From assembly GCF_000772045.1 (NCBI RefSeq), contig NZ_CP009754.1, positions 5,828,001-5,892,000 of the forward strand: a stretch of 64,000 bases of DNA, read 5' to 3'. The stretch comes from Streptomyces sp. CCM_MD2014 (lineage in GTDB: Bacteria > Actinomycetota > Actinomycetes > Streptomycetales > Streptomycetaceae). Positions 1 to 64,000 of this stretch are shown here, in pieces. Below the pieces are notes generated by a model. The model was not told where the DNA came from. It did no database searches and was given only the letters and a program-made list of their open reading frames with translations. How positions within the stretch are numbered: the stretch's first letter is position 1; the number at the start of each line of letters is the position of its first letter. The translations under genes and the position numbers were made by a program.

Positions 1-86
1 ACGATGGAAGCCTCCACGCGTCACTGCACCCACTTCGCCTACCTGAAAAGCCCTCAAAAGCTCCTGGGAAGGCCAGTCGAATCCTG

Positions 87-1118
87 ATGGGGAACTCAAT
101 GTCGTTCATCGGCCGTGACATGGCTGTCGACCTCGGGACCGCCAACACGCTGGTGTACGTCAGGGGTCGCGGGATCGTACTCAACGAGCCGTCCGTCGTC
201 GCGATCAACACCAACACCGGTGGCATCCTCGCGGTCGGCGCCGAAGCGAAGAAGATGATCGGGCGCACGCCCGGCAACATCGTTGCCGTGCGTCCGCTGA
301 AGGACGGCGTCATCGCCGACTTCGAGATCACCGAGCGGATGCTCCGCTACTTCATCCTGAAGATCCACAAGCGGCGGTATCTGGCTCGGCCGCGGGTCGT
401 CGTCTGTGTGCCCTCGGGCATCACCGGCGTCGAGCGCCGCGCCGTCATCGAGGCGTCGTCCCAGGCCGGCGCCCGACAGGTGCACATCATCGAGGAGCCC
501 ATGGCCGCGGCCATCGGCTCCGGCCTGCCGGTCCACGAGGCCACGGGCAACATGGTGGTGGACATCGGCGGCGGCACCACGGAGGTCGCGGTCATCTCGC
601 TCGGCGGCATCGTCACCGCCCAGTCCATCCGCGTCGCGGGTGACGAGCTGGACAACGCGATCATCCAGCACGTGAAGAAGGAGTACAGCCTTCTGCTGGG
701 TGAGCGCACGGCCGAACAGATCAAGATCACGATCGGTTCGGCGTACGACCTCGACTCCGACGAGCACACCGAAATCCGCGGCCGGGACCTCGTCTCCGGG
801 CTGCCCAAGACCGTCGTCATCTCCGCCGCCGAAGTGCGCAAGGCGATCGAGGAGCCGGTCAACGCCATCGTCGACGCCGTCAAGACGACCCTCGACAAGT
901 GTCCGCCGGAGCTGTCCGGCGACATCATGGACCGGGGCATCGTCCTGACCGGCGGCGGTGCGCTGCTGCGCGGGCTCGACGAACGGCTGCGCCGGGAGAC
1001 CGGAATGCCGATCCACATCGCCGAGGACCCGCTCGACAGCGTCGCGCTCGGCAGCGGCAAGTGCGTCGAGGAGTTCGAGGCGCTCCAGCAGGTGCTGGAC
1101 GCATCGCCCCGCAGATGA
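87..1118 (+). CDS. mreB: Rod-shape-determining actin homologue MreB
   Basis: Actin-like ATPase that polymerises at the membrane; in Streptomyces it mainly serves spore-wall synthesis. The 343-aa length is normal for the family. The N-terminal phosphate-1 loop reads [13 protein letters not shown] near residues 11-23, the phosphate-2 loop [13 protein letters not shown] is near 156-168, and the adenosine motif [18 protein letters not shown] is near 285-302. The start is ATG at 87 with a GGGAAGG ribosome site about 15 nt upstream; a second in-frame ATG at 102 (MSFIGRD) is also possible. It is the first gene of mreB-mreC-mreD-PBP2-rodA, but a hairpin after it may partly separate it from mreC. Its promoters lie mostly outside the window. 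Confidence 0.97.
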
Positions 1119-1133
1119 CGTAACACTTCGGTT

Positions 1134-1167
1134 CCGCCGTACGAGACGATCTCCTCTCGTGCGGCGG
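1134..1167 (+). terminator. Hairpin between mreB and mreC, possible partial terminator
   Basis: Two arms, CCGCCGTACGAGA and TCTCGTGCGGCGG, pair with one mismatch around a short loop, 16 nt after the mreB stop. No U-tract follows, which is common for Streptomyces terminators. A partial stop here would let mreB be made in excess over mreC/mreD. This is inferred from sequence only. Confidence 0.5.
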
Positions 1168-1317
1168 ATCGTTGATATAGAGGGTTGCGGCAGTGGATGT
1201 GCGTGAAGGACCCGATGCGCCGCACACGCCCGAAGTGCCGAATCACCCAATTCCTGAACACCGCCACGTACATTCCGAGATTCCCGGATTTCGACGAGGA
1301 AGGCACGGCCGCCGCAC

Positions 1318-2388
1318 GTGAGGGACACGAAAGAGAGCCGGCTGCTCCTGGTACTGCTGATCGCCATCGCGTTCGCACTGATCACGGTGGACATCCGCGG
1401 TGGGGAGGACTCACCGGTCGACGGTGCCCGGCAGGCCGCGGCCACCGTCTTCGGTCCGATCGAGAACGGCGTGTCGTCCGCGGTCGACCCGGTCGGCAAC
1501 GCCGTCTCCGCGATCCGCGACTCCGGCGACCGGCACGACCGGCTCGCACGGCTGGAGACGGAGAACGCGGCCCTGAAGGCGAAGCTCGGCAGCGACGAGC
1601 GCGGCCGCAGTCGGCTCAAGCAGTTCGACAAGATGCTCGGGCTCGCCGGAGCCGGGCAGTACGGCATCAAGGGCGCCCAGGTCATCGCCATAGGAGCGGC
1701 CCAGGGCTTCTCCTGGACCGTCACCATCGACGTCGGCGCCAACGACGGCATCGAGCGCGACATGACCGTCCTCAACGGCGACGGCCTCGTCGGACGCGTG
1801 ACGACCGTCGGCCCGAACACCTCGACCGTGCTGCTCGCCAACGACCCGGACTTCACCGTCGGCACCCGGATGGAGTCCGGCGACGAACTCGGCTTCGCCT
1901 CCGGCCAGGGCAGCCGCCCCCTGCGCGTCGAACTCCTCAACGGCAAGGCCGACGTCAAGAAGGGCGACCGCCTCGTCACCTTCGGCTCCCAGGCCGACAA
2001 GCCGTTCGTGCCCGGCGTGCCCGTCGGCACCATCACCCGCATCGACCCCAACGGCGGCGACCTCACCCGCATCCTCGACGTCACGCCGTTCGTCAGCTTC
2101 ACCAAGCTCGACATCGTCGGCGTCGTCGTCCAGGCCCCGGCGAAGGACCCGCGCGACGCGGTGCTCCCGGACAAGCCGAAGCCGGAGCCCACGCCGACCG
2201 TCACGGTGACCGTGACCCCGGGGGCCGACCCCGAGGGCCGGGCCCAGGACGGCGAGAACGACGCCACCGGTCAGAACGACGCCACCGGTCAGAACGACGC
2301 CACCGGTCAGAACGACGCGGCCGGGCAGAACGACGCCGGCGGTCAGAACGACCAGACCGACCAGCAGAACGAGCAGACCGAACCGTAG
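1318..2388 (+). CDS. mreC: Rod-shape-determining protein MreC
   Basis: Bitopic membrane protein that links MreB to the periplasm-side PBP2/RodA synthase. The 356-aa protein begins with a short cytoplasmic stretch, then one membrane helix at about residues 7-24, a coiled coil near 75-105 (RLARLETENAALKAKLG), and the beta-barrel MreC core to about residue 285. The last ~70 residues are a low-complexity tail rich in Gln, Asn, Asp, Thr and Gly, built on an 18-bp tandem repeat and absent from typical MreC. The GTG start at 1318 follows a GAGGAAGG box about 15 nt upstream. mreD begins 13 nt after the stop. Confidence 0.95.
   Translation: MRDTKESRLLLVLLIAIAFALITVDIRGGEDSPVDGARQAAATVFGPIENGVSSAVDPVGNAVSAIRDSGDRHDRLARLETENAALKAKLGSDERGRSRLKQFDKMLGLAGAGQYGIKGAQVIAIGAAQGFSWTVTIDVGANDGIERDMTVLNGDGLVGRVTTVGPNTSTVLLANDPDFTVGTRMESGDELGFASGQGSRPLRVELLNGKADVKKGDRLVTFGSQADKPFVPGVPVGTITRIDPNGGDLTRILDVTPFVSFTKLDIVGVVVQAPAKDPRDAVLPDKPKPEPTPTVTVTVTPGADPEGRAQDGENDATGQNDATGQNDATGQNDAAGQNDAGGQNDQTDQQNEQTEP
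2263..2352 (+). repeat. Five 18-bp tandem repeats in the mreC 3' end
   Basis: The unit GCCACCGGTCAGAACGAC occurs three times exactly and then twice with substitutions, encoding TGQNDA-type hexapeptides at the MreC C-terminus. The length of 18 keeps frame, so copy number can change without breaking the protein. The tail should lie outside the membrane. Confidence 0.9.
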
Positions 2389-2401
2389 GAGCCCTCACCC
2401 C

Positions 2402-3073
2402 ATGCGCGTCAACCGGATCCTGCTGTCCGTCGCCCTGGTCGTCGTCGCCCTGGTGATCCAGGTGAGCGTCCTCGCCCGCCTCCACCTGCCCGGCGCCGTC
2501 CCCGACCTGATGCTGCTCACCGTCCTCGGCCTCGCCCTGGTCTACGGCCACGTCGGCGGCGCCCTCGTCGGCTTCGGCGCCGGACTCCTCGCCGACCTCG
2601 CCCCGCCCGCCGACCACGCCGCCGGCCGCTACGCCCTCGTGCTCTGCGTCGTCGGCTACCTCGCCGGCCTCGCCAAGCCCGACAACGGACGGCTCCGCTC
2701 GGCCACCGGCCCCATGGTCGTCGTGGTCGCCGCCGCCGTCGGCACCACCCTGCTCTACGCGGGCGTCGGCGCCCTCGTCGGCGACACCGCCGCCCGCCAC
2801 GTCGGCCTGCCCAGCCTGCTGTTCACGGCCGCCCTGTACGACCTGCTGCTCGCTCCGTTCGTCGTCCCCGGCGTCATGGCGCTCGCCCGCCGCGCCGACA
2901 ACGACCCGCTGGCCGACACCAACTCCGCCGCCCAGAGCCCCGACATCTCCTCCGGCTGGCTCTCCGGCGGCACCGGCCTGCGCATCGGCAGACAGCGCAA
3001 CGCGCTGCGGGTGAAGACGGCCCGCGCCCGCGTCGCCCGGGCCGGCCGCATCAAGGGGGTCAAGCGCCTGTGA
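2402..3073 (+). CDS. mreD: Rod-shape-determining protein MreD
   Basis: Small polytopic membrane protein of the elongasome that pairs with MreC. The 223-aa sequence has about five hydrophobic helices, starting with ILLSVALVVVALVIQVSVLA and including the family-typical PGAVPDLMLLTVLGLALVYG segment. The C-terminal ~60 residues are basic and polar and longer than in many bacterial MreD proteins. The ATG at 2402 has a TAGGAG ribosome site overlapping the mreC stop, so it is translated with mreC. It is followed by the PBP2 gene after about 100 nt. Confidence 0.93.
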   Translation: MRVNRILLSVALVVVALVIQVSVLARLHLPGAVPDLMLLTVLGLALVYGHVGGALVGFGAGLLADLAPPADHAAGRYALVLCVVGYLAGLAKPDNGRLRSATGPMVVVVAAAVGTTLLYAGVGALVGDTAARHVGLPSLLFTAALYDLLLAPFVVPGVMALARRADNDPLADTNSAAQSPDISSGWLSGGTGLRIGRQRNALRVKTARARVARAGRIKGVKRL

Positions 3074-3177
3074 CGACGCGGCAGCACACCAGCAGCACAG
3101 CCATCGTGAGGGGGAGCCAGAACCTGTGACCGCCCACTCGTCGCCCACCGCCACCCTCGACCGGACGGGCTGCGCCC

Positions 3178-5487
3178 ATGACTAACATCCCCGAGACCGG
3201 CCGCAGCAACCGCGTCCAGACCCGCCTCGTCGTCATCCAGGTCCTCGTCCTCTCCCTCCTCGCCACCCTCGGCGGCCGCCTCTGGTACCTCCAGATCCGC
3301 CAGGGCGACGAGTACGCCGCCGAGGCCTCCGGCAACCACGTCCAGCAGGTCGTCCAGCCCGCCACCCGCGGCTCGATCCTGGACGCCCGCGGCGTCGCCC
3401 TCGCCGACAACGAGACCCGGCTCGTCGTCTCCGCCTCCCGCACCGACCTGCTGAAGATGAAGGACGACGGCAAGGCCGTCCTCACCAAGCTCGCCGGCGT
3501 CCTCGGCATGAAGCCGCAGGACGTCATCGACAAGGTCAGGCTCTGCGACGCCGAGACCCCCCAGCCCTGCTGGAACGGTTCGCCCTACCAGCCCATCCCC
3601 GTCACCGACGAGGCCACCGTCAAGCAGGCCCTGCAGATCCGCGAGCGGGCCGAGGACTTCCCCGGCATCACCGCCGAACCCATGGCCGTACGCCGTTACG
3701 CGGCACCCGGCGGCTCCAACACCGCCCAGGTCCTCGGCTACCTCTCGCCGGTCACCGACGAGGAGCTGAAGAAGGCCGAGGACACCGACTCGCCCTACCT
3801 GCGCTCCGACCAGGTCGGCCGCTCCGGCCTGGAACGCCAGTACGACAAGGCGCTGCGCGGCAAGGCCGGCGTCACCCGCTACGAGGTCGACAACCTCGGC
3901 CGCGTCATCGGCAAGGCCGAGTCCGACCCCGGCACCCCCGGCGCCAACCTCGTCACCAGCATCGACGCCCGCGTCCAGCGCGTCGCCGAGTACGAGCTGA
4001 ACGAGGCGATGAAGGCCGCCCGCAAGGAGATGGACCGCAACACCAACCGGCTCTACGAGGCCGACGCCGGCGCGGTCGTGGTGATGGAGGCCAAGACCGG
4101 CCGCGTCGTCGCCATGGCCTCCAACCCCGACTACGACCCCAACGCCTGGGTCGGCGGCATCTCCGCCAAGGACTACAAGAAGCTCACCGGCAAGGAGTCC
4201 AACTACCCGCTGCTCAACCGCGCCACCCAGGGCCAGGCGGCCCCCGGCTCCATCTTCAAGGTGGTCTCCTCGGCCGCCGCGGTCGAGGCCGGCTACGACT
4301 TCGACGGCAACTACGACTGCTCCAGCGCCTACAACGTCGGCGGCCAGGTCTTCAAGAACTTCGAGTCGGCCAACGAAGGCATGATCACCATCGGCCGCGC
4401 CCTGGAACTCTCCTGCGACACGGTCTTCTACCGCCTGGCCCACCAGGAGTGGAAGAAGGACGGCGGGATGAACCCCAAGGACCCCAACGACTACTTCTAC
4501 AAGGCCGCCCACCAGTTCGGCCTCGGCGCCAAGACCGGCATCGACCTGCCCAACGAGGTCACCGGCCGGGTTCCCGACCGCCAGTGGAAGCAGGACTACT
4601 GGGAGGCCAACAAGGACGCCTGGTGCAAGTCCGGCAAGAAGGACGGCTCCTACGTCGAGAAGATCGCGTACGAGAACTGCCACAGCGGCAACAAGATGCG
4701 CGCCGGTGACTCCATCAACTACTCCATCGGCCAGGGCGACACGCTCGTCACCCCCATCCAGATGGCCACCATCTACGCGGCCATCTCCAACGGCGGCACC
4801 CTCTACGACCCGAGCATCGGCAAGGCGATCGTCAGCCCCGACGGCAAGAGCGTCCGCGAGATCGAGCCCACGGCCCACGGCAAGCTGCCCATAAGCAAGA
4901 CCACGCTGGCCAAGATGGACGAGGCCCTCGCCGGCGTCGCCAGCCGCGGCACCGCCGCCTGGCGGTTCGCCCAGGTCGGCTGGCCGCAGGACAAGATCCC
5001 GATGCACGCCAAGACCGGTACCGCCGAGGTCTACGGCAAGCAGACCACCTCGTGGTTCGCGACGTACACCAAGGACTACTCGATCGTCATGACGATCTCC
5101 CAGGGCGGCACCGGCTCCGGCGCCTCGGGACCCGCCGTCCGCAACATCTACGACGCGCTGTACGGCGTCTCCGACGACGGCGACATCGACCCGAAGAAGG
5201 CCCTGCTGCCCAAGCCGCAGGCGAGCCTCCCGAAGATCAAGACGGACGGGACGATCCTCTCCCCGAAGATGCCCAAGGACGTCGTCAAGGAACTCCTGCC
5301 CGACGAGAAGGCCTCCCCGGACGAGGAGTACGCCCCCGTCGAGGAAGGGACCCAGCCGGCCACCACCCCCAACCAGAACGGGGAGAACCGCGACACCCGC
5401 CGCCACCGACGGCGAGGCGGCGCAGGCGGCGCACGGCGCGGCACCCGGCGCGGCGGCAACGGAAGAGGCCGGAGGGCACGCGCATGA
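3178..5487 (+). CDS. mrdA: Class B penicillin-binding protein 2 (elongation transpeptidase)
   Basis: Peptidoglycan DD-transpeptidase that cross-links glycan made by RodA. The 769-aa protein has an N-terminal membrane anchor at about residues 17-35, a PBP dimerisation domain to about 270 and a transpeptidase domain with PGSIFK (nucleophile Ser358, SxxK), SCDT in the SxN position and KTGT at about 612. The ATG at 3178 is the only good in-frame start; a better ribosome-site-like sequence (GAGGGGGAG near 3109) is rather far upstream. The last ~35 residues are odd: an Arg/Gly-rich run whose codons use more third-position A than the rest of the gene. The stop overlaps the rodA start (ATGA), implying translational coupling. 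Confidence 0.95.
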   Translation: MTNIPETGRSNRVQTRLVVIQVLVLSLLATLGGRLWYLQIRQGDEYAAEASGNHVQQVVQPATRGSILDARGVALADNETRLVVSASRTDLLKMKDDGKAVLTKLAGVLGMKPQDVIDKVRLCDAETPQPCWNGSPYQPIPVTDEATVKQALQIRERAEDFPGITAEPMAVRRYAAPGGSNTAQVLGYLSPVTDEELKKAEDTDSPYLRSDQVGRSGLERQYDKALRGKAGVTRYEVDNLGRVIGKAESDPGTPGANLVTSIDARVQRVAEYELNEAMKAARKEMDRNTNRLYEADAGAVVVMEAKTGRVVAMASNPDYDPNAWVGGISAKDYKKLTGKESNYPLLNRATQGQAAPGSIFKVVSSAAAVEAGYDFDGNYDCSSAYNVGGQVFKNFESANEGMITIGRALELSCDTVFYRLAHQEWKKDGGMNPKDPNDYFYKAAHQFGLGAKTGIDLPNEVTGRVPDRQWKQDYWEANKDAWCKSGKKDGSYVEKIAYENCHSGNKMRAGDSINYSIGQGDTLVTPIQMATIYAAISNGGTLYDPSIGKAIVSPDGKSVREIEPTAHGKLPISKTTLAKMDEALAGVASRGTAAWRFAQVGWPQDKIPMHAKTGTAEVYGKQTTSWFATYTKDYSIVMTISQGGTGSGASGPAVRNIYDALYGVSDDGDIDPKKALLPKPQASLPKIKTDGTILSPKMPKDVVKELLPDEKASPDEEYAPVEEGTQPATTPNQNGENRDTRRHRRRGGAGGARRGTRRGGNGRGRRARA

Positions 5488-6680
5488 CCGGCAACAGCTT
5501 CCAGGTCTCCGGATACGGCCCCGACAAGGCCGGCTGGACCCGCCTCTTCGCCCGGGACTCCATGGCCAGGCGCCTCGACTGGCCGATACTGCTGGCCGCG
5601 ATCGCCCTGTCCCTGATGGGCTCGCTGCTCGTCTACTCCGCGACCCGCAACCGCACCGAGCTCAACCAGGGCGACCAGTACTACTTCCTCACCCGGCACC
5701 TGCTGAACACCGGCATCGGGCTCGCCCTGATGGTCGCCACCGTCTGGCTCGGCCACCGCGCCCTGCGCACCGCCGTACCGGTCCTCTACGGCGCGTCCGT
5801 CTTCCTGATCCTGCTGGTGCTCACCCCGCTCGGCTCGACCATCAACGGTGCCCACTCCTGGATCAAGCTCCCCGGCGGCTTCTCGCTCCAGCCCTCGGAG
5901 TTCGTGAAGATCACGATCATCCTGGGCATGGCGATGCTGCTGGCCGCCCGCGTGGACGCCGGGGACCGGCCCCATCCCGACCACCGCACCGTGCTCCAGG
6001 CCCTGGGCCTGGCCACCGTGCCGATGCTCATCGTGATGCTCATGCCCGACCTCGGGTCGGTCATGGTCATGGTCATCATCGTGCTCGGCATCCTGCTCGC
6101 CTCCGGCGCCAGCAACCGCTGGATCTTCGGACTGCTCGGCGCCGGCACCGCCGGGGCGCTCGCCGTGTGGCAGCTCGGCATCCTGGACGACTACCAGATC
6201 GCCCGCTTCGCCGCCTTCGCCAACCCCGCCCTCGACCCCGCGGGCGTCGGCTACAACACCAACCAGGCCCGCATCGCCATCGGCTCCGGCGGGCTCACCG
6301 GCTCCGGCCTCTTCCACGGCTCGCAGACCACCGGCCGGTTCGTCCCCGAGCAGCAGACCGACTTCGTCTTCACCGTCGCCGGAGAGGAACTGGGCTTCCT
6401 CGGCGCCGGCCTCATCGTCGCCCTGCTCGGCGTGGTCCTCTGGCGCGCCTGCCGCATCGCCCGCAGCACCCCGGACCTGTACGGGACCGTCGTCGCCGCC
6501 GGGATCGTCGCGTGGTTCGCCTTCCAGACCTTCGAGAACATCGGCATGACCCTCGGCATCATGCCGGTCACCGGCCTGCCCCTGCCCTTCGTGTCCTACG
6601 GCGGCTCCTCCATGTTCGCCGTGTGGATAGCGGTCGGCCTGCTCCAGTCGATCACCGTGCAGAGACCGATGTCGGCGTAG
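5484..6680 (+). CDS. rodA: RodA/FtsW-family peptidoglycan glycosyltransferase (SEDS)
   Basis: Polymerises lipid II into glycan strands in partnership with the PBP2 encoded just upstream. The 398-aa protein has about ten membrane helices. SEDS hallmarks are visible: GAHSWIKLPGGFSLQPSEF, PDLGSVMV, the loop QQTDFVFTVAGEELGFLG and the C-terminal GLPLPFVSYGGSS. The ATG at 5484 overlaps the PBP2 stop by 4 nt. In S. coelicolor the orthologue is, as I recall, called sfr. The hydrophilic N-terminal ~25 residues precede the first helix. It is the last gene of the mre operon; the next gene has its own promoter-like sequence. Confidence 0.96.
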   Translation: MTGNSFQVSGYGPDKAGWTRLFARDSMARRLDWPILLAAIALSLMGSLLVYSATRNRTELNQGDQYYFLTRHLLNTGIGLALMVATVWLGHRALRTAVPVLYGASVFLILLVLTPLGSTINGAHSWIKLPGGFSLQPSEFVKITIILGMAMLLAARVDAGDRPHPDHRTVLQALGLATVPMLIVMLMPDLGSVMVMVIIVLGILLASGASNRWIFGLLGAGTAGALAVWQLGILDDYQIARFAAFANPALDPAGVGYNTNQARIAIGSGGLTGSGLFHGSQTTGRFVPEQQTDFVFTVAGEELGFLGAGLIVALLGVVLWRACRIARSTPDLYGTVVAAGIVAWFAFQTFENIGMTLGIMPVTGLPLPFVSYGGSSMFAVWIAVGLLQSITVQRPMSA

Positions 6681-6750
6681 CCCGGCACCCGGGGCGTGAG
6701 CGGTGGGGCGCCCGGGGGCCGCGCGGTAAGGGGGACCGGTCCGGCCGGGT

Positions 6751-6756
6751 TAGGCT
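6751..6756 (+). promoter_or_regulatory. -10-like element upstream of radical SAM gene
   Basis: TAGGCT resembles the Streptomyces vegetative -10 box. It would place the transcript start near 6763, giving a ~30-nt leader containing a GAAGG site before the ATG at 6795. No convincing -35 is visible. Confidence 0.4.
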
Positions 6757-6794
6757 GGATGGTCCCCCTTGTCAGCACACGAAGGTCCCGTGAG

Positions 6795-8738
6795 ATGCCT
6801 GCCGAAGCCTCCCCGGCCGCCGAGTCCGTGTTTCCGCAGTTGGAAGCCCTGCTCCCGCACGTGCAGAAGCCGATCCAGTACGTCGGCGGAGAGCTGAACT
6901 CCACGGTCAAGGACTGGGAGTCCTGCGACGTCCGCTGGGCCCTGATGTACCCCGACGCCTACGAGGTCGGCCTGCCCAACCAGGGCGTCATGATCCTCTA
7001 CGAGGTGCTCAACGAGCAGCAGGGCGTCCTCGCCGAGCGCACCTACAGCGTCTGGCCGGACCTCGAGGAGCTGATGCGGGAGCACTCCGTCCCGCAGTTC
7101 ACCGTCGACAGCCACCGCCCCGTCGGCGCCTTCGACGTCTTCGGCCTCTCCTTCTCCACGGAGCTGGGCTACACCAACATGCTCACGGCCCTGGACCTGG
7201 CGGGCATCCCGCTGGAGGCGAAGGACCGCGGCATCGACGACCCGATCGTGCTGGCCGGCGGCCACGCGGCCTTCAACCCCGAGCCGATCGCCGACTTCAT
7301 CGACTGCGCGGTCATCGGCGACGGCGAGCAGGCCGTCCTGGAGATCACCGCGATCATCCGCGCGTGGAAGGCCGAGGGCCGCCCGGGAGGCCGCGAGGAA
7401 CTGCTCCTCCGCCTGTCCAGGACCGGCGGCGTCTACGTTCCCGCCTTCTACGACGTCGAGTACCTCCCCGACGGCCGCATCTCCCGAGTCGTCCCCAACC
7501 GCTCCGGCGTCCCGTGGCGGGTCAGCAAGCACACCGTCATGGACCTCGACGAGTGGCCCTACCCCAAGCAGCCCCTCGTCCCGCTCGCCGAGACCGTCCA
7601 CGAGCGGATGTCCGTGGAGATCTTCCGCGGCTGCACCCGAGGCTGCCGCTTCTGCCAGGCCGGCATGATCACCCGTCCGGTGCGCGAGCGCTCCATCACC
7701 GGCATCGGCGAGATGGTCGACAAGGGCCTCAAGGCCACCGGCTTCGAAGAGGTCGGGCTCCTGTCCCTCTCCTCCGCCGACCACACGGAGATCGCCGACG
7801 TCGCCAAGGGCCTCGCCGACCGGTACGAGGAGGACAAGATCGGCCTGTCCCTCCCCTCCACCCGCGTGGACGCCTTCAACATCGACCTGGCCAACGAGCT
7901 GACCCGCAACGGCCGCCGTTCCGGCCTCACCTTCGCCCCCGAGGGCGGCTCCGAGCGCATCCGCAAGGTCATCAACAAGATGGTCTCGGAGGAGGACCTC
8001 ATCCGGACCGTCGCGACGGCCTACGGCAACGGCTGGCGCCAGGTGAAGCTGTACTTCATGTGCGGCCTGCCCACGGAGACCGACGACGACGTCCTCCAGA
8101 TCGCCGACATGGCCACCCGCGTCATCGCCAAGGGCCGCGAGGTCTCCGGCTCCGGCGACATCCGCTGCACGGTCTCCATCGGCGGCTTCGTCCCCAAGCC
8201 GCACACCCCCTTCCAGTGGGCGCCGCAGCTGTCGGCCGAGGAGACGGACGCCCGCCTCCAGAAGCTCCGCGACAAGATCCGCGGCGACAAGAAGTACGGC
8301 CGCTCCATCGGCTTCCGCTACCACGACGGCAAGCCCGGCATCGTCGAGGGCCTCCTCTCCCGCGGAGACCGCCGCCTCGGCGCCGTCATCCGCGCCGTCT
8401 ACGACGACGGCGGCCGCTTCGACGGCTGGCGCGAGCACTTCTCCTACGACCGCTGGATGGCCTGCGCCGAAAAGGCCCTGGAGCCGACCGGCGTCGACGT
8501 CGACTGGTACACCACCCGCGAGCGCGGCTACGAGGAGGTCCTGCCCTGGGACCACCTGGACTCCGGCCTCGACAAGGAGTGGCTCTGGGAGGACTGGCAG
8601 GACGCCCTCGACGAGACCGAGGTCGACGACTGCCGCTGGACCCCGTGCTTCGACTGCGGGGTGTGCCCCGCGATGGACACCGAGATCCAGGTCGGCCCGA
8701 CCGGCAAGAAGCTGCTGCCGCTGACCGTGGTCAAGTAG
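6795..8738 (+). CDS. B12-binding-type radical SAM protein (TIGR03960 type)
   Basis: Radical SAM enzyme of unknown reaction, probably acting with the small partner encoded at 9928-10704 as in many bacteria. The 647-aa protein has an N-terminal cobalamin-binding-like domain (about 40-230) and then the radical SAM core with the [4Fe-4S] motif CTRGCRFC near residue 280 (IFRGCTRGCRFCQAGM). A Cys-rich C-terminus (TPCFDCGVCPAMDTE) may hold another cluster. The ATG at 6795 has a GAAGG site; longer in-frame starts lie upstream of the -10-like box and are not favoured. A terminator follows. Confidence 0.88.
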   Translation: MPAEASPAAESVFPQLEALLPHVQKPIQYVGGELNSTVKDWESCDVRWALMYPDAYEVGLPNQGVMILYEVLNEQQGVLAERTYSVWPDLEELMREHSVPQFTVDSHRPVGAFDVFGLSFSTELGYTNMLTALDLAGIPLEAKDRGIDDPIVLAGGHAAFNPEPIADFIDCAVIGDGEQAVLEITAIIRAWKAEGRPGGREELLLRLSRTGGVYVPAFYDVEYLPDGRISRVVPNRSGVPWRVSKHTVMDLDEWPYPKQPLVPLAETVHERMSVEIFRGCTRGCRFCQAGMITRPVRERSITGIGEMVDKGLKATGFEEVGLLSLSSADHTEIADVAKGLADRYEEDKIGLSLPSTRVDAFNIDLANELTRNGRRSGLTFAPEGGSERIRKVINKMVSEEDLIRTVATAYGNGWRQVKLYFMCGLPTETDDDVLQIADMATRVIAKGREVSGSGDIRCTVSIGGFVPKPHTPFQWAPQLSAEETDARLQKLRDKIRGDKKYGRSIGFRYHDGKPGIVEGLLSRGDRRLGAVIRAVYDDGGRFDGWREHFSYDRWMACAEKALEPTGVDVDWYTTRERGYEEVLPWDHLDSGLDKEWLWEDWQDALDETEVDDCRWTPCFDCGVCPAMDTEIQVGPTGKKLLPLTVVK

Positions 8739-8752
8739 CGGCCGCCCGGCGT

Positions 8753-8787
8753 GACGCCGCGGGATCCGGAAGGGATCTCGCGGCGTC
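8753..8787 (+). terminator. Rho-independent-like terminator after radical SAM gene
   Basis: Arms GACGCCGCGGGATCC and GGGATCTCGCGGCGTC pair almost completely around GGAA, 15 nt after the stop codon. The next ORF opens immediately afterwards. Confidence 0.7.
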
Positions 8788-8790
8788 TTC

Positions 8791-9879
8791 ATGTTCATGG
8801 TGGATCTGGAGAAGGCGCCCGCGGCGCGGCCGCAGGGGGAACCGGTGCGTCGATCGGACGCCGAGGGGTGTCTGGCCGTGGCGGTCCGGATTCCGGTGCG
8901 GATCGTCGTGCTGGTGCTGGTCGTGCCGGTGCGCATGGTGTGGGACGCGCTGGTCGTCGGGGGACGGTTCCTGCGGGACACGGTGCTGCGTCCCGTCGGG
9001 CGGGCGCTGGCGTGGCTCGGGCGGGCGGTCATCGTGTGGCCGCTGGTCGCGCTGTGGCGCCATGTCGTCGTGCCGCTCACCCGGGGCGTGGCCTGGCTGG
9101 GGAACGTGCTCCTCGTCGTGCCGGCGGTCTGGCTGTACCGGTGGGTGCTGACGCCTGCCGGGCACGCGCTCGCCCGGTTCCTCACGTGGGCGGGCGCGGT
9201 GCTCGCGGCGGCCGGGCGCGGGCTGTACGCCGGTCTGGCGTGGCTCGGGCGGTACCTGGTCGTCGTGCCGGGGGCGTGGTTGTACCGGTGGGTGCTGACC
9301 CCGGTGGGGCACGGGCTCGCCCGGTGCGGCAGGGCGCTGGCCTGGTGCGGCAGGCAGGTGGCGCGGGGTGTGGGGCTCGTCGTCACCGGTGTCGGGTTCG
9401 TTCTGTACTGGCTCGTCCGGGTGCTGCTGGTGCTGCCGGCCCTCGCCGTGTGGCGGTGGGTGCTCGCACCGGTCGGCCGGGCCCTCGCCGTCGTCGGACG
9501 GGAGGTGCGGGACGCCCTCGGGCACGCCTGGCGGATCGCCGGGCACGTCTCGCGTGCCGTCGGACGGTTCCTCGGCACGCTCCTGCGGTGGACCGTGGTG
9601 GAGCCGGTGCGGTGGGTGTACCGGAGCGTGCTGACCCCGGTGGGGCACGCCGTGCGGGACGCCGTGCTGCGTCCCCTCGCCGAGGCCGGGCGCGGCGCCG
9701 CGCGGGCGGCCCGGCAGGCGCTGGCCTCGGCCCGTCGCTCCGCCCGGCAGGCGCGTGCCGACGTGCGCCGGATGCTCTTCGGTGAGCCCGCCGAGCGGGA
9801 GCCGGTGGACCGGCGGGAACCATCCGGCGCCGAGGCACGTACTCTTGGTAGCAGTACGACCGCTCTCACGAAGGACTGA
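8791..9879 (+). CDS. Repetitive membrane-associated protein, unknown function
   Basis: I do not recognise a characterised family. The 362-aa protein is a chain of imperfect ~45-50-residue units, each alternating a hydrophobic stretch with a basic turn. The unit core is close to WLYRWVLTPVGHGLA and recurs near residues 115, 164, 224 and 277; the first two are 147 bp apart in DNA. The C-terminal ~80 residues are Arg/Ala-rich and end in a polar tail. The start is uncertain: ATG at 8791 or 8797 sits right after the terminator hairpin with no ribosome site, while GTG at 8845 is preceded by AGGGGGA. It lies between a radical SAM gene and its partner, so it may be co-transcribed with the partner. 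Confidence 0.6.
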   Translation: MFMVDLEKAPAARPQGEPVRRSDAEGCLAVAVRIPVRIVVLVLVVPVRMVWDALVVGGRFLRDTVLRPVGRALAWLGRAVIVWPLVALWRHVVVPLTRGVAWLGNVLLVVPAVWLYRWVLTPAGHALARFLTWAGAVLAAAGRGLYAGLAWLGRYLVVVPGAWLYRWVLTPVGHGLARCGRALAWCGRQVARGVGLVVTGVGFVLYWLVRVLLVLPALAVWRWVLAPVGRALAVVGREVRDALGHAWRIAGHVSRAVGRFLGTLLRWTVVEPVRWVYRSVLTPVGHAVRDAVLRPLAEAGRGAARAARQALASARRSARQARADVRRMLFGEPAEREPVDRREPSGAEARTLGSSTTALTKD

Positions 9880-9927
9880 ACGACACTGGGCAAGCGACAG
9901 CCCGTAGGCCCGCCGCCCGTTCCCGCG

Positions 9928-10704
9928 GTGCAGCGCATCCGACTGCGTTACACCAAGCGCGGCCGCCTCCGGTTCACCAGCCACCGTGACTTCCAGCGCG
10001 CCTTCGAGCGTGCGCTGCGCCGCGCCGCGGTGCCCATGGCGTACTCGGCGGGGTTCACCCCGCACCCGAAGGTGTCGTACGCCAATGCCGCACCCACCGG
10101 CACGGGCAGTGAGGCGGAGTATCTGGAGATCGCGCTCACCGAGGCGCGCGACCCGGAGCGGCTGCGGCTGCTCCTCGACGAGTCGCTGCCCGCCGGGCTC
10201 GACGTCGTCGACGCGGTCGAGGCCCGGACCTCCGGGCTCGCCGACCGGCTGACGGCCTCCGTGTGGGAGCTGCGGCTGGACGGGGTGGAGCCCGCCGAGG
10301 CCGACGCCGCCGTCGCGGCGTTCAACGCGGCCCCGGCGGTGGAGGTGCAGCGCCGTACGAAGAACGGCGTCCGCACCTTCGACACCCGCTCCGCCGTCGC
10401 ACACCTCGAGAGCGTCACCACGCACGGCTCACCGGCTGATAGGCCGACCGACCGGCCCTGTGCGATACTGCGGCTGGTTGTTCGGCACGTGACGCCTGCC
10501 GTACGACCCGACGACGTCCTGTCCGGTCTTCGCGCCGTGGCCGACCTGGCGCCGCCGGTCCCCGCAGCGGTGACCAGGCTGGCGCAGGGGCTGTTCGATG
10601 AAGAGACCGGTGCGGTGACCGACCCGCTCGCGCCCGACCGCGAGGCGAAAGCGCCCGAGCCGCAACCGGCCGCCGCTTCCGCCGCCGCGAAGGCGCCGGC
10701 GTAA
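9928..10704 (+). CDS. Radical SAM-linked protein (TIGR03936/DUF2344 type)
   Basis: Partner protein normally encoded next to, or fused with, the TIGR03960-type radical SAM protein; its reaction is unknown. The 258-aa product starts with the family signature RIRLRYTKRGRLRFTSHRDFQRAFERALRR and contains GFTPHPKVSYA. An alternative CTG start at 9886 would add 14 residues and has a well-placed AAGGA site 10 nt upstream, whereas GTG 9928 has none; I keep GTG as the conservative choice. The C-terminal ~30 residues are Ala/Pro-rich. It ends about 270 bp before rne. Confidence 0.85.
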   Translation: MQRIRLRYTKRGRLRFTSHRDFQRAFERALRRAAVPMAYSAGFTPHPKVSYANAAPTGTGSEAEYLEIALTEARDPERLRLLLDESLPAGLDVVDAVEARTSGLADRLTASVWELRLDGVEPAEADAAVAAFNAAPAVEVQRRTKNGVRTFDTRSAVAHLESVTTHGSPADRPTDRPCAILRLVVRHVTPAVRPDDVLSGLRAVADLAPPVPAAVTRLAQGLFDEETGAVTDPLAPDREAKAPEPQPAAASAAAKAPA

Positions 10705-10978
10705 GGAAGGTTCCGCGTAGGGACGGACGTCGTAGCGCCGCCCTCGAACTCGGGAGCCACCTGGGTCGGGCAGCGCACCGACCACAAGACTTTCGCCAGG
10801 CCGTGCACGACAAGGGGTACGGAACCGGCGAGACAAGACACGGATGAGCTTCCGAGCGGCGCCCGCGCCCCGGACGGCGGCGACCGCGCACCGCGCGAGC
10901 CGCGGACGTCACCGGCGGTCGACATGTCGATGCCGGACCAGGCGCGGCGCCCGGGAGCCTGACGGGAGAAACCCCCGC

Positions 10979-13900
10979 ATGCTCGAACCGACCGAACCCA
11001 CCGGGTCCGCGACCAGCTCGACGGACACCGAGTCGAACACCCCCAGCGACACCCTGCCGCCGCGCCGCCGGCGCAGGGCCGCGTCCCGCCCGGCGGGCCC
11101 GCCGTCCGGCGCCTCCGAGGCGCCGGCGGAGACCGTCACGCCGGCCGAGCCGGCCCCCGCAGAGCCCGCCGAGGCCTCCGAGCCGGCTCCGGAGCCGGCC
11201 GCCCCCGCCCGGCCGCGGCGCCGTGCGGTGCGTCGCGCCTCCGCGCCCGCCGGGGCTCCCGCGTCGGCGGAGGCGGCCGAGACCGTCGTGCCCGCGGCCC
11301 CCGCCGCCGAGACGCCGGCCCCGGCCGAAGAGGCTGAAGAGGCGGAAGAGGCCGCACAGACCACCGAGACCGTCGAGGCGCCCGCCGAGAGTGCCGCGCC
11401 CAAGGGGCGTACCCGGCGGCGTGCCACGCGCAGCGTGACCTCGGCCGCCGAACCGAGCGCCGAGGCGGCCGCCGTGGTGGCTCCGGAGCCGGTCGAGGCG
11501 CCCGCGCCCGCCGCGGAGGAGACCCGGGGCGAGGCCGAGAGTGCCGCGCCCAAGGGGCGTACCCGGCGGCGTGCCACGCGCAGCGTGACCTCGGCCGCCG
11601 AACCGAGCGCCGAGGCGGCCGCCGTGGTGGCTCCGGAGCCGGTCGAGGCGCCCGCGCCCGCCGCGGAGGAGACCCAGGGGGAGGCCGAGAGCGCCGCGCC
11701 CAAGGGCCGGACCCGGCGGCGTGCCACGCGCCGCGTCTCCGCCCCGGCCGAGGCGCCCGTCGAGGCCGCCGCCGAAGCGGGCGAGCCCGAGGCCGCCGCC
11801 CCGACCGCCGCGACCCCCGAGCCCGCGAAGTCCGCGGAGCCGGCCGCTTCCGCCGCGCCGGCCGAGAGCGCCGAGTCCGGGGAGGACGCCGCGCCGCGTC
11901 GTGCGCGCCGCCGCTCCACCCGTAAGGCGGCCTCCGGTTTCGCCGCCCCGGCGCAGTCCGCCGCCGCGGCGTCCGACGAGGCGGACGCCCCCAAGCGCCC
12001 CTCGCGTCCCGCGGTCGCGGTGTTCCAGGCGCCCGTGTTCGCCGAGCCCCAGTTCCAGACGCCCGAGCGCGCCGCGGCCGAGGCCGCCGCCGAAGCGGCC
12101 GGTGCCGAGTCGGCGAAGCCGGCCGAGGAGAGCGCGGAGTCCCGCGAGGAGCAGTCCGCCGGCTCGCGCCGCCGCCGCAAGCGTCGGGGCGCCGCCGCCG
12201 AGGAGGCCGCCGAGGAGCGGGCCACGGCCGCCGACAACCGGGACGAGCCCGAGGCCGACGCCGACGCGAAGGGCGAGGAGGAGGCCGAGTCCGACGCGTC
12301 GGGCGACGACCACGACGACGCCGAGGGCTACGAGGAGTCCGGTTCGCGCCGTCGTCGTCGCCGGGGCGGCCGTCGCCGTCGCCGGGGTGACGCCGCGGAC
12401 GGCGACCTGACGGATGGCGAGGTCGAGCAGACCGCCGCCGAGCAGGCCGCCGAGGACGCCGAGGACACCGCCGAGCAGGCGGAGGAGGACGCCGAGGACA
12501 GCGGCGAGGAGGCCGCCGGAGAGAGCGGTGGCTCCAGCAGCAGCCGTCGCCGTCGTCGCCGGCGCCGCCGGGCCGGGGACTCCTCCGGAGACGGCGAGTC
12601 GTCCGCCGACGACCCCGAGCGCACCGTCGTCAAGGTCCGCGAGCCGCGCCCGAAGCCCGAGCCGTCCGACGAGGTGCAGTCCATCAAGGGCTCGACCCGT
12701 CTGGAGGCCAAGAAGCAGCGCCGCCGCGAGGGCCGCGAGCAGGGCCGCCGCCGTGTGCCGATCATCACCGAGGCGGAGTTCCTGGCCCGCCGTGAGGCCG
12801 TCGAGCGGGTCATGGTCGTCCGCCAGCACGGCGAGCGCACCCAGATCGGCGTCCTGGAGGACGGGGTGCTCGTCGAGCACTACGTCAACAAGGAGCAGGC
12901 CACCTCGTACGTCGGCAACGTCTACCTCGGCAAGGTGCAGAACGTGCTGCCGTCGATGGAGGCCGCCTTCATCGACATCGGCAAGGGCCGCAACGCCGTC
13001 CTGTACGCCGGCGAGGTCAACTTCGAGGCGCTGGGAATGGCCAACGGCCCGCGCCGCATCGAGTCCGCCCTCAAGTCCGGCCAGTCGGTCCTCGTGCAGG
13101 TCACCAAGGACCCGATCGGCCACAAGGGCGCCCGCCTGACCAGCCAGGTCTCGCTGCCCGGCCGCTACCTGGTCTACGTGCCCGAGGGCTCGATGACCGG
13201 AATCAGCCGCAAGCTGCCCGACACCGAGCGCTCCCGCCTCAAGACGATCCTGAAGAAGATCGTCCCCGAGGACGCGGGCGTCATCGTGCGCACCGCCGCC
13301 GAGGGCGCCAGCGAGGACGAGCTGCGCCGCGACGTCGAGCGGCTCCAGGCGCAGTGGGAGGACATCCAGAAGAAGGCCAAGGGCGGCAGCTCCAGCGCGC
13401 CCACGCTGCTGTACGGCGAGCCGGACATGACCGTCCGGGTCGTGCGGGACATCTTCAACGAGGACTTCTCCAAGGTCGTCGTCAGCGGTGACGACGCCTG
13501 GCAGACCATCCACGGCTACGTGTCCCACGTGGCGCCGGACCTCGCCGAGCGGCTGTCCAAGTGGACGAGCGAGGTCGACGTCTTCGCCACGTACCGGATC
13601 GACGAGCAGCTCGCCAAGGCGCTGGACCGCAAGGTCTGGCTGCCCAGCGGCGGTTCGCTGGTGATCGACCGGACCGAGGCGATGGTCGTCATCGACGTCA
13701 ACACCGGCAAGTTCACCGGTCAGGGCGGCAACCTCGAGGAGACGGTCACCAGGAACAACCTGGAGGCGGCCGAGGAGATCGTGCGCCAGCTCAGGCTGCG
13801 CGACCTCGGCGGCATCATCGTCATCGACTTCATCGACATGGTGCTGGAGTCCAACCGGGACCTGGTGCTGCGGCGCCTGCTGGAGTGCCTGGGCCGGGAC

Positions 13901-15151
13901 CGGACCAAGCACCAGGTCGCCGAGGTGACCTCGCTTGGCCTGGTCCAGATGACCCGCAAGCGGGTCGGCCAGGGCCTGCTGGAGTCGTTCTCGGAGACCT
14001 GCGTCCACTGCAACGGCCGCGGTGTCATCGTCCACCTCGACCAGCCGTCCGCGGCCGGTGGCGGTGGCGGTGGCAAGCGCCGCAAGCGGGCGCGGGCCGG
14101 GGCCGACCAGCCGCACGAGCACGAGGCCGTCGCCGGGGCCGAGACCGGCCCGACGGCGGAGCAGGAGGCGGAGACCGAGTCCGAGGCCGAGGTGGCCGCC
14201 GAGGTGGCCGAGCCGGTCGCGCTCCCGGCGCCCGACTTCAGCGCGGACGAGGAGCTGTACAGCAGCGCCGCCGAGGCCGAGGCCGCCGCCACGCGCGGTC
14301 GGGGCCGGCGTCGCGCGAGCCGTCGGGCGTCCGCCCCGGCGGGCGCGCCCAGGGCCGCGAGGACCGACGCGGCGCAGACCGGGACGGCGCAGGCCGAGGA
14401 GGCCGCGAAGGCCGAGACCGCGCCCGCCGAGGTCCCGACCGCGCAGGACGTCACGGTGCGGGAAGAGGTCGAGCGTCCCGTGCGGCGGGAGCCCGCCGCC
14501 GAGGTGCTGGCCGAGCCCGCCGCCGTCGAGGACGCCGTCTCCGGCGCCCCCGCCCCGGCTCCGGCCGAGTCCCCGGCGCCCGCCTCGGACGAGGCCGCGC
14601 CCAAGGGCCGTACCCGCCGCCGGGCCACCCGGAAGGTGTCCGCACCGGCCGGTTCGCCCGAGGGTGCGGAGGCCGCCGTCCTGACGGTCCCGGAGACTGC
14701 CGGCACGGTGGCCGAGCAGCCCGCCGAGCCCGAGCGGGCGCCGGAGGCCCCGGCCGCCGGCGAGGCGGCCGAGAGCGCCGCCCCGGCCCGTCCGCGGCGC
14801 CGCGCGGTGCGCAAGCCCACCACCTCCACCGCGTCCGAGGAGGCGGCCGTCGTGGTCGTCCCGTCGGCCACGGCGGAGGAGGCGCCGCAGGCTCAGCCCG
14901 AGGCCGACGAGGCGGCTCCGGCCAAGAAGGCGGCGGCCCGCAAGACGGCCAAGAAGGCGACGGCGAAGAAGGCCGCCACCAAGAAGACGGCGGCCAAGAA
15001 GACGACGACCGCCAAGAAGGCCACCGCCAAGAAGGCGGCCAAGACGACGACCGCCAAGAAGGCCACGGCCAAGAAGACGGCGTCGAAGAAGACCGCGGCG
15101 GCCGCCCAGCAGGCACCGTCCTCGGTCACGGCCGCCACCGACGAGGGCTGA
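10979..15151 (+). CDS. rne: Ribonuclease E/G family endoribonuclease
   Basis: Endoribonuclease for mRNA decay and rRNA/tRNA processing. The ~1390-aa protein has its catalytic core in the middle, as is usual in Streptomyces: an S1 domain around residues 640-690 (YVGNVYLGKVQNVLPSMEAA), the DNase I-like segment with AMVVIDVNTGKFTG and GGIIVIDFIDM supplying the metal-binding Asp residues, and a CVHC zinc-link motif near 1008. Both arms are disordered. The N-terminal arm (1-590) is Ala/Glu-rich with repeated PKGRTRRRATR basic boxes and clusters such as RRRRRRGGRRRRR; the C-terminal arm ends in a Lys/Ala/Thr-rich, histone H1-like tail. The ATG at 10979 has a GGGAGA site. The 274-nt upstream gap may be a 5' UTR. 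Confidence 0.93.
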   Translation: MLEPTEPTGSATSSTDTESNTPSDTLPPRRRRRAASRPAGPPSGASEAPAETVTPAEPAPAEPAEASEPAPEPAAPARPRRRAVRRASAPAGAPASAEAAETVVPAAPAAETPAPAEEAEEAEEAAQTTETVEAPAESAAPKGRTRRRATRSVTSAAEPSAEAAAVVAPEPVEAPAPAAEETRGEAESAAPKGRTRRRATRSVTSAAEPSAEAAAVVAPEPVEAPAPAAEETQGEAESAAPKGRTRRRATRRVSAPAEAPVEAAAEAGEPEAAAPTAATPEPAKSAEPAASAAPAESAESGEDAAPRRARRRSTRKAASGFAAPAQSAAAASDEADAPKRPSRPAVAVFQAPVFAEPQFQTPERAAAEAAAEAAGAESAKPAEESAESREEQSAGSRRRRKRRGAAAEEAAEERATAADNRDEPEADADAKGEEEAESDASGDDHDDAEGYEESGSRRRRRRGGRRRRRGDAADGDLTDGEVEQTAAEQAAEDAEDTAEQAEEDAEDSGEEAAGESGGSSSSRRRRRRRRRAGDSSGDGESSADDPERTVVKVREPRPKPEPSDEVQSIKGSTRLEAKKQRRREGREQGRRRVPIITEAEFLARREAVERVMVVRQHGERTQIGVLEDGVLVEHYVNKEQATSYVGNVYLGKVQNVLPSMEAAFIDIGKGRNAVLYAGEVNFEALGMANGPRRIESALKSGQSVLVQVTKDPIGHKGARLTSQVSLPGRYLVYVPEGSMTGISRKLPDTERSRLKTILKKIVPEDAGVIVRTAAEGASEDELRRDVERLQAQWEDIQKKAKGGSSSAPTLLYGEPDMTVRVVRDIFNEDFSKVVVSGDDAWQTIHGYVSHVAPDLAERLSKWTSEVDVFATYRIDEQLAKALDRKVWLPSGGSLVIDRTEAMVVIDVNTGKFTGQGGNLEETVTRNNLEAAEEIVRQLRLRDLGGIIVIDFIDMVLESNRDLVLRRLLECLGRDRTKHQVAEVTSLGLVQMTRKRVGQGLLESFSETCVHCNGRGVIVHLDQPSAAGGGGGGKRRKRARAGADQPHEHEAVAGAETGPTAEQEAETESEAEVAAEVAEPVALPAPDFSADEELYSSAAEAEAAATRGRGRRRASRRASAPAGAPRAARTDAAQTGTAQAEEAAKAETAPAEVPTAQDVTVREEVERPVRREPAAEVLAEPAAVEDAVSGAPAPAPAESPAPASDEAAPKGRTRRRATRKVSAPAGSPEGAEAAVLTVPETAGTVAEQPAEPERAPEAPAAGEAAESAAPARPRRRAVRKPTTSTASEEAAVVVVPSATAEEAPQAQPEADEAAPAKKAAARKTAKKATAKKAATKKTAAKKTTTAKKATAKKAAKTTTAKKATAKKTASKKTAAAAQQAPSSVTAATDEG
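11384..11733 (+). repeat. 150-bp direct repeat inside rne
   Basis: Two nearly identical 150-bp units (11384-11533 and 11534-11683) are followed by a partial third unit. Each encodes 50 residues: an AAPKGRTRRRATR basic box followed by an acidic/Ala-rich spacer ending near PAAEET. The period keeps frame, pointing to recent in-frame duplication. The same basic box recurs once more near 14600. Confidence 0.93.
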
Positions 15152-15183
15152 CCCGGTGCCCGCCTGATCCGGCACCTGTCGCA

Positions 15184-15234
15184 AAACGTGTGGCCCCGTC
15201 CGTTCGGATTCCGTTCGGACGGGGCCGCACGTTT
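15184..15234 (+). terminator. Terminator after rne
   Basis: A long inverted repeat starts AAACGTGTGGCCCCGTCCG and closes with CGGACGGGGCCGCACGTTT, one mismatch in a ~19-bp stem, 33 nt after the rne stop. Confidence 0.85.
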
Positions 15235-15296
15235 CCCCGGACGTTCCCGGGCGCATCATCAACGACAGGCCCCCGCCCGCGAGGAGAGAAGACCAC

Positions 15297-16358
15297 GTGC
15301 CGGTACTGACGAGGCTCATCCCCTCGCCGCTCGTCGTGGACGTCCGGCCGGGCGCCCTGGACGACCTGGCGAGCGTCCTCGCGGACCAGCGGATCTCGCA
15401 GTCCGGGATGCTGGCCGTGGCGATCAGCGACGGCTCGGGGGCGCGGCTGCGCAGGAGGCTGGAGCCGTCCCTGCCCGGCGCCGACTGGTTCGAGGTCGGC
15501 GGCGGCACCATCGACGACGCGGTGCGGCTGGCCGACGGCATGAAGTCGGGGCGCTACGACGCGGTCGTCGGCCTCGGCGGCGGCAAGGTCATCGACTGCG
15601 CCAAGTTCGCCGCGGCCCGTGTGGGCCTGCCCATGGTCGCGGTGGCCACCAACCTGTCCCACGACGGCATCTGCTCGCCGGTCTCGATCCTCGACAACGA
15701 CGCGGGCCGCGGTTCCTACGGCGTGCCGACGCCCATCGCGCTCGTCGTGGACCTCGCGGTGATCCGGGAGGCGCCGATCCGCTTCGTGCGCTCCGGCATC
15801 GGCGACGCCGTCTCCAACGTCTCCGCCGTCGCCGACTGGGAGCTGGCCCACCGGGTGAACGGCGAGAAGGTCGACGGCCTCGCCGCCGCCCTCGCCCGGC
15901 AGGCCGGTGAGGCCGTGCTGCGCCACCCGGGCGGCTGCGGCGACGACGGGTTCCTGACCGTGCTGACCGAGGGTCTGGTGCTGTCCGGCATCGCCATGAC
16001 CATCGCCGGGCACACCCGCCCCTCTTCCGGGGCCTGCCACGAGATCAGCCACGCCCTCGACCTGCTGTACCCCGGGCGTGCGGCCAGCCACGGCGAGCAG
16101 GTGGGCATCGGCGCCGCCTTCGCGACGTATCTGCGCGGCGACCGGGAGGGCTCCCTGCTGATGGCGGACACGCTGCGCCGGCACGGGCTGCCGGTGACGG
16201 CCCGGGAGATCGGGTTCGGCGACGAGGAGTTCGTACGGGCCGTGGGGTTCGCGCCGCAGACCCGGCCCGGCCGGTACACCATCCTGGAGCACCTCGAGCT
16301 GTCGCCCGCGCGGGCGGGGGAGGCGTACGGCGAGTACGTCGCGGCGGTCTCCGGCTGA
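15297..16358 (+). CDS. sn-glycerol-1-phosphate dehydrogenase-like / iron-containing alcohol dehydrogenase family
   Basis: Likely NAD(P)-dependent oxidoreductase related to archaeal and AraM-type glycerol-1-phosphate dehydrogenases, which reduce dihydroxyacetone phosphate. The 353-aa length fits. The dinucleotide-binding GLGGGKVIDCAKFAA lies near residues 97-111, and the metal ligands appear in RSGIGDAVSN (Asp), SGACHEISHALDLL (His) and ASHGEQVG (His). Start is GTG 15297 with a strong GAGGAGAGAA site. It stands alone between two terminator/promoter regions. A specific substrate cannot be read from the sequence; other members of the superfamily use different polyols. Confidence 0.78.
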   Translation: MPVLTRLIPSPLVVDVRPGALDDLASVLADQRISQSGMLAVAISDGSGARLRRRLEPSLPGADWFEVGGGTIDDAVRLADGMKSGRYDAVVGLGGGKVIDCAKFAAARVGLPMVAVATNLSHDGICSPVSILDNDAGRGSYGVPTPIALVVDLAVIREAPIRFVRSGIGDAVSNVSAVADWELAHRVNGEKVDGLAAALARQAGEAVLRHPGGCGDDGFLTVLTEGLVLSGIAMTIAGHTRPSSGACHEISHALDLLYPGRAASHGEQVGIGAAFATYLRGDREGSLLMADTLRRHGLPVTAREIGFGDEEFVRAVGFAPQTRPGRYTILEHLELSPARAGEAYGEYVAAVSG

Positions 16359-16396
16359 CCGCCGGCGGCCCCGGTCGCGGGCCCCGGGGGCCCGGT

Positions 16397-16425
16397 TTGA
16401 CCCCTGTCGTGCGGCCCCGTAATCT
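16397..16425 (+). promoter_or_regulatory. Vegetative promoter of the rplU-rpmA-obg operon
   Basis: TTGACC (16397-16402) and TAATCT (16420-16425) are separated by exactly 17 bp, close to the HrdB consensus. Transcription should start near 16432, leaving a ~147-nt leader before rplU. That is long enough for autogenous control by L21, but no known leader structure could be confirmed by eye. Confidence 0.8.
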
Positions 16426-16578
16426 TGACCGTCGGCGTGTCGACTGGCGCGTCACATCCCCGTAAACCTCTTTCCTTCCGGGTGTGCCCTCGCGGGCTGC
16501 GGCCGGGAGAGGCCGTCCGTGTGTCACCGGGCGGCTGGACTGCGGGGGTGCCGTCCCGAGCGAGAGAGTGAGATCCGC

Positions 16579-16899
16579 GTGTACGCCATCGTGCGCAGCG
16601 GTGGTCGCCAGCACAAGGTTGCTGTCGGCGACATCGTTGAGGTTGACAAGATTTCCACCGCCAAGGTCGGCGACACGGTCGAGCTCTCGACCCTGCTCGT
16701 CGTCGACGGCGACGCTGTGACCAGCGACCCGTGGGTGCTGGCCGGCATCAAGGTCCAGGCCGAGGTCGTGGACCACCACAAGGGCCAGAAGATCGACATT
16801 CTGCGCTACAAGAACAAGACCGGCTACCGCCGTCGTCAGGGCCACCGCCAGCAGTACACGGCGATCAAGGTCACTGAGATCCCCGCGGCTGCGAAGTAA
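16579..16899 (+). CDS. rplU: 50S ribosomal protein L21
   Basis: Large-subunit protein binding 23S rRNA. The 106-aa product begins [14 protein letters not shown], the standard L21 N-terminus, and carries the conserved [16 protein letters not shown] near the C-terminus. GTG 16579 is chosen over an upstream in-frame GTG at 16519 because of family length and the GAGAGAGTGAG site just ahead. rpmA follows after 14 nt. Confidence 0.98.
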
Positions 16900-16913
16900 G
16901 GGACTGAGGAGAC

Positions 16914-17168
16914 ATGGCACACAAGAAGGGCGCATCGTCCACCCGGAACGGTCGCGACTCGAATGCCCAGCGGCTCGGCGTGAAGCGCTTCGGCGGTCAG
17001 GCCGTCAACGCGGGTGAGATCCTGGTCCGCCAGCGTGGCACCCACTTCCACCCGGGCGCCGGCGTCGGCCGTGGCGGCGACGACACGCTGTTCGCCCTGC
17101 AGGCCGGTGCGGTGCAGTTCGGCACCCACCGCGGCCGCAAGGTCGTGAACATCGTCCCGGTCGCCTGA
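16914..17168 (+). CDS. rpmA: 50S ribosomal protein L27
   Basis: The 84-aa L27 protein starts [20 protein letters not shown], with an N-terminus that reaches the peptidyl-transferase centre. There is no Firmicute-type cleavable N-terminal extension. The ATG at 16914 follows a TGAGGA site. It is cotranscribed with rplU; a hairpin and 110 nt separate it from obg. Confidence 0.98.
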
Positions 17169-17183
17169 CCGGACACTTTCGCG

Positions 17184-17222
17184 AGGCGGGCCTCACTTCC
17201 CCGAGGGGAAGCGGGTCCGCCT
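17184..17222 (+). terminator. Hairpin between rpmA and obg
   Basis: AGGCGGGCC pairs with GGGTCCGCCT, and the internal CTTCCCC with GGGGAAG, giving a two-part stem followed by TTT. As the operon order rplU-rpmA-obg is conserved, this probably reduces rather than stops readthrough into obg. Confidence 0.6.
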
Positions 17223-17278
17223 TTCGCGTGTTAACCAAGAGACATTCCCGCAGTAGGCAGTAACTGGAGGCACATCCC

Positions 17279-18721
17279 ATGACCACCTTCGTGGACCGCG
17301 TCGAACTGCACGTCGCCGCGGGTAACGGAGGCCACGGCTGTGCCTCCGTCCACCGTGAGAAGTTCAAGCCGCTCGGCGGCCCGGACGGCGGCAACGGCGG
17401 CCGGGGCGGCGACGTGATCCTCACCGTGGACCAGTCGGTGACCACGCTCCTCGACTACCACCACTCCCCGCACCGCAAGGCCACCAACGGCAAGCCCGGC
17501 GAGGGCGGCAACCGCTCCGGCAAGGACGGCCAGGACCTGGTCCTGCCCGTGCCCGACGGCACCGTCGTCCTCGACAAGGCGGGCAACGTGCTCGCCGACC
17601 TCGTCGGCCACGGCACCTCCTACGTCGCCGCACAGGGCGGCCGGGGCGGCCTCGGCAACGCGGCGCTGGCCTCCGCACGCCGCAAGGCGCCCGGCTTCGC
17701 GCTGCTCGGCGAGCCCGGCGACCTCCAGGACGTCCAGCTGGAGCTGAAGACCGTCGCCGACGTGGCGCTGGTCGGCTACCCGAGCGCCGGCAAGTCCTCG
17801 CTGATCTCCGTGCTGAGCGCGGCCAAGCCGAAGATCGCCGACTACCCCTTCACGACGCTCGTCCCGAACCTGGGCGTGGTGACGGCCGGCGAGACCGTCT
17901 ACACCGTCGCCGACGTCCCCGGCCTCATCCCGGGCGCCAGCCAGGGCAAGGGCCTGGGCCTGGAGTTCCTGCGGCACGTGGAGCGGTGCAGCGTGCTGGT
18001 GCACGTCCTGGACACGGCGACGCTGGAGTCCGAGCGCGACCCGCTGTCCGACCTGGACGTCATCGAGGCCGAACTGCGCGAGTACGGCGGCCTGGACAAC
18101 CGGCCGCGGATCGTCGTCCTCAACAAGATCGACGTGCCCGACGGCAGGGACCTCGCCGAGATGGTCCGGCCGGACCTGGAGGCGCGCGGCTACCGGGTCT
18201 TCGAGGTGTCCGCGGTGGCCCACATGGGCCTCAGGGAGCTGTCCTTTGCGCTGGCCGAACTGGTCGCCAAGGCGCGTGCCGCCCGGCCCAAGGAGGAGGC
18301 GACGCGCATCGTCATCCGGCCCAAGGCCGTGGACGACGCCGGCTTCACCGTCACCCGCGAGGAGGACGGCCTGTTCCGGGTGCGCGGCGAGAAGCCCGAA
18401 CGCTGGGTGCGCCAGACCGACTTCAACAACGACGAGGCCGTCGGCTACCTCGCCGACCGGCTCAACCGCCTCGGTGTCGAGGAGCGGTTGGTGAAGGCGG
18501 GCGCCCGCAGCGGCGACGGCGTCGCCATCGGCCCCGAGGACAACGCGGTCGTCTTCGACTGGGAGCCCTCGATGTCGGCCGGCGCCGAGATGCTCGGCCG
18601 CCGTGGCGAGGACCACCGCTTCGAGGCACCCCGCCCGGCCGCGCAGCGCCGCCGGGACCGGGAGGCCGAACGGGACGAGGCCGACCAGGGGTACGAGGGA
18701 TTCGACCCCTTCGCATCGTAG
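17279..18721 (+). CDS. obg: Obg/CgtA GTPase
   Basis: Essential ribosome-associated GTPase acting in 50S maturation; in Streptomyces it also influences differentiation. The 480-aa protein has the glycine-rich Obg fold (1-160), a G domain with G1 [11 protein letters not shown]3 DVPGLIPGA and G4 NKID, and a C-terminal OCT domain, followed by ~60 acidic/Arg residues. The ATG at 17279 follows CTGGAGG. It ends the conserved operon; a perfect inverted repeat downstream separates it from a convergent accessory gene. Confidence 0.97.
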
Positions 18722-18801
18722 TGGGGCTTCGCAGTGGACTCGCGGGGTGTGGTCGCGCGGGAGAGGGCTGAAGACGGTGGCCCGTAGAGACTGGTAGCGA
18801 A

Positions 18802-18843
18802 CGTCGCTATGGGAGAACATCCCGGTGTTCTCCCATAGCGACG
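18802..18843. terminator. Perfect bidirectional terminator between obg and the convergent FG-GAP gene
   Basis: The 18-bp arm CGTCGCTATGGGAGAACA is followed by a 6-nt loop and its exact complement. It lies between two convergent genes and can serve both. Confidence 0.9.
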
Positions 18844-18868
18844 GATCCGTGCGGCGAGTGGGTGCCTG

Positions 18869-20821
18869 TCAGGCGATGTCGCTCCGAGCCCAGGTCCAGC
18901 TGCGGTTGCCGTCCGCGCTGTCCCACACCTTGACCGGCCTTCCGAAGCCGGTCCCCGTGCTCGTGAACGTCAGCAGGCCGGTGCGGTTGCCGCTGCCGTC
19001 GGCCAGGGCACCGTAGTCGTAGAGCACGGCGACGTCGTCTCGGCCGTCACCGTTGAAGTCGCCGGAGACCGTTTTCGAACGGCTCCACGTCCAGCTGCCA
19101 CTGTCTGCGCTGTCGTAGGCCTTGACCGGGTCGGCGAAGACCGAACCGGTGCTCTTCAGCGTCCACAGCACCGTGCGGTTGCCTCCGCCGTCCGCCCGTA
19201 CACCATTGTCGTAGAGCACGCCGACGTCGTCTCGGCCGTCGCCGTCGAAGTCGCCGGAAAGCGGCTTGGAGTTGGCCCAGGTCCAGCTGTGGTCGCCGTC
19301 CGCGCTGTCCCACGTCATGACCGGCTTGCCGAAGCCGGATCCCGTGCTCGTGAACGACCACAGGCCGGTGCGGTTGCCGCTGCCGTCGGCCAGGGCCCCG
19401 TAGTCGTAGAGCACGGCGACGTCGTCTCGGCCGTCACCGTTGAAGTCGCCGGAAAAGGGCTTGGAGTTGGCCCAGGTCCAGCTGTGGTCGCCGTCCGCGC
19501 TGTCCCACGTCATGACCGGCTTGCCGAAGCCGGATCCCGTGCTCGTGAACGTCAGCAGGCCGGTGCGGTTGCCGCTGCCGTCGGCCAGGGCCCCGTAGTC
19601 GTAGAGCACGGCGACGTCGTCTCGGCCGTCGCCGTTGAAGTCGCCGGTGATCGCCTTGGAGCGGTTCCAGGTCCAGCTGCCGCTGTCGGTGCTGTCGTAT
19701 GCCTTGACTGGCTTGTCGAAACCGGACCCGGTGCTGTTGAAGATCCACAGCGTTGTGCGGTTGCCTCCGCCGTCCGTCCGTGTGCCGTTGTCGTAGAGCA
19801 CGCCGACGTCACTGCGGCCGTCTCCGTTGAAGTCACCCGAAAACGTCTGCGAACGGCTCCCGTTCCAGCTGCCCCAGCCCTCGCTGTCCCACTTGCGCTG
19901 CGGCTCGGCGAACCCGGACCCGGTGCTGGTGAGCGACCAGAGAGACGAGCGGAACCCACCGCCGGTGACAGCGCCGTTGTCGTACAGCACGCCGACATCA
20001 CTGCGGCCGTCACCATTGAAGTCGGATGCAGGGGTCCTTACGGCATTCTCGGCGATCCAGTCGCTCAGGTCGTCGACCCGGGTGCCAGTAGCCTCGGAGG
20101 TGGTTCCCTCCGCCGATTCGATGCCGAAGCAGCCCACCTGGTTCGACCGACTGTTGATGCCGACGAGCGTGGGTCGGCCGTCGGCCATTCGGAACACCGG
20201 GCCACCTGCGTCGCCCTGGCAGACGGATGCGCCGTCCTTGCCGCTCAGGGACAGGTCACCACCGCTCACGGCAGTGAGGGCGAACGTGCCGGTGTGTTTG
20301 TCGAGCGGCGCCCATTCCTCCGCCGTACGGCCGTGACCGGCAATGGTGAGATCCTGCCCGGCGGCCGGTGCGGTGGGGGACACCTTGATGGGGTCCACGC
20401 CCGTCACCGGCTGCGCGAGACGGGCCAGCACGAGATCGCGCTCGCCGTGGGGGAGAAGCTCCACGATGTCACGGGTCTGGCCGCCGGGCAGTGTGGCGAT
20501 GGTCTTCAGCCGGGGTGCGCCGGCCGCAATCGTGAGATCGGCGGCCGGATTGTCGGCGAAACAGCTGGCGGCGGTGAGCACCCATTCGGAAGATACCAGG
20601 GTGCCCGAGCAACCATGTTCGTAGTCACCGATCAACAGCCGGGCGGTGAAGCCGTAATCGGTGTCCTGGCTCGGCGTCCCGACTACCGCGTGCGAGGGTA
20701 TGGCGCTCAGGAGGAGCAGCGGCGCTGCACCGACCACCGCCGCGGCCCTGGCCACGAAGCCCAGAGCACCGGGTCGTCTGAGGCGTGTTGGTTGTACGGC
20801 TGTGCTGCTGGATGGCTTCAT
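18869..20821 (-). CDS. Secreted trypsin-fold pseudoprotease with six FG-GAP/VCBS-type repeats
   Basis: 650-aa exported protein. A signal peptide (about 1-45, ending IPSHA) precedes a chymotrypsin-fold domain to ~275 and six ~64-residue FG-GAP repeats, each with a DFNGDGRDDVAVLYD-type calcium-loop motif. The triad is broken. The His position reads LTAASC instead of TAAHC (Ser86) and the Ser position reads GDAGGP instead of GDSGGP (Ala205); Asp129 in RDLVLARL remains. It is probably a binding or adhesion protein, not a protease. The ATG at 20821 has a GAGGA site 6 nt upstream; a 29-codon upstream extension lacks one. Its paralogue at 25824-27644 shares both substitutions. Confidence 0.88.
   Translation of the reverse strand: MKPSSSTAVQPTRLRRPGALGFVARAAAVVGAAPLLLLSAIPSHAVVGTPSQDTDYGFTARLLIGDYEHGCSGTLVSSEWVLTAASCFADNPAADLTIAAGAPRLKTIATLPGGQTRDIVELLPHGERDLVLARLAQPVTGVDPIKVSPTAPAAGQDLTIAGHGRTAEEWAPLDKHTGTFALTAVSGGDLSLSGKDGASVCQGDAGGPVFRMADGRPTLVGINSRSNQVGCFGIESAEGTTSEATGTRVDDLSDWIAENAVRTPASDFNGDGRSDVGVLYDNGAVTGGGFRSSLWSLTSTGSGFAEPQRKWDSEGWGSWNGSRSQTFSGDFNGDGRSDVGVLYDNGTRTDGGGNRTTLWIFNSTGSGFDKPVKAYDSTDSGSWTWNRSKAITGDFNGDGRDDVAVLYDYGALADGSGNRTGLLTFTSTGSGFGKPVMTWDSADGDHSWTWANSKPFSGDFNGDGRDDVAVLYDYGALADGSGNRTGLWSFTSTGSGFGKPVMTWDSADGDHSWTWANSKPLSGDFDGDGRDDVGVLYDNGVRADGGGNRTVLWTLKSTGSVFADPVKAYDSADSGSWTWSRSKTVSGDFNGDGRDDVAVLYDYGALADGSGNRTGLLTFTSTGTGFGRPVKVWDSADGNRSWTWARSDIA
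19031..20010 (-). repeat. Six tandem ~192-bp FG-GAP coding repeats
   Basis: The conserved GACGTCGTCTCGG core recurs at 19031, 19223, 19418, 19613, 19805 and (variant GACATC) 19994, giving periods of 189-195 bp. The units around 19280-19475 and 19475-19670 are almost identical in DNA, indicating recent duplication. Confidence 0.9.
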
Positions 20822-21207
20822 TGGAGTCCTCTGGGTCGGCCTGGCTGACAGCCGCGGCCCGTCGACTGCAGTTCGTTCACAAGAAGACACGCACGCCCAG
20901 AAGTGCACACCGCCCGAGCCCCACCCTCTGAACCTCAGCCGTCAACGAGGAGAGCGTCTCCGCTCAAGGCGTGCACATCAACGCCCGTATCCGCAGCCTT
21001 AGTTATTCTATGGCGGCCCTTGATGATCTCGTCCAGTGGTTGAATCCACTAAATTGGCTGTACGCTCCACTTGCTCCGTGGCATAAATCACCCCGCATGG
21101 TTGCGGCGGCGTGGGGTGAGTGCCGTGCGCATCCTCCGATTCCGGTGCTCAGTCGGCACGTGCGCGGTTTGTGATGAGGGCAGCGGCCGTACACGTGTCT
21201 CCTGCTG
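20822..21207. other. 386-bp intergenic region, no gene supported
   Basis: It contains the ribosome site and presumably the promoter of the leftward FG-GAP gene, plus an AT-rich patch around 20995-21090. A 54-codon rightward frame from ATG 21010 has no ribosome site and is not called. I see no clear hairpin. Confidence 0.5.
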
Positions 21208-21573
21208 TCAGCCTCCTACGTAGTAGGCGGCGAGGCCGACGAGTACTGCCATGGAGCAGGCTGCCTGCAGCGTCCAGGGACCCGTCGCCTCGCCGTACGG
21301 CACATCAGGGTCCGCAAGGACCTCGCGCAGTGCCTTGTGGTGTCCCAGAATGCCCATGGGCACGGAGACGACCAGTGCGCAGTAGATGGGGAGCATCTCC
21401 GTGAAGGGCTCCTCGGCCTTGAGGCTGTACGCGACCAGGGGGACCAGGGCCAGCACCGGGCCGAGCGAAACCAGCGCCTTATGCTTGCGCGTGGGCATCG
21501 CTCGCAGCATTACCGCAAACCAAAGCACGATGCTGATGGCGGCGAAAAGCCACCACCACGGAGAATTTCGCAA
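21208..21573 (-). CDS. Small four-helix membrane protein, candidate immunity protein
   Basis: No family recognised. The 121-aa product is mostly membrane: helices at about 5-22 (WWWLFAAISIVLWFAVML), 29-48, 56-73 and 98-118, with short polar links. The start is TTG 21573 because AAAGGA sits 6 nt upstream; an ATG 16 codons earlier has no site. It lies 65 nt downstream of the large ALF-repeat gene on the same strand. That is the position and topology expected of an immunity protein against a membrane-acting C-terminal toxin domain. This role is inference from context only. Confidence 0.6.
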   Translation of the reverse strand: MRNSPWWWLFAAISIVLWFAVMLRAMPTRKHKALVSLGPVLALVPLVAYSLKAEEPFTEMLPIYCALVVSVPMGILGHHKALREVLADPDVPYGEATGPWTLQAACSMAVLVGLAAYYVGG

Positions 21574-21638
21574 GTGTCGTCCTTTCCCGACGAGTGGGGC
21601 ACGGCCGAGGCCCTGCCCCACTCACCATGTGTGACCGT

Positions 21639-24600
21639 TTAGGACGTGAACCAGCCCACGACGGAGGAGACCGTGTCGTGCACGCCCTTGATTGCGGCCT
21701 TGCCCACATTACTGACCATGGAGTTGGCAGCCAGACTGCCCACTCCTCCAAGGCCCAGGGTAAGAGCGATGCCGGCAACACTGGTGGCGAATGCTGAACC
21801 CCAGCCGTAGGCCTTGAGGTTGTACAGCGCGCTGGCGCCGGCGAACACCAGTGAAGCGCCGGCGAGTCCGGCCGCCACCAGCTGACCACCAGGAATGAAC
21901 GCGGCCACCACCGCGGCACCACCCAGGACCGCGCTCACTCGCCCCATGTACGTGGCGGCCGCTGCGGCACTGTCGACGTTCTCTTGGTCGATCTTGTCGA
22001 AGTCGACCTTGTCGTTGGCCGGCGAATCGGCAGGGTTGATGTTGTTCTCTGCGTTGTACTTGGCCTTCTGAGCGGCCTCGGCCGCCTGCTGCCTTATTTC
22101 CTGCTGACGCTTTTCCTGGTGGGCCGCCTTCGCCTCCAGTGAGGCGGCCTGGGCTGCATCAGCGTCCTTGCCTGCCGCGATGGCATCCGCGTAAGCACGG
22201 TCCGCCGACGCCCGGGCGCTGTCCGCGGCGGCGACTGCGGTGTTGGCAGATGCGATGGCCTGGTTGGCCGAGTAGTTGGCCTGTCGGCTGGCCGACCGAG
22301 CGGTTGCCGCCGCGTCGGAAGCCTGCTTGGCGGAGGACGCCGCTGCTGCGGCCGATGCGTCGGCTTGGGTGGCCGACGCTGCCGCGTCCGCAGCGTAGTC
22401 CTTCGCGTCCTGAGCCGAGGCCGCCGCCTGGGTGGCCCACTTCTGGGCGTCTTCTGCGGAACCGCGGGCATCGGCCGCCGCCTTTGCCGCTTCGGCGGCC
22501 TCCTCGAAGGCCTTGGCCGCAATGGCGGCGGCGCGGGCGATCTGTGCCTGAATGGAGGCCACGTGCGTGGCAGTGTCCTGATCGGCTTGCCGTGCCTTGT
22601 GCAGCGCGATCGTCACAAACCGCTCGAGCATCCACTGGGGCCCTTCGAGCGCCGCTTGGGCCGCGGCTTCTACGTTGGGACCGGCATCCTTCAGCGCCGC
22701 GACGGTGGCGACACGGTCGTCCTCCTGCTTGGCGGCAGGGTAGCCGCTGAGCAGGTAGGCATGCAGTGCTTCGACACTGCCGTCGTCCAGAGCCTCGTTG
22801 GCGGCCGTGGTCACGGCCCGGCCGGCTCCCTGCAGAGTTCTGAGCACCTCTACGCGGTAGTCGTCGGCTTGAACGGCCAGGGCGCCTTCGGTGAGGAAGG
22901 TGGTCACGGCCTGCTGGCCGGAGTCAGCGAGTACCTTCTGCGCCGCGTCGGCAAGCGCGGCGTTTCCCGCGGTGGCGAGGGTGAGCACCCGCTCACGATC
23001 GTCCAGTTGCGTCGCCTCGTCGTGTGCCTGGGAGACCCAGTCGACCATCGCTTGGTCGTCACCGGCCAGCGCGTCCTGTGCGGCCTCACGAGTCCAGGTA
23101 CCTGTGGCATCCATGAGTCGGGCCGCAGCCTTGCGACCCAACGCGGCCACCCGTGCGGGATCGCTCTCCGCCCGGGCCTGGGCCAGCAGGTCCCGGGTCT
23201 CCTGGTCAGTGAGTTCGTGTTGGGTCTGAACCTGTTCGGTTCTGGCCCGGTAGTCCTCTTCCTCCTCCTTGAGCTGCCGGGCCATCTCGATGGCCCGGGC
23301 ACGTTCCTCGGCGAGCCACGCTGTCTCTGTCTCGCGGGCGAGTGCCGCGATGTTCTGCGCCTGTGTGACAGCGTCGGCGGCGTCCGTAGCCGCAGTGACG
23401 GCCTTGTCTGCCTGCAGCGTCGCTTCGTTGGCCCAGTCCTGTGCCTCGCCGGCGTGCTCGGCTGCGTCGTCGGCAGCCGCCGCTGCGGCATCCGCGTGGT
23501 CGGCAGCGCTGTTGGCGGCCTTGTGAGCGTCGCGTGCGGCGACGGCCGCCCTGTCCGCGAGGCTTCCCGCCCTGTTGGCTGCGGCTGTGGCCGTGTTGGC
23601 GGCACTCGTTGCCAGCGCAGCGGCGTCCCGGGCTCGCTTGGCCTGAGCCTGCGAGACACCGGACGCGGCCGCGGCGTCGGCCGCTGCGTTGGCTGACGCG
23701 GCGGCGTTCTGCCCCGCCCTGGCCGCGGCCGAACTCGACGTCTTGGCTTGTGCACTGGCATCAGCGGCCGCGGACGCGGCCGCGGCGGCGGTGCGCGCCT
23801 TCTTCGCAGTGTCTCGTGCCACTTCGGCGGCCTGTCGAGCAGCCGAGGCCTGGCCTGCGTCCTTGGAGGCTGCGGAAGCGGCACGGTAGGCACGGACCGA
23901 GGCCCGTGAGGCTGCGGCGGCTGCGGCGGCCGCAGCCTGAGCCGCACTTGCGGCTGTGTGGGCTGCGGAGATCGCGGTGCGGGATGCCGCGACGGCGGTG
24001 CGCGCAGCGGCGGCTGCGCCGTTGGCCGCATCTGCGGCCCGTCCGGCGGCGCGCGACGCCTTGAGGGCGTCGTCCTTGGCAGCGAGGCTTTCCTCGGCGG
24101 CCAGCAGGGCGGCCTTCTTGGCCTCAATGGAGGCGGCTTCGGCGTGTTCTGCTGCTTCCTTGGCCTTGACCGTGGCCTCGTGGGCCCGGGCTCCCGCGTT
24201 CTGGGCCTGGAGAACCAACTGTCCGACAGTCAGTTGCTCCTGATCACGTGCACGAGCGAGGTGCTGCCCGTGCCTGAGGAACTCGCGTATGTCAGCCGCT
24301 GTGCCGTCCAGGGCCCGATTGATCGCCTGGGTCAGGTTTGGCCCTGCGTCGGACAGCATGCTGATTGTTTCAAACCGATCGTCCTCCTCGCGCGCTGTGA
24401 ACTGGCCCTTCTCCAGGAAGGCGTCCAAGGCTTCAGGCGAACCGTCGTCGAGGGCCTTGTTGGCTTCTCGCACCACGGCCCTGCCGCCGGCGCCGAGAAC
24501 GGTCAGGACGGCGACACGCCGGTCATCAGCCAGGGGTACGGTGTAGCCCTTGGTGACGAACGCGTGCAGGTCGGCGTCCGTGCCGCTGAGGGCCAGCTGG

Positions 24601-24950
24601 GCCTCCCGCCGCACGCCAGGACCCGCGTAATTGAGCATCTCCAGGACGGAGATGCGTTCGTCCTCGCGTCGTGCCCGGGCCAGCCCCGTGGCGAGGAAGG
24701 CCGACAGGGCTTCCGGGGTTCCGATCAGTGCCTTCTCCGCCTCGCCCCGCACAGCGCGGCCACCGAGCAGCCAAGCGTCGACGGCTCGCTTCCGGGGACC
24801 GTCCTCGGGGTTTCCGTCGGCCGCGATCGCCGGCGAGTTTCTCGTCCCCACCACCGAAACCGCGGTAGCGGCGACCGCCAGCGTCAGAAAGCGTCTGCGT
24901 GAGGGGCCCCATTCGGCTACTCCTGGCTTCGATGCATTGCGTCTCAGCAT
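21639..24950 (-). CDS. Tat-exported ALF-repeat coiled-coil protein with hydrophobic C-terminus, candidate polymorphic toxin
   Basis: 1103-aa exported protein. The N-terminus carries a twin-arginine motif SRRRFLT (18-23) and a hydrophobic core ending near AIA at ~43. Four ALF-type repeats (about 50-240, for example AVDAWLLGGRAVRGEAEKAL) precede a long Ala-rich coiled coil, a second ALF-like block near 620-790, and more coiled coil. The last ~110 residues switch to Gly/Ala-rich hydrophobic segments (about 1005-1043 and 1055-1076) joined by a short polar link. ALF repeats are known in actinobacterial exported and polymorphic-toxin-like proteins. The ATG at 24950 has an AAGGGAAG site; a 58-codon extension is not favoured. 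A toxin role is inferred from the C-terminus and the neighbouring membrane gene. Confidence 0.75.
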   Translation of the reverse strand: MLRRNASKPGVAEWGPSRRRFLTLAVAATAVSVVGTRNSPAIAADGNPEDGPRKRAVDAWLLGGRAVRGEAEKALIGTPEALSAFLATGLARARREDERISVLEMLNYAGPGVRREAQLALSGTDADLHAFVTKGYTVPLADDRRVAVLTVLGAGGRAVVREANKALDDGSPEALDAFLEKGQFTAREEDDRFETISMLSDAGPNLTQAINRALDGTAADIREFLRHGQHLARARDQEQLTVGQLVLQAQNAGARAHEATVKAKEAAEHAEAASIEAKKAALLAAEESLAAKDDALKASRAAGRAADAANGAAAAARTAVAASRTAISAAHTAASAAQAAAAAAAAASRASVRAYRAASAASKDAGQASAARQAAEVARDTAKKARTAAAAASAAADASAQAKTSSSAAARAGQNAAASANAAADAAAASGVSQAQAKRARDAAALATSAANTATAAANRAGSLADRAAVAARDAHKAANSAADHADAAAAAADDAAEHAGEAQDWANEATLQADKAVTAATDAADAVTQAQNIAALARETETAWLAEERARAIEMARQLKEEEEDYRARTEQVQTQHELTDQETRDLLAQARAESDPARVAALGRKAAARLMDATGTWTREAAQDALAGDDQAMVDWVSQAHDEATQLDDRERVLTLATAGNAALADAAQKVLADSGQQAVTTFLTEGALAVQADDYRVEVLRTLQGAGRAVTTAANEALDDGSVEALHAYLLSGYPAAKQEDDRVATVAALKDAGPNVEAAAQAALEGPQWMLERFVTIALHKARQADQDTATHVASIQAQIARAAAIAAKAFEEAAEAAKAAADARGSAEDAQKWATQAAASAQDAKDYAADAAASATQADASAAAAASSAKQASDAAATARSASRQANYSANQAIASANTAVAAADSARASADRAYADAIAAGKDADAAQAASLEAKAAHQEKRQQEIRQQAAEAAQKAKYNAENNINPADSPANDKVDFDKIDQENVDSAAAAATYMGRVSAVLGGAAVVAAFIPGGQLVAAGLAGASLVFAGASALYNLKAYGWGSAFATSVAGIALTLGLGGVGSLAANSMVSNVGKAAIKGVHDTVSSVVGWFTS

Positions 24951-25312
24951 GTGTATTCGGCTTCCCTTGGCCTGAAATCGTGTGTACAGGCGCTCGCGTG
25001 CACCTCTTTGCAAGTTTCGCTCGACAATATTCCAGGGGCATCGACCTTTCAGCAAGAGGGCAATCGCGGCTCGCCCTCTTCTTGTGTTGTGTCGAAATGA
25101 GAGTGAATTGTCGGATAAGTCCATTATTGAGTGCTTTGATTTCTGTTAATGGCAAATCGCGGCATTGATTAATATTTCGCAGCAGAATGTGAGACGCGTT
25201 GAATCCGGGGTCGAGATCACGAATTGGTGAAGGTGGGCAGGGTGTGGCTACTCGTGGACCTAGGGTGAAGGCGTGTGTTTTCCAGGTCGGCCTTTTGTGA
25301 AGGAGCGGACGA
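24951..25312. other. 362-bp divergent, AT-rich intergenic region
   Basis: Promoters for the ALF gene (leftward) and the secreted-protein operon (rightward) must lie here. DNA around 25080-25190 is strikingly AT-rich for this genome (GATTAATATTT and similar). A TAGGGT at 25261-25266 is a possible -10 for the rightward operon. Confidence 0.5.
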
Positions 25313-25813
25313 GTGAAGATCGCGAAGCATCTCTTGGTGGCAGCCGGCGTGCTGGCCGTTGCCGTCGCGGGCATTGAATTCGGAACGGCGCAGGGGGGAG
25401 TCGAGTCTCCGCGCGTTGAAAGCGTGGTCGACGGTGTTCCCGGCTATGCGGTGGAAGATTTCAACTATCCGCAAGCGGACAAGATTCTTGAGGAACGTGG
25501 CATTGTTCTGAAGCGTGGCGACGGGCACATTATTCTGGCGGACTGCGGAAGTCAGGAAGGGCTGCTGGTGGTTTGGTCGCGGAGCCGGGAGAGTGTTTGT
25601 TTCCGGGTCACCGGAGACTCTGGATTCCTGACCATGGAGATGCCTGCAGTCTACGCAGTCCGGGGAAACTCCTACGAGACGGATGTGACGATGACTGTGG
25701 GGGAGGAGGAAAAGCACTTTGAAATCACTAAAAATGCCTGGACGAATGTCGGTGAAGCGGCTGACCCCGAGGATGGCGACCACATGTTGGTAGAGATCAC
25801 GACCAACAAGTAG
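25313..25813 (+). CDS. Small secreted protein of unknown function
   Basis: Not recognised. The 166-aa product has a signal peptide (KHLLVAAGVLAVAVAGIEFG) and a ~140-aa mature domain with predicted beta character and two cysteines ~20 residues apart (LADCGSQ, SVCFRV) that could form a disulfide. GTG 25313 follows GAAGGAG. Codon use is less GC-biased than neighbours (several AAT, ATT, GTT codons), suggesting foreign origin. The stop is 10 nt before the FG-GAP pseudoprotease start, so the two should be cotranscribed and possibly act together outside the cell. Confidence 0.75.
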   Translation: MKIAKHLLVAAGVLAVAVAGIEFGTAQGGVESPRVESVVDGVPGYAVEDFNYPQADKILEERGIVLKRGDGHIILADCGSQEGLLVVWSRSRESVCFRVTGDSGFLTMEMPAVYAVRGNSYETDVTMTVGEEEKHFEITKNAWTNVGEAADPEDGDHMLVEITTNK

Positions 25814-25823
25814 GAAGAAGAAG

Positions 25824-27644
25824 ATGGACAACAGATCGATCAGGCATTCTCTGATTTTTCGGGCTCTGCTCGCAGCGTCCGTTCTTTCCCTGCCACTGGC
25901 TGTCACTGGTTCCCCCGCTCAAGCTGTCGTAGGGTCCCCGGTCGTCGACAACGACTACACCTTCACCGCCAAGCTGGTCGTTGGCGAACACGCCCGCGGT
26001 TGTTCCGCCGCGCTGGTGTCCAAGGAGTGGCTGCTGAGCGCGGCCAGTTGCTTCGTGGGCGACCCCGCGGCCGGGATCGCCGTCCCCGCTGGCAGGCCCA
26101 AGTCGGAAACGGTCGCGACGCTGGGCGACGGCTCCTCCTCTGTCCCCCGGCAGACCCGCGAGGTAGTCGAGCTTCGGCAGTATGGACAGCGTGACCTGGT
26201 GCTGGCTCGCTTGGCGCAGCCCGTGATCGGCATCGAGCCGGTGACAGTCTCCGCAACAGCGGCCGCGGCTGGGCAGGAACTGACGAGCGTCGGATACGGC
26301 CGCACGGCAGAGGAGTGGGCGCCGGTCAAGCCGCACGCCGGCAGCTTCACCGCCGACGCGGTGGACAACGGCGAAGTGACCGTCAGCGGTAAGGACAACG
26401 CTTCCATCTGTATGGGCGACGCCGGTGGGCCCGTACTTCGAGCAGCCAACGGCAAGCCCGAACTCGTCGCCGTGAGCAGCCGCTCGTACCAGGTCGGCTG
26501 CTATGGCGTGGAGAGCCCGGAAGGTACACCGAACACGGCAGTCGCCACCCGTGTCGACGACGTGCGTGCCTGGATAGCCGACAACGCCAAGCAGACGCCG
26601 GCCCAGGACTACAACGGCGATGGCCGCAGCGACGTGGCCACGTGGTACGACTACGCCGACGGCAGCGACAAGGTGCACCTCTGGGACGGCGGTATGCATG
26701 GCGCCATGCAGCTGCCCACCGTCGCGTACTCGGCCGACGCCGGCACCTGGAACGAGGACGACGCGAAGCTGGTCACCGGTGACTACAACGGTGACGGCCG
26801 CAGCGACATCGGGTTGTTCTACGGCTACTCGGACGGCACGGTGAAGCTGTTCACCAAGAACGCCAAGGCCGACAGCACGTTCGAGGGGTCGGTCGTTTCC
26901 TGGACCGACACCGACTGGACCTGGGGGCGGATGCACCCGTACACCGGCGACTTCAACGGTGACGGCCGCGACGACATAGCCGTGTGGTACGACTACGCCG
27001 ACGGCAGCGACAAGGTCTTCACCTTCCTCTCCAAGGAAGACGGAACCTTCAACAAGCCCTTCACTGCTTGGAGCCGCGCCAGCGGTTGGACCTTCGACCA
27101 CATGAAGGTGTCCACGGGCGACTTCAACGCCGACGGTCGCGACGACCTGGGGCTCATGTACTTCTACGACACCGGAGAGGTGAAGACCATCACCCTTCCC
27201 TCGTTGGAGACCGGGGCCTTCCAGCACGACCAGGTGGAGGGGTGGACCAGCGGCTCCTGGGGATCGGCGGAGCGCACCAGCGTCCAGTCCGGGGACTTCA
27301 ACGGCGACGGCCGCGACGAACTGGCTGCCTGGTACGACTACAGCGACGGCTCGGACGCGGTCATCAGCTTCTCGTCGACTGCCGCGAACGGAGCCCTCAC
27401 CGCGCGCAAGGAGATCTGGCGGGCGGACGCCGGCCGGTACACGCGTGACCACATGCGCGTCGTCGGCGGCGACTACAACGGTGACGGTCGGGACGACCTC
27501 GCCACCCTGTACGGCTACGACGACGGCAGCCTCAAGATGATCACCTGGGCGGCCAATGCGGACGGCACGCTCAACGAGCCGCTGCACGGCGCCGAGAAGA
27601 CGACCGGGTGGAACTACGACCGCGTCAGCGTCTTCATGCGCTGA
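25824..27644 (+). CDS. Secreted trypsin-fold pseudoprotease with FG-GAP repeats (paralogue)
   Basis: 606-aa exported protein with a signal peptide ending SPAQA (~34), a degenerate chymotrypsin-like domain (35-255) and six ~60-residue repeats with DYNGDGRSDV-type loops. As in the paralogue at 18869-20821, the catalytic His is Ser (SAASC, Ser75) and the catalytic Ser is Ala (GDAGGP, Ala200), while Asp124 (RDLVLARL) is kept. The repeats alternate two types, WYDYADGSDKV and YGYSDGTVKL, so a pair may be the structural unit. The ATG at 25824 has a GGAAGAAG site. It is the second gene of a two-gene operon, followed by a terminator. Confidence 0.87.
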   Translation: MDNRSIRHSLIFRALLAASVLSLPLAVTGSPAQAVVGSPVVDNDYTFTAKLVVGEHARGCSAALVSKEWLLSAASCFVGDPAAGIAVPAGRPKSETVATLGDGSSSVPRQTREVVELRQYGQRDLVLARLAQPVIGIEPVTVSATAAAAGQELTSVGYGRTAEEWAPVKPHAGSFTADAVDNGEVTVSGKDNASICMGDAGGPVLRAANGKPELVAVSSRSYQVGCYGVESPEGTPNTAVATRVDDVRAWIADNAKQTPAQDYNGDGRSDVATWYDYADGSDKVHLWDGGMHGAMQLPTVAYSADAGTWNEDDAKLVTGDYNGDGRSDIGLFYGYSDGTVKLFTKNAKADSTFEGSVVSWTDTDWTWGRMHPYTGDFNGDGRDDIAVWYDYADGSDKVFTFLSKEDGTFNKPFTAWSRASGWTFDHMKVSTGDFNADGRDDLGLMYFYDTGEVKTITLPSLETGAFQHDQVEGWTSGSWGSAERTSVQSGDFNGDGRDELAAWYDYSDGSDAVISFSSTAANGALTARKEIWRADAGRYTRDHMRVVGGDYNGDGRDDLATLYGYDDGSLKMITWAANADGTLNEPLHGAEKTTGWNYDRVSVFMR

Positions 27645-27661
27645 CCCACCGGTCGTCCAGG

Positions 27662-27696
27662 ACGGCCGAGCCCGGTACACCACCGGACTCGGCCGT
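27662..27696 (+). terminator. Terminator after FG-GAP pseudoprotease
   Basis: ACGGCCGAGCCCGGT pairs with ACCGGACTCGGCCGT with minor mismatch, 18 nt after the stop. Confidence 0.75.
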
Positions 27697-27844
27697 TCCG
27701 CTCGTCTGGACACGGTCCGACCTCAGGACTGTGCCGCACGGGGCAAGGGCACTACAACCGTTCGACGGTTTTGTGAGTCTTTCATGAGAAGATTGTGGCC
27801 TCGCCGGGGATGCCCCCCTTCCCCGCCGGAAGAGATTACGTGGG

Positions 27845-29866
27845 ATGAAAATAGCCTTCATTGTCAGCAACCTCTGCCACATCGGCGGAGTGGTGAGCGC
27901 CACGCAGAACCTGGCCGGGGCGTTGGCGGAGAAGCACGAAGTCGAGATTGTCTGCCTGCGCAAGTCGCGCGACGAGTCCTACTTCCCGCTCGACGCACGG
28001 GTCAGGGTCAGGGTCCTCACGGACCTGCGTGGCAACTCCCCGGTCTCGGATCTGGACGATCCGTTGATCAAGGTCGCGCCCAAGGTCTACCCGGCGCCGC
28101 CGGACGAGAAGGACCCCTGGATCAGCCGACTCGCCGAGCTCAGGCTCCTTGAGTGGCTTGCGAACACCGACGCCGACGCGGTGATCAGCTCAAACCCTCG
28201 CATCACGGTCATGCTCAGCCATGCGCGCAGGGGACCGCTGCTCCTGGCTCAGGAGCACTCCATGCCGGCCATCTACGCGGAGTGGGAGAAGAAACCGCTC
28301 TTCCGTACCTATCACGGGCTGGACGCCATTACGGCTCTCACTCCGGAAGAGGTTGCGAGCCTGGGCGAGCAGGTCCCCGCCGTACGGAACCGGCTGGAGG
28401 CCATGCCTAACTGCGTCCCGGCCTCCACGCACCGGTCAACCGGTGACAACAGGGTGATCATCGCGGCCGGCCTGCTGAAGGAGAACAAGAACTTCGCCAT
28501 GGCCATCGAGGCGTTCGCGCCGGTGGCCGCCAAGCACCCCGGCTGGAAGCTGCGGATCTACGGCAACGGTTCGGAGAAAGCGAAGCTCCGTCAGCAGATC
28601 GAGGAGCTCGGTCTCTACAACGACGTGCTGCTAATGGGACCGGCCACGCCGGTGTCACCCGAGTTCGCCAAGGGCTCGGTCTTCGTGATGCCGTCCAAGC
28701 GCGAAGCATTCGGCAACGTCATCGTCGAGGCGATGGCTGCGGGTCTGCCGGTCATCAGCACGGACGCCGACCACGGCCCGCGGAACATCATCACTCACGG
28801 TGAAGACGGGTTCGTCGTGCCCAAGGGCGACGTCGCCGCCATGACCAGCGCGATGATGGAGCTCGTAGAGGACGACGAGCGGCGCAGATCAATGGGCCGG
28901 GCCGCGATCCGCAACGCAGAGCGCTTCCACGAGACCGAGAGCCGTGAACGGTTCGAGGCCATTCTGGAGCGCGCTCTTCTGCGCCGTCGCCTGCCCAGCA
29001 GCGCCAATGTCCGTGTGCAGCAGGACGGTTCCCTCTCTTTCACCACCGACCGGATGCCTCTCGGTCTTCCCGGGGCCGAGATCGTCTGCCGCAGGATCAA
29101 CAAGGACGCGGCCGAGCGCCGCTTCCCGTTGTCCCCGGCCGGTGAAGCGCTGGTGCCGTGGAGCGAGGGACTGCCCGAAGGAGAATGGGAGGTGCTCGCC
29201 GGGACCTCGGGTGGCGTGGAGGTGCCTCTGACGGCCGACGGGTTCGGCATCGACACCCGCGACCTGCTGGCCGTGTCGCTGCCGCGCACTACCGGTCCCG
29301 CGCTTTCTCTACTGTTGCCGCACCGTCAGGACGACGGCCGCTTGCGCATCCGCAGCCGGGTCAGGGAGCGGCACGCCGAAGTGGCGCGGCTCCAAGTCGA
29401 CGGGCTTACGCTGCGCATCGTGTCGGCGTTGTGGGGCGCCGCGGCGGATGGCGCCGTGGTCGAGGCGACACGACGCGGAAAGCAGTCGAAGACGCTGTCC
29501 TTCGAGGCGCGGCCGAACGAGGACGGAGCCCTGGTGGCCGTCGTCGACAGTCTGCGTCTGATCAACGAGCACAACGCCAAGGAAGCCATCTGGGACCTGT
29601 GGCTCAGACCGGCCTCCGGCGACGGCCGACTTCCGCTGAGCAAACTGGCCACTGATGTCCTCAGCCCGATGGACGTCTTCACCTACCCGCGGCCTGTCCA
29701 CCGGCCCCCCGTCCCCGCCGTACCCGAACCACCGGCCAAGCGGTTCCGCCGTACGGCAAAGAAGGCGGAGGTGACTTCTGCTGCTACGCAACCCGCGGCG
29801 GCCGTCGAGGTCCGGCCGTACTTCAACAGCGAGGCCCAGCTCTCGGTCAAAACAGTGACCATCTGA
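27845..29866 (+). CDS. GT4-type glycosyltransferase with C-terminal beta-rich extension
   Basis: Retaining GT-B glycosyltransferase, probably for a wall or surface polysaccharide given the adjacent TagF-like genes. The 673-aa protein starts MKIAFIVSNLCHIGGV with the donor-domain loop; the C-terminal Rossmann half has GLLKENKNFAMAIEAF and the EX7E-type signature KREAFGNVIVEAMAAGLPV near residues 285-303. Residues ~390-630 form an extra, probably beta-sandwich region, followed by a Pro/Lys-rich tail. The ATG at 27845 has a GGAAGAG site at moderate distance. It converges on the next gene through a perfect inverted repeat. Sugar and acceptor are unknown. Confidence 0.85.
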   Translation: MKIAFIVSNLCHIGGVVSATQNLAGALAEKHEVEIVCLRKSRDESYFPLDARVRVRVLTDLRGNSPVSDLDDPLIKVAPKVYPAPPDEKDPWISRLAELRLLEWLANTDADAVISSNPRITVMLSHARRGPLLLAQEHSMPAIYAEWEKKPLFRTYHGLDAITALTPEEVASLGEQVPAVRNRLEAMPNCVPASTHRSTGDNRVIIAAGLLKENKNFAMAIEAFAPVAAKHPGWKLRIYGNGSEKAKLRQQIEELGLYNDVLLMGPATPVSPEFAKGSVFVMPSKREAFGNVIVEAMAAGLPVISTDADHGPRNIITHGEDGFVVPKGDVAAMTSAMMELVEDDERRRSMGRAAIRNAERFHETESRERFEAILERALLRRRLPSSANVRVQQDGSLSFTTDRMPLGLPGAEIVCRRINKDAAERRFPLSPAGEALVPWSEGLPEGEWEVLAGTSGGVEVPLTADGFGIDTRDLLAVSLPRTTGPALSLLLPHRQDDGRLRIRSRVRERHAEVARLQVDGLTLRIVSALWGAAADGAVVEATRRGKQSKTLSFEARPNEDGALVAVVDSLRLINEHNAKEAIWDLWLRPASGDGRLPLSKLATDVLSPMDVFTYPRPVHRPPVPAVPEPPAKRFRRTAKKAEVTSAATQPAAAVEVRPYFNSEAQLSVKTVTI

Positions 29867-29867
29867 A

Positions 29868-29919
29868 ACGTACGGGAGGGGGCAGGCCAGCCATGGGCGG
29901 CCTGCCCCCTCCCGTACGT
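29868..29919. terminator. Perfect 21-bp bidirectional terminator
   Basis: The arm starting ACGTACGGGAGGGGGCAGG (29868-29888) has an exact complement at 29899-29919 around a 10-nt loop, between convergent glycosyltransferase genes. Confidence 0.92.
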
Positions 29920-29924
29920 GTGGT

Positions 29925-32900
29925 TCAGATCTTGCGGTCGAACCGGCGCGCCTGTTCGAACATCAGGTCCGCGACGCGACCGGCGGCGTGGCCGTCGTCC
30001 AGGTCACAGAACAGCCTGTGGAACTCCTCGTACTCCGCCCGGTACTTCTCCGACACGGTGTCGATGTCCCTGATGGCGTCGATGAGTTCCCCGGAAGTGG
30101 GGATCAGCGGGCCGGGAGCGTCGTGTTCGAAGTCGAAGTAGAAGCCACGCAGCCGGTCCCGGTAGTGCTCCAGGTCGTAGGTGAAGAAGAGCATCGGCCG
30201 GCGCAGGTGGGCGTAGTCGAACATCACGGACGAGTAGTCGGTGATCATCAGATCCGCTGCGAGGTACAGATCCGCGATGTCCGGGTACTCCGAGACGTCG
30301 AAGACGAAGCCGTTGCCCGCGCCGGGGATGCTGTCCACGACGTTCGAGTGCCTGCGGATCATCAGCACGTGGTCGTCGCCGAGCCGCCGCCGTGCTTCTT
30401 CGAGGTCGAGACGGAGTTCGAACTTGAACTGGCCCCGACGGTGCGAGAGATCGTCACGCCACGTAGGTGCGTACAGGACGACCTTCTTGCCTTCGGGGAG
30501 CCCGATCCGCCTTCTGATCTCGGCGGCCTGCTCCTCACGGTCCGAGGCGTAGAGGTAATCGTTGCGGGGGTAGCCCGTCTCGACGATTTCGCCGTCGTAG
30601 GCCATGGCCCGCTTGAGGATCGGGGTGCTGAAGCGGTTGGAAGAGACCAGCATGGACCAGTTGGCCGCCTCCTGCTTGAGCTGCTCGTGATAGTCCGGGT
30701 TGAACTTCGGAGCGGCGATGTCGAGGCCGATCTTCTTCAGCATGGTGCCGTGCCACGTCTGCACGACCACCTGCTCCGGCCGGCGCTCGATCCAGTGCGG
30801 CAGATGCGCGTTGGTCACGATGTAACGGCAGCGAGCCAGCGCGTCGTACCATTCGGTGCTCTGGAAACGCACCGGTTTGACCGTGGACGGCAGTTCCACC
30901 TGGCCGTCGCGTACCAGCCACAGGTGCTCAACGTCCGCGCCCCGGCGCAGCAGTTCCTCGTGCATCGCCCGAGGGCTGTCGGAGTACTGCTTGCCGTTGT
31001 AGCTGATGTAGAGGACGGCCTCGCGCAGTGGCTTGCTGCGGCCCGCCATGTATACCTCGCGCTTCAAACGCTCCTGGTGGTAGGCGCCGCGTTCCTCCAT
31101 GGTGAGGTCCGGCAGGCAGTGCAGCTGCGGGTGGTCGAACCAGCGAGCCTCGAAGTCGTACTGCCGTCCGTCCTGCTCGCCGGATACCGGCAGTGTGGAG
31201 CTGGCATGCCGGTCGAGGACGCAGGGCATGTCCGGACCGTCGTCCGACGATCGCAGGAAGAGGTTCCAACGGCCGGTCTTGAGCGGCAGCTTCTTTGAGG
31301 CGCCGGACATGCGGGACGGCGTGAAGTGGGCCTCGAAGTGTCCACTTGAGTCGGTCGTCAAGGGGACGAGCTTCTCGTCGAAGTAGTCACGGGCCTTGAC
31401 CAGGAAGGTCCAGCCACTGACATCCCGAGGGGCCTCGCCGTACACGGAGAAACGGCCGTCTGCCCAGCGAACATCCGTGATGCGGGCACGCAGGGAGCGG
31501 CTGGAGAACTTCAGGTAGCCGGTGTTTCCGGCCAGCACTGAGAGTTCGAAGCGGTCGACGGCCTCTCCCAGCGAAAGGGGCAACCGGATCTGGAGATCCG
31601 GAAGGCTGTCCGCCATCACGGTGCCGAACTTCCGCGTGCGGCCGGCCTGGTCCGTGGCCACCAACTGCGTCGACCAGTTGCGCTGGGCCGCCTGAGCGGG
31701 GTCGGCACCGCCGCTGGACACATCGGTTCCGGTCGCGTCGATGTGCTCGGGCAGCAGCGCGACGTCCTGCAGCGGAACGCGAACACGGAACGGCGTCCGC
31801 TCGCCCAGGGACGGGCTCAGTTCCGCTTCGTAGTCGAGACGTTCGCCGCTCTTGCGGTTGGTCACGGTCAGGGAGAGCGTTTCGTCCTTCGCCAGGGGGA
31901 CGCGTATCTCGCCTTCCAGCTCAAGGAGGTCGTCGATCTGGCGACGCGCGGTGATGAGGGCGCGAACCCGCTCGACACGCAGCTTGAGGGAGCCCGTGGC
32001 AGTGCTGGGCAGCAGGCGGAAGTCGTCGTCCAGCCACTGATAGGTGGCGTGGTTCTGGGCGGCGGCCCCACTGGTGTGGATCGCCCGCTTACGCACCAGG
32101 CCCGAGGCGGCGATGCCTATGCCCAGGTGCCAGGTGCCCTCCTGCCAGGTCTTGCCGCGCCGCAGCTTGGCCGGGTCCAGCTCGTACTCCCAGCCTGCCC
32201 AGTCGTAGTTGTACTGCCGCTGCCCGGACAGCGTCGTGCACTCGGGGGCGTGCACGTTGCGCAGGGGCAGGACGGTGCGCTTGCGCGAGCCGTCCTTCTT
32301 GATCGCCAGGACCTTGACGGCACTGCGCGCGGAGGACTGGTCCACGCGGTTGATCCACGCGTGACCGGCGATACGCAACTTGCCGTCGCGCCACTCCAGC
32401 TCACGCAGCGGGGCGGTGGCCTTCATGTCGCGGTCGATGCGCAGCGCGCGCTTGGGCAGCCGGACTGAGCTGTTCTCCAGCGCCGAGAACGCGGCGTACT
32501 TGCGCAGCAGGCCCTCGATGCGGACGCGGTCGCCGCGCCGCTCGGACTCGAAGAGGTCGAGCAGTTCGGTGAGAGCGTGCTTACGGACGAGCAGCCACTT
32601 GACTCGGGCCGGTGTGGGCAGCTCCATCACCAGAGCCGGGTCGACCTGGTCGAGGTAGGAGTTGACCACTCGGAAGAACTCGGTGTGGAACTCTTCGTCA
32701 CCTTGAGGCAGCACGTTGAGGAAGATCCGCAAGTCACCGGAGAGCGCGGTGCGGTCGTACTCGCGCTTCAGCTCGGCCGCGGCCGGCTCCGGGCGCTTGC
32801 CGAAGAAGCGGCTGACGGACTCCACGGCGGCCGTGCGGTCGCGGACGGCCTTCGGTTCCGCACGGCGCTGCGTGATGGACGGGGCGGCCTCACCGTCCCG

Positions 32901-33533
32901 CAGCCGCCAGTAGTAGGTCGGCGCGCTGATGACGTCGACCGACTTCGCCAGGAACTGGGCCGGGACGATCACCGGGGTGTCCTCGTACAGGACACCCTCC
33001 GGGAAGCGGAAGTCGTGCTTCTCCCAGAAGTCCCTGCGGAAGATCTTGTTGCAGGCTATTCGGTCGGTCAACAGACGCAGGTCTCGCGAGACGTGCGTGC
33101 CCTGGACGGCACCGCGCGACAGGATGCGGTGCATCGGCGACTGCCAGATTTTGCTGCTGTTGATGTGCAGTACGTTGCCGGTGGCGAAGTCGGAGCCGCT
33201 CGCGTCCAGGCTCGCCAGCATCAGGCGGTAGGCATCCGACGGGATGATGTCGTCACTGTCGACGAAGGCGATGAACTCGCTCTCTGGCGAGAGATGTTCC
33301 AGGCCCGTGTTGCGCGCAGCGCCCAGACCACCGTTCTCCCGCCGTATGAGCCGGAACCGTGAGTCCTGTGCGGCGAACTCCTCGGCTATGTCGGCGGAGC
33401 CGTCGGGGGAGCCGTCGTCGACCATGACGACTTCCAGGTCCGGCATGGTCTGCGCCGCGAGTGAGTTCAGACACGCGGACAGATAGCGTTCTACGTTGTA
33501 GATGGGGACGATGACACTGAGCCGAGGGGCCAT
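29925..33533 (-). CDS. Bifunctional GT2 glycosyltransferase / CDP-glycerol glycerophosphotransferase
   Basis: Large (1202 aa) wall-glycopolymer enzyme. The GT2 domain (1-230) has SVIVPIYNVERYL, VDDGSPDGS and AFVDSDD (DXD). The middle (about 370-830) looks beta-sandwich-like and is not recognised. The C-terminal TagF/TarL-type domain (about 840-1190) has VVQTWHGTMLKKIGLD with the catalytic-type His, LYAPTWRDD, and TDYSSVMFDYAHLRRP for CDP-glycerol binding. It probably adds a sugar and a glycerol-phosphate-like unit to a teichoic-acid-like polymer. The ATG at 33533 has AAAGGAG. It lies 23 nt downstream of the next homologue on the same strand, so both form an operon. Confidence 0.9.
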   Translation of the reverse strand: MAPRLSVIVPIYNVERYLSACLNSLAAQTMPDLEVVMVDDGSPDGSADIAEEFAAQDSRFRLIRRENGGLGAARNTGLEHLSPESEFIAFVDSDDIIPSDAYRLMLASLDASGSDFATGNVLHINSSKIWQSPMHRILSRGAVQGTHVSRDLRLLTDRIACNKIFRRDFWEKHDFRFPEGVLYEDTPVIVPAQFLAKSVDVISAPTYYWRLRDGEAAPSITQRRAEPKAVRDRTAAVESVSRFFGKRPEPAAAELKREYDRTALSGDLRIFLNVLPQGDEEFHTEFFRVVNSYLDQVDPALVMELPTPARVKWLLVRKHALTELLDLFESERRGDRVRIEGLLRKYAAFSALENSSVRLPKRALRIDRDMKATAPLRELEWRDGKLRIAGHAWINRVDQSSARSAVKVLAIKKDGSRKRTVLPLRNVHAPECTTLSGQRQYNYDWAGWEYELDPAKLRRGKTWQEGTWHLGIGIAASGLVRKRAIHTSGAAAQNHATYQWLDDDFRLLPSTATGSLKLRVERVRALITARRQIDDLLELEGEIRVPLAKDETLSLTVTNRKSGERLDYEAELSPSLGERTPFRVRVPLQDVALLPEHIDATGTDVSSGGADPAQAAQRNWSTQLVATDQAGRTRKFGTVMADSLPDLQIRLPLSLGEAVDRFELSVLAGNTGYLKFSSRSLRARITDVRWADGRFSVYGEAPRDVSGWTFLVKARDYFDEKLVPLTTDSSGHFEAHFTPSRMSGASKKLPLKTGRWNLFLRSSDDGPDMPCVLDRHASSTLPVSGEQDGRQYDFEARWFDHPQLHCLPDLTMEERGAYHQERLKREVYMAGRSKPLREAVLYISYNGKQYSDSPRAMHEELLRRGADVEHLWLVRDGQVELPSTVKPVRFQSTEWYDALARCRYIVTNAHLPHWIERRPEQVVVQTWHGTMLKKIGLDIAAPKFNPDYHEQLKQEAANWSMLVSSNRFSTPILKRAMAYDGEIVETGYPRNDYLYASDREEQAAEIRRRIGLPEGKKVVLYAPTWRDDLSHRRGQFKFELRLDLEEARRRLGDDHVLMIRRHSNVVDSIPGAGNGFVFDVSEYPDIADLYLAADLMITDYSSVMFDYAHLRRPMLFFTYDLEHYRDRLRGFYFDFEHDAPGPLIPTSGELIDAIRDIDTVSEKYRAEYEEFHRLFCDLDDGHAAGRVADLMFEQARRFDRKI

Positions 33534-33556
33534 GGCTTGGTGGTCTCCTTTCGGGG

Positions 33557-35788
33557 TCAGGCCCGCTCGACCAGTTCGAGCGCCTGGGCGGGGGTCGGGG
33601 CGTGGTGGCGTTCGTCGAACGGGACGATGGGCGGCAGGCTCTCTTCACCGAGGAAGACGCGTCGCACGACCCGTTCGGCTGCGTGTCCGTCGTCGAATTC
33701 GCAGAAGCGCCGGCGGAAGGTGTCCCGGCGCTCCGTGGTCTCCGGGCTGTCGTAGGCCCCGGAGGAAAGCAGCTTCAGCAGCTCCGCCTGCGTCGTGGCC
33801 ACCGCGCCGGGCGGTTCCTGGAGCAGGTCGAAGTAGGTGCCGCGCACCGCGGAGTAGACGTCCCAGTCGGGGACGTAGCTGATGATCGGGCGGTCCAGCA
33901 CGGCGTAGTCGAACATCGCCGAGGAGTAGTCCGTGATCAGCGCGTCGGCCGCGAGGTACAGCTCCTCCACCCGGGGGTGTGCGGAGACGTCGACGACGCG
34001 GCCGGTGCGGCGCAGCTCGTCGACGTGCGGGGAGTTGCCGTAGAAGTAGTGGCCGCGCACCAGCAGGGTGGCGTCGGGACCGAGTTCGCGGGCGAACCGG
34101 CCCAGGTCCAGGGGCGGGGTGAAGCCCGGCTGGTACTCGCGGTGCGTCGGCATGTACAGGAAGGCCTTGGCGCCGTCGGCCAGGCCGAGCGCGGCGCGGG
34201 CCGCGCGGACCTCCTCGGCGCCCGCGTTGACCAGCACGTCGTTGCGCGGGTAGCCGGTCTCCAGCGTGGTGTACGAGCAGGGGTAGACCCGCTCCCAGAT
34301 CACGGTCGAGAACTGGTTGGCGCTGATGCTGTAGTCCCAGCGGTCGCACCGCTCGAGGAGCTTCTCGAAGTCCATGTCGGTGGAGGCCGGGTACTTCTGC
34401 TGGTCCAGGCCCATGGTCTTGAGCGGCGTGCCGTGGTGGGTCTGCACGTGGATCTGGCCCTCGCGCTTGACCACGGAGTCCGCGAAGTTCACGTTGTTCA
34501 CGAGGTACTTGGCGCGGGCCACGGCCGCCCAGTAGTCGCGCGAGCCCACCCGGACGACGTTCACCCCCTTGGGCACCCGGCCCGCGTTGTCCGCGCGGAC
34601 CGCCCAGACCCGGCGCATGTGCGGTGCCAGACGGGCCAGTTCGGCGTCGATCGCGGCGGGGTTGCAGGAGACGCTGCGGCTCCAGTAGGCGGAGAACAGC
34701 ACCAGGTCGTCGTCCAGCGGAAGCCTGAGCTGCGACTGGTAGAAGGCACCCATGGCGCCGCGCTTGGACCGGTTGAGCGCGGTGCGGGTACGTGACTTGA
34801 CCCGCTGGCGCAGCTTCACCGCCGCCAGGGCGCTCATCATGGTCGCGTAGGCGTCGCGCTCCAGCATCCCGTACTTGTGGCCGCGGCCGCCGCCCGGGCG
34901 GGTGAAGCCCTTCGGCAGGCGGGCGCGGTAGTCGGCCGAGGCCCGGTGGAAGAACTCGGCGCGCGCGTCCTGCGGCAGGCGGCCCGGGCGCTCCAGGACG
35001 GTCAGGTAGTGGTCGACCATCTTGCGGAACAACGGGGCGCGCCACTTGGCGAGTTCCTCGTGCGCGTCGAGGTAGTCGAAGACCCGCTGGTACTGGTCGA
35101 AGACGTCGAAGTGCTTGCGGCTGACCGTCTTGAGGATGTTGCCGCCCTCGCGCCGCTGCCGGTAGTAGACGCAGACCCGGTCCAGGACGGCGATCCGCTC
35201 GGTGCTGATCAGCGAGCAGAACGTCCAGGGGGCGTCCTCGTAGTAGCCGGGCGGGAAGGTGAGCCCGGTGCGGGTGACGAAGTCGCGGCGGTAGGCCTTG
35301 TTCCACACGATCTGGAGCAGGTCGAGCAGTTGGGGGCGCTCGGCGAGGGAGAAGGTGTCCGGGCCTTCTTCCTTGAGCAGGTCGGCCCGCAGGTTCGGGC
35401 GGACGCGGCCGTCCCAGTAGGTACGCGCGTAGTCGAAGATCAGGATCTCGGGGTCGCCCGTGGCCTCGATCCGGTCCCGAATGGCCGACAACGCACCGTC
35501 CGACAACGTGTCGTCACTGTCCAGGAACAACACGTAATCGCCTGTGGCCTTTTCCAGTCCCGCGTTGCGTGCGCGACCCAGCCCCACGTTTTCCGTGAGG
35601 TGAATCACATGAATCCGGTCGTCGCGTTTCGCGTACTCGTCGAGAATGGCCCCGGACCCGTCGGGCGAACAGTCGTCGACCGCGATGATCTCGAAGTCCG
35701 TGCAGTCCTGTCCGAGTATGGAGTCAAGGCACTCGGGCAGATAGCCCTGCACCTTGTACACGGGGACAACGAGAGAGAGCTTGGGCAT
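33557..35788 (-). CDS. Bifunctional GT2 glycosyltransferase / CDP-glycerol glycerophosphotransferase (short form)
   Basis: 743-aa relative of the gene at 29925-33533 without the long middle region. The GT2 domain begins MPKLSLVVPVYKVQGYL and has VDDCSPDGS and FLDSDDT; the C-terminal TagF domain has VQTHHGTPLKTMGLD, YMPTHREYQ and TDYSSAMFDYAVLDRP. The ATG at 35788 is chosen because an upstream extension of 22 codons lacks GT2 homology; its ribosome site is weak (GTAAGG). It is the first gene of a two-gene leftward operon. Together the two enzymes could initiate and extend one polymer, or make two. Confidence 0.9.
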   Translation of the reverse strand: MPKLSLVVPVYKVQGYLPECLDSILGQDCTDFEIIAVDDCSPDGSGAILDEYAKRDDRIHVIHLTENVGLGRARNAGLEKATGDYVLFLDSDDTLSDGALSAIRDRIEATGDPEILIFDYARTYWDGRVRPNLRADLLKEEGPDTFSLAERPQLLDLLQIVWNKAYRRDFVTRTGLTFPPGYYEDAPWTFCSLISTERIAVLDRVCVYYRQRREGGNILKTVSRKHFDVFDQYQRVFDYLDAHEELAKWRAPLFRKMVDHYLTVLERPGRLPQDARAEFFHRASADYRARLPKGFTRPGGGRGHKYGMLERDAYATMMSALAAVKLRQRVKSRTRTALNRSKRGAMGAFYQSQLRLPLDDDLVLFSAYWSRSVSCNPAAIDAELARLAPHMRRVWAVRADNAGRVPKGVNVVRVGSRDYWAAVARAKYLVNNVNFADSVVKREGQIHVQTHHGTPLKTMGLDQQKYPASTDMDFEKLLERCDRWDYSISANQFSTVIWERVYPCSYTTLETGYPRNDVLVNAGAEEVRAARAALGLADGAKAFLYMPTHREYQPGFTPPLDLGRFARELGPDATLLVRGHYFYGNSPHVDELRRTGRVVDVSAHPRVEELYLAADALITDYSSAMFDYAVLDRPIISYVPDWDVYSAVRGTYFDLLQEPPGAVATTQAELLKLLSSGAYDSPETTERRDTFRRRFCEFDDGHAAERVVRRVFLGEESLPPIVPFDERHHAPTPAQALELVERA

Positions 35789-36377
35789 CCTTACAACCTG
35801 TTCCGAGAACTGACCACGGGACCGCGGGCTGGGACCGGAACGCGCTCCGGGCACTGCTCGGGCCTGGAGCGCGCCGCCGCATCAGCGTAAAGGATTCACG
35901 CGGAGTTTCCGCGGGCACGGTAGCCGGACACCCTGTGCCCCGCCACAGCGGGAAATGGCCGCACCGGCCGCCCGAATGGGCCGCGCCGAAGCGGCTGGAG
36001 AACTTCCTCACATTCGGTCCCCCTGTCCTCTTTACCGACTTGCGCCGCTTTCCGCCCCATGTGCCCGACTCGATTTCCGCGGGCCGCGGGCGAGGCCGCG
36101 CCCGGTGCGGATGCGCGGTGGGCGGGGGAACGAGCTGGCTGGTCACCGGGGTCGGCGGGGCGCACGGGACGCGCGCTCCGGCCGGGGCGGTGAAGGTCTG
36201 GGCGAGGCGGCACGCCTTGTCCTCGGCGTGCGCGCCGGCGGCACGGCCGTGCGCGGGGGAGAGCCGCCGCCGGCCGGGGACGGGCGGCCCGCCCCGGCCG
36301 GAGGACGTGTTTCGTGACCAGGCTGTGACAGGCGCGGTGCCCGCCGGAGCCCGGAAGCGGCGGTCAGCGAGGCACCA
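35789..36377. other. 589-bp intergenic region upstream of the TagF operon
   Basis: It holds a strong hairpin (listed separately) and presumably the leftward promoter of the GT2-TagF operon. A perfect 12-bp palindrome GCACGGCCGTGC lies at 36241-36252. Open frames here have no homology or ribosome site that I can support. Confidence 0.5.
36270..36301 (-). terminator. Terminator of the membrane TagF-like gene
   Basis: CCGGCCGGGG pairs exactly with CCCCGGCCGG, and the internal CGGGC with GCCCG, forming a near-continuous 15-bp stem. It lies ~77 nt beyond the leftward stop at 36378. Confidence 0.75.
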
Positions 36378-38567
36378 CTACACGCGGCCGCGCGGTTCCG
36401 GAGCCGGGCGGGGGGCGGACGGCCCGGCCGGTTCCTGGCGCGGGCCGGGCACGGGGAGGTCCGCGGCGAGCCGCTCCGCCCTCCTGGCCCGGTGCCGCAC
36501 CGCCGCGGCGGACAGCTCCCGCACCGCGCCCGCGAAACGCTCCCGGGACGGCGGCTCGGCCGGGCCCAGCAGACGCAGCGCCAACGCGGCGCGCTCCCCG
36601 GCGAGTTCGTCGAGCTCCGGATGCCGCACCGACGCCAGCAGCGCCGGCACCCCGGACGCGTCCGGCGCCAGCACGGTCGCCGCCGCCACCGTCGGGTACG
36701 ACTTGCGGAACACGTCCTCGGCCAGCCCGCTGGTGTTGGCGACCGCGTACGGCTTGCCGCTCGCCAGGAAGTCGCTGATCACGCTCGACACGTCGCTGAT
36801 CAGCAGGTCGGCCCGGTTGAAGCAGGAGTACAGCGGCGGGCGGACGTCCGCGACGACCTGGTGCTCCCACTCGGGCAGCGACGCCCAGTGCGCCTCCTCC
36901 CAGGCGGCCGTCGCCCGCCGTACCGCGTCCGCCCGTCCGGGCCGCGGCGCCGGCTGCCGCAGCATCCGCTCCGCCTGGTCCGCCGCCGACCGGAAACCGG
37001 CCGCGGTGAGCCGGTCCAGCTCCGCCGCCCGCCGGGCCAGGACGCCGGCCGCGCAGGCGTCCGGACGGGGCCCGCCCCGCTCCCGGTTCGCCGTCCGCAC
37101 CAGTTCCCGGATGCGCAGATCGGCGGCGCGGGCCCGCGGATCCACGGAGCCCGTCAGCGGATGCGGCTTGTACAGCAGCCGTACGCCCGGGTCCGCGAGC
37201 AGCGCCCGCACCAGGTTCTCCCCGGCCTCCATCACCGACGTGTTGCCGGGGTTGCCGTCCCAGCCCTCCCAGGTCGGTGCGTACAGGACGGTCGTGAACG
37301 CCCCGGGCGCGGGCGGCCCCGCGTACGGCTGTACGGCGTCCAGTTGCGGGCGGCCGATCTCCACCACGTCCTTGTCCTCGACGCCGACTTCCGCCAGCGC
37401 GTACCGCTCGCGCGCCGCGGGGCCCGCCACCCACACCTCGTCGTACGCCTTCGCGTACGGGTTGCACGAGGACAGCTTGTCGCTCTCCCCGTGGTTGACG
37501 AAGGCGTGCTTGATGGTCGGGATGCGCAGGACCTGCGAGGTCTTCCCGGAGTTGGACGGGTGGAGCAGGACCCGGAGCGTCGAGTGCTCCAGGCGCATCA
37601 GCGTGGACACCTTCGGCAGGCACACCACCGGGATGTCGGTCGCCGCGATCCGCTGCACCATGTGCCGCTCCCGCAGCACGATCACCGGGCGCCCGTCCAG
37701 GCCGGCCAGCGGCTCCAGCCACATGTTCGCCTGGTACGCCGAGGACGCACCGCCCGAGAAGTAGAGGCCGACGGTGGGCCGGTACCGTGCCAGCCACGCG
37801 TCGAACCACTCGAGCACCTCCTGCTCCCCGGCGGGCCGGCGGCCCGGCAGCAGCCGCAGCAGCAGCGTGCACAGGCCGGTCAGCGCCAGCGCCAGGGACA
37901 GCGCGAGCCCGGCCGCCCCGTACACCGGCGCGTCGGTCGCCGCCGTGGCCAGCAGCCCGGCCGTCGCGGGCAGCCCGAAGGCGGCCAGCCGGTGCCCGGG
38001 ACGGCGCAGCAGCGCCGGGGGCGCCGGAGTCAGCCGCAGCGCCGAGGCGTCGATGTTCCGGGTCACCACGGGCAGCGTGCGGGTGCGCCGGACCAGGACG
38101 GACACCGCCTGGATCGCCCAGTGCAGCGCGTAGAAGACGAGCAGCCCGGCGACGAGCGGGGCGTAGGCCCCCTCGCGGTGCTGCTCGCCCAGGCGCAGCA
38201 GGCCCACCACGAGCAGCAGGTCCCGCAGGACGTGGCGGACGGTGACGTCGGCGTGCGACTTGGCGAACAGCGACACCATGCCCCGCTGCCACCGGTACAG
38301 CGCCCCCTCGGCGGCCAGCGAGGCGGCGCTCGCGGCCAGCAGCAGCGGCACGTGCGGCAGCAGCGCGCCCAGCGCCTGCGCGGCGAAGGCGGCGGCCAGC
38401 ACACCCAGGACCAGCAGCTTCACGGCGGCCCGCCGCCGCCCGGGCAGGCGGAGGCGGGGACGGGGGCCACGGGGCCGCACGGAGGGCCGGGGCGGGCGGG
38501 GGAGACGGCGGCGGGACAGGCGGGGCAGGGATAGGGGCACTGCGGTCGCTCCAGACTCGTCGCGCAT
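36378..38567 (-). CDS. Membrane-anchored CDP-glycerol glycerophosphotransferase-family protein
   Basis: 729-aa protein with a basic N-terminus, about six membrane helices (residues ~48-260) and a C-terminal GT-B domain related to TagF. Visible motifs are HAFVNHGESDK near 370 (the HG of the family), TVLYAPTWEGWDG, LYKPHPLTG and DLLISDVSSVISDFLASGKP. It lacks the GT2 domain of its neighbours, and the integral N-terminus suggests it works at the membrane on a lipid-linked acceptor. The ATG at 38567 has no obvious ribosome site; GTG 38423, just before the first helix, is an alternative. The G-rich minisatellite lies directly upstream. Confidence 0.8.
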   Translation of the reverse strand: MRDESGATAVPLSLPRLSRRRLPRPPRPSVRPRGPRPRLRLPGRRRAAVKLLVLGVLAAAFAAQALGALLPHVPLLLAASAASLAAEGALYRWQRGMVSLFAKSHADVTVRHVLRDLLLVVGLLRLGEQHREGAYAPLVAGLLVFYALHWAIQAVSVLVRRTRTLPVVTRNIDASALRLTPAPPALLRRPGHRLAAFGLPATAGLLATAATDAPVYGAAGLALSLALALTGLCTLLLRLLPGRRPAGEQEVLEWFDAWLARYRPTVGLYFSGGASSAYQANMWLEPLAGLDGRPVIVLRERHMVQRIAATDIPVVCLPKVSTLMRLEHSTLRVLLHPSNSGKTSQVLRIPTIKHAFVNHGESDKLSSCNPYAKAYDEVWVAGPAARERYALAEVGVEDKDVVEIGRPQLDAVQPYAGPPAPGAFTTVLYAPTWEGWDGNPGNTSVMEAGENLVRALLADPGVRLLYKPHPLTGSVDPRARAADLRIRELVRTANRERGGPRPDACAAGVLARRAAELDRLTAAGFRSAADQAERMLRQPAPRPGRADAVRRATAAWEEAHWASLPEWEHQVVADVRPPLYSCFNRADLLISDVSSVISDFLASGKPYAVANTSGLAEDVFRKSYPTVAAATVLAPDASGVPALLASVRHPELDELAGERAALALRLLGPAEPPSRERFAGAVRELSAAAVRHRARRAERLAADLPVPGPRQEPAGPSAPRPAPEPRGRV

Positions 38568-39574
38568 CGGACAACCGGGTTAACGCCCGGTGACCGCCCG
38601 ACGACACGCGCGTGTTGACGCCGGGCCTTGACGGGCGGGGAGGGGGCGGGGTCCGCATGCGTGGGCGAAAGGGGGTGTGGGCGCTGGCGGGGTCGTGGGC
38701 GTGGCGCGGCACTTGCGCGGGTGCGGTGGCATGCGGGGCGGGGTCGGGCGGGGTGCGGTGCGGGGTCTGCACGGTGGGCGAGTGGGGTGCGGGCGTGGAC
38801 GCTGCCGGAAGCGCGGTCGTGGACGTGGCACGGCACCCGCGCTGGCGCGGCGTGATGCGGGGCCGGGGCGAGGGTGTGGCGGGGATGCGGACCGGTGCGG
38901 GGCCCGCATGCGCGGGCGAGAGGGGGCGTGTGGGCGTGGACGCTGAGCGAAGCGCGGTCGTGAACGTGGCGCGGCGCGGCGCGCACGCGCTCGGACGCGG
39001 GGCGGGGCCGGGGCGAGGGTGTGGTGGGGATGCGGACCGGTGCGGGGCCCGCATGCGCGGGCGAGAGGGGACGTGTGGGCGTGGACGCTAAGCGAAGCGC
39101 GGTCGTGAACGTGGCACGGCACCCGCGCTGACGCGGCGTGATGCGGGGCCGGGGCGAGGGTGTGGCGGGGATGCGGACCGGTGCGGGGCCCGCATGCGCG
39201 GGCGAGAGGGGGCGTGTGGGCGTGGACGCTGAGCGAAGCGCGGTCGTGAACGTGGCGCGGCGCGGCGCGCGCTCGGACGCGGGGCGGGGCCGGGGTGAGG
39301 GTGTGGCGGGGAAGCGGACCGGTGCGGGTGCGGCGGGCCCGGGCAGGGGCGTGACGGGCCGGGAGGTGGCGGGGAGGGGTGGGGTCGGCGTGGACGGGCC
39401 GGGAGGCGGCGGGGAGGAGAGGGGTCGGCGTGGACGGGCCGGGAGGTCGCGGGGAGGGGTGGGGGCGGCGTGGACGGGCGAGGCGGCTTCGTCGCCCCCC
39501 GTCCGCAGCGTGAACTCCGGTGCGGTGCGTGTTCGCCTTCGCGTAGATTGCCTGGCGAGCGCAGGGATCGGCGC
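38568..39574. other. ~1-kb intergenic region dominated by G-rich tandem repeats
   Basis: No gene supported. Frames stay open on both strands only because of extreme GC content. The repeat array occupies most of it (listed separately); the last ~100 bp upstream of proB are ordinary and should hold the proB promoter. Confidence 0.7.
38640..39345 (+). repeat. G-rich minisatellite with 140-146-bp units
   Basis: The marker ATGCGGACCGGTGCGGGGCC recurs at 38884, 39030 and 39171, with a degenerate copy at ~39311 (periods 146, 141, 140). Each unit also carries GCATGCGCGGGCGAGAG and GAGCGAAGCGCGGTCGTGAA. The + strand is strongly G-biased. GGGGCGGGGTCGGGCGGGG at 38735-38753 fits the quadruplex pattern of four G3+ runs with 1-7-nt loops. 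Confidence 0.85.
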
Positions 39575-40750
39575 GTGTCGACGGGAGAGGCGGACGGGGC
39601 CGTGGCAGGGGCAAGGCCGGGGACAGGGCCGGATGCGAGGCAGGCCGTGGGCGAGGCCCGCAGGATCGTCGTCAAGGTCGGGTCCTCCTCGCTGACCACC
39701 GCCGAGGGAGGCCTGGACGCGGACCGGGTCGACGCGCTCGTCGACGTGCTGGCCAAGGTGCGCGGGACGGACAAGGAGATCGTCCTCGTCTCCTCCGGCG
39801 CCATCGCCGCCGGCCTCGCCCCGCTGGGCCTGCGCCGCCGCCCGAGGGACCTGGCCCGTCAGCAGGCCGCCGCCAGCGTCGGCCAGGGGCTGCTGGTCGC
39901 CCGCTACACCGCCTCCTTCGCCCGCTACGGCGTACGCGTCGGCCAGGTGCTGCTGACCAGCGACGACATGAGCCGCCGCGCCCATCACCGCAACGCCTCC
40001 CGCACCCTGGACAAGCTGCTGGCGATGGGCGCCTTCCCGATCGTCAACGAGAACGACACCGTCGCCACCGACGAGATCCGCTTCGGCGACAACGACCGCC
40101 TCGCCGCACTCGTCGCCCACCTGGTCCGCGCCGACCTGCTGGTGCTGCTGTCCGACGTGGACGGCGTGTACGACGGCGACCCGAGCCGGCCGGGCACCTC
40201 GCGGCTGGCCGAGGTGCGGGACATGGCCGACCTCGCGGGCGTCGACATCGGCAGCGCGGGCAAGGCCGGCGTCGGCACCGGCGGCATGGTCACCAAGGTC
40301 GAGGCGGCCCGCATCGCCGCAGCCGCCGGCATCCCCGTGGTGCTGACCAGCGCAGTCCACGCCGCCGACGCCCTGGCCGGCGGCGACACCGGCACGTACT
40401 TCCACGCCACCGGCCGCCGCTCCGCCGACCGGCTGCTGTGGCTGCAGCACGCCTCCGCCCCGCAGGGGGCGCTCGTCCTCGACGACGGCGCCGTACGGGC
40501 GGTCGTGGAGGGCCGCAAGTCGCTGCTGCCGGCCGGCATCGCGGGCGTCGAGGGGGACTTCGCCGCGGGCGACCCCGTCGAGCTGCGGGACGGCGCCGGC
40601 CGGGCGGTGGCCCGGGGACTGGTCAACTTCGACGCCAAGGAGATGCCCCGGCTGGTCGGCCGCTCCACCCGGGAACTGGCGCGCGAACTCGGACCCGCGT
40701 ACGAACGCGAGGTCGTACACAGGGACGATCTGGTGATCCTGCACCCGTAA
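39575..40750 (+). CDS. proB: Glutamate 5-kinase
   Basis: First step of proline synthesis: ATP-dependent phosphorylation of glutamate, handing gamma-glutamyl phosphate to ProA. The ~391-aa protein has the amino-acid-kinase start RRIVVKVGSSSLTT, VLVSSGAIAAGL, PIVNENDTVATDEI and GVGTGGMVTKVEAA, then a C-terminal PUA domain (about 300-391). The start is uncertain: GTG 39575 has AGGGA at good spacing; GTG 39602 (VAGARPG) is also possible. Normally proB is followed by proA; here one conserved small gene lies between. The minisatellite sits upstream. Confidence 0.95.
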   Translation: MSTGEADGAVAGARPGTGPDARQAVGEARRIVVKVGSSSLTTAEGGLDADRVDALVDVLAKVRGTDKEIVLVSSGAIAAGLAPLGLRRRPRDLARQQAAASVGQGLLVARYTASFARYGVRVGQVLLTSDDMSRRAHHRNASRTLDKLLAMGAFPIVNENDTVATDEIRFGDNDRLAALVAHLVRADLLVLLSDVDGVYDGDPSRPGTSRLAEVRDMADLAGVDIGSAGKAGVGTGGMVTKVEAARIAAAAGIPVVLTSAVHAADALAGGDTGTYFHATGRRSADRLLWLQHASAPQGALVLDDGAVRAVVEGRKSLLPAGIAGVEGDFAAGDPVELRDGAGRAVARGLVNFDAKEMPRLVGRSTRELARELGPAYEREVVHRDDLVILHP

Positions 40751-40885
40751 TGGGTCGAAACGTCCCCGAATCGGCGGTGGACGTTCCGCAAAATCGCCCC
40801 GCGATCTCGCGCGGCCTGCTCAACTTTCCTCAGGGACAAGCCCGGCCGACCACCGGGCCGAGCCGTGTGCGTGAAGGAGGCCGTC

Positions 40886-41452
40886 GTGAGCGGAGTACGC
40901 CCTGGGCCGCCGACGCCCCGCGGTGGTACCGCCTCCCGGGGCGGCACGGGCGCACGCGGCGGCACCGGCGCGCGCCCCGGCGGCGCCCGGAGCGCGAACC
41001 GTGCGCCTGGCGAGGAGCGGGCGCCGGGCGAGAAGCGTGCGTCCGGGGAGAAGCGTGCGCTCACCAGCGTCGCCGCCGGCGACCGGTTCCACGGCGAGGA
41101 GCCCGAGCACACCCCGCGCCTGTGGCACGTCACCCTCAGCGTCTCCGGCGCCCGCGCCCCGCTCACCGAGGTGCGCCGGGCGCTCGAACAGCTCGCGCAC
41201 GACCACCCCTTCCTGCTGACCAGCCGCTACGCCGACGACCACGCCGAGATCCGGTACTGGGAGGAGGCCCGCGACCTGCACGACGCCGCCGCCGTCGCCC
41301 TGCGCCTGTGGGGCGAGCACCGGCAGAGCGCGGGGCTGCCGCCCTGGGAGATCGTCGGCCTGGAGGTCATCGACCGGGCCACCTACCACCAGCGCATCGC
41401 CGCCGGGTACGGGCCCGCACCGGCGACCCCCATCGGCGTGCACCCGTTTTGA
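40886..41452 (+). CDS. Conserved small protein between proB and proA, unknown function
   Basis: 188 aa, no recognised function. The first ~70 residues are low-complexity ([12 protein letters not shown] and [13 protein letters not shown] repeats) and probably disordered. Residues ~85-185 form a compact alpha/beta domain ([27 protein letters not shown] ... [11 protein letters not shown]). GTG 40886 has AAGGAGG 5-6 nt upstream; GTG 40865 is the other option. It is close to proA and may be cotranscribed with it. Confidence 0.72.
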
Positions 41453-41525
41453 CCCCTCTGGCGGCCTATCTCGCGGGATGGAACGGCAGGCGACCGCCCC
41501 CGGCGCGCGCATTACCCTTCCCTCC

Positions 41526-42812
41526 ATGACCACGCTCTCGCCGTACGACTCGATGTCACCCGTCACCCGGGCCGCCTACCGGGCCAAGTCCGCCGCGGCC
41601 GACCTCGCGCCGCTGCCGCGGGCCGCCAAGGACGACGCGCTGCTCGCCGTCGCGGACGCGCTCGAGGTCCGCACGAGCGAGATCGTCGAGGCCAACGCCC
41701 AGGACGTGGCCAAGGCCCGCGCCGCCGGGACCAGCGAGGCCATCATCGACCGGCTCACCCTCACCCCGGAGCGGATCCGCGCCATCGCCTCCGACGTCCG
41801 CGACGTCGTCGCGCTGCCCGACCCGGTCGGCGAGGTCGTGCGCGGCAACACCCTCCCCAACGGCATCGACCTGCGCCAGGTCCGGGTGCCGCTCGGCGTG
41901 GTCGGCATCATCTACGAGGGCCGGCCCAACGTCACCGTCGACGCCGCCGCCCTCTGCCTGAAGTCGGGCAACGCGGTGCTGCTGCGCGGCTCCTCCTCCG
42001 CCTACCAGTCCAACACCGCCCTGGTCCGGGTGGTCCGCGACGCCGTCGGCGGGGCCGGGCTGCCCGCCGACGCCGTGCAGCTGGTGCCCGGCGAGAGCCG
42101 CGACAGCGTGCGCGAGCTGATGCGGGCCCGCGGCCTGGTCGACGTGCTCATCCCGCGCGGCGGCGCCTCGCTGATCAACACGGTCGTCCAGGAGTCCACC
42201 GTCCCCGTCATCGAGACCGGCACCGGAAACTGCCACGTCTACGTCGACGCGCAGGCCGACCTCGACATGGCCGTCGACATCCTGATCAACTCCAAGGCCC
42301 AGCGGGTCAGCGTCTGCAACGCCGCCGAGACCCTCCTGGTCCACCAGGACATCGCCGCCGACTTCCTGCCCCGCGCCCTGGACGCCCTCGCCGACGCCGG
42401 GGTCACCGTGCACGCGGACGAGCGCGTGATGGCGTACGCCAAGGACTCCCGGGCCACCGTCGTCGAGGCGACGCCCGAGGACTGGGAGACCGAGTACCTG
42501 TCGTACGACATCGCCGCGGCCGTCGTCGACTCCCTGGACCGGGCCGTCGAGCACATCCGGCTGTGGACCTCCGGGCACACCGAGGCCATCGTCACCACCT
42601 CGCAGCAGGCCGCCCGGCGCTTCACCCAGCTGGTCGACTCGACCACCGTCGCGGTGAACGCCTCCACCCGCTTCACCGACGGCGGCCAGTTCGGCTTCGG
42701 CGCCGAGATCGGCATCTCCACGCAGAAGCTGCACGCCAGGGGCCCGATGGGGCTGCCCGAGCTGACCAGCACCAAGTACATCGTCACCGGCGACGGGCAC
42801 GTACGCCGCTGA
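41526..42812 (+). CDS. proA: Gamma-glutamyl phosphate reductase
   Basis: NADPH-dependent second step of proline synthesis. The 428-aa protein has the aldehyde-dehydrogenase-type fold with [35 protein letters not shown] in pieces, [13 protein letters not shown] and the catalytic Cys in [14 protein letters not shown]. The ATG at 41526 ([14 protein letters not shown]) is preferred over ATG 41478 on family length. It completes proB-x-proA. Confidence 0.97.
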
Positions 42813-42897
42813 CCGCCGGACGGCGGGCGTACCGATCGGGGCATCTCACCCACCGGGAGAATTTCCCCGCCGTCTGCCCAAAACGACCCCCCAGGTC

Positions 42898-42903
42898 TAG
42901 TCT
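42898..42903 (+). promoter_or_regulatory. -10 box placing the start codon of the next gene at the transcript start
   Basis: TAGTCT is 6 nt upstream of GTG 42910, so transcription would begin at or within 1-2 nt of the start codon. No ribosome site is present, consistent with a leaderless mRNA. Confidence 0.55.
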
Positions 42904-42909
42904 GGACGC

Positions 42910-43479
42910 GTGCCGGAGGACGTGGGGGGCACGCCGTTCCCGGACGGCAGGGAGCCCGACGACGACCACGACCGCGGGGTGTCGGACGAAGAGTTCGCCT
43001 CCGTGGTCTTCGACGAGGCCTTCGTACGGGCGGCCGCGGTGCACGAGCCGACCGCCGTCGAACGCCTCCTGGCCGCCGCGGAGGCCAGAGCCGAGGCCAC
43101 CGAGGCCGAGGCGGCTCGCCGCGGCCGCAGCAGAGCCGAGCGCTACGACGACGGGTACGGCGATTTCGGCCATGATCCGGACCTCGACGACCCGGACGAC
43201 GACCGCGACCCGCTCGACCGCCCCTACGGCGCCCCCGCGGCCTACGGCAAGCAGGTCCGCTGGCACCGTCCCGTCGCCTGGCTGCTCGCCCTCGCGATGG
43301 GCATCGGCATGGTCGCGCTGGCCTTCGTGGCCGTCTACCGGGGCGCCTCCTCGGGCGGCGGCCCGCAACCGGTGCCGCCGCCCGCCTCGACCGGCCCCGA
43401 ACAGGGCGGCACCGTGACGCCCTCGGCCTCCGCCGACTACTCCCGGCCGGCCGTCTCCGTGCTGCCCCGCAGCCCCTGA
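42910..43479 (+). CDS. Membrane protein with conserved VVFDE-FVRAA motif (SCO2584-like)
   Basis: 189 aa with a long acidic cytoplasmic N-terminus, one membrane helix near 118-140 (WLLALAMGIGMVALAFVAVY) and a short Pro/Ser-rich outer tail. The N-terminus has EFASVVFDEAFVRAAAVHE, closely matching the start of the protein encoded at 43566-44636. By synteny it corresponds to S. coelicolor SCO2584, which I recall as linked to spore-wall proteins; treat this as memory, not proof. The GTG start is probably leaderless. Confidence 0.75.
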   Translation: MPEDVGGTPFPDGREPDDDHDRGVSDEEFASVVFDEAFVRAAAVHEPTAVERLLAAAEARAEATEAEAARRGRSRAERYDDGYGDFGHDPDLDDPDDDRDPLDRPYGAPAAYGKQVRWHRPVAWLLALAMGIGMVALAFVAVYRGASSGGGPQPVPPPASTGPEQGGTVTPSASADYSRPAVSVLPRSP

Positions 43480-43565
43480 CCCGTCCGTCGGACGGGCGCC
43501 GAACCGGCCCAACTTGACCTGCACCGGCGCGTTTACGCGACCTTCCCGAGACCCACTCTGAAGGT

Positions 43566-44636
43566 ATGGCAGGGCTTGGCGGTCCGCCCGGAGGAACGCC
43601 CGAGGGCGGCCCCGGAGGCGGAGAGGACGAGTACCGATCCGTCGTCTTCGACGAATCGTTCGTGCGCGCTGCCCGGCTCCAGGAGTTCTCCGCCCAGGAA
43701 CGCATCACCGACCACGCGCCCGCCGTGCGCCGCCGCCCGCCGCTGCGCCGGGCCGGATTGTCCCGGCAGGCGCTGATCCTCGTCGTCCTGATCGCCGTCG
43801 CCTTCGGCACCGCCATCTACATGGGCGTACGGCACCCGTACCAGAGCTCCGGAGGGGAGCGGGCCGCCGAGCCGGTCCGGACCACCGTCGTCCCGCTCGC
43901 CCCGCGGGACCGGGTGCCCGGCGCCGACGACGCCGCGGTGCTGTTCGCGCACAGCCCCGCCGCGCACTTCAGGACCGCCGCCGAGGGCGTCCCGCTCCCG
44001 GGGGCCCGGCGCACGGCGCACTTCTCCGAGGACCAGGTGATGAACGCGCTCACCACCGCCAAGAACTACATCGTCCGCTCGGCGCTCGACCCGGACGTGC
44101 TCGGCGGCGGCCAGGTCCGCTCGGTGCGGGTGCTGCTGGATCCGGACCAGCTCCAGCAGTTCGACGAGAGCTTCGAGCATCCCGCCGCGGACGGCCGGCA
44201 CGCGCCCACCGGATGGCTGATCCGCTTCGACCCCGCCCGCGCCGAGCTGGCCGACCCCGAGATCCGCGTGGACGGCAGCCTGCGGGTCGTGGAGAGCGAC
44301 GCGTCCACCCTGGACGTCACCGCCGACCACACCATGGTGTACGCGCTGCGGCCCGCCGGCGACGCCCGGGCCGAGGAGTCGCTGTTCACCGTCCGGCGCG
44401 AGCTGCACTTCCGCTTCGACCGCGACGACCTGCGCCTGCACCAGACCCGGCTCGTCGCCTCCTACGTCCAGGCCGGGCCGCTGTCCTGCGCCGAGGACTC
44501 GGCCAACCACCTCCGCCCGCTGCTGGCCGGCCAGCAGGCCGGGGCCGGCGTCCCGCGCGGCACCGACCCGTTCACCTCGGACAACGCCCCCGCCCTGTGC
44601 GGCACCCTCGCCGAGGGCGCCCAGCCCCAGGTGTGA
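43566..44636 (+). CDS. Bitopic membrane protein sharing the VVFDE-FVRAA motif, unknown function
   Basis: 356 aa. Residues 23-46 (YRSVVFDESFVRAARLQEF) repeat the motif of the previous gene product. A single helix near 68-84 (ALILVVLIAVAFGTAIY) precedes a ~265-aa extracytoplasmic domain of unrecognised fold with two cysteines (LSCAEDS, ALCGTL) that could pair. The ATG at 43566 has GAAGG upstream. The stop is 13 nt from the convergent M48 protease gene, with no clear terminator between. Confidence 0.78.
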   Translation: MAGLGGPPGGTPEGGPGGGEDEYRSVVFDESFVRAARLQEFSAQERITDHAPAVRRRPPLRRAGLSRQALILVVLIAVAFGTAIYMGVRHPYQSSGGERAAEPVRTTVVPLAPRDRVPGADDAAVLFAHSPAAHFRTAAEGVPLPGARRTAHFSEDQVMNALTTAKNYIVRSALDPDVLGGGQVRSVRVLLDPDQLQQFDESFEHPAADGRHAPTGWLIRFDPARAELADPEIRVDGSLRVVESDASTLDVTADHTMVYALRPAGDARAEESLFTVRRELHFRFDRDDLRLHQTRLVASYVQAGPLSCAEDSANHLRPLLAGQQAGAGVPRGTDPFTSDNAPALCGTLAEGAQPQV

Positions 44637-44649
44637 GCGGGGCGGGGCG

Positions 44650-45807
44650 TCAGGCGCCGTCCCGCGGCGACCGGGGGCCCTCGCCGTCGGACCCGGCACC
44701 GCCCCCGGTCCCCTCGGACCCCTCGGGTCCCTCCGCCGGGCCGCCGCCGTCCTTGGGCGGCCGCGGCTGGGAGCCCCCGAAGCCGCCGAAGCCCCGCCGC
44801 ATCCGGTCGCCGAGGTCGCCGGCGCCGCCCGCGATGTCGTTGACCAGCTTCATCAGCGGGTCCTTGGAGTTGCGCACGTGCGTGGCGTAGTGGGACGCCG
44901 ACTCCCGGAAGGAGTCCCGCACCGAGGCGTCCTTGTCCTCGTCGCGCCGCGCGTAGTGGCCGTCCATGGTCCGCTGGTACTCCCGGGAGGCCGCCCACTT
45001 CTTCAGCTCGGCGGCCCGGACCGTGGTGAACGGGTGCGACCGCGGCAGCACGTTGAGGATCTTCAGCACGGAGTCGCGCAGGTCGCCGCTGGCCTCGTAC
45101 TCGTCGGCCTGCTCCAGGAACGCGTCCACGTTCATCTCGTGCAGGTGGTTGCCGCCCGCGATCTTCATCAGACCCCGCATGGAGGCCTGCAGGTCCTGGC
45201 CCACCAGCAGCCCCGCGCGGTCGGCGGACAGCTCCGACTTGCGGAACCACTCGCGCAGCGCCGTCACGATCGCCATGATCGCCACGTTGCCCAGCGGGAT
45301 CCAGGCGACCCGGACGGCCAGCGAGGTCAGGAAGAGCAGTATCGTCCGGTAGACCGCGTGCCCGGACAGGGCGTGCCCGACCTCGTGACCGACGACCGCC
45401 CGCATCTCCTCCTCGTCGAGCAGCTCCACCAGGCCCGTGGTGACGACGATGATCGGCTCGTCCAGGCCGATGCACATCGCGTTCGGAGCCGGGTCCTGCT
45501 TGACGTACATCGCCGGGACCTTCTCCAGGTCCAGGATGTAGCAGGCGTCGCGCAGCATGACGTTCAGATGGGCGAACTGCCGGTCCGAGACGCGCACCGA
45601 GTCGGACAGGAACAGCAGCCTCAGGCTCCGCTCGGGCAGCAGGCCGCTGAGCGCCTTGAAGACCGTGTCGAAACCGCTCAGCTTGCGCAGCGCCACCAGC
45701 GCGCTGCGGTCGGCCGGATGCTCGTAGGCGCGCGAGGAGATCCCGGGGAAGCGCCTGCGCTGCCTGCTCGGCACGTTCTCGTGCCCGTTGTCGTGGCCGT
45801 CGGACAT
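44650..45807 (-). CDS. M48-family zinc metalloprotease, membrane-associated
   Basis: HtpX/Ste24-related protease, probably for membrane-protein quality control. The 385-aa protein has HEVGH near residue 150 and the third ligand in SELSADRAG, with a hydrophobic region between (TILLFLTSLAVRVAWIPL and NVAIMAIVTAL). The C-terminal ~60 residues are Gly/Pro-rich and disordered. The ATG at 45807 follows GGGGGAAG closely; ATG 45819 four codons earlier is the alternative but has no ribosome site. Confidence 0.9.
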   Translation of the reverse strand: MSDGHDNGHENVPSRQRRRFPGISSRAYEHPADRSALVALRKLSGFDTVFKALSGLLPERSLRLLFLSDSVRVSDRQFAHLNVMLRDACYILDLEKVPAMYVKQDPAPNAMCIGLDEPIIVVTTGLVELLDEEEMRAVVGHEVGHALSGHAVYRTILLFLTSLAVRVAWIPLGNVAIMAIVTALREWFRKSELSADRAGLLVGQDLQASMRGLMKIAGGNHLHEMNVDAFLEQADEYEASGDLRDSVLKILNVLPRSHPFTTVRAAELKKWAASREYQRTMDGHYARRDEDKDASVRDSFRESASHYATHVRNSKDPLMKLVNDIAGGAGDLGDRMRRGFGGFGGSQPRPPKDGGGPAEGPEGSEGTGGGAGSDGEGPRSPRDGA

Positions 45808-45946
45808 CTCTTCCCCCATGCACGTATGAGACCTGTACGCAGGTCTGGCCTTTACGAACCCTTGTGCGGGCCTTTGCGCCCCCGGAGCCGGGCCCAGCCT
45901 AGGCGGAGATACCGTGGACGGGCAGTACGTCGAAGGAGTCCACACC

Positions 45947-46108
45947 ATGCAGCACATCCCCCACGCCGACTGGCTCGCCGGGGCCGCGACCGCCGCCGAG
46001 CAGCAGGGGCCGGGGAATCTGCTCCGGATCGTCCTGATCGTGATGGTGGTGGGCTGTGTGCTGACCGCGTGGTTCCTGCTGCGGGGGTACAGGCAGAAGG
46101 ACGACTGA
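45947..46108 (+). CDS. 53-aa single-helix membrane protein
   Basis: No family recognised. An acidic/His-containing N-terminus (MQHIPHADWLAGAAT) precedes one helix (LLRIVLIVMVVGCVLTAWFLL) and a basic end. ATG 45947 has GAAGGAG 10 nt upstream, better supported than a frame start at 45914. It is divergent from the M48 protease gene. Confidence 0.7.
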   Translation: MQHIPHADWLAGAATAAEQQGPGNLLRIVLIVMVVGCVLTAWFLLRGYRQKDD

Positions 46109-46251
46109 GAAGATCCGAAGGTTCCCCCGGACCCGTCACGGCCGGTCGTCGCCCCCTCCCCAACGGCGGAGTCGGCGTGATCGCCCGCGGGGCGCCCGCA
46201 TACGATGAGCGGACGTCCAGTCCCGCCCACACCGGATAGGTCCTGCCGACA

Positions 46252-46419
46252 ATGAGCCTTCCCCTCAGTGCCGCCCAGTTCGTCACCCTCGCCGCCGAGG
46301 GCGGCGAGGAGCACGGCGGCAACCACCAGAGCCTCAGCCCCTACGTCACCGGCTTCGGTGCGCTCATCATCCTGCTGCTCCTGCTGTGGATCACCACCCG
46401 GTTCAACCGCGACCGCTGA
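46252..46419 (+). CDS. 55-aa single-helix membrane protein
   Basis: A short gene upstream of nad[19 protein letters not shown], a polar middle (EEHGGNHQS), then a helix ([17 protein letters not shown]) ending NRDR. Codon bias is normal for the genome. ATG 46252 has only a weak site (GGTCCTGCCGACA). Size, topology and position echo the 53-aa gene just upstream. Function unknown. Confidence 0.65.
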
Positions 46420-46464
46420 GCGCGCGGCCGCGTGGGCGCGACCGGGTCGTTCCGGGCGGGCCGG

Positions 46465-46470
46465 TAGGGT
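46465..46470 (+). promoter_or_regulatory. -10 box of nadD, leaderless arrangement
   Basis: TAGGGT ends 8 nt before the nadD ATG at 46479, so the transcript should begin at or next to the start codon. No ribosome site lies between. Confidence 0.5.
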
Positions 46471-46478
46471 CTGCTCGC

Positions 46479-47183
46479 ATGGGAGAGCACGACACGCCTA
46501 CCGGCCCGGCGCACGCGCCGGCGCGCGGCACGCAGAACGCGGTGCCCGCCCGCGCCACCGGCCCGGTCAACGGTCCGGGCGACGGACCGCCGCCGGGCAA
46601 GCGACGCCTGGGCGTCATGGGCGGCACCTTCGACCCGATCCACCACGGTCACCTGGTGGCCGCCAGTGAGGTCGCGGCGCAGTTCGAGCTCGACGAGGTG
46701 GTGTTCGTGCCGACCGGACAGCCGTGGCAGAAGAGCCACCGCGCGGTCTCGGCGGCCGAGGACCGCTATCTGATGACGGTCGTCGCCACCGTCGAGAACC
46801 CGCAGTTCTCCGTGAGCCGCATCGACATCGACCGCGGCGGCCCCACCTACACCGTCGACACCCTCCGCGACCTGCGTGCCCTCAACCCGGACGCGGACCT
46901 CTTCTTCATCACCGGCGCCGACGCCCTCGCCCAGATCCTCACCTGGCGCGACAGCGAGGAGCTGTTCTCCCTCGCCCACTTCATCGGCGTCACCAGGCCG
47001 GGACACACCCTCACGGACGCCGGGCTCCCCAAGGGCGGTGTCTCGCTCGTCGAGGTCCCCGCCCTCGCCATCTCCTCCACGGACTGCCGCGCGCGAGTCG
47101 CCCAGGGCGATCCCGTCTGGTACCTGGTGCCGGACGGAGTCGTGCGCTATATCGACAAACGCCACCTGTACCGCGGCGAGTGA
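46479..47183 (+). CDS. nadD: Nicotinate-mononucleotide adenylyltransferase
   Basis: NAD synthesis: nicotinate mononucleotide plus ATP gives deamido-NAD. The 234-aa protein has a ~45-residue disordered N-terminal extension, then the nucleotidyltransferase motif [23 protein letters not shown], and the C-terminal [13 protein letters not shown] near the family ISST/SR position. ATG 46479 is likely leaderless; ATG 46618 at the core is the alternative without a ribosome site. It is followed by the LCP gene and rsfS, a common Streptomyces order. Confidence 0.94.
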
Positions 47184-47199
47184 GCCGAGAGGGGCCCCG

Positions 47200-49002
47200 G
47201 TGAACGACGGATACGACGCGGGACACGGCGACGACCAGTACGAACTCGTCGGCTACGACGAGTACGGCCGCCCCGTGTACCGCCAGGCCCAGCGCCACCC
47301 CCAGGGCCAGGTGCCGGCCCAGCCCGGCGGGCAGCAGCCGTACGACCCGTACGCGCAGCAGCAGGGCCAGTACGGACAGGAGCAGTACGGGCAGCAGCAG
47401 GGCTACGGCTACGACCCGTACGCCACGGGCACCCAGCAGCCCGTCCAGCAGCCCTACGACCCCTACGGCTCCCAGGGCGGCTACGACACCGGTCAGCAGC
47501 CCCCGCAGCAGCCCGCTCCCGGCTACGACGCCTACGGCGGCCACCCCGGCGCCCCGCACGGCGGCGGCCCGGCCCCGCAGCAGCCGTACGACCCCTACGG
47601 CCGGGCCGCGAGCAGCGGCCCGCAGCCGCGGGTCGCCGAGCAGACCGCCCACATCCCGCAGCAGGCGGCCCCGCCCGAGCAGCGGGAGCGGACGGACCCC
47701 GACGAGCCCTCCTCCGCCGCCGGCGGTGACTACCGCACCGAGCAGTTCGCCTTCGTCGAGGAGCCGACCGGCGACTCCGAGGACGTCATCGACTGGATGA
47801 AGTTCACGGAGAACCGCACCGAACGCCGCGAGGAGGCCCGCCGGCGCGCACGCACGCGTGTCGTCGCCCTGGTCGTCGTCCTGGCACTGGTCGCGGTCGG
47901 CGGCGTCGGTTACCTCTGGTACGCCGGGAAGCTGCCCGGGACGTCCTCCTCCGACGACAGGACCGGCGGCACGACGGCGGCCGGCGCCCAGAAGCGCGAC
48001 GTGATCGCCGTCCACCTGCACGACACCAAGGGCGGCGGCACCTCCACCGCGCTGCTCGTGAACAACACCACCACCAAGCAGGGCACCGCCGTGCTGGTGC
48101 CCAACGCGCTCGCCCTGACCGGCGACGACGGCAGCACCACCACGCTCGCCGAGTCCGTCGACGACGAGGGCCCCGACGCGACGAGGACCTCCCTCGACTC
48201 GGCCCTCGGCACCGACATCGAGGGCACCTGGCGCCTGGACACGCCCTACCTCCAGATCCTCGTCGACCTGGTCGGCAACATCGAGGTCGACACCGACGCC
48301 GACGTCCCCGACCCCGAGTCCAAGGACAAGGGCGCCGCACCCCTCGTGCACAAGGGCGAGGGTCAGACCCTCAGCGGCAAGATGGCCGTCGCCTACGCCA
48401 CCTACCGGGGCAAGGGCGAGGAGGCCGACGCCCAGCTGCAGCGGTTCGGGCAGGTCATGCAGGGCGTCCTGCGCAAGATGTCCTCCGACCCGCAGGCCGC
48501 GACGACCACGGTCCAGACCCTCGGGCTGATCCTCGACCCGCCGCTGACCGAGAAGGACCTCGGCACCTTCCTCGCCGGGCTCTCCGACCGCGCCAAGGGC
48601 GGCGACTTCAAGACCGCGCTGCTGCCGGTCCAGGACGACGGCCGGCTCAGCGCCGAGGCCGGTGACAGCGTCGTCAAGGACGTCCTCGGCGGCACCGCCA
48701 AGAGCCCGGACAAGGACGCGGCGGTCAGCGTCTCCGTCCGCAACGCCACCGGCGACGACGACCGTACCGGCAAGGCGCGCGTCGTCCTCCTCAACGGCGG
48801 CTTCACCTTCGTGTCCGGCGGCACCGCCTCCGGCACCGAGGCCACCTCGAAGGTCGTCTACGCGGACGCCGCCGACAAGGAGAACGCCGTCCAGGTCGCC
48901 AAGACCCTGGGCCTGCCCACCGGCTCCGTCTCGAAGGGGAAGGTCTCCGCGAACGCGCGGGTGTCGGTCGTCCTCGGCCAGGACTACGAGCCGGCGTCGT
49001 AA
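47200..49002 (+). CDS. LCP/LytR_C-domain wall-glycopolymer transferase (PdtA-like)
   Basis: 600-aa membrane protein. The first ~190 residues are a disordered Gln/Tyr/Pro/Gly-rich cytoplasmic region with repeated QQPYDPY motifs, then one helix near 225-243 (VVALVVVLALVAVGGVGYLWY), a LytR-CpsA-Psr-like domain (~265-480) and a LytR_C domain (~500-595, SVSVRNATG start). LCP proteins ligate glycopolymers to peptidoglycan. By synteny I identify it with S. coelicolor SCO2578/PdtA, reported as a polydiglycosylphosphate transferase. The LCP domain is divergent: where the IPRD motif is usually found, it reads VPNAL. GTG 47200 has GAGAGGGG. Confidence 0.82.
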   Translation: MNDGYDAGHGDDQYELVGYDEYGRPVYRQAQRHPQGQVPAQPGGQQPYDPYAQQQGQYGQEQYGQQQGYGYDPYATGTQQPVQQPYDPYGSQGGYDTGQQPPQQPAPGYDAYGGHPGAPHGGGPAPQQPYDPYGRAASSGPQPRVAEQTAHIPQQAAPPEQRERTDPDEPSSAAGGDYRTEQFAFVEEPTGDSEDVIDWMKFTENRTERREEARRRARTRVVALVVVLALVAVGGVGYLWYAGKLPGTSSSDDRTGGTTAAGAQKRDVIAVHLHDTKGGGTSTALLVNNTTTKQGTAVLVPNALALTGDDGSTTTLAESVDDEGPDATRTSLDSALGTDIEGTWRLDTPYLQILVDLVGNIEVDTDADVPDPESKDKGAAPLVHKGEGQTLSGKMAVAYATYRGKGEEADAQLQRFGQVMQGVLRKMSSDPQAATTTVQTLGLILDPPLTEKDLGTFLAGLSDRAKGGDFKTALLPVQDDGRLSAEAGDSVVKDVLGGTAKSPDKDAAVSVSVRNATGDDDRTGKARVVLLNGGFTFVSGGTASGTEATSKVVYADAADKENAVQVAKTLGLPTGSVSKGKVSANARVSVVLGQDYEPAS

Positions 49003-49094
49003 GGACGGGAGGGGCGGACGGTTTTTCACGTGGGCCCGTGTCGGCGGTCGTGAGACCCTTGAGGTCAACCGACCGCCGACCCGAAAGCCAGGCA

Positions 49095-49541
49095 GTGACC
49101 GCGACCGACCGCTCCATCGAACTCATCAACGCCGCCGCACAGGCGGCGGCCGACAAGCTCGCGCACGACATCATCGCCTACGACGTCAGCGACGTGCTGT
49201 CGATCACGGACGCCTTCCTGCTGGCCTCCGCGCCCAACGACCGCCAGGTCAAGTCGATCGTCGACGAGATCGAGGAGCGGCTGAACAAGGAACTGGGCGC
49301 CAAGCCGGTGCGCCGCGAGGGCGACCGCGAGGCCCGCTGGGTCCTGCTCGACTACGTCGACATCGTCGTCCACGTCCAGCACAGCGAGGAGCGCGTCTTC
49401 TACGCCCTGGAGCGGCTGTGGAAGGACTGCCCCGAGCTGGACCTGCCCGCCGACGCCAAGGAGACCCGCGGCAAGGCGGAGGAGCACGCCAAGCTCCAGG
49501 CCGCCGAGGAGGCGACGCACTCCGACGAGGACTGGCGATGA
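49095..49541 (+). CDS. rsfS: Ribosome silencing factor RsfS
   Basis: Binds L14 on the 50S subunit and blocks subunit joining during starvation. The 148-aa protein has LAHDIIAYDVSDVLSITDAFLLAS, the family start, then RWVLLDYVDIVVHVQHSEERVFYALERLW. A charged C-terminal tail follows. GTG 49095 is chosen over ATG 49038 by family length, though its ribosome site is weak. The stop overlaps the next start (ATGA). Confidence 0.95.
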   Translation: MTATDRSIELINAAAQAAADKLAHDIIAYDVSDVLSITDAFLLASAPNDRQVKSIVDEIEERLNKELGAKPVRREGDREARWVLLDYVDIVVHVQHSEERVFYALERLWKDCPELDLPADAKETRGKAEEHAKLQAAEEATHSDEDWR

Positions 49542-50209
49542 GCGCCACCGGCGAGGTGACGGCCGGGAAGCCGGGGCGTGGCCGGCGCGTCATCCTCTGG
49601 CGCCACGGCCAGACCGCGTGGAACGTGGAACGCCGCTTCCAGGGCAGCACGGACGTCGAGCTGACCGAGACCGGCGTCGCCCAGGCCCGTCGCGCGGCCG
49701 GGCTCCTCGTCCACCTGAGGCCCGACGCGATCGTCGCTTCCGACCTCTCGCGCGCGGCCGCCACGGCGGCCGAGCTGTCCGTGCTCACCGGCCTCGAGGT
49801 GACCCTGGAGGAGGGCCTGCGGGAGACCTACGCGGGCGTCTGGCAGGGCCTGACCCACGAGGAGATCATCGCCCGGTACGGCGACGAGTACGCGGCCTGG
49901 AAGCGCGGCGAGCCCGTGCGCCGCGGCGGCGGCGAGCTGGAGACCGAGGTCGCCGACCGCGCCGCCCCGGTGGTGCTCCGGCACGCCGAGAAGCTGCCCG
50001 AGGACGGCACCCTCGTCGTGGTCAGCCACGGCGGCACCATCCGCACCACCATCGGCCGCCTGCTCGGTCTCGAACCGCACAGCTGGGAGAGCCTGGGCGG
50101 GCTGACCAACTGCTGCTGGTCGGTCCTCGGCGAGGGCGCCCGCGGCTGGCGGCTGCTGGAGCACAACGCCGGCACGCTGCCGGAACCGGTCCTCGGCGAC
50201 GACGTCTGA
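49538..50209 (+). CDS. Histidine phosphatase family protein (phosphoglycerate-mutase-like)
   Basis: Cytosolic phosphomonoesterase of the RHG superfamily; the nearest described function in actinobacteria is glucosyl-3-phosphoglycerate phosphatase, not proven here. The 223-aa protein has the nucleophile motif ILWRHGQTAWN near 19-29, the acid in GLRETYAGVWQG and the second His in VVVSHGGTIRT. It overlaps rsfS by 4 nt and is translationally coupled. Confidence 0.88.
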   Translation: MSATGEVTAGKPGRGRRVILWRHGQTAWNVERRFQGSTDVELTETGVAQARRAAGLLVHLRPDAIVASDLSRAAATAAELSVLTGLEVTLEEGLRETYAGVWQGLTHEEIIARYGDEYAAWKRGEPVRRGGGELETEVADRAAPVVLRHAEKLPEDGTLVVVSHGGTIRTTIGRLLGLEPHSWESLGGLTNCCWSVLGEGARGWRLLEHNAGTLPEPVLGDDV

Positions 50210-50250
50210 GCCGGTGCCCGAGCCCTGGCCGGTGGGACAGGGACCCGGAT

Positions 50251-50280
50251 TTCACTTTCCGGCAGGTCGCAGGCTAAAGT
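50251..50280 (+). promoter_or_regulatory. Putative promoter of the first tRNA-Ala
   Basis: TTCACT and TAAAGT are 18 bp apart, 70 nt upstream of the mature tRNA. Confidence 0.45.
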
Positions 50281-50350
50281 TCTTCTTGTTCGCCCCGCCG
50301 AGCGGAGCGAATGAAGAGAAGGACCATGCGACTCCGGTCGCGTGGAGCCA

Positions 50351-50423
50351 GGGGCTATAGCTCAGTTGGTAGAGCGCCTGCATGGCATGCAGGAGGTCAG
50401 GAGTTCAATTCTCCTTAGCTCCA
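50351..50423 (+). tRNA. tRNA-Ala (anticodon GGC)
   Basis: 73-nt cloverleaf. The acceptor GGGGCTA pairs with TAGCTCC (one G-T), D-arm GCTCAGTTGGTAGAGC, anticodon stem CCTGC/GCAGG with loop ATGGCAT (GGC reads GCC), and T-arm with GTTCAATTC. CCA is not fully encoded. An identical copy lies at 51170. Confidence 0.97.
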
Positions 50424-50436
50424 CAGCCCACGGACG

Positions 50437-50467
50437 AATCCCGTCCCCTTCGGGGGGCGGGATTTTT
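50437..50467 (+). terminator. Terminator after the first tRNA-Ala
   Basis: AATCCCGTCCCC and GGGGGGCGGGATT pair around TTCG and are followed by TTTT. Confidence 0.85.
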
Positions 50468-50624
50468 CGTCTCCGCCCGCTTGAGCAACACGCGTCCCAC
50501 AGGCGTATACGTCGGTGGGACTCCGTGTCCGGACCGGTACTGAGGCGTCGCTGACCGGGTCGGCCAGGCCGTGGCAGAATCAAACGGCCGGAAGGGGACC
50601 GCGGCCCGACGGGAGGGAGTGGCG

Positions 50625-50798
50625 ATGCCTGGGAGCATCCTCGAGGAGGTCGGTCACCTCCTCGGCGGAGCGGTGGCGAGGAACACACTCACCCGTCTCA
50701 GCTGCCCTTCCTGCGGTTCCGGACACGTGGCCCAAGTCCTCGGCGACAACGGCGGAGTCTCTTACGTGTGCACGGCCTGCGGCCACAGCTGGAGCTGA
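50625..50798 (+). CDS. 57-aa zinc-ribbon protein
   Basis: MPGSILEEVGHLLGG is followed by a two-knuckle ribbon: CPSCGSG ... CTACGHSW, likely one structural zinc. ATG 50625 has GGGAGGGAG upstream; a longer in-frame start at 50571 is less likely. Only 3 nt separate it from the next gene. The pair lies between two identical tRNA-Ala genes. Function unknown. Confidence 0.75.
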   Translation: MPGSILEEVGHLLGGAVARNTLTRLSCPSCGSGHVAQVLGDNGGVSYVCTACGHSWS

Positions 50799-50801
50799 GC
50801 G

Positions 50802-51035
50802 ATGGGTGCACACAGGCGGAAGTGCGACTGGTGCGGCAGCGGCACGCCCATCGTGCGCGACATGGAGCCGGTCAACCCCGACTACCAGTACTGGTGCGAG
50901 GAATGCGCGCGGGCGCTGATCATAAAGGGCGACCCCATCGAGACGTACCGCGAACTCGAGGGCGAGCCGATCTACGGCCGGCTCCTCGAGGAACACTGCA
51001 CCCTCAAGCGCTTCTACTCGTTCGTGACGGCCTGA
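50802..51035 (+). CDS. 77-aa Cys-rich protein, second of a zinc-ribbon pair
   Basis: MGAHRRKCDWCGSGTP and YWCEECARAL supply a CxxC...CxxC zinc site; the C-terminal half (DPIETYRELEGEPIYGR) is helical and acidic. The start overlaps a GAGCTGAGCG region with a weak ribosome site, consistent with coupling to the upstream gene. Function unknown; an adaptor or nucleic-acid-binding role is possible but unproven. Confidence 0.75.
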   Translation: MGAHRRKCDWCGSGTPIVRDMEPVNPDYQYWCEECARALIIKGDPIETYRELEGEPIYGRLLEEHCTLKRFYSFVTA

Positions 51036-51169
51036 CGGCCCGGCCGCCCGCCGGGTTCGCCGGGCTTGCAAGAGGGCAAAACGGGCGAACCGGAAACGAT
51101 TTGGTGTTGTGCCCGGTCGACCGTGTAATGTTGGCGTCGCCGCCGGGGAAACCGGGCGGCAGACCGCAA

Positions 51170-51242
51170 GGGGCTATAGCTCAGTTGGTAGAGCGCCTGC
51201 ATGGCATGCAGGAGGTCAGGAGTTCAATTCTCCTTAGCTCCA
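51170..51242 (+). tRNA. tRNA-Ala (anticodon GGC), second identical copy
   Basis: Same 73 nt as 50351-50423, but with different flanks: only the tRNA itself is duplicated. A TAATGT -10-like box lies at 51126-51131. Confidence 0.97.
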
Positions 51243-51251
51243 CCCTTCACA

Positions 51252-51286
51252 GGGAAACCCCCGGATCCTCGATCCGGGGGTTTCCC
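51252..51286. terminator. Bidirectional terminator between tRNA-Ala and the convergent oxidoreductase gene
   Basis: GGGAAACCCCCGGATC is followed by CTC and its near-exact complement ending in TTTCCCC. Confidence 0.9.
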
Positions 51287-51297
51287 CGTTCCTTGCC

Positions 51298-52908
51298 TCA
51301 GCGCCCGAGCGCCCGGCGGCCGCGGCCCTGGGTCAGCACCGGCAGGTTGGTGCGGGAGGACGGCGGCTGGGCGCGCGTGTCCTCCTCGATGCGCAGCGCC
51401 AGCGCAGGGCAGCGGCGCACCGCGCGCACCGCCTTGGCCTCCGCGAAACGCGGCACCTCGGCCTGCGCCACGGTCGGGAAGCCGTCTGCGCCGAGCTGGA
51501 AGACCTCCGGGAGGATGTCCGCGCACAGCCCGTGGCCCCGGCACAGCGTCCAGTCCACGAAGATCTTCTGGCGGCTGGGGCCGTTCTCCTCGCCGCCGCC
51601 CGGGATTCCGGTCGGGGCTCTGCCTCCCTCGAAGAGCGGCAGGACACCCTCCACGGGCCGTCCGCAGCCGTTGCCGAGGACATGGGCGGCCAGGTCGTCC
51701 GTGAACGCCTTGACGGTCGACTCCAGGAACATCGCCGAGCCGTCCGGGTGCGAGCAGGCGCCGCGCCGCTTCACGTTCTTCGCAACCTGCTTGACCGCCT
51801 CGAGGGCGGCCGGGCCGCCGCCGTTCAGGATGTCCTCCAGGCCCCGCGCGGCGGCCGGCAGTCCCAGGTAGCAGGGGCCGCACTGGCCGGCGCTCTCCTC
51901 GGCCAGCCACTGCGCCACCCGCAGCGACTCGCCCAGGGGGCAGGTGTCCTGACTGATCGGCAGGATCGCGCCCGCGCCGAGCGAGCCGCCCACCTGCTGC
52001 AGCGAGTTGCGCGAGACGATCGCCTCGTCGACGGTCGCCGCGTCGATCCACTTGCCGTGGTAGCCGCCGGTCAGCACGCCCTGCGGGACCGGTGGCGCCC
52101 CGGCCAGCTGGAGGACGTAGCGCAGCGGCACACCCGTCGGGACCTCGATCACCATCGGGCGGGCCACCGCGCCGGAGACCGTGAGCATCACGGTGCCCGG
52201 CTCGTCGTACAGGCCGGTGTTGCCGTAGCGCTCCGGGCCGATGCGGGCGGCGATCGCGAGCTGGGCGAAGGTCTCGGCGTTGGAGAGCAGGGTCGGCGCA
52301 CCGCCGACGCCGCTGCGGGACGCGCTCACCTTGCGGCCGGGCGGGATCGCCGGGCCGCCGTCGATGGAGCGGATCAGCGAGGCCGCGGCGCCGGTGACCA
52401 TGCGCACCGGATTGCGCTGCACGCGCGCGCGGAGGGCGGACCGGCGGCCGTTGCTCAGCCCGCGCTCGGCGAGGGCGGCCTCCATGGAGCGCTGCGTGGA
52501 CTCCCGGGTGACCCCGATGACCAGCGTGCGGGCGCCCATGGCCTCGGCGCACAGCAGCGCGCCGTCCAGGATCAGGTGCGGGGCACGGTTGATCAGCACC
52601 GTGTCCTTGCGGCAGGCCGGCTCGTCCTCGCTGCCGTTGACGACCACGACCGGGCGCACACCGCGCTTGATCGCCGCCTCGGCGACCGAGCGCAGCTTCT
52701 TGTGGAAGGGGAAGCCCGCGCCGCCGCGGCCCTTCAGGCTGATGCGTTCGGAGAGCTGTGCGAGCTGCTCCCCGCCCATCGGTTCGAGCGGACCGTGCAC
52801 CTTGAGGTGCATCGGCAGATCAAGCCGCTCGACAAGGTCGAAGCCCGACGTGAGCTGGGGAAGCCCGACCACGCGGACCTCGGGGACGTCGGGCAGGGCC
52901 TCGTTCAC
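51298..52908 (-). CDS. NuoF-like flavin/Fe-S oxidoreductase fused to a 3Fe-4S-type ferredoxin
   Basis: 536-aa redox protein. Residues ~60-350 resemble the Complex I 51-kDa (NuoF) subunit, with the FMN loop LKGRGGAGFPFHKK and the SLBB region. A cluster site ESAGQCGPCYLG lies near 365. The C-terminal ~90 residues are a small ferredoxin whose motif LCRGHGLC has His at the usual second Cys position, typical of actinobacterial 3Fe-4S ferredoxins serving P450s. GTG 52908 overlaps the upstream stop (GTGA) and has GGAGG 6 nt away, so it is coupled to the cytochrome-like gene. Together they may move electrons between NAD(P)H or flavin and a membrane haem. Confidence 0.82.
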   Translation of the reverse strand: MNEALPDVPEVRVVGLPQLTSGFDLVERLDLPMHLKVHGPLEPMGGEQLAQLSERISLKGRGGAGFPFHKKLRSVAEAAIKRGVRPVVVVNGSEDEPACRKDTVLINRAPHLILDGALLCAEAMGARTLVIGVTRESTQRSMEAALAERGLSNGRRSALRARVQRNPVRMVTGAAASLIRSIDGGPAIPPGRKVSASRSGVGGAPTLLSNAETFAQLAIAARIGPERYGNTGLYDEPGTVMLTVSGAVARPMVIEVPTGVPLRYVLQLAGAPPVPQGVLTGGYHGKWIDAATVDEAIVSRNSLQQVGGSLGAGAILPISQDTCPLGESLRVAQWLAEESAGQCGPCYLGLPAAARGLEDILNGGGPAALEAVKQVAKNVKRRGACSHPDGSAMFLESTVKAFTDDLAAHVLGNGCGRPVEGVLPLFEGGRAPTGIPGGGEENGPSRQKIFVDWTLCRGHGLCADILPEVFQLGADGFPTVAQAEVPRFAEAKAVRAVRRCPALALRIEEDTRAQPPSSRTNLPVLTQGRGRRALGR

Positions 52909-54191
52909 TTCGAGCCTCCGGAAGGCGTGTTCCAAGGTTCACCGGAACCCGGTGCGTCGAAGTCGCGGGACGACGACGGCACACCGGGGGTTGGTTCAGG
53001 GGTGGGACCGCTGTTGTACGTGTCGTCCGGGTAATACGTGTCGTACACCGCGTTCGTCTCACGGGTGTCGTACACGTCACTCGATCCGTAGCCCGATGCG
53101 TACGGCGACGAGTACGCCGCGGAGTAGTCCGCGGAGGAGCCTGCCGCGTCCGTGCCGCCGTAGACCGGGATGGTGTGTCCCGTGTCGTTGAGCGGGTCGT
53201 AGTGCGACGCAGGCGCCTCGCCGACCGGGGGCGGCGACGGTATGGGCCAGCTGCCCGAGGTGCTGCCGCCGCCGTCCACGGAGGGCATCGCCTCGGTGGG
53301 CCGCAGGTCGGGCGGCAGCGGGGCCGTGTTCGCCGCCGGGTCGGCCGTCAGCGGCGGCCGGCGTCCGCGCGAGGGGGCGGACACGGCGCGGTAGGCCGCC
53401 GCGAAGCCGCCCGCGGGCTCCGGGGGAGTGAGGCGCTCCGAGGGTTCGTACAGCGGGGCGGACGGCGCCGCGCCGCGTGACCGGGACGCCCCGGCGCGCC
53501 CGTGGCCGGGCAGGGCGGCGTCCCTCGGCCGGCTCTCCGCCGCCTCCTCGCGCTCCTCGCGGGCGGGCCGCCCTCCGGTCCCGAGGAGGCCGGCGATCCG
53601 GTCGGCGACCTTGCGCCTGACCGGGCGGGGCGCCGCGCGCAGCGCCAGGGCCGCCATGACGCCGACCACGGACAGGGCGTACAGGACCGTGAAGACCGGT
53701 TTCGCCGCTCGACCCGCGTAGAGCCCGTGCAGCAGGGCCAGGCACCAGGCCGGGTAGGCCAGCATGTGCATCGCGCGCCAGCGTGCCGCCACGGGGGCCG
53801 GGGACGCGAAGCGGTTGCGCAGGGCCCCGGTGATCCCCACGAAGATCATGAGCATGCTGGCCAGGGTGCCGAAGCCGATGAGGACGGCCCGGCCGCCGAA
53901 CGCCTCGTCGTCCGTGGCCAGGAGCCCGAAGGGGAGGACCGCGGCGACCCAGGTGGTGTGGTCGAGGACGAGTTTGACCACGATGTGCACCAGGAGGAAC
54001 ACGACCGAGGCGACCGCGGTGGTCCGGTGCACCGCCTGGGCCAGGATCCGCTGCCGGGTGTCGAGGACGATCCGGTCCTGGGCGAGCAGGCCCCAGATCA
54101 CCGAGCAGCTGAGGAAGACGAGGGAGAGGACGCCGGCGCCGAAGTTGAGGAACTGGGCGAACGTGTCGTCCACCGTGCTGTCGTTCGTCAC
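52905..54191 (-). CDS. Cytochrome b-like / ferric-reductase-type membrane protein with long disordered tail
   Basis: 428 aa. Six or so helices fill residues ~10-190. His pairs that could bind haem lie on two helices: HRTTAVASVVFLLVHIVVKL and MHMLAYPAWCLALLHG. The C-terminal ~230 residues are cytoplasmic, Pro/Ser/Asp/Tyr-rich and disordered. GTG 54191 or 54194 has GGGGAGG upstream; the ORF extends further but without support. Its stop overlaps the start of the flavoprotein gene. The whole pair reads leftward away from leuS. Confidence 0.8.
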   Translation of the reverse strand: MTNDSTVDDTFAQFLNFGAGVLSLVFLSCSVIWGLLAQDRIVLDTRQRILAQAVHRTTAVASVVFLLVHIVVKLVLDHTTWVAAVLPFGLLATDDEAFGGRAVLIGFGTLASMLMIFVGITGALRNRFASPAPVAARWRAMHMLAYPAWCLALLHGLYAGRAAKPVFTVLYALSVVGVMAALALRAAPRPVRRKVADRIAGLLGTGGRPAREEREEAAESRPRDAALPGHGRAGASRSRGAAPSAPLYEPSERLTPPEPAGGFAAAYRAVSAPSRGRRPPLTADPAANTAPLPPDLRPTEAMPSVDGGGSTSGSWPIPSPPPVGEAPASHYDPLNDTGHTIPVYGGTDAAGSSADYSAAYSSPYASGYGSSDVYDTRETNAVYDTYYPDDTYNSGPTPEPTPGVPSSSRDFDAPGSGEPWNTPSGGSK

Positions 54192-54531
54192 CACGGCAGG
54201 CCTCCCCGCGTCAGGGACGTGAGGGAAGGCCGCGAGCGGGTGTCGCGCGGGTGGATCGGGGGAGGGTTCATGGGGGCGACTCCGGAGCGGTTCGGGAAAG
54301 CGGTCCCGCTGCCGCACTCTAAGTGGCGCCATACCCGTGGGTAGGGGGTTTGAGTTATTGCGTTGTTATCAAATGACAGCGCGCTCGTGCCGGTGTCCCG
54401 TTAGCGGTCGTTACGCGAAGTAACCTTTGACCTTGGTTCAGATCCGGCTCCGGCTTCCGGATTCCGGGCTCCGGATTCCGGTCGACGGCACGGGGGCCGG
54501 AAGCGCGTCGCGGCCCGCTCCGCGACTGCGG
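54192..54531. other. Divergent promoter region between the redox pair and leuS
   Basis: No gene. It carries an inverted repeat GTTACGCGAAGTAAC (54410-54424) that could be a regulator site, an AT-rich stretch near 54350-54375 and short direct repeats of GGCTCCGG / GGATTCCGG near 54446-54480. Confidence 0.55.
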
Positions 54532-54537
54532 TACCCT
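54532..54537 (+). promoter_or_regulatory. -10 box for the leuS leader transcript
   Basis: TACCCT ends 6 nt before the ATG of the leader peptide, so the leader peptide should be translated from a leaderless 5' end. Confidence 0.5.
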
Positions 54538-54543
54538 GACGCC

Positions 54544-54582
54544 ATGCGTGCCGTACGCCTTCTGCTTAGCGAGCCGCGCTGA
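54544..54582 (+). CDS. leuS leader peptide (MRAVRLLLSEPR)
   Basis: A 12-codon frame with three consecutive Leu codons, CTT CTG CTT; CTT is rare in Streptomyces. It is followed by overlapping complementary segments (GCCGCGC at 54573 can pair with GCGCGGC at 54622) and by a terminator hairpin before leuS. This is the layout of ribosome-mediated attenuation: stalling when charged tRNA-Leu is scarce would favour readthrough. Inferred from sequence. Confidence 0.72.
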   Translation: MRAVRLLLSEPR

Positions 54583-54629
54583 TCAGTCCCGACCCCGGTC
54601 GAAGTCCGGTGGCCGGAATCGGCGCGGCG

Positions 54630-54655
54630 TCCCCTCCTGTGCGAGGGGATTTTTC
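54630..54655 (+). terminator. leuS attenuator terminator
   Basis: TCCCCTC and GAGGGGA form a 7-bp stem around CTGTGC, followed by TTTTTCATTTC. A U-tract this good is unusual in this genome. It lies 48 nt after the leader stop and ~75 nt before leuS. Confidence 0.82.
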
Positions 54656-54731
54656 ATTTCCCGGCCTTCGCAGCCGCTGGTCATGAAGGTCGCAGCCGCT
54701 GGCAGAGACGATCGATGGAGCTTTGAGGATC

Positions 54732-57626
<2,895 letters not shown>

Positions 57627-57668
57627 CCGGTGACCGGGGCGCCCCGGGCGTCCCCTACGGGTCCGGTA

Positions 57669-57709
57669 CGGGCAGGTTCGGGGTTCTTGCGGAACCCTGG
57701 GCCTGCCCG
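57669..57709 (+). terminator. Terminator after leuS
   Basis: CGGGCAGG...CCTGCCCG encloses an inner GGGTTC/GGAACCC stem, giving a long hairpin ~40 nt after the stop. Confidence 0.8.
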
Positions 57710-57789
57710 CTGCGTTTACCGTGGAAGAGCGGCGCGACCAGCGTCGTGGACCGCCGGTGTGCGGACCGGACGTCCCAAGGAGGAGCCTC

Positions 57790-58569
57790 GTGGAAGCAGC
57801 GCTCACCGTGTTCGCCCTGCTCTTCCTGCTCGCCGTGGTGCTCGGCGTCTACGCCACGGTGAAGGCCGTCGGCGCCGCCAAGCGCAGCGTGGACCGCGGC
57901 ATCACCCAGGCCCGCCGCACCGTCGAGGACCACACCCTGCGGGCCAAGTCCCTCGTCCAGGTGGGCCCTGCGGCCGAGCTGGCACAGCTGCGGCTGACGC
58001 TGCGCACCTCCATGCGGGCCACCCAGGACGCGCTGCACGCGCGCGTGGCCGAGGACGCGTCCCTCAAGGAGTCCCTCGCCCTCTTCGAGCGGCTCAGCGC
58101 GCACGGTTTCGAGCTGGACGACGAGCTGCGGCGGCTGGAGTCCGAGCCGGACCGCGCCACCCTGGCCGAGCGCCTCCCCGAGCTGCGGGAGCGCACCGAG
58201 CGCGTCACCCGGTCGGCGGACGCGCTGCGCTGGGCGGCCCGTGACCGGGCCCGCCGCTTCGCGGACGACGACCTGGACTCGCTGAGCGCCCAGATCGATG
58301 TGGAGGCCGGCGCGCTGCGGCACTGGACGGAGACCAGGACGCAGGCGGAGACGGCGGCCGGAGCCGGCCCGGGGGAGGGCCCGCCCGCCACGCCGCCGTC
58401 CTGGCCCGAGGCCCCCTCCGCCGACGCCCCGTCCACCCGGCAGACCTGGCCGGACGCCTCGGCACAGGAGCCGGCGGAGGGTGACCCGGCCCGTCCCGCC
58501 ATCACCCCGCCCGCCGCGAGCCCCATGTACCCGTGGCAGAAGAAGGCCCGTCCGGAGAGCACGACCTGA
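57790..58569 (+). CDS. Membrane-anchored coiled-coil protein, unknown function
   Basis: 259 aa with an N-terminal helix (ALTVFALLFLLAVVLGVYATV, ~4-24) directly followed by charged helical segments with heptad-like spacing (about 40-180) and a Pro/Ala-rich end. GTG 57790 has AAGGAGG at good spacing; an in-frame ATG at 57721 is not favoured. No domain recognised. Confidence 0.75.
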   Translation: MEAALTVFALLFLLAVVLGVYATVKAVGAAKRSVDRGITQARRTVEDHTLRAKSLVQVGPAAELAQLRLTLRTSMRATQDALHARVAEDASLKESLALFERLSAHGFELDDELRRLESEPDRATLAERLPELRERTERVTRSADALRWAARDRARRFADDDLDSLSAQIDVEAGALRHWTETRTQAETAAGAGPGEGPPATPPSWPEAPSADAPSTRQTWPDASAQEPAEGDPARPAITPPAASPMYPWQKKARPESTT

Positions 58570-58635
58570 ACTCGGTCAAGGGCCTGTGAACGCCCGGCGG
58601 TCGGGGCCGGACTGCCGTACGGGCACTACGCCAGG

Positions 58636-58641
58636 TAACCT
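58636..58641 (+). promoter_or_regulatory. -10 box of degV, leaderless arrangement
   Basis: TAACCT ends 7 nt before ATG 58649 and there is no ribosome site, so the mRNA is probably leaderless. Confidence 0.5.
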
Positions 58642-58648
58642 CCAGCTC

Positions 58649-59494
58649 ATGTCCCGCCATGTCGCTATCGTCACGGATTCAACGGCCTACCTCCCGGCCC
58701 GGACGATGGAGCGGCACGGCATCACCGCGGTACCCCTGACCGTGGTCCTGGGCGACCGGGCCCTGGAGGAGGGGACGGAGATCTCCACCCGCTCCCTGGC
58801 CCAGGCCCTGCAGAAACGCCGGCCGGTCACCACGTCCCGCCCCGGCCCCGAACTCTTCGCCGAGACCTACCGCCGGATCGCCGAGTCCGGCGCCGACGGC
58901 ATCGTCTCCCTGCACCTGTCCGCCGAACTCTCCGGCACCCACGACGCGGCCGTCGTCGCGGCGCGTGACGCACCCGTTCCGGTCCGGGTCGTGGACACCG
59001 GGATGATCGCGATGGCCCTCGGATTCTGCGCCCTCGCCGCCGCGGAGACGGCGGAGGCGGGCGGCACGGTGGACGAGGCCGTCACGGCCGCCGAGAAGCG
59101 CGCCGCGGGCACCTCCGCCTACTTCTACGTCGACACCCTCGATTATCTGCGCCGCGGCGGCCGGATCGGAGCGGCCCAGGCGTTGTTCGGCTCCGCACTC
59201 GCCGTGAAACCGCTGCTGCAGCTGGAGGGCGGCCGCATCGAACCCCTGGAGAAGGTCCGGACGGCGTCCAAGGCGATCGCCCGGCTCGAGGAGATCGCCG
59301 CCGACCGGGCGGGCAGCGCGCCCGTCGACGTCGCCGTCCACCATCTCGCCGCCCCGGACCGGGCGTCGGCCCTGGCGGACCGCCTGCGGGAGCGGGTGCC
59401 CGGACTGGCGGACCTGCATGTGAGCGAGGTCGGTGCGGTGATCGGCGCGCATACGGGGCCGGGACTGCTCGGGGTCGTGGTCTCGTCGCGGTGA
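58649..59494 (+). CDS. DegV-family fatty-acid-binding protein
   Basis: 281-aa two-domain DegV protein, whose family binds fatty acids and in Firmicutes (FakB) presents them to a fatty-acid kinase. It starts HVAIVTDSTAYLP, with the ligand-site PVTTSRPGPELF and SLHLSAELSGTHDAA, and later YFYVDTLDYLRRGGRIG. A FakA partner is not in this window. ATG 58649 appears leaderless. Confidence 0.92.
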   Translation: MSRHVAIVTDSTAYLPARTMERHGITAVPLTVVLGDRALEEGTEISTRSLAQALQKRRPVTTSRPGPELFAETYRRIAESGADGIVSLHLSAELSGTHDAAVVAARDAPVPVRVVDTGMIAMALGFCALAAAETAEAGGTVDEAVTAAEKRAAGTSAYFYVDTLDYLRRGGRIGAAQALFGSALAVKPLLQLEGGRIEPLEKVRTASKAIARLEEIAADRAGSAPVDVAVHHLAAPDRASALADRLRERVPGLADLHVSEVGAVIGAHTGPGLLGVVVSSR

Positions 59495-59626
59495 GGGCGC
59501 GGGCGGCCTGCAGTGGACGGCGGGCGCTGCGGTGAGCCGTTCCTGTCACTCGTGAGGGGGGCGGCGTTTTCCACAACCCGTGGGTAGCCCCCGGGAATCG
59601 ACCATGATCATCGCGAGGGTGCCGAG

Positions 59627-60685
59627 GTGCCCCATCCTCCTCGCATGGCTCTTCGATCACGCTCACGTACCGCGTCCGCGACCAGTGGCCCGGGCCGCCC
59701 CCCGGCCTCCGACGGCCGCCTCGCCCACCGCCGCGCACCCGGCTCGCGCGCCCACGCCCGCCCCCGTTCCCACACCCGGCACGGCCGCCGGCAGGCGCCG
59801 CCGGAGGAGCTGCGGCGGAGGGCGGAGGCCCTGTTCGGGGAGCGCGTCGAGCATGCCGGGCCCGAGAAGGTGCAGGGCGAGTCGGGTAAGGGGCCGCCGT
59901 TGCCCGGCCCCGAAGCCCCCGGCGACACGGGCACCGGTGACTTCGGCGGTGCCACGACGACCTGGCGGGAGCGGACCGGGCAGGCGCTGCGGGAGCGGAT
60001 GCCGCTGTGGCTGCAGACACGGTGCGGGCTGGAGCGGCGCGGTGTGGCGGCACTCTCGGTACTGCTGGCCGTCGCGGCGGTCTTCGCGGTGCAGCACTTC
60101 TGGTCCGGCCGCACCCAGCCGGTGGCGGCCCCCGAGGTGGTGCGGGAGGCGGCGGCGTACGGCGAGGCGACAGCGGGGCCGGCGACCGAGGACCGCGCCA
60201 CAGCCGGCGAGCCCGGGCCGGGTGCCGCCCCCAAGACCGGCCCCGGGGCCGAGATCGTCGTGGACGTCGGCGGCAAGGTCCGCAACCCCGGCGTTCACAG
60301 CCTCCCGGCGGGTTCCCGCGTCGAGGACGCGCTGCGAGCGGCCGGAGGCGTGAAGCCCGGCACGAAGACCGACGGACTGAACCGGGCCCGCTTTCTGGTG
60401 GACGGCGAGCAGGTGATGGTCGGAGCGTCCGCGCCCGCGCCTCCGCCCGGCCCGGGGACTGCTTCCGGCGGACAGGCGGGAGCGGGGCCCGCCGCACCGG
60501 TCTCCCTCAACACGGCGACCACCGACCAACTCGACACCCTCCCGGGCGTCGGCCCGGTCCTCGCCCAGCACATCGTCGACTACCGCACCCGGCACGGCGG
60601 CTTCCGCTCGGTGGACGAACTGCGCGAGGTCAACGGCATCGGTGAACGCCGCTTCGCCGACCTGCGGGACCTGGTACGTCCATGA
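59627..60685 (+). CDS. comEA: ComEA-family helix-hairpin-helix protein
   Basis: DNA-binding competence-type protein. The 352-aa product is longer than Bacillus ComEA: ~140 mostly disordered basic residues, a membrane helix near 139-155, an SLBB domain (EIVVDVGGKVRNPGVHSLPAG) and a C-terminal HhH (VSLNTATTDQLDTLPGVGPVLAQHIVDYR). GTG 59627 has a GAGGG site 8 nt upstream; ATG 59645 has none. It overlaps comEC by 4 nt. Streptomyces are not known for natural transformation. Confidence 0.9.
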   Translation: MPHPPRMALRSRSRTASATSGPGRPPASDGRLAHRRAPGSRAHARPRSHTRHGRRQAPPEELRRRAEALFGERVEHAGPEKVQGESGKGPPLPGPEAPGDTGTGDFGGATTTWRERTGQALRERMPLWLQTRCGLERRGVAALSVLLAVAAVFAVQHFWSGRTQPVAAPEVVREAAAYGEATAGPATEDRATAGEPGPGAAPKTGPGAEIVVDVGGKVRNPGVHSLPAGSRVEDALRAAGGVKPGTKTDGLNRARFLVDGEQVMVGASAPAPPPGPGTASGGQAGAGPAAPVSLNTATTDQLDTLPGVGPVLAQHIVDYRTRHGGFRSVDELREVNGIGERRFADLRDLVRP

Positions 60686-63294
60686 ACACGGACGTGGCGC
60701 GAGGGGACCGGCCGGAAGCGGCACCCGGGCCGCAGGGGCCACCCACCAGGTCCATGCGCGCCGCCGTGCACGCCGCCTCCGGCCACCGGCTGGGCGCGGC
60801 CCATCCCCGGCAGGAGGGCCCGGCGGACCTTCGCCTGGTTCCACCTGCCCTGGCGGCGTGGGCGACGGCGGCACTGGTGCTGGACGTGCCGACCGGCTGG
60901 GCGATGGGCGTGGTGACGGGCGCTCTGCTCCTGGCCGGGGCGCTGCTTCTGCGGCCGGCGCGCGGACGGCCGCGCCCCCCGGCAGTCGCCGCCGTGTTCC
61001 TCTGCGTCGCCGCGTCCGCCGCCTCGGCCGCGCTGCACGGCGCGGACCTGCGGAGGGGCCCCGTGCCGGAGTCGGCCCGGCGGTACGCCACCGTCACCGC
61101 GGAGGTGGAGGTCACGGCCGATCCCCGCCTCACCCGGCCGCGCGTCCGGGGCGACCGCGCCATGCCGCCCACCGTGCTGATCGAGGCAGACGTGCGACGG
61201 GTGCGCGAGAGGGGCGGAGCGACGGTGACGACCCGGACGCCGGTCCTCGTCCTGGTGGACGTGGGCGGGGAAGGAAGGGAAGGAAGGGAAGGCGGCGGCC
61301 AAGACGGGCAAGGCGAGCGGTCCCGTACACAGCCCGCCGCACCCGCCCGCTGGCTGAGCCTGTTGCCGACCACCCGGCTCCGCGTCACCGCCCGCCTGTC
61401 ACCCCCGAGGACGCGCGGCGACCGGATCGCCGCGGTGCTGCGCGTGCGGGCCGGCGGACAGGCACCCGAGGTGGCGTCGAAGCCTTCGACGGCGCAACGG
61501 CTCGCGGGCCGGCTGCGGTCCGGCCTGCGCGAGGCGACCGAGGACCTGCCGACGGACGCGAGGGCGTTGCTGCCCGGCCTGGTCGTCGGCGACACCTCAC
61601 GCATCACACCGGAGTTGGAGGAGGCGTTCAAGGAGACCGACCTGACGCACACGCTGGCCGTGTCCGGCGCCAACTTCACGATCGTGCTCGCGCTGCTCCT
61701 CGGCCCGCCCGGCCTGGCCCAACGCAGCGAGCGCCGGGGCCTGGCCCCCCGCCTCGGCCTGCACCTGCGCACGACCGCGCTGCTCGGCGGACTGCTCGCG
61801 CTCGCCTTCGTCGTCGTGTGCCGGCCCGACCCGAGCGTGCTGCGCGCGGCGGCCTGCGGCTCCGTCGCCCTGCTCGCCCTGGCCACCGGACGCCGCAGAT
61901 CACTCCTCCCGGCCCTGGCGACGGCGGTACTGCTCCTGGTTCTCTACGACCCCTGGCTGGCCCGCAGTTACGGCTTCCTGCTCTCCGTGCTGGCCACGGG
62001 CGCACTGCTCACGATCGCTCCCCGGTGGAGTGCGGCGCTGCGCGGGCGCGGGGTGCCGCCCCGGCTCGCGGAGGCGCTGGCCGCCGCGGGAGCCGCGCAG
62101 GCCCTGTGCGCTCCGGTCGTCGCGGTGCTGTCGGCGCGGGTGAGCCTGGTCGGGGTGCCGTGCAACCTGCTGGTGGAGTTCGCGGTCGCCCCGGCCACGG
62201 TGCTCGGCTTCGCGGCGTTGGCGACGGCACCGGTGGCGATGCCGCTGGCCAGGAGTCTGGCCTGGTGCGGAGGCTGGCCGGCCGAGTGGATCGCGGGGAT
62301 CGCGCGCACCGGGGCCGCGCTGCCCGGCGCGGGAGTGGACTGGCCGGGCAGCTGGGCCGGGGCAGCGCTGCTCGCCCTCGTCACGGTGGCCGCGCTGTCG
62401 GCGGGCCGACGCCTGCTGCGGCACCCCTGGTGGTGCGGCGTCTGCGCGCTGCTCCTGATCCTCGTGGTGGTGCAACCGCCCCCGCTGGCCCGGGTGATCA
62501 AGGGCTGGCCCCCACCCGGCTGGCGGATGGTGATGTGCGACGTGGGCCAGGGCGACGCGTTGGTCCTCGCGGCGGGAGAGGGGACGGCCGTGGTCGTGGA
62601 CGCGGGACCCGACCCCGCCCTGGTCGACCACTGCCTGCGCTCCCTCGGCGTCACCCGCGTCCCCCTCGTCCTGCTCACCCACTTCCACGCCGACCACGTG
62701 GCCGGGCTCCCCGGGGTGCTGCGGGGCCGCTCGGTGGGCGCCATCGAAACCACCGCCCTCGAAGAGCCCGCCGACCAGGCCGGGTTCGTCCGCAGACAGG
62801 CAGCGGCAAGGCACATCCCCCTGCGGCACGCGGCAGCCGGAGAACAGCGCCGTTCCGGCCCGCTGTCCTGGCAGGTGATCTGGCCACCGCCGAGCCCACC
62901 GACCACCACGGCACCGGACACGGAAAGCGGCCCCAACGACGCCAGCGTCACCCTCCTGGTCCGGACGGCGGGCCTGCGCCTGCTCCTCCTCGGCGACCTG
63001 GAGCCCCCGGCCCAGCGGGAGCTGGCCCGCTCGCCGGCGGCAGCGGCGCTGAAGGACATCGACGTGCTGAAGGTGGCCCACCACGGCTCGGCGCACCAGG
63101 ACTTCGCCTTCCTCCGTCGGATCGCCCCACGCCTGGCCCTCATCAGCTGCGGCGAGGACAACACCTACGGTCACCCGGCCCCCGGCACGGTCGCGGCCCT
63201 GCGCGCCCGGGGAGCGACGGTGCTGCGCACGGACCGGGACGGGGCGTTGGCAGTCGCCGGTGAGGGGAGGACGCTGCGGGTGGCGGGGGACTGA
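60682..63294 (+). CDS. comEC: ComEC/Rec2 channel protein with metallo-beta-lactamase domain
   Basis: 870 aa: N-terminal helices and a DUF4131-like region (to ~300), the ComEC competence core with LTHTLAVSGANFTIVLALLL and further helices, and a C-terminal MBL domain with MVMCDVGQGDALVLAAG and LLTHFHADHVAGLPG. A small insertion of Gly/Glu-rich residues (GGEGREGREGGGQDGQG) lies near 195-212. The ATG overlaps the comEA stop. The pair could serve DNA uptake or another envelope function. Confidence 0.93.
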   Translation: MNTDVARGDRPEAAPGPQGPPTRSMRAAVHAASGHRLGAAHPRQEGPADLRLVPPALAAWATAALVLDVPTGWAMGVVTGALLLAGALLLRPARGRPRPPAVAAVFLCVAASAASAALHGADLRRGPVPESARRYATVTAEVEVTADPRLTRPRVRGDRAMPPTVLIEADVRRVRERGGATVTTRTPVLVLVDVGGEGREGREGGGQDGQGERSRTQPAAPARWLSLLPTTRLRVTARLSPPRTRGDRIAAVLRVRAGGQAPEVASKPSTAQRLAGRLRSGLREATEDLPTDARALLPGLVVGDTSRITPELEEAFKETDLTHTLAVSGANFTIVLALLLGPPGLAQRSERRGLAPRLGLHLRTTALLGGLLALAFVVVCRPDPSVLRAAACGSVALLALATGRRRSLLPALATAVLLLVLYDPWLARSYGFLLSVLATGALLTIAPRWSAALRGRGVPPRLAEALAAAGAAQALCAPVVAVLSARVSLVGVPCNLLVEFAVAPATVLGFAALATAPVAMPLARSLAWCGGWPAEWIAGIARTGAALPGAGVDWPGSWAGAALLALVTVAALSAGRRLLRHPWWCGVCALLLILVVVQPPPLARVIKGWPPPGWRMVMCDVGQGDALVLAAGEGTAVVVDAGPDPALVDHCLRSLGVTRVPLVLLTHFHADHVAGLPGVLRGRSVGAIETTALEEPADQAGFVRRQAAARHIPLRHAAAGEQRRSGPLSWQVIWPPPSPPTTTAPDTESGPNDASVTLLVRTAGLRLLLLGDLEPPAQRELARSPAAAALKDIDVLKVAHHGSAHQDFAFLRRIAPRLALISCGEDNTYGHPAPGTVAALRARGATVLRTDRDGALAVAGEGRTLRVAGD

Positions 63295-63304
63295 GCCCGA
63301 GTCG

Positions 63305-64000
63305 CTACTTGGTCACCTCTGCGGACTGGTAGGCGGCGGAACCCGGGGACGCGCAGACGAACCAGTTCGCCGTGGGGAAGCCGCGGACGGGCCGGATCAC
63401 GGCGTCCGTGCTGAGCAGGGGGCTGTTTTCAGGGGCCCGGTCGGCCAGGGTGGTACTGCCGTCCTTCCAGTGGCAGGCGACCTGCTTCGCCGTCGTGGGC
63501 ACCGTCCCGATGACCAGACGGTGCGCGCCGTCCTCCCCTGTGAGGGGCTGGGTCAGGGCCTCGACTTCGGTCTCCTTCGGCCAGGGCAGTCTGCTCGTCG
63601 AGACGGAGTCCACCAGGCGATGGGTGAGTTCGTCGTTGCCGGCGCCTTCGGGGCCGTAGAAGCGGATGACGAAGTAGCTGGTGCGGCCGACGAGTTCGGA
63701 AGGGTTGCCCGAGGTCGCCGGGGTGAGCCCCCAGTCCGCCATGGCCTCGGTCTGTTTGACGGCCTCGGCCTTGTCGCGCGGTGCCGACCACACCTGCACG
63801 TTGACGCCCCACCTCACGTCCCCAGAAGTGCCGAAGGCCACCTGCGAGATCTGCGGCAGGAACACGCGTCGTCCGTCCGCCGGGGCGGGCTGGGCGGGGG
63901 CGCTCGAGTCGTTTCCTCCGGGCAGGCTCGTCAGGGCCAGCGTCCCCGTGGTGCCCGCCAGCACCACTGCCGCGACCGCTGCGGCCGTCCGCCGCCGTGC
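63305..64000 (-). CDS. Exported or membrane-anchored protein, N-terminus beyond the window
   Basis: The leftward frame stays open to the window edge. Visible residues begin RRRTAAAVAAVVLAGTTGTLAL, a probable signal or anchor helix, so the true start lies past 64000. The ~200-aa exported part is not recognised; it has two cysteines (QVACHWKDG, WFVCASP). It is convergent with comEC, 10 nt apart, with no visible terminator. Confidence 0.7.
   Translation of the reverse strand, partial: ARRRTAAAVAAVVLAGTTGTLALTSLPGGNDSSAPAQPAPADGRRVFLPQISQVAFGTSGDVRWGVNVQVWSAPRDKAEAVKQTEAMADWGLTPATSGNPSELVGRTSYFVIRFYGPEGAGNDELTHRLVDSVSTSRLPWPKETEVEALTQPLTGEDGAHRLVIGTVPTTAKQVACHWKDGSTTLADRAPENSPLLSTDAVIRPVRGFPTANWFVCASPGSAAYQSAEVTK

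Follow-up and report, generated by a model that had tools for sequence, protein, structure and literature searches.

A G-biased A-B-A-B minisatellite in the Streptomyces spacer that separates a TagF-like gene from proB

Introduction

A survey of prokaryotic satellites counted 38 satellites (4.20 per Mb) in Streptomyces coelicolor (PMC6749651), and bacterial satellites are thus already known in this genus. Such satellites share with the locus reported here tandem noncoding units of tens to hundreds of base pairs on a bacterial chromosome. Mycobacterial VNTR/MIRU loci likewise consist of tandem repeats in intergenic DNA, with a copy number that is expected to differ between strains. The CEB1-type G4 minisatellites of yeast and human consist, like the present array, of G-rich units that each carry a quadruplex pattern (PMC7063842), and the Borg tandem repeats are also recent, rapidly evolving and independently arisen arrays (PMC9879509). 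In a search of the literature on Streptomyces repeats and quadruplexes, on proB/TagF and on G4 minisatellites, none of the titles listed describes the locus.

Here, we describe a G-rich repeat block located in the window, a 64-kb stretch (positions 5,828,001-5,892,000) of a Streptomyces chromosome available as one contig of 8.27 Mb. Coordinates given without a unit refer to the window, unless stated otherwise.

Results

A reading of the sequence alone had placed a minisatellite between a TagF-like gene and proB, and this is borne out by TRF, which reports an array at 38780-39328 (period 141, 3.9 copies) with a score of 840; when 38640-39480 was shuffled 100 times with dinucleotides preserved, no score exceeded 112. 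The main array hence consists of head-to-tail units within the ~10-200 bp range of minisatellites and beyond chance. Four good units with 80-93% pairwise identity are spaced at 145, 141 and 141 bp, the end of the fourth being diverged. They are preceded by a decayed unit u0 (38643-38779), which is 56-60% identical to the good units. The tandem array of the sequence-only reading therefore stands, with its count of three good copies and one decayed copy corrected to four good units and one decayed unit before them. The same applies to its extent of 38640-39345, which captured the array and missed a second G-rich array that directly follows it (39348-39479; 40-bp units, 3.3 copies, TRF score 222, skew +0.58).

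The good units are of two types ordered A-B-A-B, a higher-order repeat. The first A-B dimer (38780-39064) comprises u1 (38780-38919) and u2 (38920-39064), and the second (39065-39346) comprises u3 (39065-39205) and u4 (39206-39346, with the diverged end). The two dimers are 91% identical across 286 columns. An exact match of 139 bp is found at lag 286, starting from 38846, whereas the longest at lags 141 and 145 is only 45 bp. The latest event was thus duplication of the dimer.

The strong G bias of the + strand is confirmed, with a skew of +0.37 for the 141-bp array. The highest 600-bp skews of the window (0.37-0.39; window mean -0.01, SD 0.09) fall within the block. A quadruplex pattern is present exactly at 38735-38753, as had been noted, though it belongs to the decayed copy u0. 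Every good unit carries such a sequence pattern of its own (at 38859, 38999, 39145 and 39281). Quadruplex prediction, proposed earlier as a check, gave 9 pattern clusters in the block, whereas 500 dinucleotide shuffles averaged 4.2 and a single one of them reached 9. These 9 clusters, inside 38640-39480, represent 9 of the 22 clusters in the entire window.

The G-rich block (38640-39480) is bordered by the putative promoter regions of two divergent genes, the TagF-like gene and proB. The former gene (36378-38567, - strand) forms the left flank and reads away from the array. It is assigned to the CDP-glycerol glycerophosphotransferase family by a weak match (Pfam PF04464, E 1.9e-5, 24.3 bits versus a cut-off of 22.1), and the best segments of its product are 86-93% identical to homologues including those of S. 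coelicoflavus, S. violaceorubidus, S. hyderabadensis and S. tendae. Codon usage places the gene call at 36378-38423, the start codon being inferred. On the right flank, proB (39602-40750, + strand) encodes glutamate 5-kinase (PF00696, E 6.8e-45; PF01472, E 1.6e-20). Its gene call is 39647-40750 and its start codon is uncertain (39470, 39602 or 39647). Both calls were made with a home-made gene finder based on codon usage.

Conserved regions are located upstream of both genes. On the TagF-like side (38579-38615), the motif GTTAACG (38579-38585) is found in 77 of 82 relatives' tagF-proB intervals, and the perfect 12-bp palindrome ACACGCGCGTGT (38604-38615) has an exact copy in 50 of the 82. The region as a whole is a candidate promoter/operator of the TagF-like gene, and the palindrome a candidate operator. 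On the proB side (39501-39549, + strand), GTCCGCAGCGTG (39501-39512) is followed by TAGATT (39544-39549), found in 77/82 intervals and likely the -10 element of proB. A scan with the sigma-70 consensus detected no promoter.

Frames are open over the array for up to 344 aa (minus strand), and these had been read as effects of composition. This view is upheld. G+C is flat across codon positions in the array (0.78/0.79/0.82), in contrast to proB (0.79/0.50/0.96), stop counts per frame are near expectation, and the change in spacing from 145 to 141 shifts the reading frame between units. The gene finder called no gene over the array. Evidence of translation or a protein homologue had been named as the finding that would speak against a noncoding array; a Pfam search with four translated frames of the array matched no family. 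Long open frames at a G+C near 80% are thus no sign of a gene. Elsewhere in the window, repeats do occur within predicted genes: a 195-bp (65-codon) unit is repeated 4.9 times in tandem at 18888-19892, indicating a repeat protein, and a 150-bp unit (2.4 copies, 97% identical) at 11384-11736 represents a recent in-frame duplication. A gap of 1.16 kb in the gene-finder calls (24855-26015) stands out in this genome by its unusually low G+C (0.57) and contains an open frame of 166 aa (25313-25813, + strand).

The suggestion of a structured RNA finds no support, as no Rfam family reaches its gathering score in the array and folding of the good units matches that of shuffled copies (z -0.2 to -0.6). 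The 40-bp array slightly exceeds its own shuffled copies in this respect (z -2.2, 4/200). In the window as a whole, only two tRNAs reach the Rfam threshold; the two genes (50351-50423 and 51170-51242) have equal scores, lie 819 bp apart and are possibly duplicates. A CRISPR array was considered and rejected: three CRISPR-DR28 matches reach 22.7 bits (E 0.35), well below the 35 bits required, and it is the whole ~141-bp unit that repeats. A role as transcription roadblock, also raised earlier, appears disfavoured by the conserved promoter-like elements of both genes, which flank the array and are directed away from it. If these elements are indeed promoters, neither transcript would cross the array.

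A search for dispersed copies in the chromosome, as had been proposed, revealed no strong second copy: among the 40 of 214 candidates that were scored, only the array itself and one match of 55 bp at 80% identity were found. On these scored candidates, we rejected a dispersed satellite/MIRU family. When the whole 1033-bp interval was used to search the genus (best 2 candidates per genome), at least 178 of 199 genomes were matched. Among the matches listed, the strong ones correspond to the flanks while any within the array are of short length and low score (at most 57 bits), and the search thus does not demonstrate the array elsewhere.

The corresponding slot was compared using one genome per species. 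From 101 rows, 13 (anchors missing or same-strand neighbours) and 6 duplicates were removed, leaving 82 distinct rows with both genes. An extra gene occupies the slot in 30 of these (gene call >900 bp in 30/30), leaving 52 gene-free. Five of the loci with an extra gene were viewed, and by eye the gene resembles a polysaccharide pyruvyl transferase in L115, L132, L093 and L119, and another TagF-like protein in L146. Arrays are present in 11 of the 52 gene-free slots, with slot lengths of 161-924 bp. A further 27 motif-delimited slots are array-free and span 37-259 bp, while in the other 14 gene-free rows the motifs did not define the slot limits, and the interval has no TRF array of score 50 or above. 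Counted outside the 11 are L079 and L078, with arrays (scores 151 and 132) in the wider gap beyond the delimited slot, as well as weak in-slot arrays (53-67) in L077, L079 and L109. The three sister rows that form a starred four-row group with the window (L088, L073 and L158) have slots of 37, 49 and 93 bp. In L158, GACGGGCCGG shows a weak likeness to the 40-bp unit by eye, which is too short to establish a local origin of this unit.

On a tree of 81 rows built by a quick method, the 11 arrays require 9 changes. When the array slots were compared in all 55 pairings, similarity extended over the arrays in L155, L159 and L160 alone, while L107, L110 and L124 share just the first 74-89 bp of the slot. 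The remaining four pair hits score 34-47 bits, about what a shuffled slot attains (up to 43.7 bits). The arrays thus fall into nine unrelated sequence classes and, together with the tree changes, amount to about nine separate births in this slot. Arrays are present or absent across species, with neither sequence, unit nor length conserved. G exceeds C on the proB strand in 11/11 array slots, compared to 14/27 array-free slots; the exception is the L110 array proper, with a skew of -0.05. Arrays with a score of at least 150 occur in 9/79 slots versus 6/355 neighbouring gaps in the same loci, and without five added loci in 6/74 versus 6/348 (p 0.009). The slot is longer than neighbouring gaps; as a share of bases, its enrichment in arrays is roughly twofold (9.8% versus 4.6%). 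The proposed recombination hot spot can therefore be retained as a site of repeated array growth (11/52 slots, nine classes), with slippage or unequal exchange the presumed process.

Noncoding arrays are not rare in this genome, and the present one belongs to an ordinary class, in which it has the strongest G skew. In 2.06 Mb of the genome, 86 noncoding arrays have a TRF score of 60 or above, and in 2.464 Mb, 21 score at least 150 and 4 at least 500. Larger ones among the 86 are located at 6.01 and 2.10 Mb, the former partly overlapping a predicted gene end. Of 45 GC-rich gaps measuring 300 bp or more, the present gap has the highest skew. The notion that divergent gaps in general are array hot spots was rejected, given that arrays cover 2.6% of their bases versus 2.5% in co-directional and 4.3% in convergent gaps.

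A second slot, the divergent gap between a RibD-like gene and zapE, holds an array of 170-bp units (2.9 copies) at 2,104,542-2,105,042 of the chromosome (L209:4542-5042). In 30 genomes this gap measures 18-774 bp, and relatives have other arrays or a short gap there. Arrays scoring at least 150 are found in 4/30 genomes (units of 170, 14, 26 and 90), and each of the 8 slots among the 30 that reach 300 bp is negatively skewed (-0.08 to -0.36), a polarity opposite to that of the proB slot. For a third gap (4.31 Mb), both flanks were found in 9 genomes, 5 further rows lacking one of them; in 9/9 the gap is long and C-biased, in most cases with no strong array.

Since dnaA is located at 4.384 Mb, with the replication origin beside it, the + strand at this locus corresponds to the leading-strand sense. 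A link between polarity and replication was formulated on the 2.06-Mb sample. Among long GC-rich gaps, 5/5 with |skew| of at least 0.19 have G in the leading sense, compared to 2/8 with |skew| of 0.1-0.19; the gap L193, at -0.188, is below the threshold. G is on the leading strand in 32/47 arrays versus 65.6% of 151 equally skewed array-free intergenic stretches, and arrays with a G+C of at least 0.75 reveal no strand bias (30/54). A 400-kb hold-out (20 stretches, 0.25-2.97 Mb) contained no eligible gap. The link is at present a weak lead.

Discussion

We consider it probable that the block is a young, lineage-specific, noncoding minisatellite that arose by neutral slippage or unequal exchange in an unconstrained spacer. 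Most likely, the array is filler without a sequence-specific job. The repeat anatomy, the absent coding signal, the short sister slots and the repeated independent growth of arrays in this slot are direct observations, from which we infer slippage or unequal exchange, neutrality and absence of transcription. In this spacer, from which the promoter regions on either side face outwards to the TagF-like gene and proB, short G-rich direct repeats may have slipped or exchanged unequally to yield the ~141-bp unit. Copies of this unit would then have diverged into types A and B prior to duplication of the 286-bp A-B dimer, with the 40-bp array arising beside the 141-bp array. The product would be untranslated, probably part of neither transcript, and at most inert spacing.

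Three observations speak against this neutral reading: the slot is about twofold richer in arrays per base than neighbouring gaps, quadruplex patterns exceed the dinucleotide expectation, and the single G polarity of 11/11 array slots is unexpected under pure neutrality without a strand-dependent mutation bias. A rival reading is growth assisted by quadruplexes, where G-runs on one replication template would stall synthesis and lead to duplications, arrays being born repeatedly at certain slots with a fixed polarity. Such a process would be in keeping with the pattern in every good unit and the 9 clusters versus 4.2 expected, with the uniform bias of the proB-strand slots (11/11) and of the long RibD-like/zapE slots (8/8), and with leading-strand G in 5/5 of the most skewed long gaps. 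Furthermore, the instability of yeast CEB1 is reported to depend on G4 strand orientation (PMC7063842). We nevertheless regard it as unlikely, because leading-strand G in arrays (32/47) is not above the level of array-free stretches (65.6% of 151), falls to 30/54 in the GC-richest arrays and to 2/8 in the less skewed gaps, and the hold-out offered no eligible gap. In addition, the expanded slots L155, L124, L107 and L110 are without a strict quadruplex pattern, and the L110 array itself has a skew of -0.05.

Selection could alternatively act on the array as a regulatory or insulating spacer, separating the divergent promoters or tuning them via DNA structure. In each delimited case the array does lie between conserved upstream elements of both genes, and quadruplex-rich DNA upstream of genes is reported to be enriched in bacteria (PMC12563890). 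However, sister rows manage with 37-93 bp, neither sequence, unit nor length is conserved, and divergent gaps are not richer in arrays (2.6% versus 2.5% co-directional and 4.3% convergent), making a selected spacer very improbable. Even less credible is a coding or structured-RNA element, be it a repeat protein or an array-derived RNA: the minus-strand frames of up to 344 aa and the folding of the 40-bp array (z -2.2, 4/200) are offset by the lack of codon periodicity, unit lengths that break the frame, the absence of any Pfam or Rfam match at threshold, good units that fold no better than shuffled sequence and a CRISPR-DR28 score of 22.7 bits versus the cut-off of 35.

Beyond this locus, we tentatively propose, as a rather doubtful but possible generalisation, that certain conserved Streptomyces intergenic slots are minisatellite nurseries, in which arrays of new sequence arise repeatedly across species with a polarity constant per slot (G-rich proB strand here, C-rich zapE strand at the second slot). 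Replication direction, or some other strand-specific process on quadruplex-prone DNA, would set this polarity. Taken singly, the array is ordinary. If the set is real, independently born arrays with one polarity in one syntenic slot would provide a probe of strand-specific minisatellite birth in very GC-rich bacteria. The block is furthermore a candidate variable marker to type strains of this clade.

A comparison to the known systems places the locus as follows. It differs from the prokaryotic satellites of PMC6749651 in its two-level A-B repeat within a strongly G-biased block, and in the recurrence of unrelated arrays in one slot across species. Unlike mycobacterial VNTR/MIRU loci, it is known from one genome per species, and no dispersed family was found in the own-genome search. 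Where CEB1 (PMC7063842) is concerned, the present units are known from sequence patterns alone, with weak evidence on orientation. Finally, the Borg repeats (PMC9879509) reside on archaeal extrachromosomal elements, whereas the array described here is part of an actinobacterial chromosome.
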